Shown here: positions 1 to 64,000 of the stretch, in pieces
How the letters are laid out: every line of letters starts with the position of its first letter
Position numbering within the stretch: the first letter of the stretch is position 1
Source of the DNA: Sphingomonas sp.
GTDB lineage: Bacteria; Pseudomonadota; Alphaproteobacteria; Sphingomonadales; Sphingomonadaceae
Assembly (NCBI RefSeq): GCF_013812825.1
Contig: NZ_JACCSU010000063.1
Span: forward strand, 1 to 64,000
Length of the DNA stretch: 64,000 nucleotides
Direction of reading: 5' to 3'
The notes under the pieces: model-generated
Databases searched by the model: none
Told to the model about the DNA's origin: nothing
What the model saw: only the letters and a program-made list of their open reading frames with translations
Translations under genes and position numbers: made by a program

Positions 1-125
1 GGGAAGCCTCCCTCGAGATAAGGTATCTTTGAGCCGTGGAAGACCACCACGTTGATAGGCCGGGTGTGGAAGCGCAGTAATGCGTGAAGCTAACCGGTCC
101 TAATTGCTCATTTCGCGCTTGAGAG
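1..125 (+). rRNA. 23S ribosomal RNA, 3' end (partial)
   Basis: The first ~125 bases match the conserved 3' end of 23S rRNA, including the segment GATAGGCCGGGTGTGGAAGC and the closing GCTAACCGGTCCTAATTGCT typical of alphaproteobacteria. The 5' part lies outside the window. The exact 3' end is uncertain by about 10 bases. Bases 126-232 are the 23S-5S spacer, in which I see no gene. Confidence 0.95.
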
Positions 126-232
126 TCTCACCATCATCGACGGCCCTGCCGGCGATCTGGAATGGTTCTCGGCTAGATGCCCAGAATACCCAAGTGCACG
201 ATTTCTAGATTTCCTGTTTTGCGCTGGCCCCA

Positions 233-351
233 TAGCTTGGTGACCATAGCGTCCGTGACCCACCCGATCCCATCCCGAACTCGGCCGTGAAACCGGACAG
301 CGCCGATGGTACTACTGCCTAAGCAGTGGAAGAGTAGGTCGTCGCCAGGCT
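233..351 (+). rRNA. rrf: 5S ribosomal RNA
   Basis: A ~119-base segment carries the conserved 5S core (GACCCACCCGATCCCATCCC, then GAACTCGGCCGTGAAACC). Its ends CTTGGTGACC and GTCGTCGCCAGGCT are near complementary and form helix I. The order after the 23S end and before tRNA-fMet is the usual alphaproteobacterial rrn layout. Confidence 0.95.
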
Positions 352-395
352 TTGAAGCCAGCGCATTGCAGGAAAACCCATTCACAATCTCATTC

Positions 396-438
396 AAAGC
401 CGCTGCCGGCCAGTCCGAGCGGCGGCTTTGTTGTTTCG
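396..438 (+). terminator. Possible partial terminator between 5S and tRNA-fMet
   Basis: A perfect 8-bp inverted repeat (AAAGCCGC at 396-403, GCGGCTTT at 422-429) is followed by the T-rich GTTGTTTCG. The tail is not a clean T run and the tRNA follows, so this may be an inefficient terminator or a processing hairpin. Confidence 0.4.
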
Positions 439-496
439 AGCTCAGCCGCTCGGCGGCACGCTTCATGCGTGTCGGCGTAGGTTGAGCGAAAGTTGG

Positions 497-574
<78 letters not shown>

Positions 575-581
575 CAAATCA

Positions 582-611
582 CCGCTAGGCCAAAGGCCTG
601 GCGGTTTTTTT
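582..611 (+). terminator. Rho-independent terminator of the rRNA operon
   Basis: A 10-bp stem (582-591 with 595-604, one G:T pair) with an AAA loop is followed by seven T residues (605-611), nine bases after the tRNA CCA end. This is a textbook intrinsic terminator. Confidence 0.93.
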
Positions 612-661
612 GTGCCCGCCAAAGCAGCCGCGCTCGCCTTGGGAGACCCGTCCTTGCGGGG

Positions 662-2422
662 TCACTGCGTGAGCGAAAACACGAACACCGCGCTGCCGCG
701 CTCGTGGCCGATGAGGTCGGGTGCGAAGCCTTCGACCCAGCCTCCCCAGCCGGTCGGAACGGCGATATATTGCCTGCCGGCGACGCTGTAGGTGACGGGA
801 TTGGAGTGGATCCCCGTGCCGGTCCGGAATTGCCAAACCTGCCGCCCGGTCGTTGCATCGAGCGCGATGAACTGGCCATCGGGAGTGCCGACGAAAACGA
901 GGCCTCCGCCGGTGCTGAGCAGCGACGCGAGGATCGGAAACTTGTAGCGCCAGTGCCAGGCGAGCGACCCGTCGGTGCGAAACGCCTTCACTCCACCGCC
1001 GTGCATCTGGCCAGGCGAGATCTGGAAGTCGCCGCCGAGATAGTCGAGGCTTTCCTTGAACTCCTGCTCGAAGCCGCGGACGGTCGCGCAATAGTCGAGA
1101 TAGGGCGTGTAGAGGAGGCCGGTGCTGCGGCTGTAGGTCGCGTGCGGCCATTCCTTGGCACCGGCCGGCCCCGGGCATATCTCGGTGCCCTGCGGAGTGG
1201 GGACCGCGGCCGGGATCACGGCGCCGCTGGCCGGATCGATCCGGCCCCAGGTCATGCGCCCGCCGAAGGGCGTCACGCTGACCCTCTGGCCAGTGACCCG
1301 GTCGAGCACGAACATGTACCCGTTCTTGTCGAAGTGGGCGAGCAGCCGCCGCCCGCCTTGCTCGAACAGGATGTTCTCGTTGACTCCGTCGTAATCCCAC
1401 ACGTCGCCCGGCGTGTACTGGTAGTGCCAGCGGATCGAGCCGTCGTCCGGGTCCATCGCCAGCACCGAATTGGTGAACAGGTTCGAGCCCGGCCGGTTGG
1501 ACTTGTGGAACACGGGTCCCGGGTTGCCGGTGCCCCAATAGACGAGATCCAGCGCGGGGTCGTAGGTGCCGGTGATCCATGCCGTGCCGCCGCCGCGGTA
1601 CGATGCGTCCGTGTTGCCCCAGGTTTCGGACCCCGGCTCGCCCGGCGCGGGGACGGTATAGCGCCGCCACACCCGCTGCCCGGTGGCGATGTCGAATGCG
1701 TCGATATGGCCGCGAACGCCATATTCCGCACCCGACGAGCCGACGATGACGAGGTTCTTGACGACAAGCGGGGCCATCGTCGAGCTCTCTCCGGCACGCG
1801 GGTCGAGCCACACGGTGCGCCAGACCGGATGCCCGGTGCGGGCGTCGATCGCGATCAGATGGCCGTTCGGGCTCGAATAGAAGACTCGGCCCCGAGCGAC
1901 GGCGACACCGCGATTGACGTTGCCGCAGCACAGCGGGATGTCGAGCGGGATCTGGTGCCGATAATGCCACAGCTCCTCGCCCGTGGCGGCGTTGATCGCC
2001 CACACGTGCCCGTCGAAGCCGGACAGGAACATGACTCCGTCGACGACGATCGGCGCCGACTCCAGCGAGTAGGCGGGCGGGGTCGCCATCAGCCCGATGG
2101 GCGCGGACTGGAACACCCATGCCGGCCTTAGCCGCGAGACGTTGCTGGCGTTGATCTGGTCGAGTGCCGAGAAACGCTGGCCGTCGTAGGCGCCGTAATA
2201 GGTCAGCCAATTGTGCGGCTCATTCCTCGCGCCGACGATCCGCTCGAAGGTAACCGAGTCTGCGACCGGCGGCGCCTGGCCCCGCTGCGCGGAATCGAGC
2301 GGCGGCCCGTCGAACGGCTTGGCCGTCTGGGTAATCGGCCACTGCGGGCCCATCTGCGATGGATAGCAGCTCGCAAGGCCGCCCATTAGCGCGAGTGCAA
2401 AAAGCTTAGTGCTGATGCGCAC
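662..2422 (-). CDS. PQQ-dependent alcohol dehydrogenase, lipoprotein, lanthanide-type motif
   Basis: A 586-residue quinoprotein of the methanol/ethanol dehydrogenase family, an eight-bladed propeller oxidising alcohols in the periplasm. What is seen: a lipoprotein signal with lipobox LASC (Cys19), vicinal Cys165-Cys166 (the PQQ-stacking disulfide of this family), GTGNPGP near 298, and WDYDG at 342-346. Asp343 matches the catalytic Asp. Asp345 occupies the position that in characterised enzymes separates lanthanide users (Asp) from calcium users (Ala or Ser). Start GTG at 2422 is preceded by AAGGAGG at good spacing. The gene overlaps the upstream cupredoxin gene by 17 bases, so the two are probably co-translated. 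No cytochrome c or PQQ synthesis gene is nearby. The substrate is unknown. Confidence 0.9.
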   Translation of the reverse strand: MRISTKLFALALMGGLASCYPSQMGPQWPITQTAKPFDGPPLDSAQRGQAPPVADSVTFERIVGARNEPHNWLTYYGAYDGQRFSALDQINASNVSRLRPAWVFQSAPIGLMATPPAYSLESAPIVVDGVMFLSGFDGHVWAINAATGEELWHYRHQIPLDIPLCCGNVNRGVAVARGRVFYSSPNGHLIAIDARTGHPVWRTVWLDPRAGESSTMAPLVVKNLVIVGSSGAEYGVRGHIDAFDIATGQRVWRRYTVPAPGEPGSETWGNTDASYRGGGTAWITGTYDPALDLVYWGTGNPGPVFHKSNRPGSNLFTNSVLAMDPDDGSIRWHYQYTPGDVWDYDGVNENILFEQGGRRLLAHFDKNGYMFVLDRVTGQRVSVTPFGGRMTWGRIDPASGAVIPAAVPTPQGTEICPGPAGAKEWPHATYSRSTGLLYTPYLDYCATVRGFEQEFKESLDYLGGDFQISPGQMHGGGVKAFRTDGSLAWHWRYKFPILASLLSTGGGLVFVGTPDGQFIALDATTGRQVWQFRTGTGIHSNPVTYSVAGRQYIAVPTGWGGWVEGFAPDLIGHERGSAVFVFSLTQ

Positions 2423-3002
2423 GCGGGGGCCTCCTTCCGCCGGGTTGAGGCTGGCGAGGACGGTCGAGGCGCGCTCCTGGTGGCACCTCGCCTTTCACGA
2501 ACACAAAGCCGAGCATTCCCCGGGGCGCGTGGTTCGCGACCGGGCAGCCGAACCAGTAGAGACCGGGCTCGTCGAGCGTGACACGGACGACGCCCCGGGT
2601 CTGCGCGGGCAGCTGGAGCAGCTGCCGGCTGCCGTTGCTGGGAGCGAACATGGCGTGCGGCCGGTGATCCTCGTTGGTGATGTCGATCTCGAGCGTTCCG
2701 CCGCGCGGCAGGATCAGGATCGCCGGGTACCAGAGGTATTCGTCTTTGGGCACTCGAATGCGGCTGCGCATGATTCCGTCGGCTCCGACCGACGCCCGCA
2801 TCGCTCCGCCGGTTGCGTAGAGCCGCCCGATCAAGGCCTCGTTGGGCGCGTCGAGATTAGGCAGTTCGTTGAGCACGACCGCCATTTCCGGGTCGAGCTG
2901 GGCGAGCACATTGGGGCGCAGGATTCCCAAATATTCGCAGGCGGCAAGGGTGCTGCAAAGCAGCGCCGCAGCACCCATCCGCAACAGGGGCCGTCGGTTC
3001 AT
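2406..3002 (-). CDS. Cupredoxin-like lipoprotein, putative electron acceptor
   Basis: A 198-residue protein with an N-terminal lipobox (LAAC, Cys22) and one C-terminal cupredoxin domain. Likely type-I copper ligands are His116 (HRPHAMF), Cys153, His158 and Met163 in a CPVANHAPRGM loop, so a mononuclear blue-copper site is expected in the periplasm. It resembles small PQQ-associated cupredoxins, possibly the group annotated as MSMEG_3727-family. Start ATG at 3002 is chosen because AAGGAG lies eight bases upstream; a GTG nine bases earlier sits too close to it. It is the first gene of the pair with the PQQ dehydrogenase, so it probably takes electrons from that enzyme (inference). The His-rich tail (RAHQH) lies in the overlap. 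Confidence 0.82.
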   Translation of the reverse strand: MNRRPLLRMGAAALLCSTLAACEYLGILRPNVLAQLDPEMAVVLNELPNLDAPNEALIGRLYATGGAMRASVGADGIMRSRIRVPKDEYLWYPAILILPRGGTLEIDITNEDHRPHAMFAPSNGSRQLLQLPAQTRGVVRVTLDEPGLYWFGCPVANHAPRGMLGFVFVKGEVPPGARLDRPRQPQPGGRRPPRAHQH

Positions 3003-3058
3003 CACCAACACTCCTTCCAGCCCAAACCGCCCCCGGCCGCTTGGAAGAGACGGTCATT

Positions 3059-4273
3059 CTATCCCTCAACGACGGTGTTGGAAATAACCCCTGTTGCCCC
3101 AAGCCGGTTCAGGGTCCGGCTTCGAATGCGCGCCTTCCACTCCATCGCCCGCCGCACCCGCCTCTCGACCGACGGATGCGAATAGAAGATCGCTTCCTGC
3201 ACGGGATGCGGCCGCGGGTATCGATACTCGGCGGTCTTGACCAGGGCCGACGCGAGCCCGTCCGGCTCGTTCACCGTCCGCAGCGAATAGGCATCCGCTT
3301 CGCTCTCGCCGATCCGCGACAGAGCGTTGGTGATCGGCATCGCCAGCAGCGCGAACAGCGAAACCAGGAACAGCAGCACCGGAACGCCGCGCGGCTCGCC
3401 GATCGCGGCGGTCGAGCCGAACGCGCGAGCGAACGAAGGGAACAGGCGATCGGCGAGGAAGAACAACAGCACCGCCAGCAGCGAATAGACCGCGACTCCG
3501 CGCCACACGTGGCCGAGCACGTAATGGCCGACTTCGTGCCCGGTCACCGCCCTCACCTCCTCGAGCGACGCCTGCTTCAACGCGACGTCCGAAATCGCGA
3601 TTCGCGCCGATCCGAGCACGCCCGAGACATTGGCGGTGAAGTTGTTCGACTGCCGCGAACCGTCGTACATGAAGATCCGGTTGGCGGGGATGTCCGCCTG
3701 CTGCGCCATCTCCTCGAGGGTGTCGCGCACCGGCCCCGCCGGCACCGGCTGGTACTGGTTGAACAGCGGCTCGATCAGGATCGGCGAGAGCAGCATCAGG
3801 AACGCGAGCGCGGCCGCGGTCAGGCCGCCCGACCAGATCCACCAGCGCCGGCCGGTGCGGTTGATCAGCGCATAGACGCCGAGCAGGAACAGCCCGCCGA
3901 TCACCGCCGTAAGCAGCCCTGCGATGGTGCCCTGGACGAGGAAGTCGCCGAGCGGCTGGCTGGAGCGGTCGTACGCCCGCTCGCGCCACCAGCCCTCGTA
4001 GATCGACCATGGGAGACCGAGAATCCCGGAAATCAGAAGATAGGTCGCGGCGACGAGAAAGGCGCGCATCGCGAAACTTCGCCGCTCGAGCCTCGCCTGG
4101 AGCCGGTCGAGGACCCCCCAGCGGACCACCAGCCAGGCGATGACCCCGGTGACGATCAGTCCCCACAAGAGGTGCCAGTGATTGCCGATCGTGTAGGCCG
4201 CCGCCTTGTCCAGATTGTCGGCGCCGACACTGTCGATGTAGCGGGCGGTCGCCGTTTGGGCGTTGAATGCCAT
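3059..4273 (-). CDS. M48-family membrane metalloprotease (Ste24/CAAX protease-like)
   Basis: A 404-residue integral membrane zinc protease. The zinc motif HEVGH sits in VTGHEVGHYVLGH about two thirds along, and a second Glu is expected in the downstream GESEADAYS. Several hydrophobic helices precede it, and MYDGSRQSNNFTANVSG is the conserved Ste24-like stretch before the active site. Family members cleave CAAX-type or misfolded membrane proteins; the bacterial substrate is unknown. Tandem ATGs occur at 4276 and 4273 just after GGAGGGG; 4273 gives the better spacing, and an ATG at 4291 is also possible. Divergent from the channel gene. Confidence 0.88.
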   Translation of the reverse strand: MAFNAQTATARYIDSVGADNLDKAAAYTIGNHWHLLWGLIVTGVIAWLVVRWGVLDRLQARLERRSFAMRAFLVAATYLLISGILGLPWSIYEGWWRERAYDRSSQPLGDFLVQGTIAGLLTAVIGGLFLLGVYALINRTGRRWWIWSGGLTAAALAFLMLLSPILIEPLFNQYQPVPAGPVRDTLEEMAQQADIPANRIFMYDGSRQSNNFTANVSGVLGSARIAISDVALKQASLEEVRAVTGHEVGHYVLGHVWRGVAVYSLLAVLLFFLADRLFPSFARAFGSTAAIGEPRGVPVLLFLVSLFALLAMPITNALSRIGESEADAYSLRTVNEPDGLASALVKTAEYRYPRPHPVQEAIFYSHPSVERRVRRAMEWKARIRSRTLNRLGATGVISNTVVEG

Positions 4274-4398
4274 CATCCCCTCCAGCCGCATCGGCCCGCT
4301 GCCGTTTTACCGCGCGCCGTCAGCCGCGCCAGCCCTTGCGGTTGTGGCATCGAAACGGCTTTCGAAGCGTCTTTCGATGACACCAAATGGAGGGCGCG

Positions 4399-5160
4399 AT
4401 GGCTTCGGTGAGATTGAGATGGAAACTGCTGCGTGATCTTGATCAATGGCTGACGGTGCCGATGGCGCTGCTCAGCCTCGCGTGGCTGCTGATCGTCGTG
4501 TGGGAGCTGGTTTCCGGCTCGACGGAATTGCTGACCACCGTCGGCACGACGATCTGGGTCATTTTTATCCTCGAGTTCGCGATCCGCTTTTCGCTGGCTC
4601 CCGACAAGCTGCCGTTTCTGAAATCGAACTGGTTGACGGTCCTCGCGCTTGCGGTGCCGGCGCTGCGCCTGTTCCGCGCTCTGAGTTTCCTGCGCGCGGC
4701 GCGAGCGCTCCGTGGCTTCCGCCTGGTGCGCATCGTCGCCACCGCCAACCGCAGCATGAATGCGTTGAAGGGCACGCTCCAGCGGCGCGGCTTCGGCTAC
4801 GTCGCCGGGCTGACCGTCCTGGTTATCGGCCTCGGGGCGGCCGGCATGCTCAACTTCGAGAACGCCCGCGAAGTCGAAGGCGGCTTTCGCGATTATGGCC
4901 ACGCCTTGTGGTGGACGGGCATGCTGATCGCCAGCATCGGCACCGACTTCTGGCCGTCGACGACGGAAGGCCGAGTCCTCGCCATGCTCCTCGCCCTCTA
5001 TGGCCTCGCGATGTTCGGCTACATCACCGCCACCTTCGCCAGCTTCTTCGTCGGTCGCGACGCTCAAGAGGCGCGGGGTCCGGTGGCCGGCAGCGGGGAC
5101 GTCAAGCTGGTGCTGAAAGAAGTCCGTGCTCTCCGCGCCCAGCTGGCGACGAGGACCTGA
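4399..5160 (+). CDS. Ion-transport family channel with voltage sensor and atypical filter
   Basis: A 253-residue six-helix voltage-gated-like cation channel. Helices S1-S3 lie at ~15-90. An arginine-rich S4 lies at ~90-111 (RLFRALSFLRAARALRGFRLVR), S5 at ~133-150, a pore helix at ~168-180, and S6 at ~193-213. A short charged tail follows. The potassium signature TVGYG is absent; the equivalent position reads SIGTDF (179-184). I believe related bacterial proteins have GTDYF-like filters. Ion selectivity cannot be stated. ATG at 4399 is used because GGAGGG lies four bases before it and overlaps the alternative ATG at 4387. The DNA ligase gene follows after 37 bases. Confidence 0.8.
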   Translation: MASVRLRWKLLRDLDQWLTVPMALLSLAWLLIVVWELVSGSTELLTTVGTTIWVIFILEFAIRFSLAPDKLPFLKSNWLTVLALAVPALRLFRALSFLRAARALRGFRLVRIVATANRSMNALKGTLQRRGFGYVAGLTVLVIGLGAAGMLNFENAREVEGGFRDYGHALWWTGMLIASIGTDFWPSTTEGRVLAMLLALYGLAMFGYITATFASFFVGRDAQEARGPVAGSGDVKLVLKEVRALRAQLATRT

Positions 5161-5197
5161 GTCGGAACGCGGCGGCGCGGAGGCGATTTGTCCCCCA

Positions 5198-6223
5198 ATG
5201 GCCAGGACCCAAGCCCCTCCGGCGCCGATGGAAGCGCTGCTCGCCGCCGAGCTGCCCGACGGCGAGGGCTGGCAATACGAGCCCAAGTGGGACGGCTTCC
5301 GCTGCCTCGCCGGCCGCGGCGGCGGCAAGGTCGAGCTCACGTCCAAGTCGGGCAAGCCGCTGGGGCGCTACTTCCCCGAAGTCGTCGCGATGCTCGAGAC
5401 CCTGAAGGAAAAACATTTCCTGCTCGACGGCGAGCTGATTCTGCCGGTCGGAGACTCGTTGTCGTTCGAGGCACTGCAGATGCGGCTGCACCCGGCCGAA
5501 AGCCGGATCCGCAAGCTGTCGCGAGAAACTCCGGCCGAGTTCATGCTGTTCGACCTGCTGTCGCTCGGCGCCAAGTCGCTCGCCAGTCAGCCGCTGGCGG
5601 ATCGCCGCGCCGCGCTCGAGAAGTTCTACGCGAGGCAGCGCGTTACGGGATTGCTGCTGTCGCCGGCGACCCGCGATCATGATGCCGCGCTCGGCTGGCT
5701 GAACCGCAGCGGCGGCGCCCTCGACGGGGTGATCGCCAAGCGGCTCGACCTCGAATACCGGCCGGGCGAGCGGGCGATGGTCAAGGTCAAGCAGCAGCGC
5801 ACCGCCGATTGCGTGGTCGGCGGCTTCCGCTACGCCGAGAAGAAGAAGGAGGTCGGCTCGCTTCTGCTCGGCCTCTATGACGGCTCCGGCTTGCTCCACC
5901 ATGTCGGCTTCACCTCCGCTCTCAAGGCCGAGGACCGGCCGGCGCTGACGGACCAGCTCGAAGCCATGGTCGAGCCGCCAGGCTTTACCGGCAATGCCCC
6001 GGGAGGCCCGAGCCGCTGGAGCACCGCCCGCTCGATGGCCTGGCAGCCGCTGCGGCCCGAGCTGGTCGTCGAGGTGCGCTACGACCAGGTGACCGGCCGC
6101 CGCTTCCGCCACGGCACCGGCCTTGTCCGCTGGCGGCCCGACAAGGACCCGATGCAGTGCACCTTCGACCAGCTCGCCCCCGGGCTGCGCCCGTCCGAGC
6201 TTGCCGAGCTGTTCGCCGCATGA
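5198..6223 (+). CDS. ATP-dependent DNA ligase (LigC/LigD ligase-domain type)
   Basis: A 341-residue ATP-dependent ligase. The adenylated lysine is in KWDGFR (motif I) near residue 27. Further motifs are LLDGEL (III), LDGVIAKR (IV) and VKVKQQR (V), followed by an OB-fold domain. There are no polymerase or nuclease domains of full LigD, so it resembles stand-alone LigC-type ligases used in repair or end joining. ATG at 5198 follows GGAGGCG. Its stop overlaps the next gene's start as ATGA, coupling it to an AlkB-like enzyme and suggesting a two-gene repair unit. No Ku gene is in the window. Confidence 0.9.
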   Translation: MARTQAPPAPMEALLAAELPDGEGWQYEPKWDGFRCLAGRGGGKVELTSKSGKPLGRYFPEVVAMLETLKEKHFLLDGELILPVGDSLSFEALQMRLHPAESRIRKLSRETPAEFMLFDLLSLGAKSLASQPLADRRAALEKFYARQRVTGLLLSPATRDHDAALGWLNRSGGALDGVIAKRLDLEYRPGERAMVKVKQQRTADCVVGGFRYAEKKKEVGSLLLGLYDGSGLLHHVGFTSALKAEDRPALTDQLEAMVEPPGFTGNAPGGPSRWSTARSMAWQPLRPELVVEVRYDQVTGRRFRHGTGLVRWRPDKDPMQCTFDQLAPGLRPSELAELFAA

Positions 6224-6819
6224 CCGCGCTTCCCGGCCTTTTCGACACTCCGCCCGTCGCCGGCCTCAAATACGCCGAGAGCGTGGTCAGCCGTGCCGAG
6301 GAGCACGAGTTGCTGGAGCGGCTTGGAGGGCTCGATCTCGCCCCGTTCCGCTTCCACGGATGGCTCGGCAATCGCAAGACCCAGAGCTTTGGCTGGCGTT
6401 ACGATTTCGAGGACTCGAGCTTCACTCCGGCCGAGCCGGTGCCCGATTGGCTATCGCCGCTGCGCAACCGCGCGGCGAGCTTTGCAGGCCTGGGACCCGA
6501 CGAGTTCGTGCATGTTCTGCTCGCTCGCTACGACCCCGGCGCCGGCATCGGCTGGCACCGCGACCGCCCGGTTTTCGACAAGGTCGTCGGGGTCTCGCTG
6601 GGCTCGCCGGCGACCCTGCGCTTCCGCCGCCGAACGGCCAGCGGTTTTCAGCGCTCGAGCCTGCCTGTGGAGCCGCGCTCGGCCTATCTGCTCACCGGCG
6701 AAGTCCGCCATGAGTGGGAGCACAGCATCGCGCCCGGCGAGCAGCTGCGCTTCTCGATCACCTTCCGGTCGCTTTCGGATTCGGGGCGAAAAAAAGCCCA
6801 AGCTCAGCGCATCTCGTAG
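6220..6819 (+). CDS. AlkB-like 2-oxoglutarate/Fe(II) dioxygenase
   Basis: A 199-residue member of the AlkB family, which removes alkyl lesions from nucleic-acid bases by oxidation. The iron site is visible as H113-x-D115 in GWHRDRP, with the distal His in RHEWEH (~163-168), and 2-oxoglutarate-binding arginines in RFSITFR. NxxY-like substrate residues are less clear. The start overlaps the ligase stop (ATGA), so translation is coupled. Its 3' end overlaps the convergent arginase-fold gene by 16 bases. It is more like ALKBH2/3-type short proteins than E. coli AlkB, judging by length and the W-x-H motif. Confidence 0.88.
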   Translation: MTALPGLFDTPPVAGLKYAESVVSRAEEHELLERLGGLDLAPFRFHGWLGNRKTQSFGWRYDFEDSSFTPAEPVPDWLSPLRNRAASFAGLGPDEFVHVLLARYDPGAGIGWHRDRPVFDKVVGVSLGSPATLRFRRRTASGFQRSSLPVEPRSAYLLTGEVRHEWEHSIAPGEQLRFSITFRSLSDSGRKKAQAQRIS

Positions 6820-7697
6820 CCCGCCAGGCACTCCGCGACCCACCGGGCGGCGGTCAGCGCGCTGAGGTCGGTCGGGTCGAGCGGCGGGTCCCATTCGGTC
6901 AGATCGATCACCCGCACGCGCGGGTCGGAGGCCAGCTTGCGCACCGCGGCGAAGAAGTCCGCGACCGCCATCCCGCCCGGCCGAGCGCCCGGCGCGGCCG
7001 GGAATTGCGAGCGGTCGATCACGTCGATGTCGCAGTCGATCACCAGCGCGTCGCAATGCGCGACATGGTCGAGCGCGTGGGCGATCGCCTGGTCGATGCC
7101 TTCGCGCCGGATGTCGCCCATCGTCACGACCAGATTGCCGGCCTCCTCGGCGGCGCGGTGCATCGCCAGGCTGTTGGCGAAGCTCGCAAGCCCGACCTGG
7201 GCGATGTTGGCGCCCGGCAGCCCATCCTCGAGCAGGGCGCGAACCGGATTGCCGTTGCTCAGGCCCTCGGCCGTGTCGCGCATGTCGAAGTGCGCGTCGA
7301 GGGTGATGAGGCCGATCTCCTCCAGTTCGCCGCCGAGCCCGAGCACTGCCGGCCGGGTGATCGCATTGTTGCCCCCCACGAGGAGGGTCAGCGCATGCGC
7401 CTCGGTGCTTTCGCGCACCGCGACGCTCAACGGCGCCGTCGCCTGCTCGATGGTCATACCGGCGACATCGACATCGCCGCGGTCGCCGATCCGGGTCGCG
7501 AGCTCGCGCCCGGTCTCGACGTCGTATCGCCCGATCCGCTTCATCGTCGCGCGCAACAGCGCCGGCGCAAGGTCGCACGAGCCGGCGCTCACCGAGCCGG
7601 CGGCGAGTGGAGCGCCCAGCAGGCCGACCGGCGCGGCGCCGGGGCGCTCGACCAGCAGCTCGGCGAGATTGGGCCATCGGGACGGCGGGCTCGGCAT
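6804..7697 (-). CDS. Arginase-fold hydrolase in hut locus, probable formimidoylglutamase
   Basis: A 297-residue ureohydrolase-superfamily protein. Family metal motifs are DAHFD (134-138) and DCDID (221-225). The usual first motif GGDHS is GGNNA (108-112), so a metal-ligand His (and preceding Asp) is replaced by Asn. Divergent from hutI with only 43 bases between, it fits the last step of histidine degradation, formiminoglutamate to glutamate plus formamide (or formylglutamate by deimination). With the altered site, activity or metal content may differ. I therefore withhold the hutG symbol. Confidence 0.75.
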   Translation of the reverse strand: MPSPPSRWPNLAELLVERPGAAPVGLLGAPLAAGSVSAGSCDLAPALLRATMKRIGRYDVETGRELATRIGDRGDVDVAGMTIEQATAPLSVAVRESTEAHALTLLVGGNNAITRPAVLGLGGELEEIGLITLDAHFDMRDTAEGLSNGNPVRALLEDGLPGANIAQVGLASFANSLAMHRAAEEAGNLVVTMGDIRREGIDQAIAHALDHVAHCDALVIDCDIDVIDRSQFPAAPGARPGGMAVADFFAAVRKLASDPRVRVIDLTEWDPPLDPTDLSALTAARWVAECLAGYEMR

Positions 7698-7740
7698 CCT
7701 TTTGACGGTAACACCGGCGCTGCCCTAAGGCGATTCCGAC

Positions 7741-8945
7741 ATGTGGGACCGCCTCCTGATCGACTGCCACGTCGCGACCATGGATCCGGCTCCCGGCGAT
7801 CCCCTGGGCGTGATCCGCAACGGCTCGATCGGCATTCAGGACGGCAAGGTGGTCCGCGTCGGCAAGCGCACCGAGCTCGCCGGCTTCCGGGCCAAGGAGG
7901 TGGTGGCGCTCGACGGCGCCTGGGTGACCCCCGGGCTGATCGACTGCCACACCCATCTGGTGTTCGGCGGCAACCGCTCCGACGAGCATGCGCTACGCCG
8001 CTCGGGCGCTTCGTACGAGGAGATCGCCCGGGCCGGCGGAGGCATCGCCTCGACTGTCGCCCGGACCAGCGCCGCTTCGGAACCCGAGCTGCTCGAAAGC
8101 GCCCGCGGACGATTGCACGCGTTGATGGCCGGCGGAGTGACGACCGTCGAGATCAAGTCGGGCTACGGCTTCGATCCCGGCGCCGAGCTGCGGCTGCTCG
8201 AGGTCGCCAGATCGCTCGGCGCGAGCGAGTCGGTGCGGGTCGTCGGCACCCTGCTGGCGCTGCACGCCTTGCCCAGGGGCCGGGACCGCGCCGAGTTCGT
8301 CGACGAAGCGGTCGAGCAGCTGATCCCGGCGGCCGCCAAGGCCGGGCTGGCGACCAGCGTCGACGCCTATTGCGAGACCATCGGCTTCAGCCCCGAGGAA
8401 GTCGCGCGCCTGTTCAAGGCGGCCGCCGATCACGGCCTTCGGGTCAAGCTCCACGCCGAGCAATTGTCCAACCAGAACGGCGCCGCGCTGGCGGCCGAGC
8501 ACCGCGCCCTGTCGGCCGACCATCTCGAATATCTCGATGAGGCCGGCGCCAGGGCGATGGCCGAGGCCGGCACCGTCGCGGTGCTCCTGCCGGGTTCCTT
8601 CTACGCGCTTCAGGAAACCCGCAAGCCGCCGGTCGAGCTGCTGCGCGAGCATGGCGTGCGAATCGCGGTCGCGACCGACTGCAACCCCGGCACCTCGCCG
8701 CTGCTGTCGCCGACCCTGGCGATGAACATGGCCTGCACCCTGTTCACCCTGACGCCCGAGGAAGCGCTCGCCGGAATGACCATCAACGCCGCGCACGCGC
8801 TCGGCCTCGCCAAGCAGATCGGCAGCATCGCTCCGGGCAAGGCCGCCGACCTTGCCGTGTGGCGCCTCGAAAGCCTGGTCGAGCTCGGCTACTGGATCGG
8901 CCTGCCGGGCCCGGCCCGACGCATTTTCGCAGGGTTGGACGCTTG

Positions 8946-8946
<1 letters not shown>
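7741..8946 (+). CDS. hutI: Imidazolonepropionase
   Basis: A 401-residue amidohydrolase converting 4-imidazolone-5-propionate to N-formimino-L-glutamate, third step of histidine degradation. What is seen: the metal motif [10 protein letters not shown] near residue 68, KLHAEQ with the metal His, and the conserved ATDCNPGT near 317. The length is normal for the family. It is first of hutI-hutU-hutH on this strand; its TGA overlaps the hutU ATG by one base (TGATG), so they are translationally coupled. Confidence 0.96.
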
Positions 8947-10616
<1,670 letters not shown>

Positions 10617-10631
10617 AGTTTTCATCTATCA

Positions 10632-10714
10632 CCGTTCGGGCTGAACTTGTCGAAGCCCTGCCTTTATTCCTACGCAGCAGCAGGACAGCCCTTCGACAGG
10701 CTCAGGGCGAACGG
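10632..10714. repeat. REP-like inverted repeat between hutU and hutH
   Basis: Near-complementary arms at 10632-10660 (CCGTTCGGGCTGAACTTGTC onward) and 10687-10714 (ending CAGGGCGAACGG) are separated by ~26 bases. The arm is the widespread element whose forced translation reads RPEPVEG. It sits just upstream of the hutH ribosome-binding region and could fold in the hut transcript. Confidence 0.85.
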
Positions 10715-10722
10715 AGCAAGGA

Positions 10723-12243
10723 GTGAGGCTCAACCCCGAAACCATCGATCTCGCGACCTTGCGCCGGCTGTGGCAGGGCGAGGCCGCGAGCCTCGACGAG
10801 GCCGCGATGCGGCGCGTCGCCGCCGCCGCCGCCTCGGTCGAGCGCATCGTCGCGAGCGGCGAGACCGTTTACGGGGTCAACACCGGTTTCGGGCTGCTGG
10901 CCAACACCCGAATCCCCGACGAGCGACTCGCCGAGCTGCAGCGCAACCTCATCCTGTCGCACAGCGCCGGCCTCGGGGAGCCGCTGCCGCGCCACGTCAC
11001 CCGGCTGATGATCGTCCTCAAATTGCTCGGGCTGGGACGCGGGTTTTCCGGCGTCCGGCTGGCGATCGTCGAAGTCCTCCAGGGCCTGCTCGACCGCGAC
11101 GCGATGCCGGTCATCCCGAGCCAGGGCAGCGTCGGCGCGTCGGGCGATCTCGCCCCGCTCGCGCACCTGATCGCCGCGCTGATGGGCCACGGATCGATCG
11201 ACATCGCCGGCGACATCGTCGCCGCGCCGGCCGCGCTTCGACTGTTGGGACTCGAGCCGCTCGAGCTCGCTCCCAAGGAAGGCCTGGCGCTGATCAACGG
11301 CACCCAGGCGAGCGCCGCGATCGCGCTCGACGCCTTGTTCACGGGCGAGCGGGTGTTCGCCGCAGCAATCGCTGCCGGCGCACTGTCGGTCGACGCGCTC
11401 AAAGGCTCGGCCAAGCCGTTCGACCCGCGCATCTCCGCGCTCCGCGGCCAGCCTGGCCAGATCCGCGTCGCGGCCGAGATCGCGGCGCTTCTGGAGGGCT
11501 CCGAAATCCTCGCCAGCCACGGCCGCTGCGGCCGGGTCCAGGACCCCTACAGCTTCCGCTGCCAGCCGCAGGTGATGGGCGCCGCGCTCGACCTGCTCGC
11601 CAGTGCCGCCCGGACTTTGACCATCGAGGCTGCCGCCGTCACCGACAATCCGATCGTCTTCGGGGCGGGTGGGGAAGAAGGCTCCGGCACGGCGATCTCC
11701 GGCGGCAATTTCCACGGCCAGCCGGTCGCCTTCGCCGCCGACATGATATCGCTTGCCCTGTGCGAGGTCGGCTCGATCGCGGAGCGCCGGACCGCGGTGC
11801 TGATCGACCCCAAGTTGAGCGGCCTGCCGCCGTTCCTGAGCGAGGACAGCGGAGTCAATTCGGGGCTGATGATCCCGCAGGTCACCGCCGCCGCTCTGGT
11901 CGCCGAGAACCGCAGCCTCGCGTTCCCGGCCAGCGTCGATTCGATCCCGACGTCCGCCGGGCAGGAGGATCATGTGGCGATGTCGCCGATCGCCGCGATC
12001 AAGGCCGCGCGGATCGCCCGCAACGCCGCCGGGATCGTCGCCGTCGAGCTGATCGCCGCCGCGCAGGGCGTCGACTGCCACGCGCCGCTCAAGACTTCGG
12101 CCAGGCTCCAGCCGATCCACTCGAAGGTGCGGGCGCTGTCGCCGCACCTGACGTCCGACCGCTACTGGGCCGACGAAATGGCCGCGCTCCAGGCCGCCGT
12201 GCTGGCCGGCGAGATCGGGGTCGGTGACGTTCTAGACAGCTAG
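10723..12243 (+). CDS. hutH: Histidine ammonia-lyase
   Basis: A 506-residue lyase performing the first step, L-histidine to urocanate plus ammonia. The Ala-Ser-Gly triad that forms the MIO cofactor is in SVGASGDLAPLAH near 143-145. YGVNTGFG and the C-terminal SAGQEDHVAMSP are also conserved. Start is GTG at 10723 with GGAG seven bases upstream. It completes hutI-U-H; the regulator hutC is not in the window. Confidence 0.97.
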   Translation: MRLNPETIDLATLRRLWQGEAASLDEAAMRRVAAAAASVERIVASGETVYGVNTGFGLLANTRIPDERLAELQRNLILSHSAGLGEPLPRHVTRLMIVLKLLGLGRGFSGVRLAIVEVLQGLLDRDAMPVIPSQGSVGASGDLAPLAHLIAALMGHGSIDIAGDIVAAPAALRLLGLEPLELAPKEGLALINGTQASAAIALDALFTGERVFAAAIAAGALSVDALKGSAKPFDPRISALRGQPGQIRVAAEIAALLEGSEILASHGRCGRVQDPYSFRCQPQVMGAALDLLASAARTLTIEAAAVTDNPIVFGAGGEEGSGTAISGGNFHGQPVAFAADMISLALCEVGSIAERRTAVLIDPKLSGLPPFLSEDSGVNSGLMIPQVTAAALVAENRSLAFPASVDSIPTSAGQEDHVAMSPIAAIKAARIARNAAGIVAVELIAAAQGVDCHAPLKTSARLQPIHSKVRALSPHLTSDRYWADEMAALQAAVLAGEIGVGDVLDS

Positions 12244-12258
12244 CCGCGGGAAGTTTGA

Positions 12259-12280
12259 TGTGTTATGCTCAGCTAACACA
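12259..12280. promoter_or_regulatory. Perfect dyad, candidate operator upstream of SHOCT gene
   Basis: TGTGTTA (12259-12265) and TAACACA (12274-12280) form a perfect 7-bp inverted repeat with an 8-base spacer. It is AT-richer than its surroundings and lies 16 bases after hutH and 24 bases before the SHOCT ATG. It lacks a T tract, so it looks more like a repressor site than a terminator. The binding protein is unknown. Confidence 0.5.
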
Positions 12281-12303
12281 CGGAGGTAGAGGCGGAGCGC
12301 GCC

Positions 12304-12468
12304 ATGTTTGAACGACACAAGGATCATTCAACACCCGCTGCGGCCATGGCCGAAATGACCGACATCGTTGTCGATCAGATCAGGAAGCTGGCCGAGCTGC
12401 GCGACTCCGGGGTCCTGACCGAAGAAGAGTTCGCGGCAAAGAAGGCGGAGCTGCTGGATCGGCTCTGA
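12304..12468 (+). CDS. SHOCT-domain microprotein
   Basis: A 54-residue protein from ATG at 12304 to TGA at 12466-12468. The C-terminal ~28 residues fit the SHOCT (short C-terminal) domain: IRKLAELRDSGVLTEEEFAA followed by KKAELL. SHOCT domains are small oligomerisation or interaction modules, usually attached to larger proteins; here the domain is nearly the whole protein. GGAGG lies about 17 bases upstream and GGCGGAG about 10 bases upstream. Role unknown. The preceding dyad may control it. Confidence 0.8.
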   Translation: MFERHKDHSTPAAAMAEMTDIVVDQIRKLAELRDSGVLTEEEFAAKKAELLDRL

Positions 12469-12481
12469 CTTGGGGCCCTAG

Positions 12482-12880
12482 CTAACCGACCCGCGTCCAG
12501 CGCTGCTCCTTGCACAGCAGGCCGGCGAGCGCGCAGCCCTCGACCTCCATGACGTTGGGGCCGAGCTGGCGGATGGTCGCGGGCGCGTAGATGTTGCGCT
12601 TGGGAATGAAGCCCCGGCCCTTGTACACGCCGTTGCCGACCGGCCGGGCGCCGGTCAGGATCCGCGTGCCGATGAGGTTTTCAGTGCCGCCCTTGCGCGC
12701 ATTGGCCTTGGCCTTGGCCGACGCCGAGACGACGGTCGCGCACCACGCCTGACCGCAGCGAGCGACCTCGATGACGACGCTGCGCTTCATATTCGTCCAG
12801 CGCCCCTCGACCGACGCCTGGGCGGCGGCCGGCACGGCGGCGAGGAACAGCAATGCGAAGCCGAGAAAAAATCGTTTCAT
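12482..12880 (-). CDS. DUF2147 family secreted protein
   Basis: A 132-residue protein with a clear Sec signal peptide (MKRFFLGFALLFLAAVPAAA) and a DUF2147 domain, recognised by EGRWTN at the mature N-terminus, the paired cysteines CGQAWC, the RNIYAPATI strand and CALAGLLCKEQ near the end. Family function is unknown; members are small periplasmic, lipocalin-like beta proteins. Transcribed convergently with the SHOCT gene with 13 bases between. Confidence 0.88.
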   Translation of the reverse strand: MKRFFLGFALLFLAAVPAAAQASVEGRWTNMKRSVVIEVARCGQAWCATVVSASAKAKANARKGGTENLIGTRILTGARPVGNGVYKGRGFIPKRNIYAPATIRQLGPNVMEVEGCALAGLLCKEQRWTRVG

Positions 12881-12960
12881 GTCACCGATCTAGCAGCAGT
12901 TTGCGGCAACAATGGTTCATCCAGCTTGCCCGCCGATGAACGAAGGGCGGAAAATGCATG

Positions 12961-13596
12961 TCATGAGCGCGGCCACAGCAATTCGGCGAGAATGGCGACT
13001 GCGATGATGATGAAGATTGCGCCGACAGCCAGGTCGAGTCGCCGGCGCGTCTCCGGCCGCCCCATCGCCGCTGCCACGCGGCTGCCGGCGAAGATGTAAA
13101 CCGACGCGATCGCGGCATCGATCGCCAGGGCGAGGGTTGCCAGCACCAGCAGCTGCGGAACCACGCTCCGGCTGCTATCGACGAAGGGCGGCAGCAGCGC
13201 GACGATGTAGATCAGCGCCTTGGGATTGCTGAGCGCGACCACAACGCCGACTCGAAGCGCGTGCGCGCTCGGCTTGCGCGCCGATTCGACGGTGTCGGTG
13301 GACGTTGCCGCGGCCTGGCGCAGCGCCTGCAGGCCCAGCCAGGCGAGGTAGAGCGCCCCGCCGACCGCGAGCATTCGGAAGGCGAGCGGGAAGGCCTGGG
13401 CGAGCGTGCCGAGGCCGAATGCCGCGAGCAGCCACCACAGCACATAGCCGAGCTGCACGCCGGCCAGCGCCGCCATTCCCGATCGCGCGCCGCGCCACGC
13501 CGACTGGCTCAGCACGAACAGCATCGACGGGCCCGGCACCAGGCTCGTCATGCCCGTCACCAGTGCGAACGCGACCAGTCTCTCGGCGTCGATCAT
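12961..13596 (-). CDS. LysE family amino-acid exporter
   Basis: A 211-residue membrane protein with about six hydrophobic segments. The family signature MTSLVPGPSMLFVLSQS is near the N-terminus, with VALSNPKALIYIVALLPPFV mid-protein. LysE/RhtB proteins export amino acids or related metabolites; the substrate is unknown. ATG at 13596 gives the usual family length. A TTG at 13632 overlaps the dnaE2 stop and would add 12 poorly conserved residues. It follows dnaE2 on the same strand, so it may be co-transcribed with the SOS cassette. Confidence 0.85.
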   Translation of the reverse strand: MIDAERLVAFALVTGMTSLVPGPSMLFVLSQSAWRGARSGMAALAGVQLGYVLWWLLAAFGLGTLAQAFPLAFRMLAVGGALYLAWLGLQALRQAAATSTDTVESARKPSAHALRVGVVVALSNPKALIYIVALLPPFVDSSRSVVPQLLVLATLALAIDAAIASVYIFAGSRVAAAMGRPETRRRLDLAVGAIFIIIAVAILAELLWPRS

Positions 13597-13628
13597 TCCT
13601 GTCTTCGTGGCCGCACGACCGAAATGGC

Positions 13629-16600
13629 TCAATGGAAATCGCGGCTCTTGGGAATGATCTCGACGTCGCGCGGGTGTCTCCCCACCGGCGGGCGCCAGCT
13701 TCCCGGAGCGTCGCCCTGGCTAAGCGTCGAGGGCAGCGCCTCTTCGCTCAGGTGGCGGAGCGTGTGCGTGTCGTCCTCGAGCCGCCGGGCGATCACGTGG
13801 ATCACGTCCTCGTCCCGCTGGACCACGCCGTGCACCGCCATCAGCCGCGCGCCCATGACGATCTTGCGCTGCTTGGCGAACACGTCGGGCCAGACGACGA
13901 GGTTGGCGATCCCGGTTTCGTCCTCGATCGTGATGAACACCACGCCCTTGGCGCTGCCCGGCCGCTGGCGGATCAGCACCAGGCCGGCGATCGACAGGCG
14001 CCGGCCGTCCCGGAGGGTTTCCAGCTCGCGCGCGGCGACGAAGCCGCGGCGTGCATAATGCTCGCGAAGGAAGCGCATCGGGTGCGCCTTCAGGCTCAAT
14101 CGCACCGTCTGGTAATCGTTCACCACATGCTCGGAAAGCGGCATCGCCGGCAGCTTGGCGGGCTCGGCTTCGGCGCCTTCGTCGCGCGCATCGGCCGCCG
14201 CGAACAGCGGCAGGTCGGGCGCCGCCTTGAGCGCTCGCGAGTCCCACAAGGCTGCCCGCCGGTCGAGCTTCATCGAGCGGAACGCGTCCGCCGCCGCCAG
14301 CCGCTCGATCGCATGCACCGGCACCTGCCCACGCGTTCGGACGTCCTCGACGCTTGCGTAAGGCCGCGCTCCGCGCGCCGCGACCAGCCGCTCCGCCGAG
14401 TCGGCGCGCAAGCCCTCGATCATCCGCAGCCCGAGCCGCAGCGCGCCGTTCTCGAGCGTGCAATCCCACTGCGAGTGATTGACATCCACCCCGCGCACCT
14501 CGACCCCATGCTCGCGCGCGTCGCGGACGATCTGGGCGGGCGCGTAGAAGCCCATCGGCTGGGAATTGAGCAGCGCACAGGCGAACGACGCCGGGTAGCG
14601 CCAGCGGATCCAGCTCGACACGTAGACCAGGTGCGCGAAGCTCGCCGCGTGGCTTTCGGGGAAGCCATATTCGCCGAAGCCCTTGATCTGGTCGAAGCAG
14701 CGCTGCGCGAAATCGGGATCGTAGCCGCGCTCGATCATCCGCCCGACCATCTTGTCCTGCAGCAATTCGATCGTCCCGCGCGAGCGGAACGTCGCCATCG
14801 CCTTGCGCAATTGGTTGGCTTCGGCCGGCGTGAATTTCGCCGCGTCGAGCGCGATCTTCATCGCCTGCTCCTGGAACACCGGCACGCCCAATGTCCTGAG
14901 CAGGATCCGCTCCAGTTCGTCGGGCGGCCCGTGCTCGGGCGCCGGGCAGGGGAAGGTCAGCGGCTCCTTGCCCTGGCGGCGCTTCAAATAGGGATGCACC
15001 ATGTCGCCCTGGATCGGCCCCGGCCGGACGATCGCGACCTCGATCACCAGGTCGTAGAAACAGCGCGGCTTCAATCTCGGCAGCATGTTCATCTGGGCCC
15101 GGCTCTCGACCTGGAACACGCCCAGCGAATCGCCCTTGCACAGCATGTCGTAGACGCCAGCTTCTTCCTGCGGGATCGTCGCCAGTTCCCAGCGCTCGTG
15201 GTGGTGCTGCTCGATCAAATCGAAGCTCTTGCGGATGCAGGTCAGCATGCCGAGCGCGAGCACGTCGATCTTGAGGATCCCAAGCTCGTCGATGTCGTCC
15301 TTGTCCCATTCGATGAAGGTGCGGTCGTCCATCGCCCCATTGCCGATCGGCACCGTCTCGGTCAGCGGCCGCTCGGTCAAAACGAAGCCGCCGACATGCT
15401 GCGACAGATGCCGCGGCATGCCGATCAACTGCTCGGCGAGCCTGACCGTGCGCTTGAGGTGCGGGTCGCCAAGATCGAGCCCGGCGTCGCCCGCGCGCTC
15501 GGCGACCATTTCCTCGCCCATCTGCCCCCAGATGGTCGAGGCGAGCGCCGCGGTGACGTCTTCGCTCAAACCCATCACCTTGCCGACCTCGCGGATCGCG
15601 CTTCGCGGGCGGTAGTGGATCACGGTGGCGGCGATCCCGGCGCGTGTCCGGCCGTATTTCTGGTAGATGTGCTGGATCACTTCCTCGCGCCGCTCGTGCT
15701 CGAAATCGACGTCGATGTCGGGCGGCTCGCGGCGCTCCTCGCTGATGAACCGCTCGAACAGCAGGTCGCTGGTCGCCGGGTCGACCGCAGTGATCCCGAG
15801 GCAGAAGCAGACCGCGCTGTTGGCCGCGCTGCCGCGGCCCTGGCACAGGATCGGCGGCGAGAGGCTGCGGGCGAAGGCGACGATGTCATGGACGGTGAGG
15901 AAATAGCGGGCGAAGTCGAGCCGGCGGATCAGCTCGAGCTCGTGGCGCAGCTGGCCGAGCACCTTGCCGGGAACGCCGCCGGGCCAGCGCTGCTTCGCCC
16001 CCTCCCAGGTCAGATGCTCGAGATGCTGCTGCGGAGTGCGGCCATCGGGCACCGTCTCGAGCGGATATTCGTACCGCAGCTCATCGAGGCTGAAGTTGAG
16101 CGCATCGGCGAACTGGCGAGTCGCGGAAATGGCATGCGGCCAGCGCTCGAACAGCCGCGCCATCGCTTCGGGTGGCTTCAAATGGCGCTCGGCATTGGCG
16201 TTGAGAAGGTATCCGGCGGCGGCGATGGTCACCTTCTCGCGGATGCAGCTCATCACGTCCTGCAGCGGCCGCCGGTCGGGCGAGTGGTAATGGACGTCGT
16301 TGGTCGCGAGGATCGCGGCGCCATTGGCCCGGGCAAAACGGTCGAGCCGCTCGATCCGCGCCTTGTCGTCGCCGCGGTACAGGTACGAGGCGGCGACGTG
16401 GCGCAGGGACGGCAACGCGCCGCGAAGCCGCGGCAGCTCGGTCTCGAACGCGTCCAGGTCGTCCTCCGGCCAGGCGATGAAGGCGATTGCGTCGGAATGC
16501 TTAGCGACGTCGGCGAGGCTCAGCTCGCACTCGCCTTTTTCGGCGCGCATCTTGCCCAGGCTCAGCAGCCTCGACAGCCGGCCATAGGCTTCGCGGTCGC

Positions 16601-16907
16601 GTGGGTAAGCGAGCAGGCTCGGAGCGTCGGTGAGATCGAGCCGGCAGCCGATCAGCGGCTTCACCCCAGCGGCCCTGGCGGCGCTGTGCATTCGGACCAC
16701 TCCGGCCAGGCTGTTGCGGTCGGCGATGCCGATCGAATCCATGCCGAGCTCGAGCGCTTTCAGCACCAGCTCGATCGCATCCGATGCTCCCCGCAGGAAG
16801 CTGAACGGGCTGGTGACTCCAAGCTCGACGAACGGCGCCGGCGCAATCGGCTCGACCGGCCCGTCGCGAACCAGTTTCTTGCGGGCGAAGTTGGTATATT
16901 CGGGCAT
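13629..16907 (-). CDS. dnaE2: Error-prone DNA polymerase DnaE2 (ImuC)
   Basis: A 1092-residue C-family polymerase, the catalytic subunit of the ImuABC mutasome in translesion synthesis. The N-terminal PHP domain begins near residue 25 (FVELGVTSPFSFLRGASD). Palm aspartates lie in PPDIDVDFEHERRE (~390). GFVLTERPL and GYGFPESHAASFAHL-type motifs follow, with a C-terminal OB fold. The length matches DnaE2 rather than replicative DnaE (~1160). It is third in imuA-imuB-dnaE2, 22 bases after imuB, and is expected to be LexA-controlled from the box at 19298-19312. PHP metal ligands were not checked one by one. Confidence 0.95.
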   Translation of the reverse strand: MPEYTNFARKKLVRDGPVEPIAPAPFVELGVTSPFSFLRGASDAIELVLKALELGMDSIGIADRNSLAGVVRMHSAARAAGVKPLIGCRLDLTDAPSLLAYPRDREAYGRLSRLLSLGKMRAEKGECELSLADVAKHSDAIAFIAWPEDDLDAFETELPRLRGALPSLRHVAASYLYRGDDKARIERLDRFARANGAAILATNDVHYHSPDRRPLQDVMSCIREKVTIAAAGYLLNANAERHLKPPEAMARLFERWPHAISATRQFADALNFSLDELRYEYPLETVPDGRTPQQHLEHLTWEGAKQRWPGGVPGKVLGQLRHELELIRRLDFARYFLTVHDIVAFARSLSPPILCQGRGSAANSAVCFCLGITAVDPATSDLLFERFISEERREPPDIDVDFEHERREEVIQHIYQKYGRTRAGIAATVIHYRPRSAIREVGKVMGLSEDVTAALASTIWGQMGEEMVAERAGDAGLDLGDPHLKRTVRLAEQLIGMPRHLSQHVGGFVLTERPLTETVPIGNGAMDDRTFIEWDKDDIDELGILKIDVLALGMLTCIRKSFDLIEQHHHERWELATIPQEEAGVYDMLCKGDSLGVFQVESRAQMNMLPRLKPRCFYDLVIEVAIVRPGPIQGDMVHPYLKRRQGKEPLTFPCPAPEHGPPDELERILLRTLGVPVFQEQAMKIALDAAKFTPAEANQLRKAMATFRSRGTIELLQDKMVGRMIERGYDPDFAQRCFDQIKGFGEYGFPESHAASFAHLVYVSSWIRWRYPASFACALLNSQPMGFYAPAQIVRDAREHGVEVRGVDVNHSQWDCTLENGALRLGLRMIEGLRADSAERLVAARGARPYASVEDVRTRGQVPVHAIERLAAADAFRSMKLDRRAALWDSRALKAAPDLPLFAAADARDEGAEAEPAKLPAMPLSEHVVNDYQTVRLSLKAHPMRFLREHYARRGFVAARELETLRDGRRLSIAGLVLIRQRPGSAKGVVFITIEDETGIANLVVWPDVFAKQRKIVMGARLMAVHGVVQRDEDVIHVIARRLEDDTHTLRHLSEEALPSTLSQGDAPGSWRPPVGRHPRDVEIIPKSRDFH

Positions 16908-16929
16908 CAGCCGGGCGCTTCTCGATGGT

Positions 16930-18588
16930 TCATCCGAACAGGCCGTGCAGGTGCCAGGCCGGCGCTCCGCCGCGGCCGTCGCCGATCACCCCCTCGCGGT
17001 AGATCCAGAATCGCCGGCCGCTGGAATCCTCGACCCGGTAATAATCGCGCAGCCGCGCTTTCGACGGCGCCCGCCACCATTCGGGCGCGATCCGCTCGGG
17101 CCCTTCGACCCGGGCGATGTCGTGCACCGAGCGCCGCCAGACGAAGCGCCTCGGCACGCCTTCGGGGGTCGCATAGATGACGGCGATCGCTTCCGGCCGG
17201 TCGAGCAGGCGCTGGGGTCTCCTCCCCGGAACGGGGAGGGGGACCACCGAACGAAGATTCGATGGTGGAGGGGGAGCTGAGCGAGACTCCGAGCCCCCTC
17301 CACCACTCCGCTTCGCTTCGCGGTCCCCCTCCCCGTTCCGGGGAGGAATAGCGCTCATCCAGCCGCTCGCCCGTTCGGGCAAATGGCTGTCGCGCTGGAC
17401 CGGGCGGCGCACCCGATCGGCTCCGAGGCGAGCCGCCAGCCGGTCGACCAGCCGAGCCAGCTCGAGCTCTTGGCGAGGCCCGCCGAGCAGCGCGTCCTGG
17501 GCCGGGTCGAGCGGCTCGCACCAGCGTGCGGTCAGGGCGAAACCGTCGAAGCCGAAGCCGGGATCGAGGGTCCGGACCTTGTCGGCCAGCAGCCGGACGA
17601 TGTGCGCCGGATCGCGCGTCGGAAGCGCCGTTTCCGCCTCGGCCTCGCCGACCTCGCCGTCGACCCGGAAGCCGTGAAAGGCGATTCGCCGGGCGCCGAG
17701 CCGACGGCGGCCGAGCTCGCGCACCAGCGGATCGGCGAGGCGGGTGAGCGCGCCTGGCAGAACCGCCGGGTCGCTGGCCGGCTCGGCGAGCCTGAAGCTC
17801 GCCCGGGGCGGCGGCTCGCACGCAGTCGCGATCAGCGGCTCGGGCTTGCGGCCCAACGCCCGGTCGAGCGCATCGAGCGGGTTGTCGGCCTCGCGGAAGC
17901 GGCGGGCGAGCGCCCGGCGCGGCACTCCGGCCAGCGCGCCGATGGTCTTGAAGCCGAGCCGCTCGAGCGTCCGCACCGCCTCCGGCGAGAGTCTGAGCGC
18001 GGCGACGGGCAAAGGGGCGAGAAGGTCAAGACCCTCACCCCAACCCTCTCCCGCGCGCGGGAGAGGGAGGGACCCGCGAAGCGGGAGGGTGAGGGTCTTC
18101 CTTCCGTACCGAGCCAGCGCCCACGCCGCGCCGGGAGTCGCCGCGATCGCCACTCGGCTGGTCAATCCAAGCGCCGCGAAGCGCCGCTGCACATCCTCGA
18201 CCAGCGCCGCCTCGCCGCCGAACAGATGGGCGACCCCGGTGACGTCGAGCCTCAGGGCGTCGCGGCCGTCGACCTCGACCAGGGGCGACCAGCGCGCCGC
18301 CCAGCGGGCGAGCTTCTCGACCAGCGCCTGGTCGCCCGCCGGATCGGCCGGGACCGCGATGAGGCGCGGGTCGAGCGCCCGCGCATCGGTCAGCCGGGCA
18401 CCCGCCCGAGCGCCGCTTGCCGCCGCCGCCCGGGTCACCGCCGATATCACCAGCCCGTGCGTGCCCTCGATGGTCAGCACCACCGGCGCATCAGGCGGTA
18501 AGCCGCTCCCTTGCGTCTTGCTCCAGCGCTCGATCGCCAGGTGCGGCCACCAGACGGAAAGGATGCGCTGTTCCGGCTTGCGGCTCAT
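16930..18588 (-). CDS. imuB: Y-family polymerase-like protein ImuB
   Basis: A 552-residue ImuB-type protein, the inactive Y-family adaptor linking ImuA and DnaE2 to the sliding clamp. The start MSRKPEQRILSVWWPHLAIE (18588) is conserved and overlaps the imuA end by 98 bases. It is longer than the ~480-510 residues I expect. The excess corresponds to two in-frame palindromic DNA elements: ~164-187 (from 18028-18099) between the palm and the helix-hairpin region, and ~414-456 (from 17220-17347) in the C-terminal linker. Both insertions are rich in Gly, Pro, Arg and Glu. Conserved sequence resumes after each (RLSPEAVRTLERLGFKTIGA; RPQRLLDRPEAIAVIYATPE), so the gene looks intact. Confidence 0.92.
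   Translation of the reverse strand: MSRKPEQRILSVWWPHLAIERWSKTQGSGLPPDAPVVLTIEGTHGLVISAVTRAAAASGARAGARLTDARALDPRLIAVPADPAGDQALVEKLARWAARWSPLVEVDGRDALRLDVTGVAHLFGGEAALVEDVQRRFAALGLTSRVAIAATPGAAWALARYGRKTLTLPLRGSLPLPRAGEGWGEGLDLLAPLPVAALRLSPEAVRTLERLGFKTIGALAGVPRRALARRFREADNPLDALDRALGRKPEPLIATACEPPPRASFRLAEPASDPAVLPGALTRLADPLVRELGRRRLGARRIAFHGFRVDGEVGEAEAETALPTRDPAHIVRLLADKVRTLDPGFGFDGFALTARWCEPLDPAQDALLGGPRQELELARLVDRLAARLGADRVRRPVQRDSHLPERASGWMSAIPPRNGEGDREAKRSGGGGSESRSAPPPPSNLRSVVPLPVPGRRPQRLLDRPEAIAVIYATPEGVPRRFVWRRSVHDIARVEGPERIAPEWWRAPSKARLRDYYRVEDSSGRRFWIYREGVIGDGRGGAPAWHLHGLFG
17220..17347. repeat. Palindromic element inside imuB (element B)
   Basis: Perfect 26-bp arms (17220-17245 and 17322-17347; arm core CCTCCCCGGAACGGGGAGGG) enclose a nested inverted repeat (TGGTGGAGGGGG and CCCCCTCCACCA). 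It keeps the imuB frame open for about 43 codons. The arm type is one I associate with sphingomonad intergenic repeats. Confidence 0.9.
18028..18099. repeat. Palindromic element inside imuB (element A)
   Basis: 72 bases, exactly 24 codons. Perfect 13-bp outer arms (18028-18040 and 18087-18099) enclose a perfect 24-base palindrome (18044-18067) and a CCCGC-GAA-GCGGG hairpin (18073-18085). The predicted shape is a three-way junction. It is translated in frame within imuB. Confidence 0.9.
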
Positions 18589-19279
18589 GGGCGATGCTCC
18601 ACCGCCCGGGCGGGCGGCCGCGGGCTCGGAACAGCTCGGCGTCCCACGCCGGATCGCCGGGAGCGCGCGGGTCGAACGGATGGGCTTGGCTCGGGCAGCT
18701 GGCGATCCGCCAGCGCATCCGCGCCCCACTCAAGTCGGCGCTGCCGCCGAGCCGCACCAGCCAGGCCGGAACGCCCGAGCGCTCCGACGCGACCGCGAGC
18801 CGCCGGGTGGCGGTGAAGTCGAGGCTCGCCGGGTTGCCCCACAGCTCGCCGATCACGGCTCCCAATGCGCCGCACCTTAAGCCCTCCTCCATCGCCCACA
18901 GCGCCGAGCGGGCGTCCCGGGCGGTGACGTGGATGAGCTCCGGGCAGCCGATTCCCGGCGGATGGACCCGCCCCGCCTCGAGGATCGCCATCCGCTCCTG
19001 CACCCACAGCAGCGGCTTGCCCGGGTCCAATTGCGCGAGCAGGAACCCGGCCCAGCCGCCGTCGCGCGGCTGGGCGGCGAACAGTTCGCTGAGCGTCGGT
19101 TGGGGCGGTCGAGGCAAGCGCCAGTATTCCGGCGCAGGCAGGAATCCAGTCTGGGCTCCTGCCTTGGGCCCCACCGAAGTAATACTTCGATGGGTGCCCT
19201 TCGCAGGAGCACAGTTTTCAGCCGGCCCGAAAGGCGCAACCCGCCTTCCGCCGGCGACCAGGGACAAGCCTCTCGCCAC
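18491..19279 (-). CDS. imuA: ImuA, RecA-like mutagenesis protein
   Basis: Up to 262 residues; first gene of the SOS mutagenesis cassette. ImuA is a RecA-fold partner that recruits ImuB and DnaE2. Recognisable parts are QPTLSELFAAQPRDGGWAGF at the start of the conserved region, LLWVQERMAILEAG, and a C-terminal tail ending near the imuB overlap. The start is uncertain. GTG at 19279 lies only 18 bases from the LexA box, and the first ~54 residues are encoded by a repeat-like segment. GTG at 19174 or TTG at 19117 are alternatives that leave the repeat in the 5' leader. I see no strong ribosome site at any of them. Confidence 0.82.
   Translation of the reverse strand: MARGLSLVAGGRRVAPFGPAENCAPAKGTHRSITSVGPKAGAQTGFLPAPEYWRLPRPPQPTLSELFAAQPRDGGWAGFLLAQLDPGKPLLWVQERMAILEAGRVHPPGIGCPELIHVTARDARSALWAMEEGLRCGALGAVIGELWGNPASLDFTATRRLAVASERSGVPAWLVRLGGSADLSGARMRWRIASCPSQAHPFDPRAPGDPAWDAELFRARGRPPGRWSIAHEPQAGTAHPFRLVAAPGDRALEQDARERLTA
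19132..19194. repeat. Repeat-like hairpins at the imuA 5' end
   Basis: Two stem-loops lie side by side: GGCAGGA/TCCTGCC arms (19137-19143, 19157-19163), and CCCA..CGAAGTA/TACTTCG..TGGG (about 19170-19194). The first resembles a common alphaproteobacterial intergenic repeat of the AATTCCTGC-GCAGGAAT type. It sits either in the imuA leader or in its N-terminal codons. Confidence 0.6.
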
Positions 19280-19297
19280 ACGACTCGCAACGTTTAT

Positions 19298-19312
19298 GTT
19301 CTACTTTTGTTC
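19298..19312 (-). promoter_or_regulatory. LexA (SOS) box of the imuA-imuB-dnaE2 cassette
   Basis: GTTC-N7-GTTC is perfect (GTTC at 19298-19301 and 19309-19312), which is the alphaproteobacterial LexA operator. It reads GAAC-N7-GAAC towards imuA and lies 18 bases upstream of the longest imuA frame. This predicts DNA-damage induction of the cassette. Confidence 0.85.
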
Positions 19313-19413
19313 TTCTACCGCGAGTCGGGTAGCAAGAGTCAATGGAGCGACTCGGCGGGTAGTGGTCAGTTTGAAATTTTCGCGATTAGGTAGTTTACAA
19401 ACCCGGCTAGCCT

Positions 19414-19443
19414 AATGTCTGCTTTCGACCCATTGCGGACATT
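19414..19443. repeat. AATGTCYGC palindrome, copy 1
   Basis: A 30-base inverted repeat, AATGTCTGC...GCGGACATT with centre TTTCGACCCATT. First of four copies between 19.4 and 23.6 kb, all in the same orientation. Confidence 0.85.
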
Positions 19444-19474
19444 AGCGCTGCGGCTAGTTAGCCCATGAACGCCG

Positions 19475-20314
19475 CTAATCGCATTGGTGTTGTGCAGCCG
19501 CGATATTCGCTGGCGAGACGGATTCTGTTTCCGATTTGGCTATCGCCTGCGGCGGTGCAGCCTTCCCCGGATCGCAATGTGCGTGGTCGCGATAGCGATC
19601 GGTCTTCGGCCGGCCTCGCGGTGTCAGATCCAGGAAGCCCCAGAACGGCTCGACCGTACCCAAGTGCCGTGGATCTTGGTCAGGCTCCATCAGGGGCTCG
19701 AAAAGCAGTTCCGACGCCCAACTCAGCCGGATCGTCCCGTCCTTGTCGCGGTGGAAGACGGTCATGAGCGGCTCTTGCTCGCCTGTCTCGTCCTCGCCAT
19801 GGAAATCGCGCTTGAAGCTGTTGTTCGCGGCGGACACCAAGGTCACATTGCGCCAGCCGCGATCGCGGGCGAAGGCCATGACGCGCTCGATTGGCGCTTT
19901 CGTCACGGTCGCGAAGCTGGTGTCCGCACCTTCCAGGTACGGAAGCACGCAATCCCATTGGTCGAGCAACAACGTGCAGGACGGGCATGGTCCATCCTCG
20001 CGCGGTAGCTCGGCGACCGACGCACCGGCCATCCTGGGCCGCTCGTCCTCAGAGTTTCTGGGGAACATGTAATGATAGAAGAGCAGCGTATCGCTGCCCT
20101 GGCGGAACAGCTCCGACAAACGAACCTTGATCAGCTTTCCGTCACTGTCCCAGGCGTCGAACAGATAGTGATCACTGACTGCGGGACCGGGTGGGAGCGC
20201 CCGCCGCTCGGCGGCAACGGATTCCATTTCCTTGCGAAGCGCCACTTCGCGTTTGAGCAGCGCGTTGCGGGCCGAGCGATATTCCGACGACTCCTTGGGG
20301 AAGGTCCTTCCCAT
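19475..20314 (-). CDS. DUF899 family thioredoxin-fold protein
   Basis: A 279-residue DUF899 protein, a predicted dithiol-disulfide oxidoreductase family. The redox-like motif is GPCPSCTLLLDQWDC near 110-124. LLFYHYMFPR before it and FHRDKDGTIRLSWASELLFE after it are typical of the family. About the last 35 residues, beyond the conserved WGFLDLTPRGR, form a low-complexity tail. It stands alone, flanked by copies 1 and 2 of the palindromic repeat, and its physiological role is unknown. Confidence 0.85.
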   Translation of the reverse strand: MGRTFPKESSEYRSARNALLKREVALRKEMESVAAERRALPPGPAVSDHYLFDAWDSDGKLIKVRLSELFRQGSDTLLFYHYMFPRNSEDERPRMAGASVAELPREDGPCPSCTLLLDQWDCVLPYLEGADTSFATVTKAPIERVMAFARDRGWRNVTLVSAANNSFKRDFHGEDETGEQEPLMTVFHRDKDGTIRLSWASELLFEPLMEPDQDPRHLGTVEPFWGFLDLTPRGRPKTDRYRDHAHCDPGKAAPPQAIAKSETESVSPANIAAAQHQCD

Positions 20315-20417
20315 GATCGCCTCCTTCGGGATAACGCCAGCAACGTCTTTCTATAGAAAAGTCTCCCACGCTCTACCCGGGCTCGGGCCAGCGAAACAGA
20401 TCGCCATCTCAGTCTTG

Positions 20418-20446
20418 AAGTCCGCATTCCACCCATTGCGGACATT
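20418..20446. repeat. AATGTCYGC palindrome, copy 2
   Basis: AAGTCCGC at 20418-20425 and GCGGACATT at 20438-20446 flank the centre ATTCCACCCATT. It lies between the DUF899 and nfeD promoters. Confidence 0.8.
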
Positions 20447-20587
20447 ACCCACTTGGGAGCCACGGCACCAAACGGTCAAAAAGTGGCGACGAGGCCGTTT
20501 CTCGGAACTTGGGCGATGGAACCTCAGTGCCCGGCCAGGTTTCATCCTGTAACTAAACATGTGTGACACTGCGGCGCCGGAGGCGCC

Positions 20588-21985
20588 ATGACATATCAAA
20601 AGACCCTTGCTCTTCTCGCGCTTGTTCTTGGAGTGCTGTTGGTGCTTGGGCCGACCCAGGGTGGCGCCCAGGACAGGCGAACGGCTCATGTTCTGGAGAT
20701 CGAGGGGGCTGTTGGGCCGGCGACTTCGGACTATCTCTCGCGTGCGTTCGACGCTGCGGCGCAAGACGGAGCGTCGCTGCTGATCCTCAGGATGGACACG
20801 CCGGGCGGGCTCGATACATCAATGCGCGAGATAATCCGGCACATTCTCGCGTCGCCAGTGCCTGTTGCCACCTACGTGGCTCCTAGTGGCGCGCGAGCGG
20901 CAAGCGCGGGCGCCTTCATTGTCTACGCGAGCCATGTCGCGGTGATGGCGCCCGGGACCAATGTAGGGGCGGCGACGCCGGTGCAGATCGGCGGTGGCGG
21001 AGGAGCCCAGCCCGGCGGTGGTTCAGCCGACGGCAACGAAGCCGCCAACGGTGCAGCCCCTCAGGGCCCGACCGGGTCGGAGCGTAAGGCGGTGAACGAC
21101 GCCGTCGCGTACATCCGCTCGCTCGCCGAACTTCGCGGCCGCAACGTGGAATGGGCTGAAGAGGCGGTCCGCTCCGGCGCCAGCCTTTCCGCGACCGCAG
21201 CAGTCGAGAGGAACGTTGCAGACTTTATCGCCCGGGACATGGACGAACTCTTGAGCGGTCTCAATGGCAGGACGGTGACTGCAGCCGGGCGGCAAGTGAC
21301 GATCGAGACCGAAGGGATGAGGCTGATTGAAGCCAAGCCCAACTGGCGCACACGCATCCTTAGCGCGATCACCAATCCCAATGTCGCGCTGATCCTGATG
21401 CTGATCGGCGTTTACGGGCTCATCTTCGAGTTCATGAACCCGGGTGCGCTGTACCCCGGCGCGATCGGCGCAATTTCGCTTCTGCTCGCCCTCTACGCCC
21501 TCGCAGCGCTGCCTGTGAACTTCGCCGGCATCGGTCTCCTCCTGCTCGGCCTGGCGCTGATTGCGGGCGAGGCTTTCTCGCCTTCATTCGGAGTGCTTGG
21601 CATTGCAGGCGCTGTCGCCGTCGCGCTCGGCGCGACGATCATGTTCGATACCGACATACCCGAGTTCCGGATCAGTTGGGCTGCGGCCGCTGGATTCGGG
21701 CTCGCAAGCCTCGCAGTCGTTCTGGTCTTGGCGCGCGTGGGCCTTTCCTCCCGAAACGCACGCATCGTCAGCGGCAGGGAGCAGATGGTCGGCGCCACCG
21801 GGGAAGTGATCGAGTGGTCCGGAGGCCGCGGCCACGTCTGGGTGCATGGTGAACGTTGGCGCGCGCGGGGCGTTGACGAACTGGCTGCCGGGGACGCCGT
21901 GGAAGTGCGCGAAATCGACGGGCTGACACTAACGGTCGCGCCCGCCACTGCGGCCGAAGGCTCCGACTTCAAGGCCAACAACTGA
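20588..21985 (+). CDS. NfeD family membrane serine protease (long form)
   Basis: A 465-residue NfeD-type protein. A signal peptide (~1-27) is followed by a ClpP-like protease domain with ILRMDTPGG and the catalytic-Ser stretch AASAGAFIVYAS. A Gly-rich insert lies near 137-150. About four membrane helices (~250-395) and a C-terminal OB-like NfeD domain (MVGATGEVIEWSG) follow. Long NfeD proteins work with SPFH-domain stomatin-like proteins, cleaving their C-termini; the slipin gene 12 bases downstream fits this pairing. GGAGG precedes the ATG. Confidence 0.9.
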   Translation: MTYQKTLALLALVLGVLLVLGPTQGGAQDRRTAHVLEIEGAVGPATSDYLSRAFDAAAQDGASLLILRMDTPGGLDTSMREIIRHILASPVPVATYVAPSGARAASAGAFIVYASHVAVMAPGTNVGAATPVQIGGGGGAQPGGGSADGNEAANGAAPQGPTGSERKAVNDAVAYIRSLAELRGRNVEWAEEAVRSGASLSATAAVERNVADFIARDMDELLSGLNGRTVTAAGRQVTIETEGMRLIEAKPNWRTRILSAITNPNVALILMLIGVYGLIFEFMNPGALYPGAIGAISLLLALYALAALPVNFAGIGLLLLGLALIAGEAFSPSFGVLGIAGAVAVALGATIMFDTDIPEFRISWAAAAGFGLASLAVVLVLARVGLSSRNARIVSGREQMVGATGEVIEWSGGRGHVWVHGERWRARGVDELAAGDAVEVREIDGLTLTVAPATAAEGSDFKANN

Positions 21986-21997
21986 TGGAGAGGCCAA

Positions 21998-22771
21998 ATG
22001 GAAATGTTCGGCAACCTCACCTTCTTCATTCCGCTGATCCTGGTCGCGGCCCTGTTCCTGTTCGCGGCGATCAAGATCCTGCGCGAGTATGAACGCGGTG
22101 TCATCTTCACCCTCGGCCGCTTCACCGGCGTCAAGGGCCCGGGCCTCATCATCCTGATTCCGATTGTTCAGCAAATCGTTCGGATGGACTTGCGCACGCT
22201 AGTCTTAGACGTTCCCACGCAGGACGTGATCTCCCGGGATAACGTTTCGGTGCGGGTCAACGCCGTGATCTATTTCCGAGTGATCGATCCGGAGAAGGCG
22301 ACCATCCAGGTCGAAGATTATATGATGGCGACGAGCCAGCTGGCTCAGACCACCTTGCGCTCGGTCCTCGGCAAGCACGAACTCGACGAGATGCTCGCCG
22401 AACGCGACAAGCTCAACGCAGACATCCAAGAGATCCTCGACTCGGCAACGGACGCATGGGGAATCAAGGTAGCCAACGTCGAGATAAAGCACGTCGACAT
22501 CGACGAAAGTATGGTGCGTGCGATCGCGAGGCAGGCAGAGGCGGAGCGGGAACGGCGGGCGAAGGTGATCAATGCGGAAGGCGAGCAGCAGGCGGCGCAG
22601 AAGCTGCTAGAGGCGGGCCGGATACTTGGACAGGCGCCGGAGGCGATGCAGCTGCGTTACCTGTCGACGCTGAACGTCATCGCAAACGAGCGCAGCAACA
22701 CGATCGTCTTCCCTTTCCCGGCGGAACTCCAAGAAGTCCTAGCCGGTGCCGCCCGGCGTGCTGAGCGGTAG
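21998..22771 (+). CDS. Slipin, SPFH/stomatin-like membrane protein
   Basis: A 257-residue stomatin-family protein: one N-terminal membrane helix (~5-25), then the SPFH domain beginning [20 protein letters not shown]. The core motif [16 protein letters not shown] and a coiled-coil rich in Ala/Glu (~170-210) follow, with a C-terminal hydrophobic cleavage region [15 protein letters not shown] proteins oligomerise in detergent-resistant membrane domains. It forms an operon with nfeD (12-base gap, GGAGAGG before ATG), the classical membrane quality-control pair. Confidence 0.93.
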
Positions 22772-22848
22772 AAATCATCAGACGCTAGCTCGCGGCTCAG
22801 GCATCGAAGCGTCCACTTGAATGGGAGATTGTCGCCTGCCTCAGTTGC

Positions 22849-22872
22849 GTCCGCTTTCCACCCAAAGCGGAC
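22849..22872. repeat. AATGTCYGC palindrome, copy 3
   Basis: GTCCGCTTT (22849-22857) and AAAGCGGAC (22864-22872) with centre CCACCC. It is the main feature of the 239-base gap between the slipin and OmpA-like genes; I see nothing else there. Confidence 0.8.
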
Positions 22873-23010
22873 TCTAAGCAGGGCAGCACCGCCAAGCTTC
22901 GGCTCCCACTCATCGATCCGGGTGGTGCGGAAGTTTGAGTGTTTAGTAACGTGGTTTCAACTCGGTTGGAGGACGGATAAGGTCGGTAAATCGTCCGCTA
23001 GGAGGTCGCG

Positions 23011-23502
23011 TTGAAGCCGGTCCTGTTGGTTGTGATCCTTGCCTTGGCCATCGCTGCATGTGACGGACCGAGCGAGCCAGCCTCGACCGCGGCGGAGACG
23101 ACGGCCGAGCGGGATCCCGACTTCGCTCGAATGGCTACTGCAGGCAAGATGTTGTCAGACCTGCAGACCTATTTGGCATCCGGTGAACCGGCCCCGAGGA
23201 CGTTCACATTTGATCGTCTCAACTTCGATCCGGGCTCGTCCGAGGTCCGTATTACAGACCAGCCGTCGATCCATACCCTCGCGCTTTCACTCAGAAAGAA
23301 CCCTGATGTACGGGTCCGCATTGTAGGTTTTGGCGATGGGGAGCGCATTCGAACGAACAACAACTCCCTTGGTATGGAGCGCGCCACGGCCATCGTTCTG
23401 GCCCTCCGCAACGCCGGTGTAGAGCCGTCCCGGCTCGAGGCTGAGGCCGGCCGGGAAGCCCACCGGGGGCGGGCCGCTCAACTGATTGTTCTGCAGAAGT
23501 AG
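23011..23502 (+). CDS. OmpA-like lipoprotein
   Basis: A 163-residue protein with a lipoprotein signal (LAIAAC, Cys17) and a C-terminal OmpA-like peptidoglycan-binding domain. FTFDRLNFDPGSSEVRITDQ is the domain start, with VRIVGFGDGER and a later NSLGMERATAIVLALRNAGV. The start is TTG at 23011, supported by AGGAGG five bases upstream. It is preceded and followed by copies of the palindrome, and its partner proteins are unknown. Confidence 0.82.
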   Translation: MKPVLLVVILALAIAACDGPSEPASTAAETTAERDPDFARMATAGKMLSDLQTYLASGEPAPRTFTFDRLNFDPGSSEVRITDQPSIHTLALSLRKNPDVRVRIVGFGDGERIRTNNNSLGMERATAIVLALRNAGVEPSRLEAEAGREAHRGRAAQLIVLQK

Positions 23503-23529
23503 CACGACGCGATTACATCGGCGGTTTCT

Positions 23530-23559
23530 AATGTCCGCTATCCACCCAAAGCAGACATT
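23530..23559. repeat. AATGTCYGC palindrome, copy 4, abutting transposase remnant
   Basis: AATGTCCGC at 23530-23538 and GCAGACATT at 23551-23559. Its right end overlaps the stop codon (23558-23560) of the transposase remnant on the minus strand, which suggests an origin from an insertion-sequence end. Confidence 0.8.
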
Positions 23560-23708
23560 ACGCCCGCTTCTTGTAAGGCCCACGCTTGGCCGAACCCGGC
23601 GTTCCGCCTTCTAAACCAGCGCAACGATGTCACCGATTTCCCAAAGCCGATCGCTCACGCCAGCGGCCATTGCCGGGGTGATGCGGAGCGACTGATGGAT
23701 GCGGACCC
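23558..23708 (-). pseudogene. 3' remnant of an IS1-like transposase, frameshifted
   Basis: Minus-strand translation gives HQSLRITPAMAAGVSDRLWE then IGDIVALV and a stop. A two-base frame change then yields AKRGPYKKRA and a TAA at 23558-23560. Both pieces match what I recall of the C-terminus of IS1-type transposases common in alphaproteobacteria. Only about 50 codons remain, with a frameshift near 23611, so it cannot be functional. It starts directly after the hydrolase stop codon. Family assignment is from memory and tentative. Confidence 0.65.
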
Positions 23709-24323
23709 CTACCGCCCGGCGCCTTCCACTTCTTTCAGGAAACGCACGATCTCCGCCACCGCCAGGCGAGTGCCCTTCCGCGACACTGCAAAGCCCATGT
23801 GCGTCGAATCGACCTCCACCGCCTTGTCGCGGGTTTCTTCCGTGCCTCTGGCCGACGGAGCGCCGACGATCCCGTCGCGCCGCGACCACAGCGCCAGAGT
23901 CGGCACCGGCGGCTTCTCCTCACGGTCGGGGATCGGCGGGTCGTCGACCGGGTGACCGGCGACCCGCTCGTACAGCTTCCAGACGTTGGTGTAGCGGCGC
24001 CGGTCGCCCCACATCGGCGAACCCAGCGTCACCACCGCCCGCACCCGGTCCGGCTCGGCCCGCGCCAGCTCGCGCGCGTACAGCCCGCCGAGGCTCCAGC
24101 CGACCACCAGCATCGGCTGCTCGGCGCCGCACAGATCGACCGCCCGCTTCAGCCGCTCCAGAGTGTCGGCCTTCGCGCCCCAGTTCATCCCCTGCCGCCA
24201 CGGATGGACCCGGAAGCCCGCCTCGGCGAGCGCCCGGCGCAGCTCCATGGTCGTGCGATCGTTGGCGATGAAGCCGGGGATGACCAGCGCCGGCGGCCCG
24301 TCGGCGGGGCCACGGGGCCGCAA
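23709..24323 (-). CDS. Alpha/beta hydrolase
   Basis: About 204 residues with the nucleophile elbow GWSLGG (Ser near 96), an oxyanion-region HPWRQGMNW, and plausible acid (RRDGIVG) and His (STHMGF) positions. The substrate is unknown; lipase- or PGAP1-like folds are possible. The start is unclear. There is no ATG: TTG at 24323 is used, but the frame is open and plausible further upstream to a CTG at the serS stop. It follows serS on the same strand and is probably co-transcribed. Its 3' end touches a transposase remnant. Confidence 0.78.
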   Translation of the reverse strand: MRPRGPADGPPALVIPGFIANDRTTMELRRALAEAGFRVHPWRQGMNWGAKADTLERLKRAVDLCGAEQPMLVVGWSLGGLYARELARAEPDRVRAVVTLGSPMWGDRRRYTNVWKLYERVAGHPVDDPPIPDREEKPPVPTLALWSRRDGIVGAPSARGTEETRDKAVEVDSTHMGFAVSRKGTRLAVAEIVRFLKEVEGAGR

Positions 24324-24406
24324 ATGCCCGAAGCCGCGCCAGAAACGCGCCGCCAGGGCGCCGACTTCCTTGAGCCGCTGCGCCGTGCCCGGTGCGCCGT
24401 CTTCGC

Positions 24407-25666
24407 TCAGAGGAACTTGCCTCCCATCAACTCCTGGAGCGCTCGTGGAAGCCGAACGCGCCCATCCTCGGTCTGGTGGTTCTCGAGCAGCGGCACGAAG
24501 ATTCGTGGGGAAGCCAGCGCGGTATTGTTGAGCGTGTGAGCGAAGCGCACTTTGCCGTCGGGCCCGCGGTAACGAAGGTTCGCTCGCCGCGCCTGCCAGT
24601 CGTGCAGGGTCGAGCAGCTGTGCGTCTCTCGGTATTTGCCGAGGGACGGCACCCAGCTCTCGATGTCGTTCATCCTAAACTTGCCGAGGCCCATGTCGCC
24701 GGTCGACGTCTCGACCACCTGGTAGGGGATCTCGAGCGCCTGGAGCAGGCTTTCGGCCAAGCCCAGAAGCTTGGCGTGCCATTCGGCGGACACCGCCTCG
24801 TCGGCCTCGCAAATCACATATTGCTCGACCTTGAGGAACTGGTGGACTCGCAGCAGCCCGCGAACGTCGCGGCCGGCGCTGCCCGCCTCGCGCCGGAAGC
24901 AGGGCGAATATCCCGCGTAGAGGATCGGCAGCCGGTCGCCCTCGATGATCTCGCCCGAATGCAACGAGGTCAGGACGACCTCGGCCGTCCCGGCGAGCCA
25001 CAGATCGTCGTTCGGCAGCTCGTACGTCTCTTCCTCGTGGCCCGGGAATTGCCCCTGGGCGGTGAACGCCTGCTCGCGGGCCAGCGCCGGCACGGTGATC
25101 GGGGTGAAGCCGGCCTCGGCGATCCGCTCGAGCGCCCAGGTCATCAGCCTGGCTTCGAGCAGCGCCAATCGACCCTTGAGGCAATACATCCGCGAGCCGG
25201 CGACCTGGGCGATGCGCGACAGGTCCGCCCAGTCGTTCTTCTCCATCAGCGCGACATGGTCGAGCGGCTCGAAGCCGAGTTCGGGCGGCGTGCCTTGGGT
25301 CCGGACGACAATGTTGGCGCTTTCGTCGGGACCGACGGGAGCGCCCTCCCACGGGATGCCGGGAAGCCGGAGCATGAGGCCCCGGAGCTCCGATTCCCGC
25401 TGATTGAGTCTGGTTTCGAGCTCGCTCGCCCTGGCGCCGGCTTCCTTGGCCTTGCGGCCGAGCTCAGCCTTCTCGTCCGCCGCCGCGGTCGGGAATTTGG
25501 CGCTGATCTCGTTGCGTTCGGCCCGGAGCGCCTCGATCTGCGTCTTGAGCCCGCGAACTTCGGTGTCGAGCGCAAGCAGCGCTTCGAGGTCGAAGTCGAC
25601 CGCCTTGTCGCGGATCGCGCGCTCGACCGCGGCGCGGTTGGCCTTGACGAAGTCCATCCCCAGCAT
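24407..25666 (-). CDS. serS: Seryl-tRNA synthetase, atypical type
   Basis: A 419-residue class II synthetase charging tRNA-Ser. An N-terminal coiled-coil arm (~30-100), motif 2 (YSPCFRREAGSAGRDVRGLL) and motif 3 (NNTALASPRIFVPLLENHQ) are all present. The start MLGMDFVKANR at 25666 aligns with the usual MLDIKFVREN-type beginning; the frame is open further upstream only through a palindromic repeat. The wording VDFDLEALLALD and TALASPRIF differs from the alphaproteobacterial form I recall and is closer to SerRS of distant bacteria, so gene replacement by transfer is possible (inference). Confidence 0.93.
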   Translation of the reverse strand: MLGMDFVKANRAAVERAIRDKAVDFDLEALLALDTEVRGLKTQIEALRAERNEISAKFPTAAADEKAELGRKAKEAGARASELETRLNQRESELRGLMLRLPGIPWEGAPVGPDESANIVVRTQGTPPELGFEPLDHVALMEKNDWADLSRIAQVAGSRMYCLKGRLALLEARLMTWALERIAEAGFTPITVPALAREQAFTAQGQFPGHEEETYELPNDDLWLAGTAEVVLTSLHSGEIIEGDRLPILYAGYSPCFRREAGSAGRDVRGLLRVHQFLKVEQYVICEADEAVSAEWHAKLLGLAESLLQALEIPYQVVETSTGDMGLGKFRMNDIESWVPSLGKYRETHSCSTLHDWQARRANLRYRGPDGKVRFAHTLNNTALASPRIFVPLLENHQTEDGRVRLPRALQELMGGKFL

Positions 25667-25704
25667 GGCCGCGGCAGTGCGCGAATTGGGTTGTCGAGGC
25701 AAGC

Positions 25705-25818
25705 TTAAGCCCGCCCCCTTCATGGGGGAGGGTTGGGTGGGGGTGGCGGCTGAGCTGCTAGGGCTTCTTCCGAAGAGTCCACCCCACCCCAACCCCTCCC
25801 CATCAAGGGGAGGGGCTA
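25705..25818. repeat. Palindromic element between serS and the DUF808 gene
   Basis: Imperfect long inverted repeat: GCCCGCCCCCTTCATGGGGG through GGTTGGGTGGGGGTGG on the left, and CCACCCCACCCCAACCCCTC through CCCATCAAGGGGAGGGGC on the right. It fills the divergent promoter region. Confidence 0.85.
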
Positions 25819-25856
25819 TGGTTGGCATTGCGGCTGACATTGCCTAACGGGCGGCC

Positions 25857-26834
25857 ATGCCGTCCGGTCTCATTGCCCTGCTCGACGACGTCGCCACCCT
25901 GACCAAGCTCGCCGCCGCCTCGGTCGACGACGTCGGACTGGCCGCCGGCAAGGCGGGGACCAAGGCGGCCGGGGTGGTGATCGACGATACCGCGGTCACC
26001 CCGCGCTACGTGACCGGGCTGCTGCCCGAGCGCGAGCTGCCGATCATCGCCAAGATCACCGTCGGCTCGCTGCGCAACAAGCTGCTGATCATCCTGCCGG
26101 TGGCGCTGTTGCTGTCCGCCTTCGCCCCGTTCCTGATCCCGCTGGTCCTGATGCTCGGCGGGTCGTATCTCGCCTTCGAGGCAACCGAGAAAATCCTCGA
26201 GAAGATCACCGGCAACATCCACGACGAAATGCAGCTGCTGGTCGCCGAGACCGCGGCGGAGCTCGAGGCGCGCCAGGTCGCGGGCGCGATCCGCACGGAT
26301 TTCATCCTTTCGGCCGAGATCATGGTCATCGCGCTCGCCGAGCTCGGCGAGGAGTCGCTGGCGATGCAGTCGGGCGCGCTGATCGCGGTCGCCATCGGCA
26401 TCACGCTCGTCGTCTATGGAGTGGTCGCGTTGATCGTCAAGCTCGACGACATCGGCCTGCACATGGCGGCGCGGCGCAGCGCCGCGGCCCAGTCGATCGG
26501 CCGCGGCCTGGTGCACGGAGTCCCCTATCTCCTCACCGGCCTGTCCGGGCTCGGCACCGCGGCGATGCTGTGGGTGGGCGGCGGAATCATCCTCCACGGC
26601 ATGGAGGAATTGCACTTCGAAGCGATCCCGCACGCCATTCACGACGCCGCGCACGCGATCGCGGTGACGGTCGGAACGATGATTCCGGTGGTCGAATGGC
26701 TGGCGAATGCCCTCGCCGCGGCGATCGCCGGGCTGATCGTCGGCGGCGTGATCGTCGGGGTGATGCACCTGCGGCCCAGGCGGCGGCAACACGCCGACGG
26801 CGCGGCCGGCAGCGAAGAGACCGTCCAGCCTTAA
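25857..26834 (+). CDS. DUF808 family membrane protein
   Basis: A 325-residue DUF808 (YedI-like) inner-membrane protein. The family N-terminus SGLIALLDDVATLTKLAAAS is intact, followed by KAAGVVIDDTAVTPRYV and several hydrophobic helices: ~78-105, 150-180, 205-235 and 275-305. Function is unknown. Divergent from serS across a palindromic element; its stop interlocks with that of the flavin reductase gene in TTAA (26831-26834). Confidence 0.9.
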   Translation: MPSGLIALLDDVATLTKLAAASVDDVGLAAGKAGTKAAGVVIDDTAVTPRYVTGLLPERELPIIAKITVGSLRNKLLIILPVALLLSAFAPFLIPLVLMLGGSYLAFEATEKILEKITGNIHDEMQLLVAETAAELEARQVAGAIRTDFILSAEIMVIALAELGEESLAMQSGALIAVAIGITLVVYGVVALIVKLDDIGLHMAARRSAAAQSIGRGLVHGVPYLLTGLSGLGTAAMLWVGGGIILHGMEELHFEAIPHAIHDAAHAIAVTVGTMIPVVEWLANALAAAIAGLIVGGVIVGVMHLRPRRRQHADGAAGSEETVQP

Positions 26835-27358
26835 TCGAAGTGCAGCCGGCGGTAGCGGCCGCGGAAGAACAGCAGCGGGTCGAGGCTCGGGTCGAAGCTG
26901 GCCTTGAGCACATGGCCGACCAGCAGGTGGTGGTCGCCGCCGTCGTGGACCGCATGGCGCTCGCATTCGAACACGCTCAGCGAATTGCCGAGCACCGGCG
27001 CCCCGAATTCGCCCGGCGACCAGTCGCTGGGGCCGAAGCGGTCCTCGTCGCGCGTCGAAAAGCGGATCGAGGCGGGTTGCTGCCCGGTCTGCAGCACGTT
27101 GACCGCGAAATGGCTCGCCGACGTCAGCGCTCGGGCGCTCGCCGCCATCTTGTGGATGCAGACCAGCAGCAGCGGCGGCTCGAGCGACACCGAAGTGAAG
27201 CTGTTGGCGGTGATCCCGAACGGGCGCCGGTCCGAATCGAAGCAGGTGACGACGGTCACCCCGGTGGCGAAGCAGCCGAGCGCGTCGCGCAGGGTCCGCG
27301 GGTCCGACCCGGTGCGGTATTCGCCGGTGCGCGGCTGAGTATGCTTTGGGTCGGCCAT
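26831..27358 (-). CDS. Flavin reductase family protein
   Basis: A 175-residue FMN-binding split-barrel protein related to the reductase component of two-component flavin monooxygenases (HpaC/RutF type). Seen: FATGVTVVTCFDSDRRPFGI, TANSFTSVSLEPPLLLVCIH and AVNVLQTGQQ, then HHLLVGHV in the C-terminal half. It probably supplies reduced flavin, but no monooxygenase partner is adjacent. The ATG at 27358 marks the start of the conserved protein. Confidence 0.88.
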   Translation of the reverse strand: MADPKHTQPRTGEYRTGSDPRTLRDALGCFATGVTVVTCFDSDRRPFGITANSFTSVSLEPPLLLVCIHKMAASARALTSASHFAVNVLQTGQQPASIRFSTRDEDRFGPSDWSPGEFGAPVLGNSLSVFECERHAVHDGGDHHLLVGHVLKASFDPSLDPLLFFRGRYRRLHFD

Positions 27359-27398
27359 GCGTGCCCTTGTAGCGACGCCAATCGGCGCCGCCATAGGA

Positions 27399-28631
27399 CT
27401 AGCGTTTCGTCGCCATGATGTCGCTGATCTCGCGCATCCGGCCGGTATACACATCGCTGAGGCACGAGTCCGAGCGGCAGGCGTCGCGCTGGGCGACGAA
27501 GCGTTCGCGCGTGCCGAGCAGCCGGGCCCGCCGGACGGCGTCGGCCTGGCCCCACGACTGGCCGTAGAGCACGCCCAGATGGCGATCGAGCCTCGCCAGG
27601 CCGGCGTTGTTGCACACCGAGTTTTCGCCGCGCCCTTTGGCGACCCGGCAGTTGAAGCTGGGATTCGCCGGCGCATCGGCCGCTCGCTGCGCCACGCTGT
27701 CCGATTGCGCCGCCGTTCGCGCCGATTGCGTCGCCGTTCGGGCCGGCTGCGGCGCGACTCTGGCGCGGGGTGGCGCCGGCGCCAGCCTGGGCAGCGGCGG
27801 CTGCTCGTCGAAATGTGGCCCCACTTCGGCCGGAGGCTCGGCGACCGGCTCCGGAAGCGGTGCATCCTGCGGATCGCTGACCCGCTCGAGCGTGACCAGC
27901 GGGGTGACGATCAGGCCATCGTTGGACACGCCGACGACGCTTGCGCCACCGGCCGCGGGCTTCACCGTATAGCCGATGTCGGCCATCAGGTTCCGCCGCC
28001 CGTCGAGAACCGCGACTCCGGGCGGCAGGTCGAGCGCGACCCACGCTCGGCAGCGCACCGTCCCAAGCCTGGAGTCCGCTTGCCGGAGCTCCGGCAAATC
28101 GATCCGGATCATCGAATAGCCGGCAATCTGGTCGAACGCCGCCCGGTCGCGGCCGCGAATCCCCGCCGCCCGACGGAACAGCTCGCGCTTGATCTGGTCG
28201 CCGGTCCCCGGTGACCCGCAATGCGCTGCGGGATTCTGCTCTGGAGAGGCGATCGCGTCGATTGGTGCAGCGGACATTCTTTCGGGCAGTTCGCGCAAGA
28301 ACAACGGGGGCCGGATCGCGACCACCAGCAGCAGCGCGACCGCCGTCACGGCGAACAGGGCGCTTGGGCTGGGCCGCGGCCTCCGCGGTGCGACGCTAGT
28401 TGACCTTTGGAGGGCGCGCAGCTGGGCCCGCTTGAGGTCATATTCGGAGCGCCGGCGCCAATCGCTGAGCACCGCGTAAGCGTTGGTGATCGCCCGGGCG
28501 CGCTCGGCCGCTTCCGTCGATGAATTGCGGTCGGGGTGGTAGCGGCGCATCAGCGCCAGATAGGCGGCGCGGATGACCACGTCCTCCGACGTGGGCGAGA
28601 CCCCCAGGGTTGCGTAATGGTCCGGTGTCAC
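27399..28631 (-). CDS. Membrane-anchored J-domain protein with C-terminal LprI-like domain
   Basis: A 410-residue chimera. Residues 1-65 form a J domain (HYATLGVSPT, HPD at 32-34), which should stimulate DnaK in the cytosol. One membrane helix lies at ~90-107. The exported part (~108-410) has an uncharacterised middle, a Pro/Ala-rich linker (~265-320), and a Cys-rich terminal domain (~325-410, CRVAKGRGENSVC..., LDRHLGVLYGQ, ACRSDSC) resembling the lysozyme-inhibitor LprI/DUF1311 fold. This puts a chaperone contact and a periplasmic domain on one chain. Domain identities are by eye. Confidence 0.8.
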   Translation of the reverse strand: MTPDHYATLGVSPTSEDVVIRAAYLALMRRYHPDRNSSTEAAERARAITNAYAVLSDWRRRSEYDLKRAQLRALQRSTSVAPRRPRPSPSALFAVTAVALLLVVAIRPPLFLRELPERMSAAPIDAIASPEQNPAAHCGSPGTGDQIKRELFRRAAGIRGRDRAAFDQIAGYSMIRIDLPELRQADSRLGTVRCRAWVALDLPPGVAVLDGRRNLMADIGYTVKPAAGGASVVGVSNDGLIVTPLVTLERVSDPQDAPLPEPVAEPPAEVGPHFDEQPPLPRLAPAPPRARVAPQPARTATQSARTAAQSDSVAQRAADAPANPSFNCRVAKGRGENSVCNNAGLARLDRHLGVLYGQSWGQADAVRRARLLGTRERFVAQRDACRSDSCLSDVYTGRMREISDIMATKR

Positions 28632-28696
28632 GATTCCCGCGCTGCCCAGTCCTCAATCGTCTGCCGAGGTTAACTATACAGTCCGAGCGCCCGCGC

Positions 28697-29473
28697 TCAA
28701 ATCGTCAGCAGCTCCTCGGCATCGGTTCGCAGGATTTCCTCGACCGTCGCCTCGACCGTCTCGGACACCAGGTAGAGCGGCTGGAACACGTCATTGCGAT
28801 AGGCGGTGCGCACCGCCCGCCGCACCGAGAAGGGCAGCCGCTCGACACGATCGCTCTCCAGGCTGAAATGTGCTTCGCCGAAGCTCGACGCGAGCCCGGC
28901 CCCGAGGATCTTCAGGTCGCCGCCTTCGCGGGCCAGGCCGAACTCGACGCTGTGCCAGTAGATTCGAGCGACGCGCTCGCCATGCCCGGCGGCGATCGCC
29001 GCTCCGCCCAGCCGCCCGACATGCTCGATCATCCCGGCATAATCGTGGTCGGCCAGCATCGGGATGTGGCCGAACAAGTCGTGGAAGCAGTCGGGCTCTT
29101 CCAGATAGTCGAGCTGCTCGACTGTTCGGATGAAGTTGCCGACCGGGAAGACGCGCTCGCTCAGCATGGCGAAAAAGATGTCGTCCGGGACCAGCCCGGT
29201 CACCGCCACCGTCTGCCACCCGGTCCGCGGCTCGAGGATCGCGTTGAGCTCGTCGAGGTCGGGCACGCCGGGATGCGACAGCCGAAGCAGGTCGATGCCG
29301 TCGAGGAACGGGCGGACAACCCGGCTGCCGAGCAAGTCCACCTGCCGCGCAAACAGCAGGTCCCACACCGCGTGGTCGTCAGCGGTGAACGCGTCCCAGC
29401 GTTGCGGCACGACATAGTCCCGCCAGCCTTGGGGCGTGTCGGTCCTTGCTTGGGCTCTGTGGCGCATATTCAT
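28697..29473 (-). CDS. phhA: Phenylalanine 4-monooxygenase
   Basis: A 258-residue iron- and pterin-dependent hydroxylase converting L-Phe to L-Tyr, of bacterial single-domain size. The iron ligands are in CFHDLFGHIPML (two His, near 121 and 126) and a Glu in IYWHSVEFGL (~167); the pterin-binding region includes TGLVPDDIFFAML. ATG at 29473 and 29467 are both possible; the latter has AAGGA eight bases upstream. A Tyr-Tyr leader peptide and an intrinsic terminator lie immediately upstream, so attenuation is likely. phhB and hppD lie nearby. Confidence 0.94.
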   Translation of the reverse strand: MNMRHRAQARTDTPQGWRDYVVPQRWDAFTADDHAVWDLLFARQVDLLGSRVVRPFLDGIDLLRLSHPGVPDLDELNAILEPRTGWQTVAVTGLVPDDIFFAMLSERVFPVGNFIRTVEQLDYLEEPDCFHDLFGHIPMLADHDYAGMIEHVGRLGGAAIAAGHGERVARIYWHSVEFGLAREGGDLKILGAGLASSFGEAHFSLESDRVERLPFSVRRAVRTAYRNDVFQPLYLVSETVEATVEEILRTDAEELLTI

Positions 29474-29488
29474 GTTCCTTCGGGCAAT

Positions 29489-29519
29489 AAAAAACCCGCC
29501 GAGCGGAGGCTGGGCGGGT
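29489..29519 (-). terminator. Intrinsic terminator/attenuator in the phhA leader
   Basis: On the minus strand a perfect 7-bp stem (29513-29519 with 29494-29500; ACCCGCC/GGCGGGT) with a 12-base loop runs straight into six U residues (29494-29489). It ends about 15 bases before the phhA start, so it must be bypassed for expression. Confidence 0.8.
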
Positions 29520-29550
29520 CGAGGCTGGAGTTCGTCTGTCGCGAATCGCG

Positions 29551-29634
29551 TCAGCCGGTGCCAACCTCGCAGCGATAGTAATTGCCATCCGCTGCGGCGC
29601 GGCGGCTGGGAATCAAGGCGGTCGAACGAGTCAT
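29551..29634 (-). CDS. Candidate phhA leader peptide with tandem Tyr codons
   Basis: A 27-codon frame (ATG 29632-29634, TGA 29551-29553) begins MTRSTALIPSRR and contains consecutive tyrosine codons TAC TAT at residues 19-20 in GNYYRCEVGTG. The stop lies 31 bases before the terminator stem. Tyrosine is the product of PhhA, so ribosome stalling at these codons under Tyr shortage could relieve termination. CGAGGTTGG just after the Tyr codons (29561-29569) can pair with CCAGCCTCG (29520-29528), directly beside the terminator stem. The ribosome-binding site is weak and no clear antiterminator was found. Confidence 0.55.
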   Translation of the reverse strand: MTRSTALIPSRRAAADGNYYRCEVGTG

Positions 29635-29773
29635 TGGAGCTGCTTATCGCATCCGTTTCCTGAACGCCAACTGTCGGCGCCCGCTTCCGCGAACGCGGCC
29701 GCGCATTGCGCCCCAATCCGGGACAGGCGCGGATGGCCGTTTGCGCGAAGGGGCGCAGCCGGACGATGCGTTG

Positions 29774-30052
29774 ATGATGCTTTGCGCAATCTTCACCATG
29801 CTTGCAGCCACCGCGTCGTTCGAGCCGGCCCGCGAAGCCCCAAGCGCCTCGCTTGGAGTCACCGCGACGGTCGTCCGCCCGGTCGAGATATCGCCGCCGT
29901 CGATCGACTCCGGCGGGGCGGTCGTCACCATCCGCAACACGCTTGACGTCGAGGTGCTGGTGGCGGGCGCGAGTGCCGACACAAGCGATCCAGACACGAC
30001 GATCCTGACCGGCGACGGCGCCGGGCCGGTGGTCATCACGCTCGTCTATTAG
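29774..30052 (+). CDS. Small secreted protein, unknown
   Basis: A 92-residue frame beginning with a plausible signal sequence (MMLCAIFTMLAATAS), followed by a Thr/Val-rich, beta-strand-like mature part with no cysteines. I do not recognise it. Start could be ATG at 29774 or 29777. Its stop interlocks with the phhB stop in TTAG (30049-30052), which supports it being a real gene. Divergent from phhA. Confidence 0.5.
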   Translation: MMLCAIFTMLAATASFEPAREAPSASLGVTATVVRPVEISPPSIDSGGAVVTIRNTLDVEVLVAGASADTSDPDTTILTGDGAGPVVITLVY

Positions 30053-30321
30053 CCGGCCGGCGACACCCGTTCCGCCAGCGCGTTGATCGCCTCGGCGAGC
30101 GCCACATCGCGCTCGGTCACTCGGCCGGCATCGTGGCTGGTCAGTCGGAAATCGACCTTGTTCCAGACGCTGGTGAACTCCGGATGGTGGTCGACCTTCT
30201 CGGCGTGCAGCGCCACCCGCGTCAGGAACGCGAAGGCCTCGCTAAAGTCCTTGAACTTGAAGCTGCGCGCCAGCGCCTTGCCGCTGTCGTCGAGATTCCA
30301 GCCATCGGGAATGGTTGCCAT
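30049..30321 (-). CDS. phhB: 4a-hydroxytetrahydrobiopterin dehydratase (pterin carbinolamine dehydratase)
   Basis: A 90-residue enzyme that recycles the pterin cofactor oxidised by PhhA. The family residues are in HAEKVDHHPEFTSVWNKVDF (catalytic His pair) and TSHDAGRVTERDVALA. Full length for the family. It shares the strand of phhA but the small secreted gene lies between them. Divergent from hppD across a repeat. Confidence 0.93.
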   Translation of the reverse strand: MATIPDGWNLDDSGKALARSFKFKDFSEAFAFLTRVALHAEKVDHHPEFTSVWNKVDFRLTSHDAGRVTERDVALAEAINALAERVSPAG

Positions 30322-30337
30322 CTTTGCCTCCTGATGT

Positions 30338-30416
30338 CGTCATTGCGAGGAGCGCAGCGACGAAGCAATCCAGTTCTTCTGTTTGCTAGATTGCTTCGCT
30401 GCGCTCGCAATGACGG
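30338..30416. repeat. Inverted repeat between phhB and hppD
   Basis: Arms at 30338-30370 (CGTCATTGCGAGGAGCGCAG onward) and 30389-30416 (GATTGCTTCGCTGCGCTCGC then AATGACGG) are complementary apart from small insertions. It is a common proteobacterial intergenic element and lies in the divergent promoter region. Confidence 0.85.
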
Positions 30417-30553
30417 CGGTGCGCCAAATCTTGCAAAGCGGCACGCGCAGTCTGTCCGGGGGACAGGCGAGCATGGCGCTGCGCGACCGGCCGAAGCCTT
30501 GCAAACCGGCATATCCGGGAGCAGGGAAAAGCCCGCAAAGAGGAGGATTGGGA

Positions 30554-31642
30554 ATGGCCACCGCTGTTGCCGAAAAAGGACCACTCGGCCTCGAGAACCC
30601 GATGGGCACCGACGGCTTCGAGTTCGTCGAATATGCCGCCCGGGATTCAGAGCTGCTGCGCTCGCTGTTCACGAACATGGGCTTCCCCGAGGTCGCGCGC
30701 CACAAGCGCAAGGCCGTCACCCTGCACCGGCAGGGCGACTGCAACTTCATTATCAACTCCGAACCCGGCAGCTTCGCCGAGGAGTTCGCCGAGGCTCACG
30801 GCCCGTGCGCCTGCGCGATGGCGTTCCGGTTCAAGGACGCCAGGGCCGCGCACGCCCGAGCGCTCGAGCTCGGCGCGACCGACGTCAAGAGCGACGTTGC
30901 CGAGGGCGAGCTCGAAATCCCGGCGATCGAGGGCATCGGCGGCTCGCGTCTCTATTTCGTCGATCGCTATGCGCAGCGCGGCACGATCTACGAGGTGGAT
31001 TTCGAGTTCCACCCGGACTGGCGCCAGCGCGAGGCCGACCAGGCGTCGCATCTGACCTACATCGACCATCTCACGCACAACGTGAATCGCGGCCGGATGG
31101 CGGTCTGGGCCGATTTCTACGAGCGGCTCTTCAACTTCCGCGAAATCCGCTACTTCGACATCGAGGGCAAGGTCACCGGGCTGTTCTCCAAGGCGATGAC
31201 CAGCCCGTGCGGCAAGATTCGGATCCCGCTCAACGAGAGCCAGGACGACAAGAGCCAGATCGAGGAGTTCCTGCGCGAATATAAGGGCGAGGGCATCCAG
31301 CACATCGCGCTGGGCAGCGACGACATTTACGCCGCGGTCGATATCCTTCGCGGCCGCGCAATTCCGTTCCAGGACACGCCCGAAACCTATTACGAGCTGC
31401 TCGACAGCCGCATCGAGGGCCACGGCGAGTCGCTCCCCGAGCTCCGCAAGCGGGGCATATTGATGGACGGCGCGCCGACCGAAGGGCAGGGGCTGCTGCT
31501 GCAGATCTTCACCCAGAACGTGATCGGCCCGATCTTTTTCGAGATCATCCAGCGCAAGGGCAACGAAGGCTTCGGCGAAGGCAATTTCAAGGCGCTGTTC
31601 GAGTCGATTGAGCTCGACCAGATGCGCCGCGGCGTGATCTGA
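30554..31642 (+). CDS. hppD: 4-hydroxyphenylpyruvate dioxygenase
   Basis: A 362-residue Fe(II) dioxygenase converting 4-hydroxyphenylpyruvate to homogentisate, the second step of tyrosine degradation. Two VOC-type domains are present. The active domain has iron His in YIDHLTHNV (~176) and GIQHIALGSDDI (~256), and the Glu in GPIFFEIIQRKG (~335). ATG at 30554 follows AGGAGG by seven bases. It links phhA/phhB to the homogentisate route; hmgA, maiA and fahA are not in the window. Confidence 0.96.
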   Translation: MATAVAEKGPLGLENPMGTDGFEFVEYAARDSELLRSLFTNMGFPEVARHKRKAVTLHRQGDCNFIINSEPGSFAEEFAEAHGPCACAMAFRFKDARAAHARALELGATDVKSDVAEGELEIPAIEGIGGSRLYFVDRYAQRGTIYEVDFEFHPDWRQREADQASHLTYIDHLTHNVNRGRMAVWADFYERLFNFREIRYFDIEGKVTGLFSKAMTSPCGKIRIPLNESQDDKSQIEEFLREYKGEGIQHIALGSDDIYAAVDILRGRAIPFQDTPETYYELLDSRIEGHGESLPELRKRGILMDGAPTEGQGLLLQIFTQNVIGPIFFEIIQRKGNEGFGEGNFKALFESIELDQMRRGVI

Positions 31643-31654
31643 TGAAGGTTCCAT

Positions 31655-31735
31655 GTTCCCCGGCGAAGGCCGGGGCCCAGGCCGATGCGAAGCAACGGTT
31701 CCCGCTGCCCTGGACCCCGGCCTCCGCCGGGGAAA
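31655..31735. repeat. Inverted repeat between hppD and the thiolase gene
   Basis: Arms 31655-31680 (GTTCCCCGGCGAAGGCCGGG onward) and 31710-31735 (CTGGACCCCGGCCTCCGCCG then GGGAAA) form a long near-perfect stem. It is a frequent sphingomonad intergenic repeat type and ends 10 bases before the thiolase start. Confidence 0.85.
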
Positions 31736-31744
31736 AGTGAAGTA

Positions 31745-32947
31745 ATGACCGAAGCCTTCATCTGCGACGCCGCGCGGACTCCGATCGGCCGCTACGGCGG
31801 AGCGCTTGCGTCGATCCGCGCCGACGACCTCGCCGCGATCCCGATCCGGGCGCTCGTCGAGCGCAACCCGTCGGTCGACTGGGGCGAACTGGACGACATC
31901 ATCCTCGGCTGCGCCAACCAGGCGGGCGAGGACAACCGCAACCTCGCCCGGATGGCGGGGCTGCTCGCGGGCTTGCCCGACAGCTCGGGCGGAGTGACCC
32001 TCAACCGGCTGTGCGGCTCTGGGCTCGACTCGGTGGCGATGGCGGCTCGTTCGATCCGCGGCGGGGAGTCGGACCTGATCATTGCCGGCGGCTCGGAAAG
32101 CATGAGCCGGGCGCCGTTCGTCCTGCCCAAGGCAAGCCAGGCTTTCGACCGCACCGCCGAGATCTACGACACGACCATCGGCTGGCGCTTCGTCAACCCG
32201 AAGATGCGCGATGCCTACGGCGATGACACCATGCCTTCGACCGCCGAGAACGTTGCCCAGGAGTTCCAGGTCACGCGCGAGGACCAGGACGCGTTCGCTC
32301 TTCGCAGCCAGCAGCGAACCGCGGCGGCGCAGGCCAATGGGCGGCTCGCCGCCGAGATCGTCCCGGTCCCGATCGCGCAGCGCAAGGGTGAACCGCTGGC
32401 CGTCGAGCGCGACGAGCATCCGCGCGAGACCAGCCTCGAGTCGCTGGCCAGGCTGAAGCCGATCGTCCGCGCCGACGGCACCGTCACCGCCGGCAATGCA
32501 TCGGGGGTCAACGACGGCGCCGCTGCGATCATTATCGCCAGCGAGGAAGCGGCGAGGCGCAACGGCCTGACGCCGCGGGCGCGGGTCCTCGGCGGCGCGG
32601 TCGCCGGAGTGCCGCCGCGGATCATGGGCATCGGCCCGGCGCCCGCGTCCGGGAAATTGCTCAAGCGGCTGGGCTTCAAGATCGACCAGATGGACGTGAT
32701 CGAACTGAACGAGGCGTTCGCCGCCCAGGCGCTGGCCGTGCTTCGCCAGCTCGGTCTTCCCGACGACGCCGAGAACGTGAACCCCAACGGCGGCGCGATC
32801 GCGCTCGGTCACCCGCTCGGCATGTCCGGCGCGCGCCTCGCGCTGACCGCGACCGAACAGCTGCAACGCGATGGAACGAAACTGGCGCTGTGTACGATGT
32901 GCATCGGCGTCGGCCAGGGAATCGCGCTGGCGCTCGAGCGGGTCTGA
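31745..32947 (+). CDS. pcaF: 3-oxoadipyl-CoA thiolase
   Basis: A 400-residue thiolase. The acyl-enzyme Cys is in NRLCGSGLD (~90), with the His in NPNGGAIALGHPLGMSGAR (~356) and the second Cys in LCTMCIGVGQG (~386). The stretch AEIYDTTIGWRFVNPKM is characteristic of 3-oxoadipyl-CoA thiolases of the beta-ketoadipate (pcaF) and phenylacetate pathways, which give succinyl-CoA plus acetyl-CoA. The neighbouring paaD gene, joined by TGATG, points to a phenylacetate role, so paaJ would be an equally fair name. Confidence 0.88.
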   Translation: MTEAFICDAARTPIGRYGGALASIRADDLAAIPIRALVERNPSVDWGELDDIILGCANQAGEDNRNLARMAGLLAGLPDSSGGVTLNRLCGSGLDSVAMAARSIRGGESDLIIAGGSESMSRAPFVLPKASQAFDRTAEIYDTTIGWRFVNPKMRDAYGDDTMPSTAENVAQEFQVTREDQDAFALRSQQRTAAAQANGRLAAEIVPVPIAQRKGEPLAVERDEHPRETSLESLARLKPIVRADGTVTAGNASGVNDGAAAIIIASEEAARRNGLTPRARVLGGAVAGVPPRIMGIGPAPASGKLLKRLGFKIDQMDVIELNEAFAAQALAVLRQLGLPDDAENVNPNGGAIALGHPLGMSGARLALTATEQLQRDGTKLALCTMCIGVGQGIALALERV

Positions 32948-33393
32948 TGCGCGAGGGAAATCGCGCTCCGATCCGGGCGGTGCTCGAGACCGTCATGGAC
33001 CCGGAAATCCCGGTCGTCTCGGTGGTCGACCTCGGGATCGTCCGCGACGTCAGCGACGACCGGGTGACGATCACTCCGACCTATTCGGGCTGCCCTGCGA
33101 CCGAGGTCATCGAGCGCACCATCCGACAAGCGCTCGACTTAGCCGGTTTCGGGCACGTGGAAATCAAAACCGAGCTCGCGCCGCCGTGGACGACCGACTG
33201 GATCAGCGAGAAGGGCAAGGACGCCCTCAAAGCCTACGGCATCTCGCCGCCCGACCTGGCCAAGGCCGCGACTTGCCCGCTGTGCGGCTCGACCGACACC
33301 GAGGAGGTCAGCCGCTTCGGCTCGACTCCGTGCAAGGCGCAGTGGCGCTGCAGAACGTGCCTGGAGCCGTTCGACCGCTTCAAATGCCACTAG
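32947..33393 (+). CDS. paaD: PaaD, maturation factor of the phenylacetyl-CoA epoxidase
   Basis: A 148-residue protein with an N-terminal MIP18/DUF59 domain (VMDPEIPVVSVVDLGIVRDV, TPTYSGCPATEVIE) and a C-terminal cysteine-rich tail (CPLCGST..., CRTCLEPFDRFKCH) that may bind zinc or iron-sulfur. PaaD supports iron-sulfur assembly of the PaaABCE epoxidase. Here it is separated from paaABCE, none of which are in the window, and is coupled instead to a thiolase. ATG at 32947 overlaps the thiolase stop. Confidence 0.9.
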   Translation: MREGNRAPIRAVLETVMDPEIPVVSVVDLGIVRDVSDDRVTITPTYSGCPATEVIERTIRQALDLAGFGHVEIKTELAPPWTTDWISEKGKDALKAYGISPPDLAKAATCPLCGSTDTEEVSRFGSTPCKAQWRCRTCLEPFDRFKCH

Positions 33394-33403
33394 GCTAGCG
33401 GCG

Positions 33404-34543
33404 TCACCACTCCGCGAAGCTTCCGTCGGAATGCCGCCAAACCGGGTTGCGCCATCGGTGGCGCTCTTTGTGCGCTTCGCGAACCGCGTCCTCGTCGATG
33501 GTGATTCCGAGGCCCGGCCCCTGCGGGATCCGGAGATAGCCGTCCTCCGGAGTCAGCACCTGCTGGTCGCTGCAGAATTCCAGCAGGTCGTGGCCGACAT
33601 TGTAATGGATGCCCAGGCTCATCTCCTGAATGGCGACATTGGGAGTGCAGGCGGCAAGCTGCAGGCACGAGGCCAGCGCCAGCGGCCCGAGCGGGCAGTG
33701 CGGCGCAACAGCGATGTCGTAGGTTTCGGCCATTGCCGCGATCTTGCGGCATTCGAGGATCCCGCCGGCGTGGCTCAAGTCCGGCTGGATGATGTCGACG
33801 GCGCCCATCTCGAAGAACGGCTTGAAGTCCCAGCGCGAGAACAGGCGCTCGCCGAGCGCGATCGGGGTGCTGGTCAGTTCGGCGATCTGCCGCAGCCCGT
33901 CGGGGTTCTCGGACAGCAGCGGCTCCTCGATGAACAATAGTCCCAGCGGCTCAAGGACCTTGGCCAGCTGCTTGGCCATCGGCCGGTGCACTCTGCCGTG
34001 GAAATCGAGACCGACGTCCATGCCCGTCGCCTGCGCCGCTTCGACCCGCTTGACCACCTCGTCGAACAGCCGGGGGGTGCCGATCCAGTCGAGCTCGGCG
34101 GTGGCGTTCATCTTGACCGCGGAGAAGCCCTGGTCGCGGCGGACCTTGGCCGCGTCGGCGATCTCGCTCGGCCGGTCGCCGCCGATCCATGCGTAGGCGC
34201 GGATCTTGTCGCGCACCCGGCCGCCGAGCATCTCCCAAGCGGGCAGTCCGACGACCTTGCCTTTGAGATCCCAAAGCGACTGCTCGAGCCCGGCGAGCGC
34301 CGACATCAGCACCGGCCCGCCGCGGTAGAAGCCGCCCCGGTAACTAACCTGCCAGATGTCCTCGATGCGCCGCGGGTCATGGCCGATGAAGCGATCGCGA
34401 AGCGCCTCGAACGCGCCGTCGACGGCTTCGGCGTGGCCCTCGAGGCTCGCCTCTCCCCAGCCCACCGCGCCGTCGTCGCTCTCGACCCGCACGAACAGCC
34501 AGCGCGGCGGGACGTAGAACGTCTCGATCCGGCCGATCTTCAT
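33404..34543 (-). CDS. dgoD: D-galactonate dehydratase
   Basis: A 379-residue enolase-superfamily enzyme converting D-galactonate to 2-keto-3-deoxygalactonate. Metal ligands are in VGLDFHGRVHRPM (Asp), LLFIEEPLLSEN (Glu) and IALGERLFSRWDF (Glu), with the catalytic His in VAPHCPLGP. The N-terminus MKIGRIETFYVPPRWLFVRV is typical of DgoD. ATG at 34543 comes one base after the preceding gene's stop, so both are in one transcription unit. It is part of the galactose module. Confidence 0.93.
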   Translation of the reverse strand: MKIGRIETFYVPPRWLFVRVESDDGAVGWGEASLEGHAEAVDGAFEALRDRFIGHDPRRIEDIWQVSYRGGFYRGGPVLMSALAGLEQSLWDLKGKVVGLPAWEMLGGRVRDKIRAYAWIGGDRPSEIADAAKVRRDQGFSAVKMNATAELDWIGTPRLFDEVVKRVEAAQATGMDVGLDFHGRVHRPMAKQLAKVLEPLGLLFIEEPLLSENPDGLRQIAELTSTPIALGERLFSRWDFKPFFEMGAVDIIQPDLSHAGGILECRKIAAMAETYDIAVAPHCPLGPLALASCLQLAACTPNVAIQEMSLGIHYNVGHDLLEFCSDQQVLTPEDGYLRIPQGPGLGITIDEDAVREAHKERHRWRNPVWRHSDGSFAEW

Positions 34544-34544
34544 G

Positions 34545-35807
34545 TCATTCCCCGGCAAGACGAGTTTCGTCGAGGTCGCGGCCGGCGGCATCATGGTCGT
34601 CATGCTCGCTCAGCTTCTTGATCGGCACCACCAGGCACACGCTCGATGCCGGCAGCACGTTGCGCCAGTCGGCGATCAACTGCTTGTAGGCCTTGCCGAC
34701 GTTGCGCATCTTGCGGTCCAGGTCGAACAGCCCGAGCGGGTTGATGTTGCCGTTCTGCTCTCGAAGCGCGGTGTCCCAGTCGATCTGGTCGATCAGCGAA
34801 TACCAGGTGAAGCCGACGGTCGGGATTCCGACGTTGCGCAGCCGCAGAACGTTGGCCCATTCCTTCCACAGCCACTTGACCGCCTCGTCCCCGTGCGGAC
34901 CCTCCCACAGATTGGTCTCCGTGTGCATCACCGGAACCCGATAGCGGTTGTAATATTGGCGGGTGATCTCGGTGTAACCGAACACTTCGCCCGCCGCGAC
35001 GGTCCGCCCGTCGGCGAACACGCGATGCTCGTTGAGCTTGTAATAATCGTTGCCGAGGATGCAGTGCTGCTTGAGCCGGTGCTCGAGGAACCAGTGGTAC
35101 TCCTCGCGGGTCATGCCGTTGTCGGTCAAAAACTCGTACATGCCGCTTTCGACCCGGCGCCCGTAATTGAGGTCGAGCGACAGGAACCGCATCTGGTTCA
35201 GGACTTCGGCGCGGCCGATCGCGGCCGGGCTGTCGGCGTGATAATATTCGGTCGATTCGCTCTGGATGAAGATCGCGTCGTGACGGCGCTTCAAAATCTC
35301 GATCATCGCCAGCACATTGGCTTTGACGATGAGCTTGAGCGCGGTGACGAACGAGCGGTCGTCCTTCATCTGCTCGTTCCACCAGCCGTACTTGGCCGAG
35401 AACACCGCGCAGATGAACATCTCGTTGATCGGCGTGTACAGCTGCACCCATGGGTAGCGCTCGGCAAAGGCGCCTGCGTAGGTCGCGAACAGCTGTGGGA
35501 AATCCGGGTTCTGGAAGTTGCCGACCCAGTCCGGCACTCCGAAATGGCACAGGTCCATGATCGGAGTGATCTCCCGTCGCCTCAGGTCGGCGAACGTCAG
35601 GTCGGCGAACTCCCAGTCATATTTACCGGGCCCCAGCCACGTGCGGTGGATTGGAGGGCCGTAGCGCAAATAGTTGATGCCGATTTCCTGGACGCAGTCG
35701 AAATCCTCGCGCCACCGTTCATAGTGGCCGCTCGACTCCATCTGGTCGATTCGGGTCTTGCCGTGATTGATCGTCGGGATGCTGTTTTCGATCCCGGTCG
35801 CGAACAT
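34545..35807 (-). CDS. Glycoside hydrolase family 1-like protein
   Basis: A 420-residue TIM-barrel glycosidase-like protein. Candidate catalytic residues are the acid/base Glu129 in YTPINEMF (GH1: TFNEP) and the nucleophile Glu297 in VMHTETNLWEG (GH1: TENG). Both motifs deviate from the canonical ones, and there is no signal peptide, so it acts in the cytosol. In a galactose operon it may release galactose from an imported oligosaccharide or glycoside (inference). AAGGAG lies 16-21 bases upstream of ATG 35807, which is unusually far, so the start is a little uncertain. Confidence 0.75.
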   Translation of the reverse strand: MFATGIENSIPTINHGKTRIDQMESSGHYERWREDFDCVQEIGINYLRYGPPIHRTWLGPGKYDWEFADLTFADLRRREITPIMDLCHFGVPDWVGNFQNPDFPQLFATYAGAFAERYPWVQLYTPINEMFICAVFSAKYGWWNEQMKDDRSFVTALKLIVKANVLAMIEILKRRHDAIFIQSESTEYYHADSPAAIGRAEVLNQMRFLSLDLNYGRRVESGMYEFLTDNGMTREEYHWFLEHRLKQHCILGNDYYKLNEHRVFADGRTVAAGEVFGYTEITRQYYNRYRVPVMHTETNLWEGPHGDEAVKWLWKEWANVLRLRNVGIPTVGFTWYSLIDQIDWDTALREQNGNINPLGLFDLDRKMRNVGKAYKQLIADWRNVLPASSVCLVVPIKKLSEHDDHDAAGRDLDETRLAGE

Positions 35808-35875
35808 GAAGTTAGCGATGGTTCAATCTCCTTGCCCTGCTGCTCGTCGGCCCTTGGTTCGCTTGCAAAAGCGCG

Positions 35876-36751
35876 TCAGCCTGCAAAGGGAATTTCAGCG
35901 ATGCCCCTAACGCCCGGCGTCGCAACAAACAAACCCCCCGCCTGCGGTTGCACCGCCAGCGCTGCTTGGTCGAGGCCGATGCTCGCCGAAGTGATGTACA
36001 GCCGATCGAGGCCGCTCCCCCCGAATGCGCAGCTGGTCGGCCGCGAAACCGGCACCTCAATGGTCTGGAGCAGCTGCGCATTCGGCGAGTAGCGGCGAAC
36101 GCACCAGCCTTCCCAGAAGGCGATCCACAAACAGCCTTCGGCATCCACCGTCATTCCGTCCGGGTAGCCCTCGCCCTCGCCGTAGGTCGCGAACACGCGG
36201 CGGTTGTCGGCGTTCCCTTCGCCGTCGAGGTCGAACACATAGGTGACCTGCCGCGCCGAATCATTGTGGTACATGAGCTCGCCTAACGGGCTGAACGCCG
36301 GTCCGTTGGTGACCTTGTAGCCCTCGTCGATCGCCGTCCAGCTCAAGCCCGGCTCGATCCGGTAGAGCGTGCCGGTGGCTTCCTTTTCTGTATCGTCCAT
36401 GCTCCCGGCCCAGAAGCGGCCGGAGCGATCGACCTTGCCGTCGTTGAAGCGGTTGTCGGGCAGATGCTCCTCGGGATCGTCGACGATGTCGAACCGCCCG
36501 GAGCCGAGGTCGATCTGGGCGATGCCATGCTCGGTGCCGGCGATGAACCCGCCGCCCGCCCGCGGCGCCAGCGACCCGACCCGCAGCGGCGTTTCCCACT
36601 GCTCGACCTCGCCGCCCCGGCCGAGGCGGAAAATCTTCCGCCCCTTGATGTCGAGCCAGTAAAGCGCCGATTCGCGGCTCACCCACACCGGCCCCTCGCC
36701 GAGCACGGCGTGCACGTCTGCGACGCAGATGACGTCCGATTCGTCCTCCAT
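35876..36751 (-). CDS. SMP-30/gluconolactonase-family lactonase, probable galactonolactonase
   Basis: A 291-residue six-bladed beta-propeller lactonase. Conserved parts are LGEGPVWVSRESALYWLDIK (first metal Glu), NRFNDGKVDRSGRFWAGSMD and GYPDGMTVDAEGCLWIAFWEG with the metal Asp. In this cluster it most likely opens galactono-1,4- or 1,5-lactone to galactonate, bridging galactose dehydrogenase and DgoD. Divergent from dgoK with 74 bases between; it is first in the minus-strand unit lactonase, GH1-like, dgoD. Confidence 0.88.
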   Translation of the reverse strand: MEDESDVICVADVHAVLGEGPVWVSRESALYWLDIKGRKIFRLGRGGEVEQWETPLRVGSLAPRAGGGFIAGTEHGIAQIDLGSGRFDIVDDPEEHLPDNRFNDGKVDRSGRFWAGSMDDTEKEATGTLYRIEPGLSWTAIDEGYKVTNGPAFSPLGELMYHNDSARQVTYVFDLDGEGNADNRRVFATYGEGEGYPDGMTVDAEGCLWIAFWEGWCVRRYSPNAQLLQTIEVPVSRPTSCAFGGSGLDRLYITSASIGLDQAALAVQPQAGGLFVATPGVRGIAEIPFAG

Positions 36752-36825
36752 CCGCGACTCGATAACCTCGCCTGCTCAAAAGAAAACCTTCGGACCCATG
36801 TCGCGTCGTCGCGAATTTTCGTCCA

Positions 36826-37719
36826 ATGAGCCGACGCATGCGCTGGGCAGAAGGTTTCATCGCCGTCGATTGGGGCACGACCAACCGCCGCGCCTATCTG
36901 ATTGGCGGTGATGGCAGCCGTGGCGAGGAGTTCGAGGACTCGAAGGGAGCTCTCTCGGTGCCGCCAGACGCGTTTCCATCGGCGGTGGCGGAGATCCGCG
37001 ACCGGCTCGGCAACAAGCCGATGCTGGCCGCAGGCATGATCGGTTCCAACCGCGGCTGGATCGAGGCCCCATATGTCCAGGCCCCGGCGGGCCTGGACGA
37101 CATCGCACGCGCTCTGGTGTGGGGGGACGAGGACACTGCGATCGTTCCCGGGGTCTTTGACGACGATCGCGCCGACGTCATGCGCGGAGAGGAGGTGCAG
37201 CTGCTCGGCGCGGCTGCGGCGGGGATGATCCCGTCGGACTGCCTCGTCTGCCATCCCGGCACCCACAACAAATGGGTCGAGATCGCTGGCGGCCGGATCA
37301 CCACCTTCCGGACCGTCATGACCGGCGAATTGTTCAACCTGCTCAAGGAGCACAGCATCCTCGCCGACCTGCTTGCCCCACCGGTCGAGCCCGGCGCCGC
37401 GTTCGACGCCGGTGTGCGCCGCGGCTTGCGCGCCGACGACCTTTCAGCGGAATTGTTCTCGGTCCGCGCCCGGGTGCTGCTCGGCAAGGCCGCCGGCGAA
37501 GACGCCGCGTCGTACACGAGCGGCCTGCTGATCGGCGGCGACGTCCGGATAGGTCTTGGATCGGTGGCCCCGGCCACGGAAGTGGTGGTGATGGGCCGCC
37601 CCGAGCTGACCCGGCTCTACGCGGCCGCGCTGGCCGGCGTCGGCCGGGAAGCGGTCGAGCTTGACGGCGAGCGCTGTTTTGTCGCCGGAATTCAGCAAAT
37701 CGCGGAGCGGATCGAATGA
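36826..37719 (+). CDS. dgoK: 2-dehydro-3-deoxygalactonokinase
   Basis: A 297-residue sugar-acid kinase phosphorylating 2-keto-3-deoxygalactonate at C6. The phosphate-binding N-terminus FIAVDWGTTNRRAYL and the family stretch MLAAGMIGSNRGWIEAPYV are clear; HPGTHNKWVEI and LLIGGDVR follow. ATG 36826 is used; ATG 36838 would also give a full domain. Its stop overlaps the dgoA start (ATGA). Confidence 0.93.
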   Translation: MSRRMRWAEGFIAVDWGTTNRRAYLIGGDGSRGEEFEDSKGALSVPPDAFPSAVAEIRDRLGNKPMLAAGMIGSNRGWIEAPYVQAPAGLDDIARALVWGDEDTAIVPGVFDDDRADVMRGEEVQLLGAAAAGMIPSDCLVCHPGTHNKWVEIAGGRITTFRTVMTGELFNLLKEHSILADLLAPPVEPGAAFDAGVRRGLRADDLSAELFSVRARVLLGKAAGEDAASYTSGLLIGGDVRIGLGSVAPATEVVVMGRPELTRLYAAALAGVGREAVELDGERCFVAGIQQIAERIE

Positions 37720-38339
37720 GCGAGAACATTCGGGATTATCTCAGGCAGTGCCCGCTGGTGGCGATTATCCGGGGAGTGACGCCCGACGAGGCGGCCGCGA
37801 TCGGGGCGGCGGCTTTCGACGCCGGCATCCGGATCATCGAGGTGCCGTTGAACTCGCCCGATCCGCTGGCCAGCATCGCCAGGCTTTCCACCAGCCTGGG
37901 CGACCGCGCTTTGATCGGCGCCGGCACCGTGCTCGATCCAGGCCAGGTGGCCGACGTGAAAGAAGCCGGCGGTCGCCTGATCGTCTCCCCGAGCACCGAC
38001 CCGGCGGTCATTCGCGCGACCGTTTCGGCGGGCCTCGTCTCCTCCCCCGGCTATTTCACTCCATCGGAAGCGTTCGCCGCGATCGATGCGGGCGCCCATG
38101 CGCTCAAATTGTTCCCCGCCGAAGCCGCGACCCCGGCGGTGATCCGGGCGCAAAGAGCGGTCCTGCCCAGGGACGTGCCGCTGATCGTCGTCGGCGGCGT
38201 CAAGCCGGACTCGATGCAAGCCTGGCTCGAAGCCGGCGCCGACGGCTTCGGGCTCGGCTCGGGCCTCTACAAGCCCGGCCAGTCGCCCGCCGAGACTGCC
38301 GAGAAAGCCCGCGCCTACGTCGCCGGGCTCGGCCGCTGA
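37716..38339 (+). CDS. dgoA: 2-dehydro-3-deoxy-6-phosphogalactonate aldolase
   Basis: A 207-residue class I aldolase of the KDPG/KDPGal family, yielding pyruvate and glyceraldehyde-3-phosphate. The catalytic Glu is in RIIEVPLNSPDPLASI (~40), and the Schiff-base Lys lies in AHALKLFPAEAATP (~129). It is coupled to dgoK by ATGA and to the next gene by TGATG. The single-domain form is separate from DgoD, as in most non-enteric bacteria. Confidence 0.94.
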   Translation: MSENIRDYLRQCPLVAIIRGVTPDEAAAIGAAAFDAGIRIIEVPLNSPDPLASIARLSTSLGDRALIGAGTVLDPGQVADVKEAGGRLIVSPSTDPAVIRATVSAGLVSSPGYFTPSEAFAAIDAGAHALKLFPAEAATPAVIRAQRAVLPRDVPLIVVGGVKPDSMQAWLEAGADGFGLGSGLYKPGQSPAETAEKARAYVAGLGR

Positions 38340-39268
38340 TGCGGCCGCTCAGGATCGCCATCATCGGTTTCGGCAAGATCGCCGCCGACCAGCACGTGCC
38401 CTCGATCGCCGCCAATCCGCGTTTGGAGCTCGCCGCCACTTCGAGCCGGTCGGGAGTCGGGCCGGCGCCGCAATTCACCGACTGGCGCCGGCTGCTCGAG
38501 GAGGTCGACGGGCTCGAGGCGGTCGCGATCACCACTCCGCCGTCGGTCCGCTATGAGATCGCCCGCGAATGCATCGAGCGCGGCCTCCATGTCCTGCTCG
38601 AAAAGCCGCCGACCGACACCTTGGGCGAGATCGAGGACCTCGCCTGCCTGGCCGAGGGGCGCGAGGCGACCCTGTTCACCACCTGGCACGCGCAGCATAA
38701 TCCGGCGGTCGAAGCGGCCGCCGAGGCGCTCGCCGGAAAGCGCATCGCGGCGATGGAAATCCTGTGGCACGAGGACGTCCGCAAATGGCATCCGGGCCAG
38801 CGCTGGATCTGGGAGCCGAGCGGCTTTGGAGTGTTCGACCCCGGCATCAACGCCTTCTCGATCGCCACCCGAATCTTCCCCGGCGGCTTGTTCGTCGCCA
38901 ATGCGGAGCTCCATTATCCGCAAGACGCGCAGACCCCGATCGCAGCCGAGATCGAGTTTTCCAGCGCGGTCGCCGACGGGCCGCTTCGATGCAGCCTCGA
39001 CTGGCGCCGGACCGAGGGCGAGGAGTGGACGATTGCCGTCCGCACCGCCGATGGAACCGAGGTTCGCCTGGAGAGCGGCGGCTCGCATTTGTCGATCGAC
39101 GGCGAGCACCGACCGTTCGAAAACCCGGGCGAATATCCGGACATCTACGCCCGGTTCGTCGAGCTAATCGACGAGCGCCGGAGCCATGTCGACGTCGCTC
39201 CGCTGCGCCTCGTCGCCGACTGCCTGCTGGTCGGCCGCCGCCACATGGTCGAATCCGCTCCCGCGTGA
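38339..39268 (+). CDS. Gfo/Idh/MocA oxidoreductase, probable D-galactose 1-dehydrogenase
   Basis: A 309-residue NAD(P)-dependent dehydrogenase. The Rossmann motif RIAIIGFGKIAADQHVPSI is at the N-terminus and EKPPTDTLGEIEDL carries the conserved Lys. The C-terminal domain includes WHEDVRKWHPGQRWIWEPSG. Overall it resembles the galactose dehydrogenase (Gal) of fluorescent pseudomonads. With the lactonase, dgoD, dgoK and dgoA it completes the De Ley-Doudoroff galactose pathway. It could also oxidise L-arabinose or related aldoses. Confidence 0.88.
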   Translation: MRPLRIAIIGFGKIAADQHVPSIAANPRLELAATSSRSGVGPAPQFTDWRRLLEEVDGLEAVAITTPPSVRYEIARECIERGLHVLLEKPPTDTLGEIEDLACLAEGREATLFTTWHAQHNPAVEAAAEALAGKRIAAMEILWHEDVRKWHPGQRWIWEPSGFGVFDPGINAFSIATRIFPGGLFVANAELHYPQDAQTPIAAEIEFSSAVADGPLRCSLDWRRTEGEEWTIAVRTADGTEVRLESGGSHLSIDGEHRPFENPGEYPDIYARFVELIDERRSHVDVAPLRLVADCLLVGRRHMVESAPA

Positions 39269-39319
39269 TAAGCTATTCGCACTGCTGGAGTCGCGTCGCT
39301 CGGTGGGGAGGGTGAGCAG

Positions 39320-40084
39320 ATGAACGTCGCAATTATGGACGAGCTGGTGCGGACCGACCAGGCGTTCGCCCGCAACTGGCTGCTTGCGACCTTTCCGCCC
39401 GATGCCCGGGCGATGATCGAGCCTCATTCATCGGTCGTCGAGCTCGAGGTCGGTTCTGTCGTCCACGCCTGCGGTCAGGATGTCGTCACCAGTTATTTTC
39501 CGTACGGCCAGACGATGATCTGCCTCTGCCTCGATCTTGGCGACGGCCGGTCGATCGAGGTCGCTTCGGTCGGCCAGGAGGGCGCGGTCGGCGGAATCGT
39601 CAGCTGCGGCCGCGCGCCTGCTTTCGCCCGCGCCGAGGTCCTGATTCCGGGTCCGGCGCTGCGGATTCCGATGCCGCTGCTCGAGGACACGAAGCTGCGT
39701 TCGGCACACATCCGCAACCTGTTCTGCCGCTTCTCCGATTATTTGCTGAGCCAGGTGATGCAGTCGGTCGCCTGCAACGCCTTTCACCCGATCGAGGCTC
39801 GGGCGGCGCGCTGGCTGCTCACCGCCCAGGACCGCGCTGGAAGCCGCATTGAACTCACGCAGGAGGCGCTGGCCCGCCTGCTCGGGGCGCGGCGGACAAC
39901 GGTCAACGCGGTGGCGCGCATTCTCCAGGACGAGGGCCTGATCAGCACCCGCCGCGGGGTCGTCCAGGTCATCGACCGTGCCGGCCTCAAGCGACGGTCG
40001 TGCGAATGCTACGCCGCGGTCGAGAGCCATTTCGGCGGCATCATCGGCACCAGCGGCAGCGGCGGCAGCGCCGGCTGCAGCTAG
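39320..40084 (+). CDS. Crp/Fnr family transcription regulator
   Basis: A 254-residue regulator: an N-terminal cyclic-nucleotide-like beta barrel (~30-140, e.g. [20 protein letters not shown]) and a C-terminal winged helix whose recognition helix includes [20 protein letters not shown]. It lacks an obvious Fnr-type N-terminal Cys cluster, though several cysteines are scattered and a Gly/Ser-rich tail ends the protein. Targets are unknown; I see no reason to tie it to the galactose genes beyond position. Its stop interlocks with pyrC in CTAG. Confidence 0.88.
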
Positions 40085-41103
40085 CCGGCCAGGCGCCAGC
40101 GCAGAGTCTCGCCGGCCTGGAACGGGACCACTCCCGCGATCTCTTCCGGCACGGCGCTGTCCGACCGTTCCAGCATGACCGTCCCCTCGTTGAGCGGCAG
40201 CCCGTAGAAGCGCGGACCGTGCTCGGAGGCGAACGCCTCGAAGCGGCCGAGCGCATTGTCTTCCTCGAACACGGCCGCATAGATTTCCAGGGCGAATGGG
40301 CTGTTGAAGATGCCCGCGCAGCCGCACGCCGATTCCTTGGCCGAGCGCGCGTGCGGGGCGCTGTCGGTGCCGAGGAAATATTTGGGCGAGCCCGAGGTCG
40401 CCGCCTTGCGGACCGCGTCGCGGTGACGCTCGCGCTTGGCGACCGGCAGGCAATAGGCGTGCGGCCTCAGGCCGCCGGCGAACAAGGCGTTGCGGTTGAT
40501 CACCAGATGGTGCGGAGTCACCGTCGCCGCGACGTTCGGCCCCGCCTCGCGCACGAAGTCCGCGGCCTCGGCCGTGGTGATGTGCTCCAGCACGATCCTG
40601 AGCTCGGGAAAATCGCGGGTCAGCGGCTCGAGCACCCGCTCGATGAACACCGCCTCGCGGTCGAACACGTCGACTTGCGCATCGGTCACCTCGCCGTGGA
40701 CCAGCAGCGGCATGCCGATGTCCTGCATCCGCTCCAGCGCCGGACGGATATTGCGCACGTCGGTGACTCCGAGCGCCGAATTGGTCGTTGCATTGGCCGG
40801 GTAGAGCTTGGCCGCGACCCACACGCCCGACTCGTGCCCGCGGCCGAGCGTGTCGGGGTCTACATCGTCGGTCAGATAGCAGGTCATCAGCGGCGTGAAG
40901 CCTTCGCCCGCCGCCGCGGTGATCCGCTGCCGGTACGCGTCGGCCCCCTCGACGCTGGTTACCGGCGGGTCGAGGTTGGGCATCACGATCGCCCGGGCGA
41001 ACTGGCGCGCGGTATAGGGCGCCACCGCGCTGAGCATGTCGCCGTCGCGCAGATGCACGTGCCAATCGTCGGGGCGGCGGATGGTCAGCGTTTGCAATGC
41101 CAC
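40081..41103 (-). CDS. pyrC: Dihydroorotase (PyrC type)
   Basis: A 340-residue class II dihydroorotase of pyrimidine biosynthesis, interconverting carbamoyl-aspartate and dihydroorotate. Zinc ligands are in [12 protein letters not shown] (HxH). The carboxylated Lys is in [18 protein letters not shown]. The His residues LVHGEVTD and LEHITTAEA, and the later Asp in [15 protein letters not shown], are also present. It is a monocistronic-looking gene, divergent from ygfZ with 22 bases between starts. Confidence 0.95.
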
Positions 41104-41125
41104 GGCGGCTCCTTAACTGAGGGCC

Positions 41126-41839
41126 ATGGCCCAGAACAGCCTGACGTCCACCACCCTCACTGACCGGGCCGTGATCCGCCTGTCGGGCGAGGGCGTCCGC
41201 GGGTTTCTCCAGGGCCTGGTGACCAGCGATGTCGAAGGCGCGCTCCCGGTCTGGACGGGACTGCTTACGCCCCAGGGCAAATGCCTGTTCGACTTCCTCG
41301 TGTGGGAGGACGGGGATGATCTATTGCTCGATTGCGAAGCCGAAGCCGCCGACGACCTCATCAAGCGTCTCGCGATCTATCGCCTGCGCCGCCCGATCAC
41401 CATCGAGCGCGATTCCGGGCTGGCCGTCCACTGGTCGCCCGGCGGCAGCGACGGGGTGCCGGACCCGCGCCTCGGGGACCTCGGTCGACGCTGGCTGGCA
41501 CCGGCCGCCGCTCCCGCGACCGGCTGGCTCGAGCATCGCCTGCGCCTTGGGGTCACCGAGGGCCGGGCAGAGCTCGGCGACATCCTCTGGCTCGAATGCA
41601 ACGCCGCCGAGCTGAACGGAGTCAGCTTCTCCAAAGGCTGCTTCGTCGGCCAGGAGAACACCGCCCGGATGAACTGGCGCGCCAAGGTCAACCGCCGGCT
41701 GCTGGTCGTTCAGACCAGCGAGAGTGGCCCGCGCACCCGAGTCGCTTATCCCGAGCTCGGTCTCACGGTCGAGCATCGGCGCCTCGACGATCTCACCGGA
41801 GCGATCATCCCGGCCTGGCTCGAGCCGGTCCTCGCTTGA
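41126..41839 (+). CDS. ygfZ: Folate-binding protein YgfZ (iron-sulfur cluster repair)
   Basis: A 237-residue tetrahydrofolate-binding protein supporting iron-sulfur enzymes. The signature KGCFVGQENTARM (~175-187) is present with the key Cys. The N-terminal GcvT-like half includes LSGEGVRGFLQGLVTSDVEG. It is coupled to the following acetyltransferase by a TTGA overlap. Aconitase, a 4Fe-4S enzyme, is encoded nearby. Confidence 0.92.
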   Translation: MAQNSLTSTTLTDRAVIRLSGEGVRGFLQGLVTSDVEGALPVWTGLLTPQGKCLFDFLVWEDGDDLLLDCEAEAADDLIKRLAIYRLRRPITIERDSGLAVHWSPGGSDGVPDPRLGDLGRRWLAPAAAPATGWLEHRLRLGVTEGRAELGDILWLECNAAELNGVSFSKGCFVGQENTARMNWRAKVNRRLLVVQTSESGPRTRVAYPELGLTVEHRRLDDLTGAIIPAWLEPVLA

Positions 41840-42321
41840 ACATCCGCGCCGCCGCGCCTGGCGATCACTCGGCGATCCGCGACGTCCTGCTCGCCGCCTT
41901 CCCGGGCCCCGACGAAGCCGATTTGGTCGAGCAGCTGCGCGCCGACGGCGACGCGGCCATCGAGCTGGTCGCCGAGCAGGACGGCCGGATCGTCGGCCAC
42001 ATCCTGTTCTCGCCGGTCCACGGCCCGTTCCGGGCGCTTGCGCTGGCCCCGGTCGCGGTTGCGCCCCAGCGGCATGGCGAGGGCATCGGCTCGGCGCTGA
42101 TCAAGGCCGGCCACGAGTTGGCACGCGGCCAAGCCTGGGACGCGATCTTCGTGCTCGGCGAGCCGGCCTACTACCGCCGTTTCGACTATGACCCCGCGCT
42201 CGCGGCGGGCTTCGACAGCCCCTACGCCGGCCCCTATTTCATGGCCCTGGCGCTCCGCGGTGCCCTGCCCGCGACCGAGGGCCAGGTGACCCACGCCCGC
42301 GCGTTCGCCGGCCTCGGCTAG
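41836..42321 (+). CDS. GNAT family N-acetyltransferase (YhbS-like)
   Basis: A 161-residue GNAT protein with the acetyl-CoA-binding stretch ALAPVAVAPQRHGEGIGSALIK (Q/R-x-x-G-x-G/A) and FVLGEPAYYRRFDYDPA, typical of the YhbS group. The acceptor substrate is unknown. The start is TTG at 41836, overlapping the ygfZ stop as TTGA, followed directly by the conserved NIRAAAPGDHSAI. Its own stop interlocks with the cyclase gene in CTAG. Confidence 0.87.
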   Translation: MNIRAAAPGDHSAIRDVLLAAFPGPDEADLVEQLRADGDAAIELVAEQDGRIVGHILFSPVHGPFRALALAPVAVAPQRHGEGIGSALIKAGHELARGQAWDAIFVLGEPAYYRRFDYDPALAAGFDSPYAGPYFMALALRGALPATEGQVTHARAFAGLG

Positions 42322-42995
42322 CCATCGATCACCGCGTAGGCGCGCACCGGGAATGTCCCCATCCCGGCGACCTTCGGCGGCACCGCCGAGAATCGGAACC
42401 CGCGGTCGGGCAGCTGCTCGAGCCCGCGCATATGCTCGCAGATCGGGACCTCCGCGGCGAGCAAGCGCGAATGCACCGGCCGCGAGCGGGTGCGCGTGTC
42501 GTCGATATTGTAGCTGTCGATCCCGACCAGCACCGCGCCCTCCTTCACCAGCCACTCGGCCGCGGCTGCCGTCAGAAACGGGTGCTCGGCGCAATAGGAA
42601 TCCGTTCGCCAGTGCTCCGCCCAGCCGGTGTGCACCAGCACCGCCTTGCCGCGAACGTCCAACCCTTCCAGGTCCGCCGCATCGGTCGCGATCCCTTGGC
42701 CGTGCGGCCGGCGAACGACCACGCCAGGCAAGTCCGCCAGCGATTTCAGCGGCAGTTCGGCCAGGTCCTTGCCGTCCGCGTAGCGATGGAACGGGCTATC
42801 GAGATAGGTGCCGGTGTTGGCCACCATGTCGATGCGGCCGATCTGGAAACTCGAGCCGTCGTCGTAGTTCGCCGCCGAGCCCTCGCGCGTCCAATAATCG
42901 CAGATGTGCGGCCCCGGCAGTCCCTGGTAGGTGACCATGCCATGCTCGATCACATGGCTGAGGTCGACGATCTCCGCTTCAGCGATATGCGCCAC
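42318..42995 (-). CDS. Cyclase family protein (kynurenine formamidase-like)
   Basis: A 225-residue metal-dependent hydrolase of the cyclase/KynB family. The metal motif is NTGTYLDSPFHRYADG (HxGTHxDxPxH variant, with the first His replaced by Asn). VGIDSYNIDD and ICEHMRGLEQLP follow. GTG at 42995 is chosen because GGAGGAG lies seven bases upstream; it overlaps the preceding gene by 46 bases. The substrate is unknown. The variant motif makes true arylformamidase activity doubtful. Confidence 0.82.
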   Translation of the reverse strand: MAHIAEAEIVDLSHVIEHGMVTYQGLPGPHICDYWTREGSAANYDDGSSFQIGRIDMVANTGTYLDSPFHRYADGKDLAELPLKSLADLPGVVVRRPHGQGIATDAADLEGLDVRGKAVLVHTGWAEHWRTDSYCAEHPFLTAAAAEWLVKEGAVLVGIDSYNIDDTRTRSRPVHSRLLAAEVPICEHMRGLEQLPDRGFRFSAVPPKVAGMGTFPVRAYAVIDG

Positions 42996-43222
42996 AGCGC
43001 CACTCCTCCAATCATCATCCACACGACGTTGAGCGCCGCTGACGGCACGGCCCCGTGCCACCAGCCGTTGATGATGAAGCCGGCCGCGCCAACGACGTTC
43101 ATCCCCTGGTAGAGCGGGGATTGACCACTGGTCTTTCCCATCGACAGCAGAAGATAGGCTCCGAGGATCAGCGAGGCGCCGACCCAGCCGGCCACTTCGA
43201 CAAACACTTCGAGCGGAGTCAC
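42950..43222 (-). CDS. Small membrane protein, CBU_0592-like
   Basis: A 90-residue protein with three hydrophobic segments (~8-30, 40-56, 62-78), a pattern with GASLILGAYLLLSMGK near the start and INGWWHGAVPSAALNVVWM mid-protein that I recognise from the CBU_0592 family. Function unknown. Its start overlaps the GFA gene stop (ATGA) and its end overlaps the cyclase gene. Confidence 0.75.
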   Translation of the reverse strand: MTPLEVFVEVAGWVGASLILGAYLLLSMGKTSGQSPLYQGMNVVGAAGFIINGWWHGAVPSAALNVVWMMIGGVALWRISLKRRSSTSAM

Positions 43223-43580
43223 CAGCTCCGCCCGTCGATCTCGCGGACCTCGACGCCTTCGAGCAGTGCCGGGTCGACCAGGCGCGCGTTGACCCCCATG
43301 CGCTCATAGGGCGGTTCGCTCAGCGGAACCCAGTGCGTCGGGTTCCCGCAATTCGCGCACCGCAACACCTTCAAGAATCTCTCGTCAGGAGGCAGGTCGC
43401 TGCGGACATATTCATCGAACTTGCCCTCGATCAGCAGCTCCTCGGACGCATAATAAATACCCCACCAGCCGGTCGTCGCGCACAGGCTGCAGTTGCAGTG
43501 GTTTACGTAATCGGGCTTGCGCGGCAGCCGTATCGTCGCCCGGCCGCAGTGGCAGCGCGCGACCAGCTCCGGCTCCGGCA

Positions 43581-43581
<1 letters not shown>
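43219..43581 (-). CDS. GFA family (Mss4-like) zinc protein
   Basis: A 120-residue protein with the GFA zinc cysteines: CHCGRATIRLP, HCNCSLCATTGWW and CANCGNPTHWV. Named after glutathione-dependent formaldehyde-activating enzyme, but most members have no proven activity. It overlaps the acnA stop by one base and the next gene by four, in the operon acnA, GFA, CBU_0592-like, cyclase. Confidence 0.9.
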
Positions 43582-46259
<2,678 letters not shown>

Positions 46260-46337
46260 CGCAGGTCCTTGGGGTCGAAGCGGCGAAAGCCGCGCGAGGG
46301 GGCGCTGTGGGCGCCTTAGCAAGCGAGCAAGCCGATT

Positions 46338-47678
46338 TCAAAGGACCGGGGGTGCGTAGGCGATCATGCCCCAGAGCATTGCCGCGACGGCGGCTGCCAT
46401 TGCTCCGGTGGCGACCCAGCCGAGCGCCCGCAGAGTGCCGGTGACGCTGAACTTGCCCATGATCGACTTGCGCGACGCCATGAGCATCATCACGGTCATC
46501 ACCGGCACCGCGACCACGCCGTTGATCACCGCCGCCCAGACCAGCGCCTTGATCGGATTGATCGGAGTGAAGTTGATCAGCGCTCCGACCGCGGTCGCGG
46601 CGACAATCGTCCCGTAGAAGGCCTTGGCGCGCCGGGGCTTGCAGTCGAGCCCGACCGGCCAGCGCAGAGCTTCGCCGAGCGCGTAGGCGGCCGAGCCGGC
46701 GAGGACGGGGATCGCCAGCAGGCCGGTGCCGACGATGCCGAGCGCGAACACGGTCGAGGCGTAGGGGCCGGCGACCGGAGCGAGCGCCGCCGCGGCTTCG
46801 GCCGACGTCGTGATGTCGGTGATTCCATTGGCGTTCAAGGTCGCGGCCGCGGTCAGGATGATGGCCAGCGCGACCAGGTTGGATGCGGCCATTCCAATCA
46901 GCGTGTCGAGCTCGATCCGCCTGAGCTCGGAAGGCCCGTCCTTCGGTGCCCGGATCAACGGTTTGCGTTCGTCGAACTCGCGGACGTCCTCGGCTTCCTG
47001 CGACGCCTGCCAGAAGAACAAATAGGGACTGATGGTGGTGCCGAAGATGGCAACGATCATGGTCAGCGCCGCCGAGTCCAGAGTGACGGTTGGAACAACG
47101 AGGCCGCCGAGCGCGCGGCTCCAGGGTATGTCGACCAGGAACAGGGTGATCACATAGGCGAGCAGCGCGACGGTCAGCCATTTCAGCACCCGCACGTAAT
47201 TCCCGTAGCGCATGAACACTTCCGAGAGCGCGCAAAAAGCCGCGTAAATCACCAGGAACGCGCCTGGGCGAAGTCCCGATACAAGCGCCGTCGCATCGGC
47301 CATCGCTCCCAGGTTCGCGCCGATGTTGATGGTGTTGGCGATGAGCAGCAATGTCACCAGCGAGATCGTCAGCCACGCCGGATAATGGCGGCGCAGATTG
47401 CCGGCGATGCCGTGCCCCGTGGTCCGGCCGATCCGCGCGCTGATCATCTGCACCGCCGACATCAGCGGGTAGGTGAAGATCATCGTCCAGCCGAGGCCGT
47501 AAGCGAACTGGGCGCCGGCCTGACTGTAGGTGGCGATGCCGCTGGGATCGTCGTCCGACGCGCCGGTGATCAGGCCGGGACCGAACACGTTGCGCAGCCG
47601 GATTTGCGGCTTCTTGAAAGCCCTTCGGATGTACCGTTGATCAGCCGCCGGCGCGGGCAGGGGTTGGCGATTGGCCAT
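46338..47678 (-). CDS. NRAMP-like divalent metal transporter, atypical metal site
   Basis: A 446-residue membrane protein with ~11 helices of the NRAMP/SLC11 fold. Metal-binding motifs differ from classical MntH: helix 1 reads DDDPSGIATYSQAGAQ instead of DPGN, and helix 6 reads TTISPYLFFWQASQE instead of the MPHN region, so the metal-ligating Met is absent. Transport of Mn2+ is therefore uncertain; another divalent ion is possible. It lies 84 bases downstream of corA on the same strand. Confidence 0.82.
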   Translation of the reverse strand: MANRQPLPAPAADQRYIRRAFKKPQIRLRNVFGPGLITGASDDDPSGIATYSQAGAQFAYGLGWTMIFTYPLMSAVQMISARIGRTTGHGIAGNLRRHYPAWLTISLVTLLLIANTINIGANLGAMADATALVSGLRPGAFLVIYAAFCALSEVFMRYGNYVRVLKWLTVALLAYVITLFLVDIPWSRALGGLVVPTVTLDSAALTMIVAIFGTTISPYLFFWQASQEAEDVREFDERKPLIRAPKDGPSELRRIELDTLIGMAASNLVALAIILTAAATLNANGITDITTSAEAAAALAPVAGPYASTVFALGIVGTGLLAIPVLAGSAAYALGEALRWPVGLDCKPRRAKAFYGTIVAATAVGALINFTPINPIKALVWAAVINGVVAVPVMTVMMLMASRKSIMGKFSVTGTLRALGWVATGAMAAAVAAMLWGMIAYAPPVL

Positions 47679-47702
47679 GGTTGCGGGGGGGTAACGGATT
47701 AT

Positions 47703-47733
47703 GGCTGTTCCAGTTGCGCTCGAGGGAACAGCC
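47703..47733. promoter_or_regulatory. Inverted repeat between corA and the NRAMP-like gene
   Basis: GGCTGTTCC (47703-47711) and GGAACAGCC (47725-47733) form a perfect 9-bp stem with a 13-base loop, 25 bases upstream of the NRAMP-like start. No T run follows on either strand. It may be an operator or an mRNA hairpin; I cannot assign a regulator. Confidence 0.45.
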
Positions 47734-47762
47734 GATGCTGGACCTGGACGACCGGCGAGGGA

Positions 47763-48734
47763 CTAGATCCAGCGGCGCCATTTGAAATACAGGACGGGGA
47801 GCACCGCGCTGGCGAGGATCAGGCCCAGTGCGAACGGATAGCCGTACAGCCAGTCGAGCTCCGGCATATGCTCGAAGTTCATCCCGTAGATGCCGGCGAC
47901 CAGGGTCGGCGGAAGGAAGATCAGCGCCGCCCAGGAGAACAGCTTCATCGCCGCGTTCTGCTCGACGCTGATGAGGCCGAGCGCCGCGTCGAGCAGGAAA
48001 ATCAAATTGTCGCCCAGAAAGCCGCTGTGGTCGACCAGCGAGCTGACGTCCGTCATCAGGCTTCCGACGTGGCCGCGTGCCGTCTCATCGGCTTTGACCG
48101 GCGTGGAGGCTCCGAGGAAGCTCAGCAGGCGAGCGGTGCTGACCGCGGTCTCGCGAATTTTGGCGAGCAGCGACTGGGCGCGGCCGATTCGGGTCAGAAG
48201 CGCGGTCAGCCGCTGCGCTGGAATGCGCCGCTCATCGACTTCCTTGCCGAAGATATGGGTCGAGATCCGCTCGATCTCGGCGCCCGACGCCTCGAGCTCG
48301 TCGGCGAGTCGCTCGATGATCGCGTCGAGCAGCCGGACCAGCACGGTCAGCGCATCGCGCGCCAACCCGGGCTCGCGGAGCACGTGATCGCCGAACGCGA
48401 GCACCGGCAGCGGGGTCGCATAGCGCACGGTGACCAGGCGATTGTCGGCGAGAACGAAGCCGATGGGCGTGGTTTCCGGCTTCCCCTCCCGGACGCCGCG
48501 AAGCGCGCTCAAGGTCATGTAGAGGGCACCGTCGCGCTCGAACAGACGGCTCGAGGGTTCGATTTCGGTCAGCTCCTGCTGCGTCGGGACATTGTGCCCG
48601 ATCAGCTTCTCAACCAGCTTTTCTTCCTCGCGCGTCGGCTCCTCGAGGTCGATCCAGGTCGCGTTCGGCGGAATTGGGCCATGGTGCGGATCGATGAAGC
48701 CGCCATCGCAATCGGGTCCGTAGGCGCGCAGCAT
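47763..48734 (-). CDS. corA: CorA family magnesium/cobalt transporter
   Basis: A 323-residue CorA channel: a large cytosolic domain, a long helix, then two membrane helices near the C-terminus with the signature YGMNFEHMPE (GMN) between them. The end KWRRWI is the positive C-terminal tail. It probably imports Mg2+. The NRAMP-like gene downstream makes a two-gene divalent-ion unit. Confidence 0.94.
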   Translation of the reverse strand: MLRAYGPDCDGGFIDPHHGPIPPNATWIDLEEPTREEEKLVEKLIGHNVPTQQELTEIEPSSRLFERDGALYMTLSALRGVREGKPETTPIGFVLADNRLVTVRYATPLPVLAFGDHVLREPGLARDALTVLVRLLDAIIERLADELEASGAEIERISTHIFGKEVDERRIPAQRLTALLTRIGRAQSLLAKIRETAVSTARLLSFLGASTPVKADETARGHVGSLMTDVSSLVDHSGFLGDNLIFLLDAALGLISVEQNAAMKLFSWAALIFLPPTLVAGIYGMNFEHMPELDWLYGYPFALGLILASAVLPVLYFKWRRWI

Positions 48735-48800
48735 GGGGATGGGTGATGGTTAGAACCGTGGCGCTTTGCAAGCCGCTCGGCTCTGCTAAGCCTGGTCCGG

Positions 48801-49358
48801 ATGTCCATTCGTTCGCGCGCCACTCTCGCGGGCGTGCTCATCCTTCTCGCGACCATGGCGGTCCTGCTGGCGATGGGCCGGCCGCCGATCTGCGCGTGCG
48901 GGGAAATCGAGCTGTGGGGAGCGGTCGGGCCGAAGCAAAGCCAGATGCTCGCCGACTGGTACAGCCCGAGCCACATCGTCCACGGCTTTCTGTTCTACGC
49001 CGCGCTGCACATCGTCGCGCGCCGCTGGACGGTGGAGCGGCGCTTCCTGATCGCGCTTCTCGTCGAGGCCGCGTGGGAGGTCATGGAGAACACTCCGGCG
49101 GTCATCGACCGCTACCGCGAGGCGACCATCGCGCTCGGCTATTCGGGCGACAGCATTTTGAACAATATGAGCGACATCGCGATGATGGCCCTCGGCTTCC
49201 TCGCCGCGCGCCGGCTGCCGCTGTGGGCATCGGTGCTGATTGTCCTTGCACTCGAGCTGATTCCGCTGCTCGTCATCCGCGACAATCTGTTCCTCAACGT
49301 CTGGATGCTGCTGGCTCCGAACCAGGCCGTGCTCGAGTGGCAGTCGGGCGCAGCTTGA
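48801..49358 (+). CDS. DUF2585 (UPF0314) membrane protein
   Basis: A 185-residue membrane protein. The conserved stretches CACGEIELWGAVGPKQSQML, DWYSPSHIVHGFLFY, EAAWEVMENTPAVIDRYREA and YSGDSILNNMSDI define this alphaproteobacterial family. About four helices. Function unknown; the polar His/Glu/Asp residues near the membrane could form an active site. Divergent from corA. Confidence 0.9.
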   Translation: MSIRSRATLAGVLILLATMAVLLAMGRPPICACGEIELWGAVGPKQSQMLADWYSPSHIVHGFLFYAALHIVARRWTVERRFLIALLVEAAWEVMENTPAVIDRYREATIALGYSGDSILNNMSDIAMMALGFLAARRLPLWASVLIVLALELIPLLVIRDNLFLNVWMLLAPNQAVLEWQSGAA

Positions 49359-49420
49359 ACTGAGGGCACCATTCGGCGAGCAAAGCATTGAAGACTGCGA
49401 ACAATTCTTGGAGATGGCTT

Positions 49421-49939
49421 GTGAAGCGGATCGCAATTCTTCTCGGCGGCCTGTGCCTGTCGACCCTCGTCGCCGCCCCCGCTCATGCCGGCGAAATCTT
49501 CGGCGGGCTGTACATCCACGACATCAAATCGCCGCTGACCCAAAGCGATTTCGAAGGCGGCGCGGATGTCCAGATCGGCTGGCGCGGCGGCCGCATCGGA
49601 CCGACCCCGCTGCAGCCCTACGCGTTCGCTGCGCTCAACACCGCTGGCAACACCAACTATGGCGCGATCGGAATCTCGGCCAAGTTCGGCAACAAGCTGT
49701 ACGTTCGCCCCGGGCTGGGGCTCGCCGTCCACACAGGCTCCGCGGGCAATTTCCAGCGCACCGACCGGATTGCCTTCGGCTCGCGGGTCCTGTTCGCTCC
49801 CGAGCTCGGCATCGGCACCCAGATCAATGATCGGCTCAGCATCGAGGCGAGTTGGGTCCACATGAGCCACGCCCAGCTGTTCGGGCGCCAGAACCCCGGC
49901 GTCGACAATGTCGGCGTGCGGGTGAACTTCGCCTTCTAA
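49421..49939 (+). CDS. PagL-like lipid A deacylase (acyloxyacyl hydrolase family)
   Basis: A 172-residue outer-membrane beta-barrel protein with a signal peptide (MKRIAILLGGLCLSTLVAAP then AHA). The C-terminal ASWVHMSHAQLFGRQNPGVD carries the His-x-Ser pair of the PagL active site, and the last residue is Phe, as in many barrel proteins. It would trim a 3-O-acyl chain from lipid A (inference; sphingomonads have glycosphingolipids, so the substrate may differ). GTG at 49421 follows GGAG by seven bases; TTG at 49388 is the longer option. Its stop interlocks with the next gene in CTAA. Confidence 0.8.
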   Translation: MKRIAILLGGLCLSTLVAAPAHAGEIFGGLYIHDIKSPLTQSDFEGGADVQIGWRGGRIGPTPLQPYAFAALNTAGNTNYGAIGISAKFGNKLYVRPGLGLAVHTGSAGNFQRTDRIAFGSRVLFAPELGIGTQINDRLSIEASWVHMSHAQLFGRQNPGVDNVGVRVNFAF

Positions 49940-50334
49940 AGGCAGCGGAAAATGATCGGCTCGCCGCCCTTCACCAGCGTGAAGGGGCCAAGGAGGACGC
50001 CGTTCTCGACCCGCGCCTCGAGAGTCATTCGCCCGCCGCGGATCGCGCCCCGGTAGCGGGCGCGGAAGCTCGGCCGTATCTCGCCCACGCGCTCGGGGCC
50101 GCCGGTGCCGGGCGTATGGCGTCCGTCAACCTCGAACGTGCCGTCCCCGCGCGGCAGCAGCGGGCCGTCGATGGTCCCCGCCGCGCAATCATAGTCGAGA
50201 ACCCCGGACGTTTCGCCGAGGCTCAGCCCGACGTGGCGGCCGCCCCACTCGCCGGTCACCGGAACTGCCGCCTTGGGAAAGCTCGCGCAGGCCGCGAGCC
50301 CCGCCGCGGCGGCGAAAATTGCCGCGCGCCTCAC
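49936..50334 (-). CDS. Putative lipoprotein, unknown
   Basis: A 132-residue protein with a lipoprotein-type signal (AAAAGLAACAS, Cys16). The rest is beta-rich, with GRHVGLSLGETSGVLDYDC and a terminal FRCL, so one disulfide (Cys50 to the C-terminal Cys) is possible. I do not recognise the family. It is coupled to the DUF4142 gene by ATGA. Confidence 0.7.
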   Translation of the reverse strand: MRRAAIFAAAAGLAACASFPKAAVPVTGEWGGRHVGLSLGETSGVLDYDCAAGTIDGPLLPRGDGTFEVDGRHTPGTGGPERVGEIRPSFRARYRGAIRGGRMTLEARVENGVLLGPFTLVKGGEPIIFRCL

Positions 50335-50852
50335 ATCCGCCGCATCATGTCGAGGTGGTTGCGGACGATCGGCACCGCGTTCTTCGCCACCGGGCGAAGG
50401 GTGGCGCTTTCGCCGCGCGCGGCGAAGTCGCCGTGCAGCTTCAGCGCCGCCTCGTGGACCGCGATTTGCTGGCCATGGTAGGTCGAATCGAAATCGCTGC
50501 TGGCGATCAGCTCGTCGAGCATCGCCTGGTGCCTCGGCAGCAGGGTCGCCGACGGCAGCAGGTTGAGCCGGCGCCCGGCCAACGACAGCTGCGAGGAGGT
50601 GCCTTTATGGGCGGCGATCATCGCCCGCGCGAAGTCGCGGTGGCGCGGGTTTTGCGCGCGGGTCAGAGCTAGCTCGGATGAGCGGATTTCATAGAGGTCG
50701 ATCGACGAGGCCATCGCCATGTAGTCGGCCGCGAACAGCGGCCGGATGACGACCGGCGGCGCCCCCGCCCGGGAGCGCGGGGGCTCGCTTGTTCCGCACC
50801 CGGTGAGGGCGGCGGCAGCCATGGCTGCGAAGGCGATTGGTGGGGCACGCAT
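50331..50852 (-). CDS. DUF4142 family lipoprotein
   Basis: A 173-residue protein with a lipobox (LTGC, Cys19) and a helical DUF4142 domain (~40-173), recognised by ADYMAMASSIDLYEIRSSEL, RDFARAMIAAHKGTSSQL and HGQQIAVHEAALKLH. Members are ferritin-like four-helix proteins in the periplasm; the role is unknown. It lies 18 bases after fumC and is followed by another lipoprotein gene. Confidence 0.85.
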   Translation of the reverse strand: MRAPPIAFAAMAAAALTGCGTSEPPRSRAGAPPVVIRPLFAADYMAMASSIDLYEIRSSELALTRAQNPRHRDFARAMIAAHKGTSSQLSLAGRRLNLLPSATLLPRHQAMLDELIASSDFDSTYHGQQIAVHEAALKLHGDFAARGESATLRPVAKNAVPIVRNHLDMMRRM

Positions 50853-50870
50853 TGGTGGATCTCCTGCGGC

Positions 50871-52262
50871 TTAGCGGCCGACCATCTTCTCCGGCCGGAC
50901 AACACGGTCGAACGTCTCCTCGTCGACCAGGCCGAGATCGAGCCCCGCTTCCTTCAAGCTCAGCCCCTGCTTGTGCGCATGCTTGGCGATCGCGGCGGCA
51001 TTGTCGTAGCCGATCTCGGTGGCCAGCGCGGTGACCAGCATCAGCGACCGGTCTACCAGCTCGGCGATGCGCTCCTCGTCGGGCTCGAGGCCCTCGAGAG
51101 CGCGCTCGGTGAAGCTGACAATGCCGGTCCCCAGCAGGCTGATCGAGCGCAGCACATTGGCTCCGATCAGCGGCTTGAACACGTTCAGCTCGAGATGTCC
51201 CTGCATTCCGCCGATCGTCACGGCGACGTGATTGCCCATCACCTGAGCGGCGACCATGGTCAGCATTTCGGCCTGGGTCGGGTTGACCTTGCCCGGCATG
51301 ATCGAGCTGCCCGGCTCGTTCTCCGGCAGCTTCAGCTCGCCCAGCCCGCAGCGCGGGCCCGAGCCCATCAGCCGGATGTCGTTGGCGATCTTGGTCAGCG
51401 AAACGGCGAGCGTGTTGAGCGCCCCGGACAGGTCGACCAGAGTGTCGTGTGCGGCCATCTCGGCGAACTTGTTGGGCGCGCTGGTGAACGGCAGGCGGGT
51501 CAAATTCGCCATCTCCTCGGCGAATGCCTTGCCAAATTCCCTGGGCGCATTGAGCCCGGTGCCGACCGCTGTGCCGCCCTGGGCGAGCCGATATAGCCTC
51601 GGCATCAATTGCTCGATGCGCTCGACATTGTCGCCGATCTGCGCCGCATAGCCGGAGAATTCCTGGCCGAGGGTCAGCGGGGTGGCGTCCTGCAAATGGG
51701 TCCGGCCGATCTTGACGATGCCGTCCCAGCGCTTGGCAAGCTCGGCCAGCCTGTCTCGCATCGCCTTGATCGCCGGGAGCAGCTTGGATTGGACGGCGCG
51801 CGCCGCGGCGACGTGCATCGCGGTTGGGAAGCTGTCGTTGGACGACTGGCTCTTGTTGACATGGTCGTTGGGATGGACCGGCTCCTTGCCGCCGCGGCTG
51901 CCGGTCAGGGCCTCGTTGGCGCGCCCTGCGATCACCTCGTTGGCGTTCATGTTCGACTGGGTGCCCGACCCGGTCTGCCAGATGACCAGCGGGAACTGGC
52001 TGTCGAGGTCGCCGCGAGCGACTTCGCCCGCCGCCTGCTGGATCGCCTCGGCGAGGTGCGGCTCGAGCAGCTCGAAGCGCGCGTTCACGCGCGCAGCCGC
52101 CTGCTTGACGAAGCCCAGCGCGTGGATGATCTCGACCGGCATGCGTTCGTTGGGGCCGAACGGGAAATTGCCGATCGAGCGCTCGGTCTGGGCGCCCCAA
52201 TAGCTGTCGCCCGGAACTTCGATCGGCCCGAAGCTGTCGGTCTCGGTGCGGGTTGCGGCCAT
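50871..52262 (-). CDS. fumC: Class II fumarate hydratase
   Basis: A 463-residue iron-independent fumarase of the TCA cycle. The signature [13 protein letters not shown] (~318-330) carries the catalytic Ser loop, and [14 protein letters not shown] and [20 protein letters not shown] are typical. It overlaps the sspB stop by one base and shares an operon with it. Confidence 0.97.
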
Positions 52263-52780
52263 TATTTCTTGCGCGTGAAATCCACCGAAACGACGTTGGA
52301 GCCGTCATCCGCCGCGTCGCTCGGCTCGCCGCTCTGGTCGGCATCGCCGGCCTCGATCTGGGGCATGTCGTTTTCGGCCGGCTCATGCTCCTGCTGGAGC
52401 TCGGGGGCGGCGTTGGCGTGGAAGGTCAAGGAAAACTCGACCGCTGGGTCGTGGAACTGGGTGACCGCGGCGAATGGCACCCGAAGCGTCGACGGCACGC
52501 CGCCGAATGACAGTCCGACGCTGAACATGTCTTGCTCGACCTTCAGGTCCCAGAACCGGTGCTGGATGACGATCGTCATCTCGTCGGGGAAGCGCTCGAC
52601 TAGGTGCTTGGGAATCGCCACTCCGGGCAGTCGCGTCTTGAAGGTGATGTAGAAGTGGTGGCCGCCGGGCAGAGCGCCGGTCCGCTCGACCTCGCCGAGC
52701 ACTCGGCCGACGACGTCGCGCAAGGCCTCCTGCACGATTTCGTCGTACGGGATCAGGCTTTCGGGCGCATCGTCGCTCAT
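52262..52780 (-). CDS. sspB: SspB, ClpXP specificity-enhancing factor
   Basis: A 172-residue adaptor delivering ssrA-tagged proteins to ClpXP. The substrate-binding domain (~1-110) includes [20 protein letters not shown] and [20 protein letters not shown]. An acidic linker is followed by the C-terminal [10 protein letters not shown], which matches the short ClpX-binding tail of alphaproteobacterial SspB. It precedes fumC with a one-base overlap. Confidence 0.93.
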
Positions 52781-52885
52781 CGCCTTTCCGGTGGTAGCGA
52801 GGCGGCGTTGCCGGTCAAGCGGTTGCGCGCGGCCCTTGCGCACAATTGACTTGACGCGGCTGCCGACCCGGCGACAGTCAGAGCC

Positions 52886-53263
52886 ATGCCCGTCGACCCG
52901 ACGCAGCCCTATGACGAGAGCAATGTCTTCGCGAAGATCCTGCGCGGCGAGCTGCCGTGCAAGAAGGTCTATGAGGACGACCACGCGCTCGCCTTCCACG
53001 ACATCAATCCGATGGCGCCGGTCCACATCCTGGTGATCCCCAAGGGCCCGTACGTGTCGTGGGACGATTTTTCCGAGCGTGCGTCCGACGCCGAGATCGC
53101 CGGCCTCGTCCGGGCGGTCGGGCTGGTCGCCCGCGATGCGGGGATGGTCGTCCAGGGCTACCGGCTGCTGTCCAATGTCGGCAAGCGCTCGGGCCAGGAA
53201 GTGCCGCACCTCCACGTCCATATTTTCGGCGGCGAGCCATTGGGGCCGATGCTTGCCCGCTGA
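52886..53263 (+). CDS. HIT family nucleotide hydrolase
   Basis: A 125-residue HIT protein with the triad motif VPHLHVHIFGGEPLG and the N-terminal SNVFAKILRGELPCKKVYED of the HINT/PKCI group. It likely hydrolyses nucleoside phosphoramidates. Divergent from sspB with about 105 bases between. Confidence 0.94.
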   Translation: MPVDPTQPYDESNVFAKILRGELPCKKVYEDDHALAFHDINPMAPVHILVIPKGPYVSWDDFSERASDAEIAGLVRAVGLVARDAGMVVQGYRLLSNVGKRSGQEVPHLHVHIFGGEPLGPMLAR

Positions 53264-53347
53264 GCCGCATTTGTGCGGAACGGGGGATTGCTCAAACTGT
53301 TTGAGCCGCTAGGCTCCGCCGCTCCAGCCTGTCGAAGGGGAAGTCGA

Positions 53348-54922
53348 ATGGCCACCGAAGCTCCAAAAAGGGGTCTGCTCGGGCGCATGATGCTGCGCAA
53401 AACCGTCGCGCAGGTTCAGCGCGACACCCAGACCAGCGAACTCAAGCGCTCGTTGGGTCCGTGGAACCTGGTGTTCCTCGGCATCGGCTGCATCATCGGC
53501 GCGGGCATCTTCGTCCGCACCGGCAACGCGGCGGCAATGCACGCCGGTCCCGCGGTACTGCTCTCCTTCGTCATCGCCGGCATCGTCTGCGCGTTCGCCG
53601 GGCTGAGCTACGCCGAGCTGTCGTCGACGCTTCCGGTGTCCGGCTCCGCCTACACCTACTCGTACACCACTTTGGGCGAGTTCGCGGCCTGGGTGATGGG
53701 GTCGCTGCTGCTGCTCGAATATGGCCTTGCCGCGTCGGTCGTCGCGGTCGGCTGGTCGGGCTACATGGTCAGCCTGCTCGCCGACATGGGCATCCACGTG
53801 CCCGCTGCGCTGACCGGCCCGATGGGCTATCCCAAGGAGCTTGCCGACGGCTCGACCGTCACCACGGTCTTCAACCTTCCGGCCTTCCTCGTCTGCACGG
53901 CGCTGGCCCTGCTGCTGGTGCTCGGAGTCTCGGAATCGGCCAAGGTCAACAACATCATCGTCGCGATCAAAGTGTCGGTGCTGACCGCCTTCGTCGTCGT
54001 CGGCGGCATCATCATCCTGCAGAACTGGGCGACGTTCGCGCCCAATTGGGACCCATTCATCCCGCCGCCGACCGGCCAGCAAGGCGAATTCGGCTGGAGC
54101 GGGATCATTCGCGGCGCGTCGATCGTGTTCTTCGCCTATATTGGATTCGAAGCGGTTTCGACCGCTGCCCAGGAAGCCAAGGACCCCGGCAAGGACATGC
54201 CGTTCGGGGTGATCGGCTCGCTGGTCGCGTGCACGATCATCTACATCCTGGTGTCGATCGTCCTGACCCTGATCGTTCCCTACACCGACCTCAACGTGCC
54301 AGACCCGGTCGCGGTCGCGGTCGATGCGTTCGGCCCGCAATGGGCGTGGTTCGCCTCGACCATCAAGGTCGGAGCGATCATCGGCCTGACCTCGGTCATC
54401 CTGGTGCTGATGTACGGCCAGACGCGCATCTTCTACACGATGGCGCGCGACGGGCTGCTGCCCAAGGTCTTCGCGCGGGTCCACCAGAGGTTCCGGACTC
54501 CGTGGATCAACACGCTCGTCGTGGGCCTCGCCGTGGCGATCGCCGCAGGCTTCTTCGACATCAATTTCCTCGGCGATGCGACCTCGGTCGGGACGCTGGC
54601 GGCTTTCGCCATCGTCTCCCTGACCGTGATCTGGCTGCGCCAGACCCACCCGGACATCCCGCGCGGCTTTAAAGTGCCGCTCTATCCGGTGCTTCCGGCT
54701 CTCGGCATCCTGTCGTGCGTATGGCTGATCTCTTCGGTCCCGGCCCGTGTGCTGATCTTCTTCGCCTGGTATGTCCTCGGCGGGATCGTGCTCTATTTCC
54801 TCTACGGCATGCGCAATTCTGAGCTTGCCAAGGGCCGCGATGTGATGCCCGACGACGAAACGCCTTACTTCCCGGAGGATGCGCCGCGCGACGTGACCGG
54901 TGAGCCGATCATCAGGCCGTAG
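53348..54922 (+). CDS. APC-family amino acid permease
   Basis: A 524-residue permease of the cationic amino-acid transporter group with ~12-14 helices. Helix 1 has LGIGCIIGAGIFVRTGNAAA (unwound GxG), and FFAYIGFEAVSTAAQEAKDP is the helix 6 region typical of this group. The acidic C-terminal tail (PDDETPYFPEDAP) is cytosolic. The substrate is probably an amino acid or polyamine, not resolvable here. ATG at 53348 gives a typical N-terminus. Confidence 0.9.
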   Translation: MATEAPKRGLLGRMMLRKTVAQVQRDTQTSELKRSLGPWNLVFLGIGCIIGAGIFVRTGNAAAMHAGPAVLLSFVIAGIVCAFAGLSYAELSSTLPVSGSAYTYSYTTLGEFAAWVMGSLLLLEYGLAASVVAVGWSGYMVSLLADMGIHVPAALTGPMGYPKELADGSTVTTVFNLPAFLVCTALALLLVLGVSESAKVNNIIVAIKVSVLTAFVVVGGIIILQNWATFAPNWDPFIPPPTGQQGEFGWSGIIRGASIVFFAYIGFEAVSTAAQEAKDPGKDMPFGVIGSLVACTIIYILVSIVLTLIVPYTDLNVPDPVAVAVDAFGPQWAWFASTIKVGAIIGLTSVILVLMYGQTRIFYTMARDGLLPKVFARVHQRFRTPWINTLVVGLAVAIAAGFFDINFLGDATSVGTLAAFAIVSLTVIWLRQTHPDIPRGFKVPLYPVLPALGILSCVWLISSVPARVLIFFAWYVLGGIVLYFLYGMRNSELAKGRDVMPDDETPYFPEDAPRDVTGEPIIRP

Positions 54923-54944
54923 CCGACCGTCAACTCTGCAACTG

Positions 54945-54968
54945 GGGCGGTCCAGCGATGGGCCGCCC
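54945..54968. terminator. Weak bidirectional hairpin between convergent genes
   Basis: GGGCGG (54945-54950) and CCGCCC (54963-54968) flank a 12-base loop between the permease and PfkB-kinase stops. T richness after it is poor, so it is only a weak terminator candidate. Confidence 0.35.
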
Positions 54969-55969
54969 TATTCTTGTCCGAGCAAATTGCCGGCAAGCGC
55001 CTTCAAATCCGCTTCGGGCCGAGCGCCATAATGCTGGATGACCTCGGCCGCACCGATCGCTCCCAGCTTCAGCGACCGCTCGAGACCCAGCCCGCGCGCC
55101 TCGCCGACCAGGAAGCCCGCAGCGAACAGATCGCCGGCGCCGGTGGTGTCGACGACATGCTCGACCGGCTCGGCGGGCACCTGCGCCCGCTCGCCCGCGC
55201 GGGTCGCCAGAGCGCCCTTTTCGCTGCGGGTGACGACCAGCGTCTCGACCTTGCCCTGGTAGGCGGCGATCGCGGTTTCGAGGTGCGGCACTCCGGCCAT
55301 CGCCTGGATCTCGTCCTCGTTGGCGAACAGGATGTCGATTCGCCCCTCGTCGATGAGCGTGTTGAAGCCGTCGCGGTGGCGCTCGACGCAGAAGCTGTCG
55401 GACAAAGTGAAGGCGACCTTGCGGCCGGCGCTGCGCGCGACCTCGATCGCCCGGATCATCGCGTAGCGCGGGGTCTCCGGGTCCCACAGATAACCCTCGA
55501 GGTAGAGCATCGCGCAATCGGCGATCTGCGCCTCGTCGAGCGCGCTTGCCGGCAAATGCTGCGCGGCGCCGAGGAAGGTGTTCATCGTCCGGTGCCCGTC
55601 GGGCGTCACCAGCACCATCGAGCGCGCGGTCGACACTCCGTAGTCGGCCGCGGGAGTCGTGAACTCGACCCCGGCGGAGCGCAGGTCGTGGCTGTAGAAC
55701 TGGCCGAGCTGGTCGGGAGCCACCTGGCCGATGAAGCCGGCTCGGCCGCCCAGCGCCGCGACTCCCGCCGCGGTGTTTCCGGCCGAGCCCCCGCTGACTT
55801 CGCGCGCCGCGCCCATGCGCGCGTACAGCCGCTCGGCTTCCTCGGCATCGATCAGCCGCATCGATCCCTTGGTCAGCCCTTCGGCGTCGAGGAAAGAGTC
55901 GTCGGTGTCGGCGATCACGTCGACGATCGCATTGCCGATCGCCAGGACGTCGAGGCGGGGTCTGGGCAT
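54968..55969 (-). CDS. PfkB-family kinase, probable adenosine kinase
   Basis: A 333-residue ribokinase-fold enzyme. The N-terminal signature is VSGGSAGNTAAGVAALGGRA and the C-terminal one VDTTGAGDLFAAGFL with catalytic Asp. LDVLAIGNAIVDVIADTDDSF is typical of the adenosine kinase group in alphaproteobacteria, which salvages adenosine to AMP. Other nucleoside or sugar substrates cannot be excluded. Confidence 0.88.
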   Translation of the reverse strand: MPRPRLDVLAIGNAIVDVIADTDDSFLDAEGLTKGSMRLIDAEEAERLYARMGAAREVSGGSAGNTAAGVAALGGRAGFIGQVAPDQLGQFYSHDLRSAGVEFTTPAADYGVSTARSMVLVTPDGHRTMNTFLGAAQHLPASALDEAQIADCAMLYLEGYLWDPETPRYAMIRAIEVARSAGRKVAFTLSDSFCVERHRDGFNTLIDEGRIDILFANEDEIQAMAGVPHLETAIAAYQGKVETLVVTRSEKGALATRAGERAQVPAEPVEHVVDTTGAGDLFAAGFLVGEARGLGLERSLKLGAIGAAEVIQHYGARPEADLKALAGNLLGQE

Positions 55970-56042
55970 CGGCGCCGCCTAGCGACGACGGCCGCTCCCG
56001 GCAAGCTTGCCTCGGCCCCGGTGCGCGGCCATCATCGAGCCC

Positions 56043-56402
56043 ATGCGCCTCACCCTCCCTTTCGCCGCTTTGTTGCTCGCCGGCTGCGCGACCGCTCCGA
56101 GCCCGCCGCAAGCTCCGCTGCCCCAGCCGCCGCCCACCATGTCGGCGCCACCGATGCGCGGCGAGCTCATTGGAATGACCGCTTCCGAGCTTGTGCAGCG
56201 GCTGGGTACTCCGGCGCTGCAAATCCGCGAGGGCCGCAGCCTCAAGCTTCAGTTTCGAGGCTCGAGGTGCATTCTCGATGCGTATCTGTACCCGCCGCGC
56301 GACGCCTCGGGGCCAGAGCGCGTCGCCCATGTCGATGCGCGGCTGCGCTCCGGTGTGGAGACCGATCCGAGGACCTGCATCGCCTCGATGTCGCGCGCTT
56401 AG
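56043..56402 (+). CDS. Small proline-rich lipoprotein, unknown
   Basis: A 119-residue protein with a lipoprotein signal (LLAGCATAP, Cys15), a Pro-rich linker (~18-36), and a domain with LIGMTASELVQRLGTPALQI that recalls SmpA/BamE-like folds, where a helix precedes a G-x-P loop. It has two further cysteines. ATG at 56043 is the lipobox-consistent start. Its stop interlocks with queG in TTAG. Confidence 0.72.
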   Translation: MRLTLPFAALLLAGCATAPSPPQAPLPQPPPTMSAPPMRGELIGMTASELVQRLGTPALQIREGRSLKLQFRGSRCILDAYLYPPRDASGPERVAHVDARLRSGVETDPRTCIASMSRA

Positions 56403-57457
56403 GCCAGCTGCTCCATCGCCCAGTTCGCGGCTTCCGCGACCACCGGGTCGGCATCGGCAAGATGGGGCTCGATGTCCCTGGCCAACCCAGGGTCGCCGCT
56501 GTTGCCGGCCGCGATCAAGCAGTTGCGGATCAGCCGATTGCGCCCGATGCGCTTGATCGGCGAGCCGGCGAACATTTCGCGAAACGCTGCGTCGTCGAGC
56601 GCGAGCAGGTCGCCGAGCCGGGGGGCGGCCAGCTCGGCGCGGGGCAGGAACGCCTTGTTGGCGGCGGCCGCGGTCGCGAAGCGGTTCCACGGGCATGCCG
56701 CGAGGCAATCGTCGCAGCCGTAGATGCGGTTGCCGATCGCCCGTCGAAACTCGTTCGGGATCGGCCCTGAATGCTCGATCGTCAGATAGGAGATGCAGCG
56801 CCGGGCATCGATCCGGTGGGCACCGTCGAACGCTTGCGTAGGGCAAATGTCGAGGCAGCGCGTGCAGCTCCCGCAATGATGCGAGGCGGGTGCGTCCGGC
56901 TCGAGCTCGAGGCTGGTCAGGATGATCCCGAGGAACAGCCAGCTGCCGTGCTCGCGCGACACGAGGTTGGTGTGCTTGCCCTGCCAGCCGATCCCGGCAG
57001 CGGCGCTCAGCGGCTTTTCCATCACTGGCGCGGTATCGACGAACACCTTGAGCTCGGCCGATTCTCCTGTGGCTGCGCCCGCTCGCTCGACGATGAACCG
57101 GGCGAGCGCCTTTAGCCCCTTCTTGACCGTCTTGTGATAGTCGCTGCCTTGCGCATAGGCGGAGATGCGCCCGAGGCTCGGCTGGTCGGCCAGCGACAGC
57201 GGATCGGTGCTCGGCGCGTAGCTCATTCCAAGCGCGATCGCCGAGCGCGCGTCGGGCCACAAGGCGAGCGGTGACGAGCGCTCCTCCGAGCGCTCCTCCA
57301 TCCAGCCCATGGTGCCGTGATGGCCGGCCGCCAGCCAGCGCTTGAGGTCGAGCCCGGCCTCTCCCGCCGAGTCGGCGCGCGCGAACCCGCAGGCGACGAA
57401 GCCGAGCCGCTCGGCTTGCGAGCGTATTGCTTCCTTGAGGCTTTGGCTCCTATCCAC
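56399..57457 (-). CDS. queG: Epoxyqueuosine reductase
   Basis: A 352-residue cobalamin-dependent enzyme for the last step of queuosine tRNA modification. Iron-sulfur ligands are in CGSCTRCLDICPTQAF and CDDCLAACPWNRFA. A C-terminal HEAT-like stretch and the N-terminal RLGFVACGFARADSAGEAG are typical. It lies divergent from the ABC transporter genes. Confidence 0.95.
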   Translation of the reverse strand: MDRSQSLKEAIRSQAERLGFVACGFARADSAGEAGLDLKRWLAAGHHGTMGWMEERSEERSSPLALWPDARSAIALGMSYAPSTDPLSLADQPSLGRISAYAQGSDYHKTVKKGLKALARFIVERAGAATGESAELKVFVDTAPVMEKPLSAAAGIGWQGKHTNLVSREHGSWLFLGIILTSLELEPDAPASHHCGSCTRCLDICPTQAFDGAHRIDARRCISYLTIEHSGPIPNEFRRAIGNRIYGCDDCLAACPWNRFATAAAANKAFLPRAELAAPRLGDLLALDDAAFREMFAGSPIKRIGRNRLIRNCLIAAGNSGDPGLARDIEPHLADADPVVAEAANWAMEQLA

Positions 57458-57502
57458 GGGCCGCCGATTACACCTTTGCCCGCCAATTCTGTAGGAATTT
57501 CA

Positions 57503-58465
57503 GTGCTTCGCAAGGCCCAGCACCAGGTCGACACCGACCAGCCGGCAGTCGAGGCCTGCGGCCTGGTCAAGGAATTCGGCGAGACTCGCGCGGTCGACGG
57601 CATCAGCCTCGCGGTGCCGGCGGGCTCGATCTACGGGATGCTCGGACCCAATGGCGCCGGCAAGACCACCGCTCTGCGCATGCTGCTGGGGATCATCGAC
57701 CCGACGTCCGGGACTCGCCGGCTGCTCGGGCACGAGCGTCCGCTCGATGCGGCGAGCGGCGTCGGCTACTTGCCGGAGGAGCGCGGCCTCTATCCAAGCA
57801 TGACGGCGCGCGATGCGATCGGCTTCATGGGCGCGCTGCGCGGACTGCCGCTCAAGGAAGGCCGCCGCCGAGCCGACGATCTCCTCGCCGGCCATGGGCT
57901 CGGCAAGTGGGCGCGCAAGCCGATCCGGAACCTGTCCAAGGGAATGGCGCAGACCGTCCAGCTGCTCGGAACCATCGTCCACCGCCCGCGGCTGATTGTG
58001 CTCGACGAGCCCTTTTCCGGCCTCGACGCGATCAACCAGGCCAAGCTCGAGGAGCTGATCCGGGCCGAGGCGCGCGATGGGGTCACGGTGATCTTCTCGA
58101 CGCATGTGATCGCCCACGCCGAGCGGCTGTGCGAGCGGATCGCGATCATCGCCGGCGGCAAGATCGCCTTTGAAGGCGGGGTCGATGAAGCGCGCGACCG
58201 GCTTCGGCCGATTGTTCGGCTGCGCACGCGCTCGGACGACGGACCGTGGCGCTCCGCGATCCCGGCCAATGCCGTCCGTGAGCGAGGCGAGTGGGTGTTC
58301 GAGCTGCCGACCGGTGGACCGGAACCGCTGCTCAAGGCGCTGCTCGACGGGAACGCCGGGATCGAGACCCTCGCGATCGAGCGGCCGGGCCTTCACGAAG
58401 CCTTTGTCGCGATTGCCGGCGATGCGGCCGCGGCGCAAATGGGCGATCAGGGCGAGCCCTCGTAA
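57503..58465 (+). CDS. ABC transporter ATP-binding protein (NatA-like)
   Basis: A 320-residue ABC ATPase: Walker A GPNGAGKTT, signature LSKGMAQTVQ, Walker B LIVLDEPFSGLD and switch His in STHVIAHAE. The C-terminal ~90 residues follow the DUF4162-like pattern of sodium/drug exporters. Start is GTG 57503 with AGGA six bases upstream. TAATG links it to the permease gene, forming a two-component exporter. Confidence 0.92.
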   Translation: MLRKAQHQVDTDQPAVEACGLVKEFGETRAVDGISLAVPAGSIYGMLGPNGAGKTTALRMLLGIIDPTSGTRRLLGHERPLDAASGVGYLPEERGLYPSMTARDAIGFMGALRGLPLKEGRRRADDLLAGHGLGKWARKPIRNLSKGMAQTVQLLGTIVHRPRLIVLDEPFSGLDAINQAKLEELIRAEARDGVTVIFSTHVIAHAERLCERIAIIAGGKIAFEGGVDEARDRLRPIVRLRTRSDDGPWRSAIPANAVRERGEWVFELPTGGPEPLLKALLDGNAGIETLAIERPGLHEAFVAIAGDAAAAQMGDQGEPS

Positions 58466-59673
58466 TGGCGACGTTGCTTCGCTCGGCCTTCGTCATTGCC
58501 CGCCGCGACTTTACCGCGACGGTCTTTTCGAAGACGTTTCTACTCTTCCTACTGGGCCCGTTGTTCCCGGTGCTGATGGGGGTGATCTTCGGAGGCATCA
58601 GCGGCGCGGCGATCAGCGATGCCGAGCGGCCGGTCATCGCGGTCGTTGCCAGTGACTCCGACTTTCGAGCGCTCGCCGAGGCGCGCAGGCGCCTCGACGA
58701 CGCGGTGACTTCATCGACGATGCTGCAGCTGCGCCACTTCCGGCCGGAGCCCGACGCGGCTGCTCAGCGACAGCGGCTGTTGGCCTTGGAATCGCCGCCG
58801 GTGATCGCCGTGCTCGAGGGCAGTCTCGATCGTCCGCGGCTGATCGGCGGACTCGAGGCGGAAGGGACGACGATCCGCCATGTCCGCTTCCTGGTCGATA
58901 TCGCTCGGCGCGATCGTGTCGCGCCGGCGGGGGAGGTGGATGTCCAACTCTCGAAATCCACACGCTCGCCAGGCTCGCTGGCGCCGGCCCGGGCGCTCAC
59001 CGCGCGCGCCGGGCAGACGGTGCTGTTCCTGCTCACCATCCTGTTGTCCGGAATGCTCTTGTCCCAGCTGATCGACGAGAAAGCGAACAAGATCATCGAG
59101 GTGCTTGCGGCGGCGGTGCCGATCGACGCGATCTTCCTCGGCAAGCTGTTCGCGATGCTCGTCATGTCGCTGCTGGGGATCGCCGTGTGGACGGCAACGG
59201 GCGCGGCGACGATTGCGTTGATGACCGACCAGGGCCTGTCGGCGCTGCCGGCGCCGGCAACGGGCTGGCCGGCGTTCCTGACCCTGGCCGTGGTCTATTT
59301 CATGATGAGCTATCTGCTGCTCGGCTCGGTGTTCCTCGGCATCGGCGGGCAGGCCTCGACCGCCCGCGAAGTTCAGACCCTGTCGATGCCGGCGACCATG
59401 GCGCAGGTCGTCGTGTTCGCGCTCGCCGCGACCGCTGTTGGAGTGCCCGACAGCCCGCGAGCACTCGCCGCCGCGGTTTTCCCGCTGTCGTCCCCGTTCG
59501 TGATGATCGCGCGCGCCGCCGAGCAGCCCCAGATCTGGCCGCATCTGGTCGCGATCGCCTGGCAGGCATTGTGGGTGGCGTTGATCGTCCGCGTCGCCTC
59601 GCGAATCTTCCGCCGAAGCGTCCTCAAGTCCGGCCCCCGGCGCCGGTTCTGGAGGCGCGCCGCGAAAGCCTAG
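58465..59673 (+). CDS. ABC-2 type exporter permease (NatB-like)
   Basis: A 402-residue membrane protein: one N-terminal helix (~22-48), a large periplasmic loop (~50-185), and about five C-terminal helices (~190-385). The motif DEKANKIIEVLAAAVPIDAIF is typical of NatB/ABC-2 permeases. The substrate is unknown. Its stop interlocks with the convergent PEP-mutase-like gene in CTAG. Confidence 0.9.
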   Translation: MATLLRSAFVIARRDFTATVFSKTFLLFLLGPLFPVLMGVIFGGISGAAISDAERPVIAVVASDSDFRALAEARRRLDDAVTSSTMLQLRHFRPEPDAAAQRQRLLALESPPVIAVLEGSLDRPRLIGGLEAEGTTIRHVRFLVDIARRDRVAPAGEVDVQLSKSTRSPGSLAPARALTARAGQTVLFLLTILLSGMLLSQLIDEKANKIIEVLAAAVPIDAIFLGKLFAMLVMSLLGIAVWTATGAATIALMTDQGLSALPAPATGWPAFLTLAVVYFMMSYLLLGSVFLGIGGQASTAREVQTLSMPATMAQVVVFALAATAVGVPDSPRALAAAVFPLSSPFVMIARAAEQPQIWPHLVAIAWQALWVALIVRVASRIFRRSVLKSGPRRRFWRRAAKA

Positions 59674-60413
59674 TTCAGCGCGGCCCGCGCCATTTCCTCG
59701 AGCTTGGCCATCAGCGCGCGGTGCGGGAAGGGGCCGTGGCTGATGCGGGCGACGCCGGCGCTCGCCCACGCCGCTTTGTCCGGCGCGCCGGGAAACGCGA
59801 TGACGTTCAGGGGGAGCGGGACTTCGCGGACGATCCGCTCGATTTGGCGCGGATCGGCGAGGCGCGGAACGAAGAATCCGCTCGCGCCGGCGTCGGAAAA
59901 GGCCTTGCCGCGCTCGATCGCCGCGTCGACCAGTGCCGAATCATATTGCTGCGTTTTCAAGTAAAGGTCGGTGCGGGCGTTGATGAAGAAGCGGTCGCCG
60001 ACGGCCAGCCGGATCGCCTCGATGCGCTTCGCCTGCTCCTTGAGCGGGTGCAGGCCCTCTCCATCGATCACCTGGTCCTCGAAGTTGCAGCCGACGGCGC
60101 CGGTCGCCATCAGCCGGGCGACGTTTGCCGCCGCTTTGGCCGGGTCGACCGAATAAGCGCTTTCGAAATCGACGGTCACCGGCACCTCGACGGCATCGAC
60201 AATGCGCTTGGCGTTGGCCAATGCGAAGTCGATCGGCACCTGCTGTCCGTCCGACCAGCCGTTGGCGTCGGCGACCGGGTGGCTGCCGGTGGCGAGCGCT
60301 TTCGCCCCCGCCCGGGCGACCGCCTGGGCGCTGCCCACGTCCCAAATGTTGTACAGGACCACCGGATTGCCGGGGACATGCAAAGCCGCGAAGGTTTCGA
60401 ACCTGCCCGCCAT
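59670..60413 (-). CDS. Isocitrate lyase/PEP mutase family protein
   Basis: A 247-residue TIM-barrel protein. VLYNIWDVGSAQAVARAGAK is the family N-terminus, VPVTVDFESAYS carries a metal-binding acidic residue, and GCNFEDQVIDGEGLHPLKEQ replaces the EDK loop of true PEP mutase and isocitrate lyase. The family includes oxaloacetate hydrolases and carboxyvinyl-phosphonate enzymes; the activity here is unknown. It is followed by the M49-like gene upstream on the same strand. Confidence 0.87.
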   Translation of the reverse strand: MAGRFETFAALHVPGNPVVLYNIWDVGSAQAVARAGAKALATGSHPVADANGWSDGQQVPIDFALANAKRIVDAVEVPVTVDFESAYSVDPAKAAANVARLMATGAVGCNFEDQVIDGEGLHPLKEQAKRIEAIRLAVGDRFFINARTDLYLKTQQYDSALVDAAIERGKAFSDAGASGFFVPRLADPRQIERIVREVPLPLNVIAFPGAPDKAAWASAGVARISHGPFPHRALMAKLEEMARAALN

Positions 60414-60428
60414 TTCCGCTCGCCTCCG

Positions 60429-62105
60429 TCAGACGCGGTTTGGGTAGACCGGCCGGATGTCGACCGGAATATGGGTCATCGTCCCGATCACCTGGCTGGC
60501 CTCGGGATCGAGCGATCCCCACTTGTCGAGGAACGCCTTGGTCCCGGCATAGTCCCCGCCGCCCTGCCGCCGGACAATCTCACCGACCAGGTCGCGGATC
60601 GCGGCGTCGATCTTCGCTTCATCGATCCGGAAGCGCTTCGCCCTTGGGTCCCAGACGATCGCGCCCTTGTCGCGCAGATAGCGGTACTGCATCGCCGCGC
60701 CCTTGCCGTGCGCCTCGTGTGTGCCGAAGCGCATCGCCCGGAAGAGGCCGGCGACATAGGTCGCGCGTATCTGCGGTCGCTCGGCGGCGGGGATCACGCC
60801 TTTGTCCATCATGTGCATGACGTTGTAGGCGCCCATGACGTCGGCCTTGGCCTCCTCGAACCCGCTGGCGACGTCCTTCAGTTCCTTGTCGACCGTTGTC
60901 TTGCGGCCGCCGATAGTGATCGTCCCCGGTCCCAGGCTGTGCGACAATTCGTGGAACAGCGTCTCCATGAACATGTAGCGTTGGGTGACGTTGCCGGCCT
61001 GCTCGGGGACCAGCACCAGGCTCCCCATCGGCTTCAGGATGCGGTCGTATTTGGCGCCGAGCACGTTGCGCAGGATGACCTTCTTGGCGCCCTTGGCTTC
61101 GCGCACCCGCTCGTCGTTGGGCAGGTTGAAGGCGATCGTCTGGACGCCCGGGACATTGTCGCCGCCGCCGTGGACCTGGTCGGCGACCACCAGCGGCGAT
61201 TCAAAGCCGCGCTGGAAATTCTTGTACTTGGCCTCGACGGGAAGGTTTTCCTCCATGCCGCGCAATTGCGCCTTGTAAACGTCGAGCGCCTGCGACTCTT
61301 CGGGATTGCGAAGGGTGACGAACGCCTCGAACGCGGTCTTCCGGCCGTACAGCGTGTCGGTGTAAACCTCGTAGGGGCCGATCGCGATCTCGATCGGGGT
61401 GCCGGTGAGGTCCATCCAGGCGAGTTCGGATTCGTAATAGTCGTCGGTCCGGAAAGCCTCGGCGCGAAGGTTGAGGAACTTCTTGAGGCTGGCATTGCTG
61501 GTCTTCGCCGCGGCTTGCTCGAGCAGCTTCGCCGCCGGCTCGAGCCACTGCCGATATTCCTGGCTGTAAGGGACGGCGACCAGCCGGTCGCCCTGCCGCC
61601 GAACCACCGTGTACGGGCTGGTGAGCGCTTCCGCCTGGTCCGGATGGGCGGCGAGATAGGCGTCGAATTGCTCCTTGGTGAGGTCGGTCGGGTAGAAGTT
61701 CGCGCCCGGCGGCTTGGCCTGGCTGCCGAGCAACGGCTTGTCCTCCTCGAGGCTGTTCCACGGGCCGAAGAAGGTGTCGAACCGCTCGAGCAATTCGGGT
61801 TCGTTCCTGGCCGCGACCTCGGCGCGCAGCGCGTCATAATTGGGCGTCGCCTGCCGCTTGTAGATTTCGCTCATCAGGTCGGCCGCCTGGATGAGGATGT
61901 TGACCACTTCGCGCTCCTCGGCGGTGAGGAAGCTGGTGTCGGGGTTCATTTCGACCCGCGCCAGCTTGGCAACCGCGGCCGGCTGCGCTCCTTCGGCGGC
62001 ATTGCCGGTCGTGGTCGCGGTGTTGGTGGTGGTCGCGACCTCGCACGCGGCGAGCGAGAGGATGGAAAGGGCGGCGGCGGCTCCCAGCCAGCGGGTTTTG
62101 GTCAT
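60429..62105 (-). CDS. M49-like (dipeptidyl-peptidase III-related) zinc lipoprotein
   Basis: A 558-residue protein with a lipoprotein signal (LSLAAC, Cys21) and a Thr-rich linker. The zinc site is HELSHSLGPG with the third ligand in FEEAKADVMGAYN. Classical DPP III has HEXXGH; here it is HEXXH. The fold family appears related to the M49 hydrolases and is probably periplasmic. Whether it cleaves dipeptides is untested. It ends 15 bases before the PEP-mutase-like gene on the same strand. Confidence 0.82.
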   Translation of the reverse strand: MTKTRWLGAAAALSILSLAACEVATTTNTATTTGNAAEGAQPAAVAKLARVEMNPDTSFLTAEEREVVNILIQAADLMSEIYKRQATPNYDALRAEVAARNEPELLERFDTFFGPWNSLEEDKPLLGSQAKPPGANFYPTDLTKEQFDAYLAAHPDQAEALTSPYTVVRRQGDRLVAVPYSQEYRQWLEPAAKLLEQAAAKTSNASLKKFLNLRAEAFRTDDYYESELAWMDLTGTPIEIAIGPYEVYTDTLYGRKTAFEAFVTLRNPEESQALDVYKAQLRGMEENLPVEAKYKNFQRGFESPLVVADQVHGGGDNVPGVQTIAFNLPNDERVREAKGAKKVILRNVLGAKYDRILKPMGSLVLVPEQAGNVTQRYMFMETLFHELSHSLGPGTITIGGRKTTVDKELKDVASGFEEAKADVMGAYNVMHMMDKGVIPAAERPQIRATYVAGLFRAMRFGTHEAHGKGAAMQYRYLRDKGAIVWDPRAKRFRIDEAKIDAAIRDLVGEIVRRQGGGDYAGTKAFLDKWGSLDPEASQVIGTMTHIPVDIRPVYPNRV

Positions 62106-62145
62106 GGCGTCGATCTAGCAGCGAGCGCGAGGCTTGGGCAAACCG

Positions 62146-62520
62146 CTATTGCGGCGCGGGACCGAGCTGCTGCCAAAGCTCGACCTTGATCCCGTCGCAG
62201 TCGAGGATCCAGGCGAAGCGGCCATAATCCTCGTCCTGCCGGCCGAGGATGGCGATCCCCTTGGCTTGAAGGTCGGCGATCATCGCGTCGAGGTCGTCGA
62301 CGCGCAGATTGAGCATGAAGGGAATCCCGCTCGGCTCGAAATAGTCGCTGTCCGGCTTGAATGGGGACAGCAATGAAAATCCCTCGCCATCGTCCTTCTT
62401 GAACGGGAACATCGCGCCCCATTCGCCGCCGATGCCCAGATTGTCCTGGTACCAGGCGCGCGTGGCGTCCGGGTCCGCCACTTTGTAGAAGATGCCGCCA
62501 AGGCCGGTGATGCGCGCCAT
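62146..62520 (-). CDS. VOC (glyoxalase-like) family protein
   Basis: A 124-residue single-domain VOC protein: LGGIFYKVADPDATRAWYQD at the start, FMLNLRVDDLDAMIADLQAK mid-protein and AWILDCDGIKVELWQ at the end with the metal-binding Glu. Members are dioxygenases, resistance proteins or lyases; the role is unknown. ATG at 62520 has AGGG five bases upstream; an ATG at 62547 adds nine residues. Confidence 0.85.
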   Translation of the reverse strand: MARITGLGGIFYKVADPDATRAWYQDNLGIGGEWGAMFPFKKDDGEGFSLLSPFKPDSDYFEPSGIPFMLNLRVDDLDAMIADLQAKGIAILGRQDEDYGRFAWILDCDGIKVELWQQLGPAPQ

Positions 62521-62563
62521 GCCGCCCTGTATCCGCGCAATGCTCATCGCGCCAACGGCGCCG

Positions 62564-63373
62564 CTAGTGCACGAACCTCGCGACGACGTCGCGGTAGGAG
62601 CGGCTGACCTTTACCTGTGCTCCTGAATCCAGGACCAGGAAGCATTCGCCATTGGTGTGCGGCTTGACCTGGCGAACCAGGTCGAGGTTGACGATGGTCG
62701 AGCGATGGACGCGCTGGAACCGGCGCGGGTCGAGGCGTTTTTCGAGATCCTTCATCGTTTCGCGCAGGATCAGCGTGTTGTCCCCGGTCTGGATGCACAT
62801 GTAGTCGCCGGCGGCGTCGATCCGCTCGATCGTGTCGACGTCGACTCGGAAAATCTGTCCCTGGTCCTTGATGTTGATCATCCGCTCGAAGCGGTTGGCG
62901 GCCGGAGCGTCGCCGGCGGTCTCCTCGGCCAGCGATTCCGCGGCCTCCGGCGCATGCTCGACCAGCACTTCCTTGAGGCGCTCCGCCTCTTCCGCGCCGC
63001 GCTTTTCGGTCAGCCGCTGGCGAACCCGGTCGAGAGTCGCCGCCAGGCGGTCCTCGTCGACCGGCTTCATCAGATAATCGACGGCCTGGGACTCGAACGC
63101 CCGAAGCGCATGGTCGCCGTAGGCAGTGACGAACACGAAGAGGGGCGGCTCGACCTCCATCAGCCCCTGGATGACCGAGAAGCCGTCGAACCCCGGCATC
63201 TGGATGTCGAGGAACACCAGGTCCGGCTTGTGGGTCTTGATCGCCCGGATCGCCTCGCGGCCGTTGGCCGCGGTGGCGACCACCTCGACATCGTCGTGCG
63301 CCTGAAGCCGGAGCTGAAGACCCTGGGTCGCGAGCGGCTCGTCGTCGACCAATACGGTCCGGATGTTCATCAA
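62564..63373 (-). CDS. LytR/AlgR-type response regulator
   Basis: A 269-residue response regulator. The receiver domain has the phospho-acceptor Asp in KPDLVFLDIQMPGFDG (~54) and conserved Lys in DYLMKPVDE. The C-terminal LytTR DNA-binding domain (~165-269) includes INIKDQGQIFRVDVDTIERI and RFQRVHRSTIVNLDLVRQV. It is coupled to the histidine kinase gene by a four-base ATGA overlap. Target genes are unknown. Confidence 0.93.
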   Translation of the reverse strand: MMNIRTVLVDDEPLATQGLQLRLQAHDDVEVVATAANGREAIRAIKTHKPDLVFLDIQMPGFDGFSVIQGLMEVEPPLFVFVTAYGDHALRAFESQAVDYLMKPVDEDRLAATLDRVRQRLTEKRGAEEAERLKEVLVEHAPEAAESLAEETAGDAPAANRFERMINIKDQGQIFRVDVDTIERIDAAGDYMCIQTGDNTLILRETMKDLEKRLDPRRFQRVHRSTIVNLDLVRQVKPHTNGECFLVLDSGAQVKVSRSYRDVVARFVH

Positions 63374-64000
63374 TCCCTGTCTCCGCTCTCGAATGGAATT
63401 TCGATGATAACGCTGAACCCCCCACGTTCGTTCTTTCGAGTCGTAAATGCGTGCGCCGCTCCATAGGCCTGCGCCAGCCGGTCGCGAATGTTCGCCAGTC
63501 CGACCCCGGTCGAGGGACTGGCCGCCAAGCTGGCGCCTTCACCGTCGCCATTGTCGGCGACTTCGATCCGCACCGACTCCCCTTGGCGGTGCGCGGTGAT
63601 CCAGATGTCGGCGCCGCTTTCGCTCGCCGTCACCGCATATTTGATCGCATTCTCGATCAGCGGCTGGAGCAGCAGCGACGGCAGCCGGGCGCCGATCGTC
63701 TCCGACTCGATCTTGAAGTGCGGCCGCAGCCGGTCCTCGAAGCGCATCTTCTCGATCTCGAGGTAGAGCTTCAACGTCTCCACCTCCTGCGCCAGGGTCA
63801 CCTTGGCGGTCGGCTCGTTGACCAGCGTATAGCGCAGGAACGAGGACAGCCGGGCGAGCATCGCGTTCGCGCGCTCGGTCTGCTTCAACAGCACCAGGGT
63901 CGAGATCGAATTCAAGGTGTTGAACAGGAAGTGCGGGTTCAACTGGTAGCGCAGCATCGCCAGCTGGGCGCTCGAGGCCTGGCTCTCGAGCCGCTCGCGC
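63370..64000 (-). CDS. LytS-type sensor histidine kinase (C-terminal part, cut by window edge)
   Basis: The visible ~209 residues contain the His_kinase H box YQLNPHFLFNTLNSISTL and N box LLLQPLIENAIKYAV. The G box region DNGDGEGASL then STGVGLANIRDRLAQAYG follows. The reading frame continues through the window end with a coiled-coil LESQASSAQLA, so the N-terminal sensor lies outside. It forms a two-component system with the adjacent LytTR regulator. Confidence 0.92.
   Translation of the reverse strand, partial: RERLESQASSAQLAMLRYQLNPHFLFNTLNSISTLVLLKQTERANAMLARLSSFLRYTLVNEPTAKVTLAQEVETLKLYLEIEKMRFEDRLRPHFKIESETIGARLPSLLLQPLIENAIKYAVTASESGADIWITAHRQGESVRIEVADNGDGEGASLAASPSTGVGLANIRDRLAQAYGAAHAFTTRKNERGGFSVIIEIPFESGDRD

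Follow-up and report, generated by a model that had tools for sequence, protein, structure and literature searches.

A putative tyrosine-codon attenuator in front of the phenylalanine hydroxylase gene in a sphingomonad lineage mostly without TyrA

Leader-peptide attenuators, of which those of trp, his, leu, thr, ilv and pheA are examples, consist of a short ORF with codons for the regulating amino acid, alternative hairpins and a terminator, and are induced by shortage of that amino acid (PMC1183508, in excerpt). The element upstream of the phenylalanine hydroxylase gene phhA described here is composed likewise; it differs from the classical attenuators in its Tyr codons, in the gene that it precedes, in its apparently near-leaderless leader, and in that three segments seem to suffice where those attenuators use four, from which read-through without translation is predicted. 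The trpL leader of Sinorhizobium meliloti (rnTrpL/peTrpL) is alphaproteobacterial too, and the excerpts of PMC7298713 describe an RNA that begins at the leader ATG and a choice between terminator and antiterminator; it differs in having Trp codons and in preceding trpE(G), and the likeness is one of description. Attenuators have also been predicted ahead of tyrA operons, that is, of another tyrosine-making gene (Merino database, as cited in PMC1173090, the excerpts of which do not describe the leader peptides). Two further leader-peptide attenuators predicted by comparison, as ours was, are uORFC-8-2 (Cys codons, cysS, Rhodobacterales) and uORFC-13-1 (Phe codon, aroF, Acholeplasma); both differ from the phhA element in codons, gene and organism (PMC8632094, in excerpt).

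Phenylalanine hydroxylase (PAH) with a biosynthetic role has been described in Dyella, Legionella and Echinicola; in D. japonica, a good prephenate or arogenate dehydrogenase was not identified by GapMind, and absence has been suggested for L. pneumophila. These enzymes represent, in other lineages, the same tyrosine route as is proposed here, and the excerpts of that paper mention no leader or attenuator (PMC7311316). Rfam families, too, describe structured RNAs ahead of genes; none matches the phhA element, and scanning positions 25000-35000 of our sequence with the Rfam 15 families gave no match at the leader or terminator even at E up to 1. No report of a Tyr attenuator of phhA was found in the literature searched, which was covered partly through best-ranked matches only and had most subscription journals outside its scope. 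The element would be a known kind of attenuator in a lean three-segment layout, with a gene and a sensed residue that are apparently unreported.

The window, i.e., the whole stretch of DNA analyzed, comprises 64,000 nt of Sphingomonas sp. (Sphingomonadaceae; assembly GCF_013812825.1, contig NZ_JACCSU010000063.1, positions 1-64,000). A first-pass annotation had reported a 27-codon frame with consecutive Tyr codons at residues 19-20, followed by a GC-rich stem with six U residues about 15 bases ahead of phhA, and both features were confirmed (Table 1). The terminator core is formed by CCCGCC (29518-29513) and GGCGGG (29500-29495), with an A-U pair at its base and possibly a G-U pair too; its six U residues occupy 29494-29489, and 15 nt separate them from the phhA ATG at 29473. 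A consensus terminator scan did not report this stem, presumably since the loops that it allows are limited to 3-8 nt, and gave an inner 5-bp alternative ahead of the same U run. The catabolic gene hpd (TIGR01263, above its cut-off) lies near phhA. Weak sub-threshold Rfam matches, often on both strands, were seen at 30341-30453, 31646-31745 and 25710-25815; these regions lie between or inside genes, behave as imperfect palindromes do, and are possibly repeat elements.

Table 1. Features of the phhA locus in the window
Feature	Description	Coordinates	Strand	Basis
Promoter-like site	TTGGCG (29670-29665), 16-nt spacer, GATAAG (29648-29643)	29643..29670	-	score 8.5
Leader ORF	27 codons, MTRSTALIPSRRAAADGNYYRCEVGTG, stop TGA (29553-29551)	29551..29634	-	ORF reading; Tyr-bearing ORFs in relatives
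Candidate regulatory Tyr codons	TAC TAT, residues 19-20	29575..29580	-	sequence; Tyr pairs vs. shuffles
A arm	CGAGGTTGG, begins 11 nt past start of first Tyr codon	29561..29569	-	arm geometry
B arm	CCAGCCTCG, pairs with A, abuts terminator	29520..29528	-	fold and helix search
Intrinsic terminator	ACCCGCC/GGCGGGT stem, 12-nt loop, run of six U	29489..29519	-	sequence, fold, alignment A1
phhA	biopterin-dependent aromatic amino acid hydroxylase (phenylalanine 4-monooxygenase type)	28697..29473	-	PF00351, 142.9 bits
Pterin-4a-carbinolamine dehydratase (phhB type)	neighbor outside the switch	30049..30321	-	PF01329, 97.2 bits

The PF00351 score of the window PhhA is well above the gathering cut-off of 22.7 bits. 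With TIGR01267 (monomeric phenylalanine 4-monooxygenase) the protein scored 239.1 bits, below the curated cut-off of 264.75, and the relative in L205 scored 310.2 bits. Among solved chains, the nearest ones carry the name phenylalanine-4-hydroxylase (lowest E 6.4e-58), and the two His and one Glu that we take to be the iron ligands appear to be kept in the alignment with solved structures. In a tree of 83 PhhA proteins, which leaves out genus g45, 32 leader-bearing rows and one leaderless copy from G210 group together (support 82/93), and the core of this group, with 27 rows, sits on a branch of 1.12, with which the sub-cut-off TIGR01267 score is in line. One of the two copies of G226 is in the tree and groups with TyrA-bearing relatives. 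The leader probably arose once, judging from this tree; since the leader-bearing genes form approximately one clade, the association between the leader and loss of TyrA described below comes close to a single event.

Of the 71 genomes of the window's genus, 65 yielded PhhA, with 69 genes in total; 64 of these genes are preceded by a leader that has two or more Tyr among its final 20 residues, and then by a terminator. Conservation of the Tyr codons and terminator among relatives had been named beforehand as one of two points on which the idea would stand or fall, and both are conserved to this extent. In G208 and G221, phhA has the terminator behind a leader with a single Tyr in that stretch; among the upstream regions of the 69 genes, those of both G226 copies and of one of the two G210 copies contained no leader. 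The named close relatives by PhhA include Sphingomonas daechungensis, S. sediminicola, S. hankyongi, S. alba, S. segetis and Sphingomicrobium lutaoense. No leader of this kind was seen ahead of the 12 most distant phhA genes (L023-L034); a 22-codon ORF with two Tyr in L033 was rejected as a leader, there being no T run after it in the stretch read.

For further analysis a set of 68 leaders, selected for at least one Tyr plus a terminator, was assembled from the 64 genes less one repeated G203 copy (L217, identical leader peptide), the two genes with a single Tyr and three genes that belong to two further genera; L213, which is the same gene as L085, was omitted, and from the family sample just the seven leader-bearing genomes were drawn. 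The Tyr pattern varies (YYY, YY, YAYAY, YHY, YPY, YAYG) and Tyr itself is retained. Two or more Tyr occurred among the last 20 residues of 66/68 leaders (shuffled sequences: mean 3.3, maximum 9 in 30 rounds), and Tyr pairs in 64/68 compared with 0.5 in shuffles (8 rounds). In the same 8 rounds, observed and shuffled numbers of pairs were 1 and 0.4 for Phe, 0 and 0.75 for Trp, and 0 and 1.25 for His, all close to chance; pairs of Ala (47 vs. 13), Gly (38 vs. 11), Leu (23 vs. 10) and Ile (7 vs. 1.9) exceeded shuffles ca. 2- to 4-fold, all by a smaller factor than Tyr.

An RNA model, R2, was built from an alignment (A1, below) with a hand-written structure, the RNAalifold structure (R1) having missed the A:B pairing. 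It matched at phhA in 64 of the 65 PhhA-bearing genus genomes, 23 of those sequences being in the model. The window and 22 relatives match by construction, so that the search tests other genes and specificity only; the genome of the window gave a single match (E 4.8e-21), to the window sequence that is itself in the model.

As judged by consensus matches only, the best σ70-like site scored at least 8 in 40 of the 68 leaders, and no site that high was present in the other 28. In 31 of the 40, the -10 element is followed after 5-10 nt by a start codon of the leader frame, compared with a mean of 1.9 of 22.5 in shuffled sequences (40 rounds). In the window, the -10 element GATAAG is 8 nt ahead of the leader ATG, and the transcription start is predicted within a few nucleotides of this ATG. 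Because a promoter-like site is located just ahead of the leader start codon, the leader mRNA is probably leaderless or nearly so, and by the promoter scan a transcription start downstream of the leader frame is unlikely. The first-pass annotation had rightly remarked that the leader ribosome-binding site is weak; a near-leaderless start explains this, as a good site is then not needed.

The sequence following the Tyr codons had also been proposed to pair with the sequence abutting the terminator stem, and A and B indeed form nine pairs, one of them G-U. The A arm starts 8-32 nt (median 14) after the first Tyr codon in the 68 leaders, and in 61 of them its 3′ end precedes the end of the stop codon by 9-12 nt. 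Given the usual ribosome footprint, the front of a ribosome at the first Tyr codon stops just short of A, and a ribosome at the stop codon covers A; A would thus be free in the former case and covered in the latter.

The partner of A touches or overlaps the terminator 5′ arm in 56/68 leaders. With the A-U and G-U pairs formed with the U run counted as part of the terminator stem, the overlap is at least 3 nt in 48 leaders, 1-2 nt in 8 and none in 12; because of this overlap of at least 3 nt, A:B can be regarded as an antiterminator in the 48. The clearest case is G186, in which A is CCGGGCGGG, a copy of the terminator 3′ arm; in G077, AGGCG-GCGGTGG pairs with CCACCGC-CGCCT around one mismatch. 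In the window only one nucleotide, part of a G-U pair, is shared; in many close relatives of the window the first C-G pair of the GC core is shared as well, and nothing more. The first-pass annotation had found no clear antiterminator; the pairing that it had seen is probably the antiterminator and enters the terminator 5′ arm in many relatives.

Pairs at three A positions changed on both sides across leaders: C-G in 21 and A-T in 23; T-A in 32 and C-G in 14 (T-G in 19); G-C in 42 and T-A in 17 (T-G in 5). In these counts A was taken by codon position and its partners from a script-found helix, and they are hence biased towards pairing. Two alignments were prepared, A1 with 23 of the 26 "abutting" rows (L256, L259 and L262 left out) and A2 with 38 of the other 42 (L204, L234, L237 and L263 left out). 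In A1, 89.8% of A:B cells are paired, compared with 30.9-58.3% when the arms are slid by 1-3 columns; shuffles gave 87.5%, and 0/500 were as high. Three two-sided pair changes were seen in A1, a number reached by 33/500 shuffles, with some B arms being out of register in this alignment. In a swap test, which is weak, on average 24% (median 15%) of foreign B regions bound a given A as well as its own B, and the own B beat shuffled B at z < -2 in just 22/68 leaders. A second B-like copy, CAGCCTC, in the window terminator loop was considered as a partner of A and rejected; by eye, it is not conserved.

The 6-bp terminator core is paired in 98.5% of cells in A1 (23 sequences). The MFE fold of the window sequence holds both A:B and the terminator (z = -3.8 for a 97-nt piece and -2.55 for a 179-nt piece relative to shuffles). 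When a ribosome was placed at the first Tyr codon and the RNA extended up to the terminator 3′ arm, the probability of A:B was at least 0.5 in 59/68 leaders (0.90 in the window); with the ribosome at the stop codon, the probability of the terminator was at least 0.8 in 65/68. Once the RNA was complete, equilibrium folding with the ribosome kept at the first Tyr codon still favored the terminator in 58/68 (0.98 in the window); the probability of the terminator fell below 0.5 in 10/68 only, two of which (G217 and G265) have a badly placed stem. Since equilibrium favors the terminator despite a ribosome at Tyr, the switch must be kinetic, operating during RNA synthesis, or steric, through the abutting helix. 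In the clade of the window, the abutting A:B helix would keep the terminator from closing; the exact antitermination mechanism in this clade is the weakest step of the proposal, and we hold it to be reasonably probable.

Taking the above together, we consider it very probable from sequence comparison that the element is a ribosome-mediated transcription attenuator which senses charged tRNA-Tyr and controls a phhA that supplies tyrosine from phenylalanine. The leader with its Tyr codons, the promoter-like site, the geometry of the arms, their pairing with two-sided changes, the terminator and the lack of a TyrA match above the cut-off are seen in the sequences; stalling, read-through and the biosynthetic role of phhA are what we infer. 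Transcription would begin at or just ahead of the leader AUG. When tyrosine is ample, the ribosome would pass the Tyr codons to the stop codon and cover A, the terminator would form and phhA would not be transcribed. When tyrosine is short, the ribosome would stall at the first Tyr codon with its front edge just before A, leaving A to pair with B before the terminator 3′ arm is made (in many relatives A would also pair with the terminator 5′ arm). With A:B formed, RNA polymerase would read through into phhA.

The distribution of TyrA was determined by matches to PF02153, genomes being labeled as TyrA-bearing or TyrA-lacking by a match above the family cut-off (G145 and G152 of the family sample have sub-cut-off matches). 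No TyrA was found in the genome of the window, which is 96.4% complete and in which all 14 controls matched. Within the genus TyrA is above the cut-off in only 4/71 genomes, G210, G213, G226 and G256; the second TyrA domain, PF20463, was positive in the identical four, and eight further genus genomes have weak sub-cut-off matches, to PF02153 only. In the family sample of 199 genomes, TyrA was above the cut-off in 171, and 167 have PhhA. Upstream regions were read for 235 phhA rows, one gene being represented twice and further copies of G021, G029, G122 and G127 being left out. Outside the genus, the leader was found in 0/144 phhA rows from TyrA-bearing genomes and in 3/21 rows from TyrA-lacking ones (G044, G124 and G186), the 18 rows of the other TyrA-lacking family genomes having no leader. 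Within the genus, it was found in 62/64 rows from TyrA-lacking genomes and 3/6 rows from TyrA-bearing genomes; the leader-bearing genomes with TyrA are G210, whose tyrA is split over two frames, G213, and G256, which is 70% complete. The first-pass annotation had inferred that phhA is induced by tyrosine shortage and acts as a tyrosine-making enzyme, which fits these comparisons (64/69 leaders, TyrA in 4/71 genomes and 0/144 leaders outside the genus). The genus genomes G224, G233 and G236, all 99-100% complete, have neither PhhA nor TyrA above the cut-off and are possible Tyr auxotrophs.

Prephenate dehydratase (PheA) was found in 14/71 genus genomes and not in the other 57, and chorismate mutase in 44/71. 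Searches with the known families found neither enzyme in the genome of the window, and likewise neither in one-contig genomes of 99-100% completeness, among them G220, G229, G257 and G258. Because these two enzymes were not found in the clade of the window, phenylalanine would have to be imported there. In G213, the leader and phhA come after aroE, and in G213, G247, G248 and G264 the genes for chorismate mutase and prephenate dehydratase are found no more than about 7.5 kb upstream, in the same orientation. In G210, aroB, a piece of aroE, the second, leaderless phhA and the split tyrA are kept together; this tyrA occupies L271 1575-2599 (minus strand), beside the leaderless phhA in the aroB-aroE cluster.

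Other attenuator-like leaders were noted in the course of this work. Leaders with Thr and Ile codons were seen at L273 2293-2385 (minus strand), L274 1345-1439 (plus), L275 2778-2867 (minus) and L276 4011-4100 (plus), each followed by a long ORF divergent from the chorismate mutase/prephenate dehydratase cluster; a piece of the L273 ORF matches PF00696 (amino acid kinase), and the L274-L276 ORFs are alike by eye. A leader with a run of five Met precedes a similar ORF at L277 2305-2393 (minus strand) in G244 and is a possible Met-sensing attenuator. Trp-pair leaders with a terminator were observed in L278, L280 and L281 ahead of a DAHP synthase gene (PF00793), a TrpD-like gene (PF00591) and a transporter-looking ORF.

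The MFE fold of the window, in which A:B and the terminator coexist like a 1:2 / 3:4 pair, brings to mind the classical four-segment attenuator, where A:B would protect the terminator and a ribosome stalled on Tyr would block A, so that freed B disturbs the terminator. The geometry in the window's clade would allow this, as only about 5-11 nt lie between the first base of the last Tyr codon and the beginning of A, and a stall at that codon would cover part of A. We nevertheless regard such an arrangement as unlikely: B and the terminator 5′ arm are both C-rich and, by eye, have little mutual pairing, and the partner of A enters that arm by 3 nt or more in the 48 leaders described above. The window terminator is predicted to be strong in both modeled ribosome states, as would also be the case if a constitutive partial terminator happened to follow an incidental ORF and there were no regulation at all. 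This is scarcely credible given that Tyr pairs and promoter spacing are far above shuffles and that the arm geometry is constant.

An independent gene for a trans-acting small RNA or peptide, like rnTrpL/peTrpL, with the terminator ending that RNA, would account for a near-leaderless start combined with a strong terminator, as in S. meliloti trpL (PMC7298713, in excerpt). We assign this a very low probability, since the peptide drifts save for Tyr, Tyr keeps its place relative to the A arm and the stop codon, and R2 matches at phhA in 64/65 PhhA-bearing genus genomes (with the 23 model sequences among them); it would in any case be compatible with attenuation and not exclusive of it. Equally improbable in our opinion is that the leader just limits a catabolic enzyme when tyrosine is plentiful, phenylalanine being degraded via homogentisate. 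The genes for Hpd and pterin dehydratase do adjoin phhA in the window, yet TyrA is above the cut-off in just the four genus genomes, and in G213 the leader and phhA stand behind aroE. A catabolic use of phhA may exist in addition to tyrosine supply.

The attenuator sensing charged tRNA-Tyr, if correctly read, would be a regulatory RNA tied to a rewired pathway, in which a usually catabolic enzyme has come under a shortage switch of the biosynthetic type in a lineage mostly without TyrA. We lean, if only slightly, to the broader view that in one sphingomonad lineage phenylalanine hydroxylase is the main or only source of tyrosine and is governed by a Tyr-codon attenuator of minimal three-segment, default-on design, and that the clade of the window, importing its phenylalanine, has an animal-like economy with essential Phe, Tyr made by PAH, and supply set by a stalling ribosome. 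The natural series of antiterminators, from overlapping to merely abutting ones, bears on how little overlap an antiterminator needs. The element offers a testable regulator for a biosynthetic PAH, and it predicts the amino acid needs of dozens of sequenced soil bacteria.
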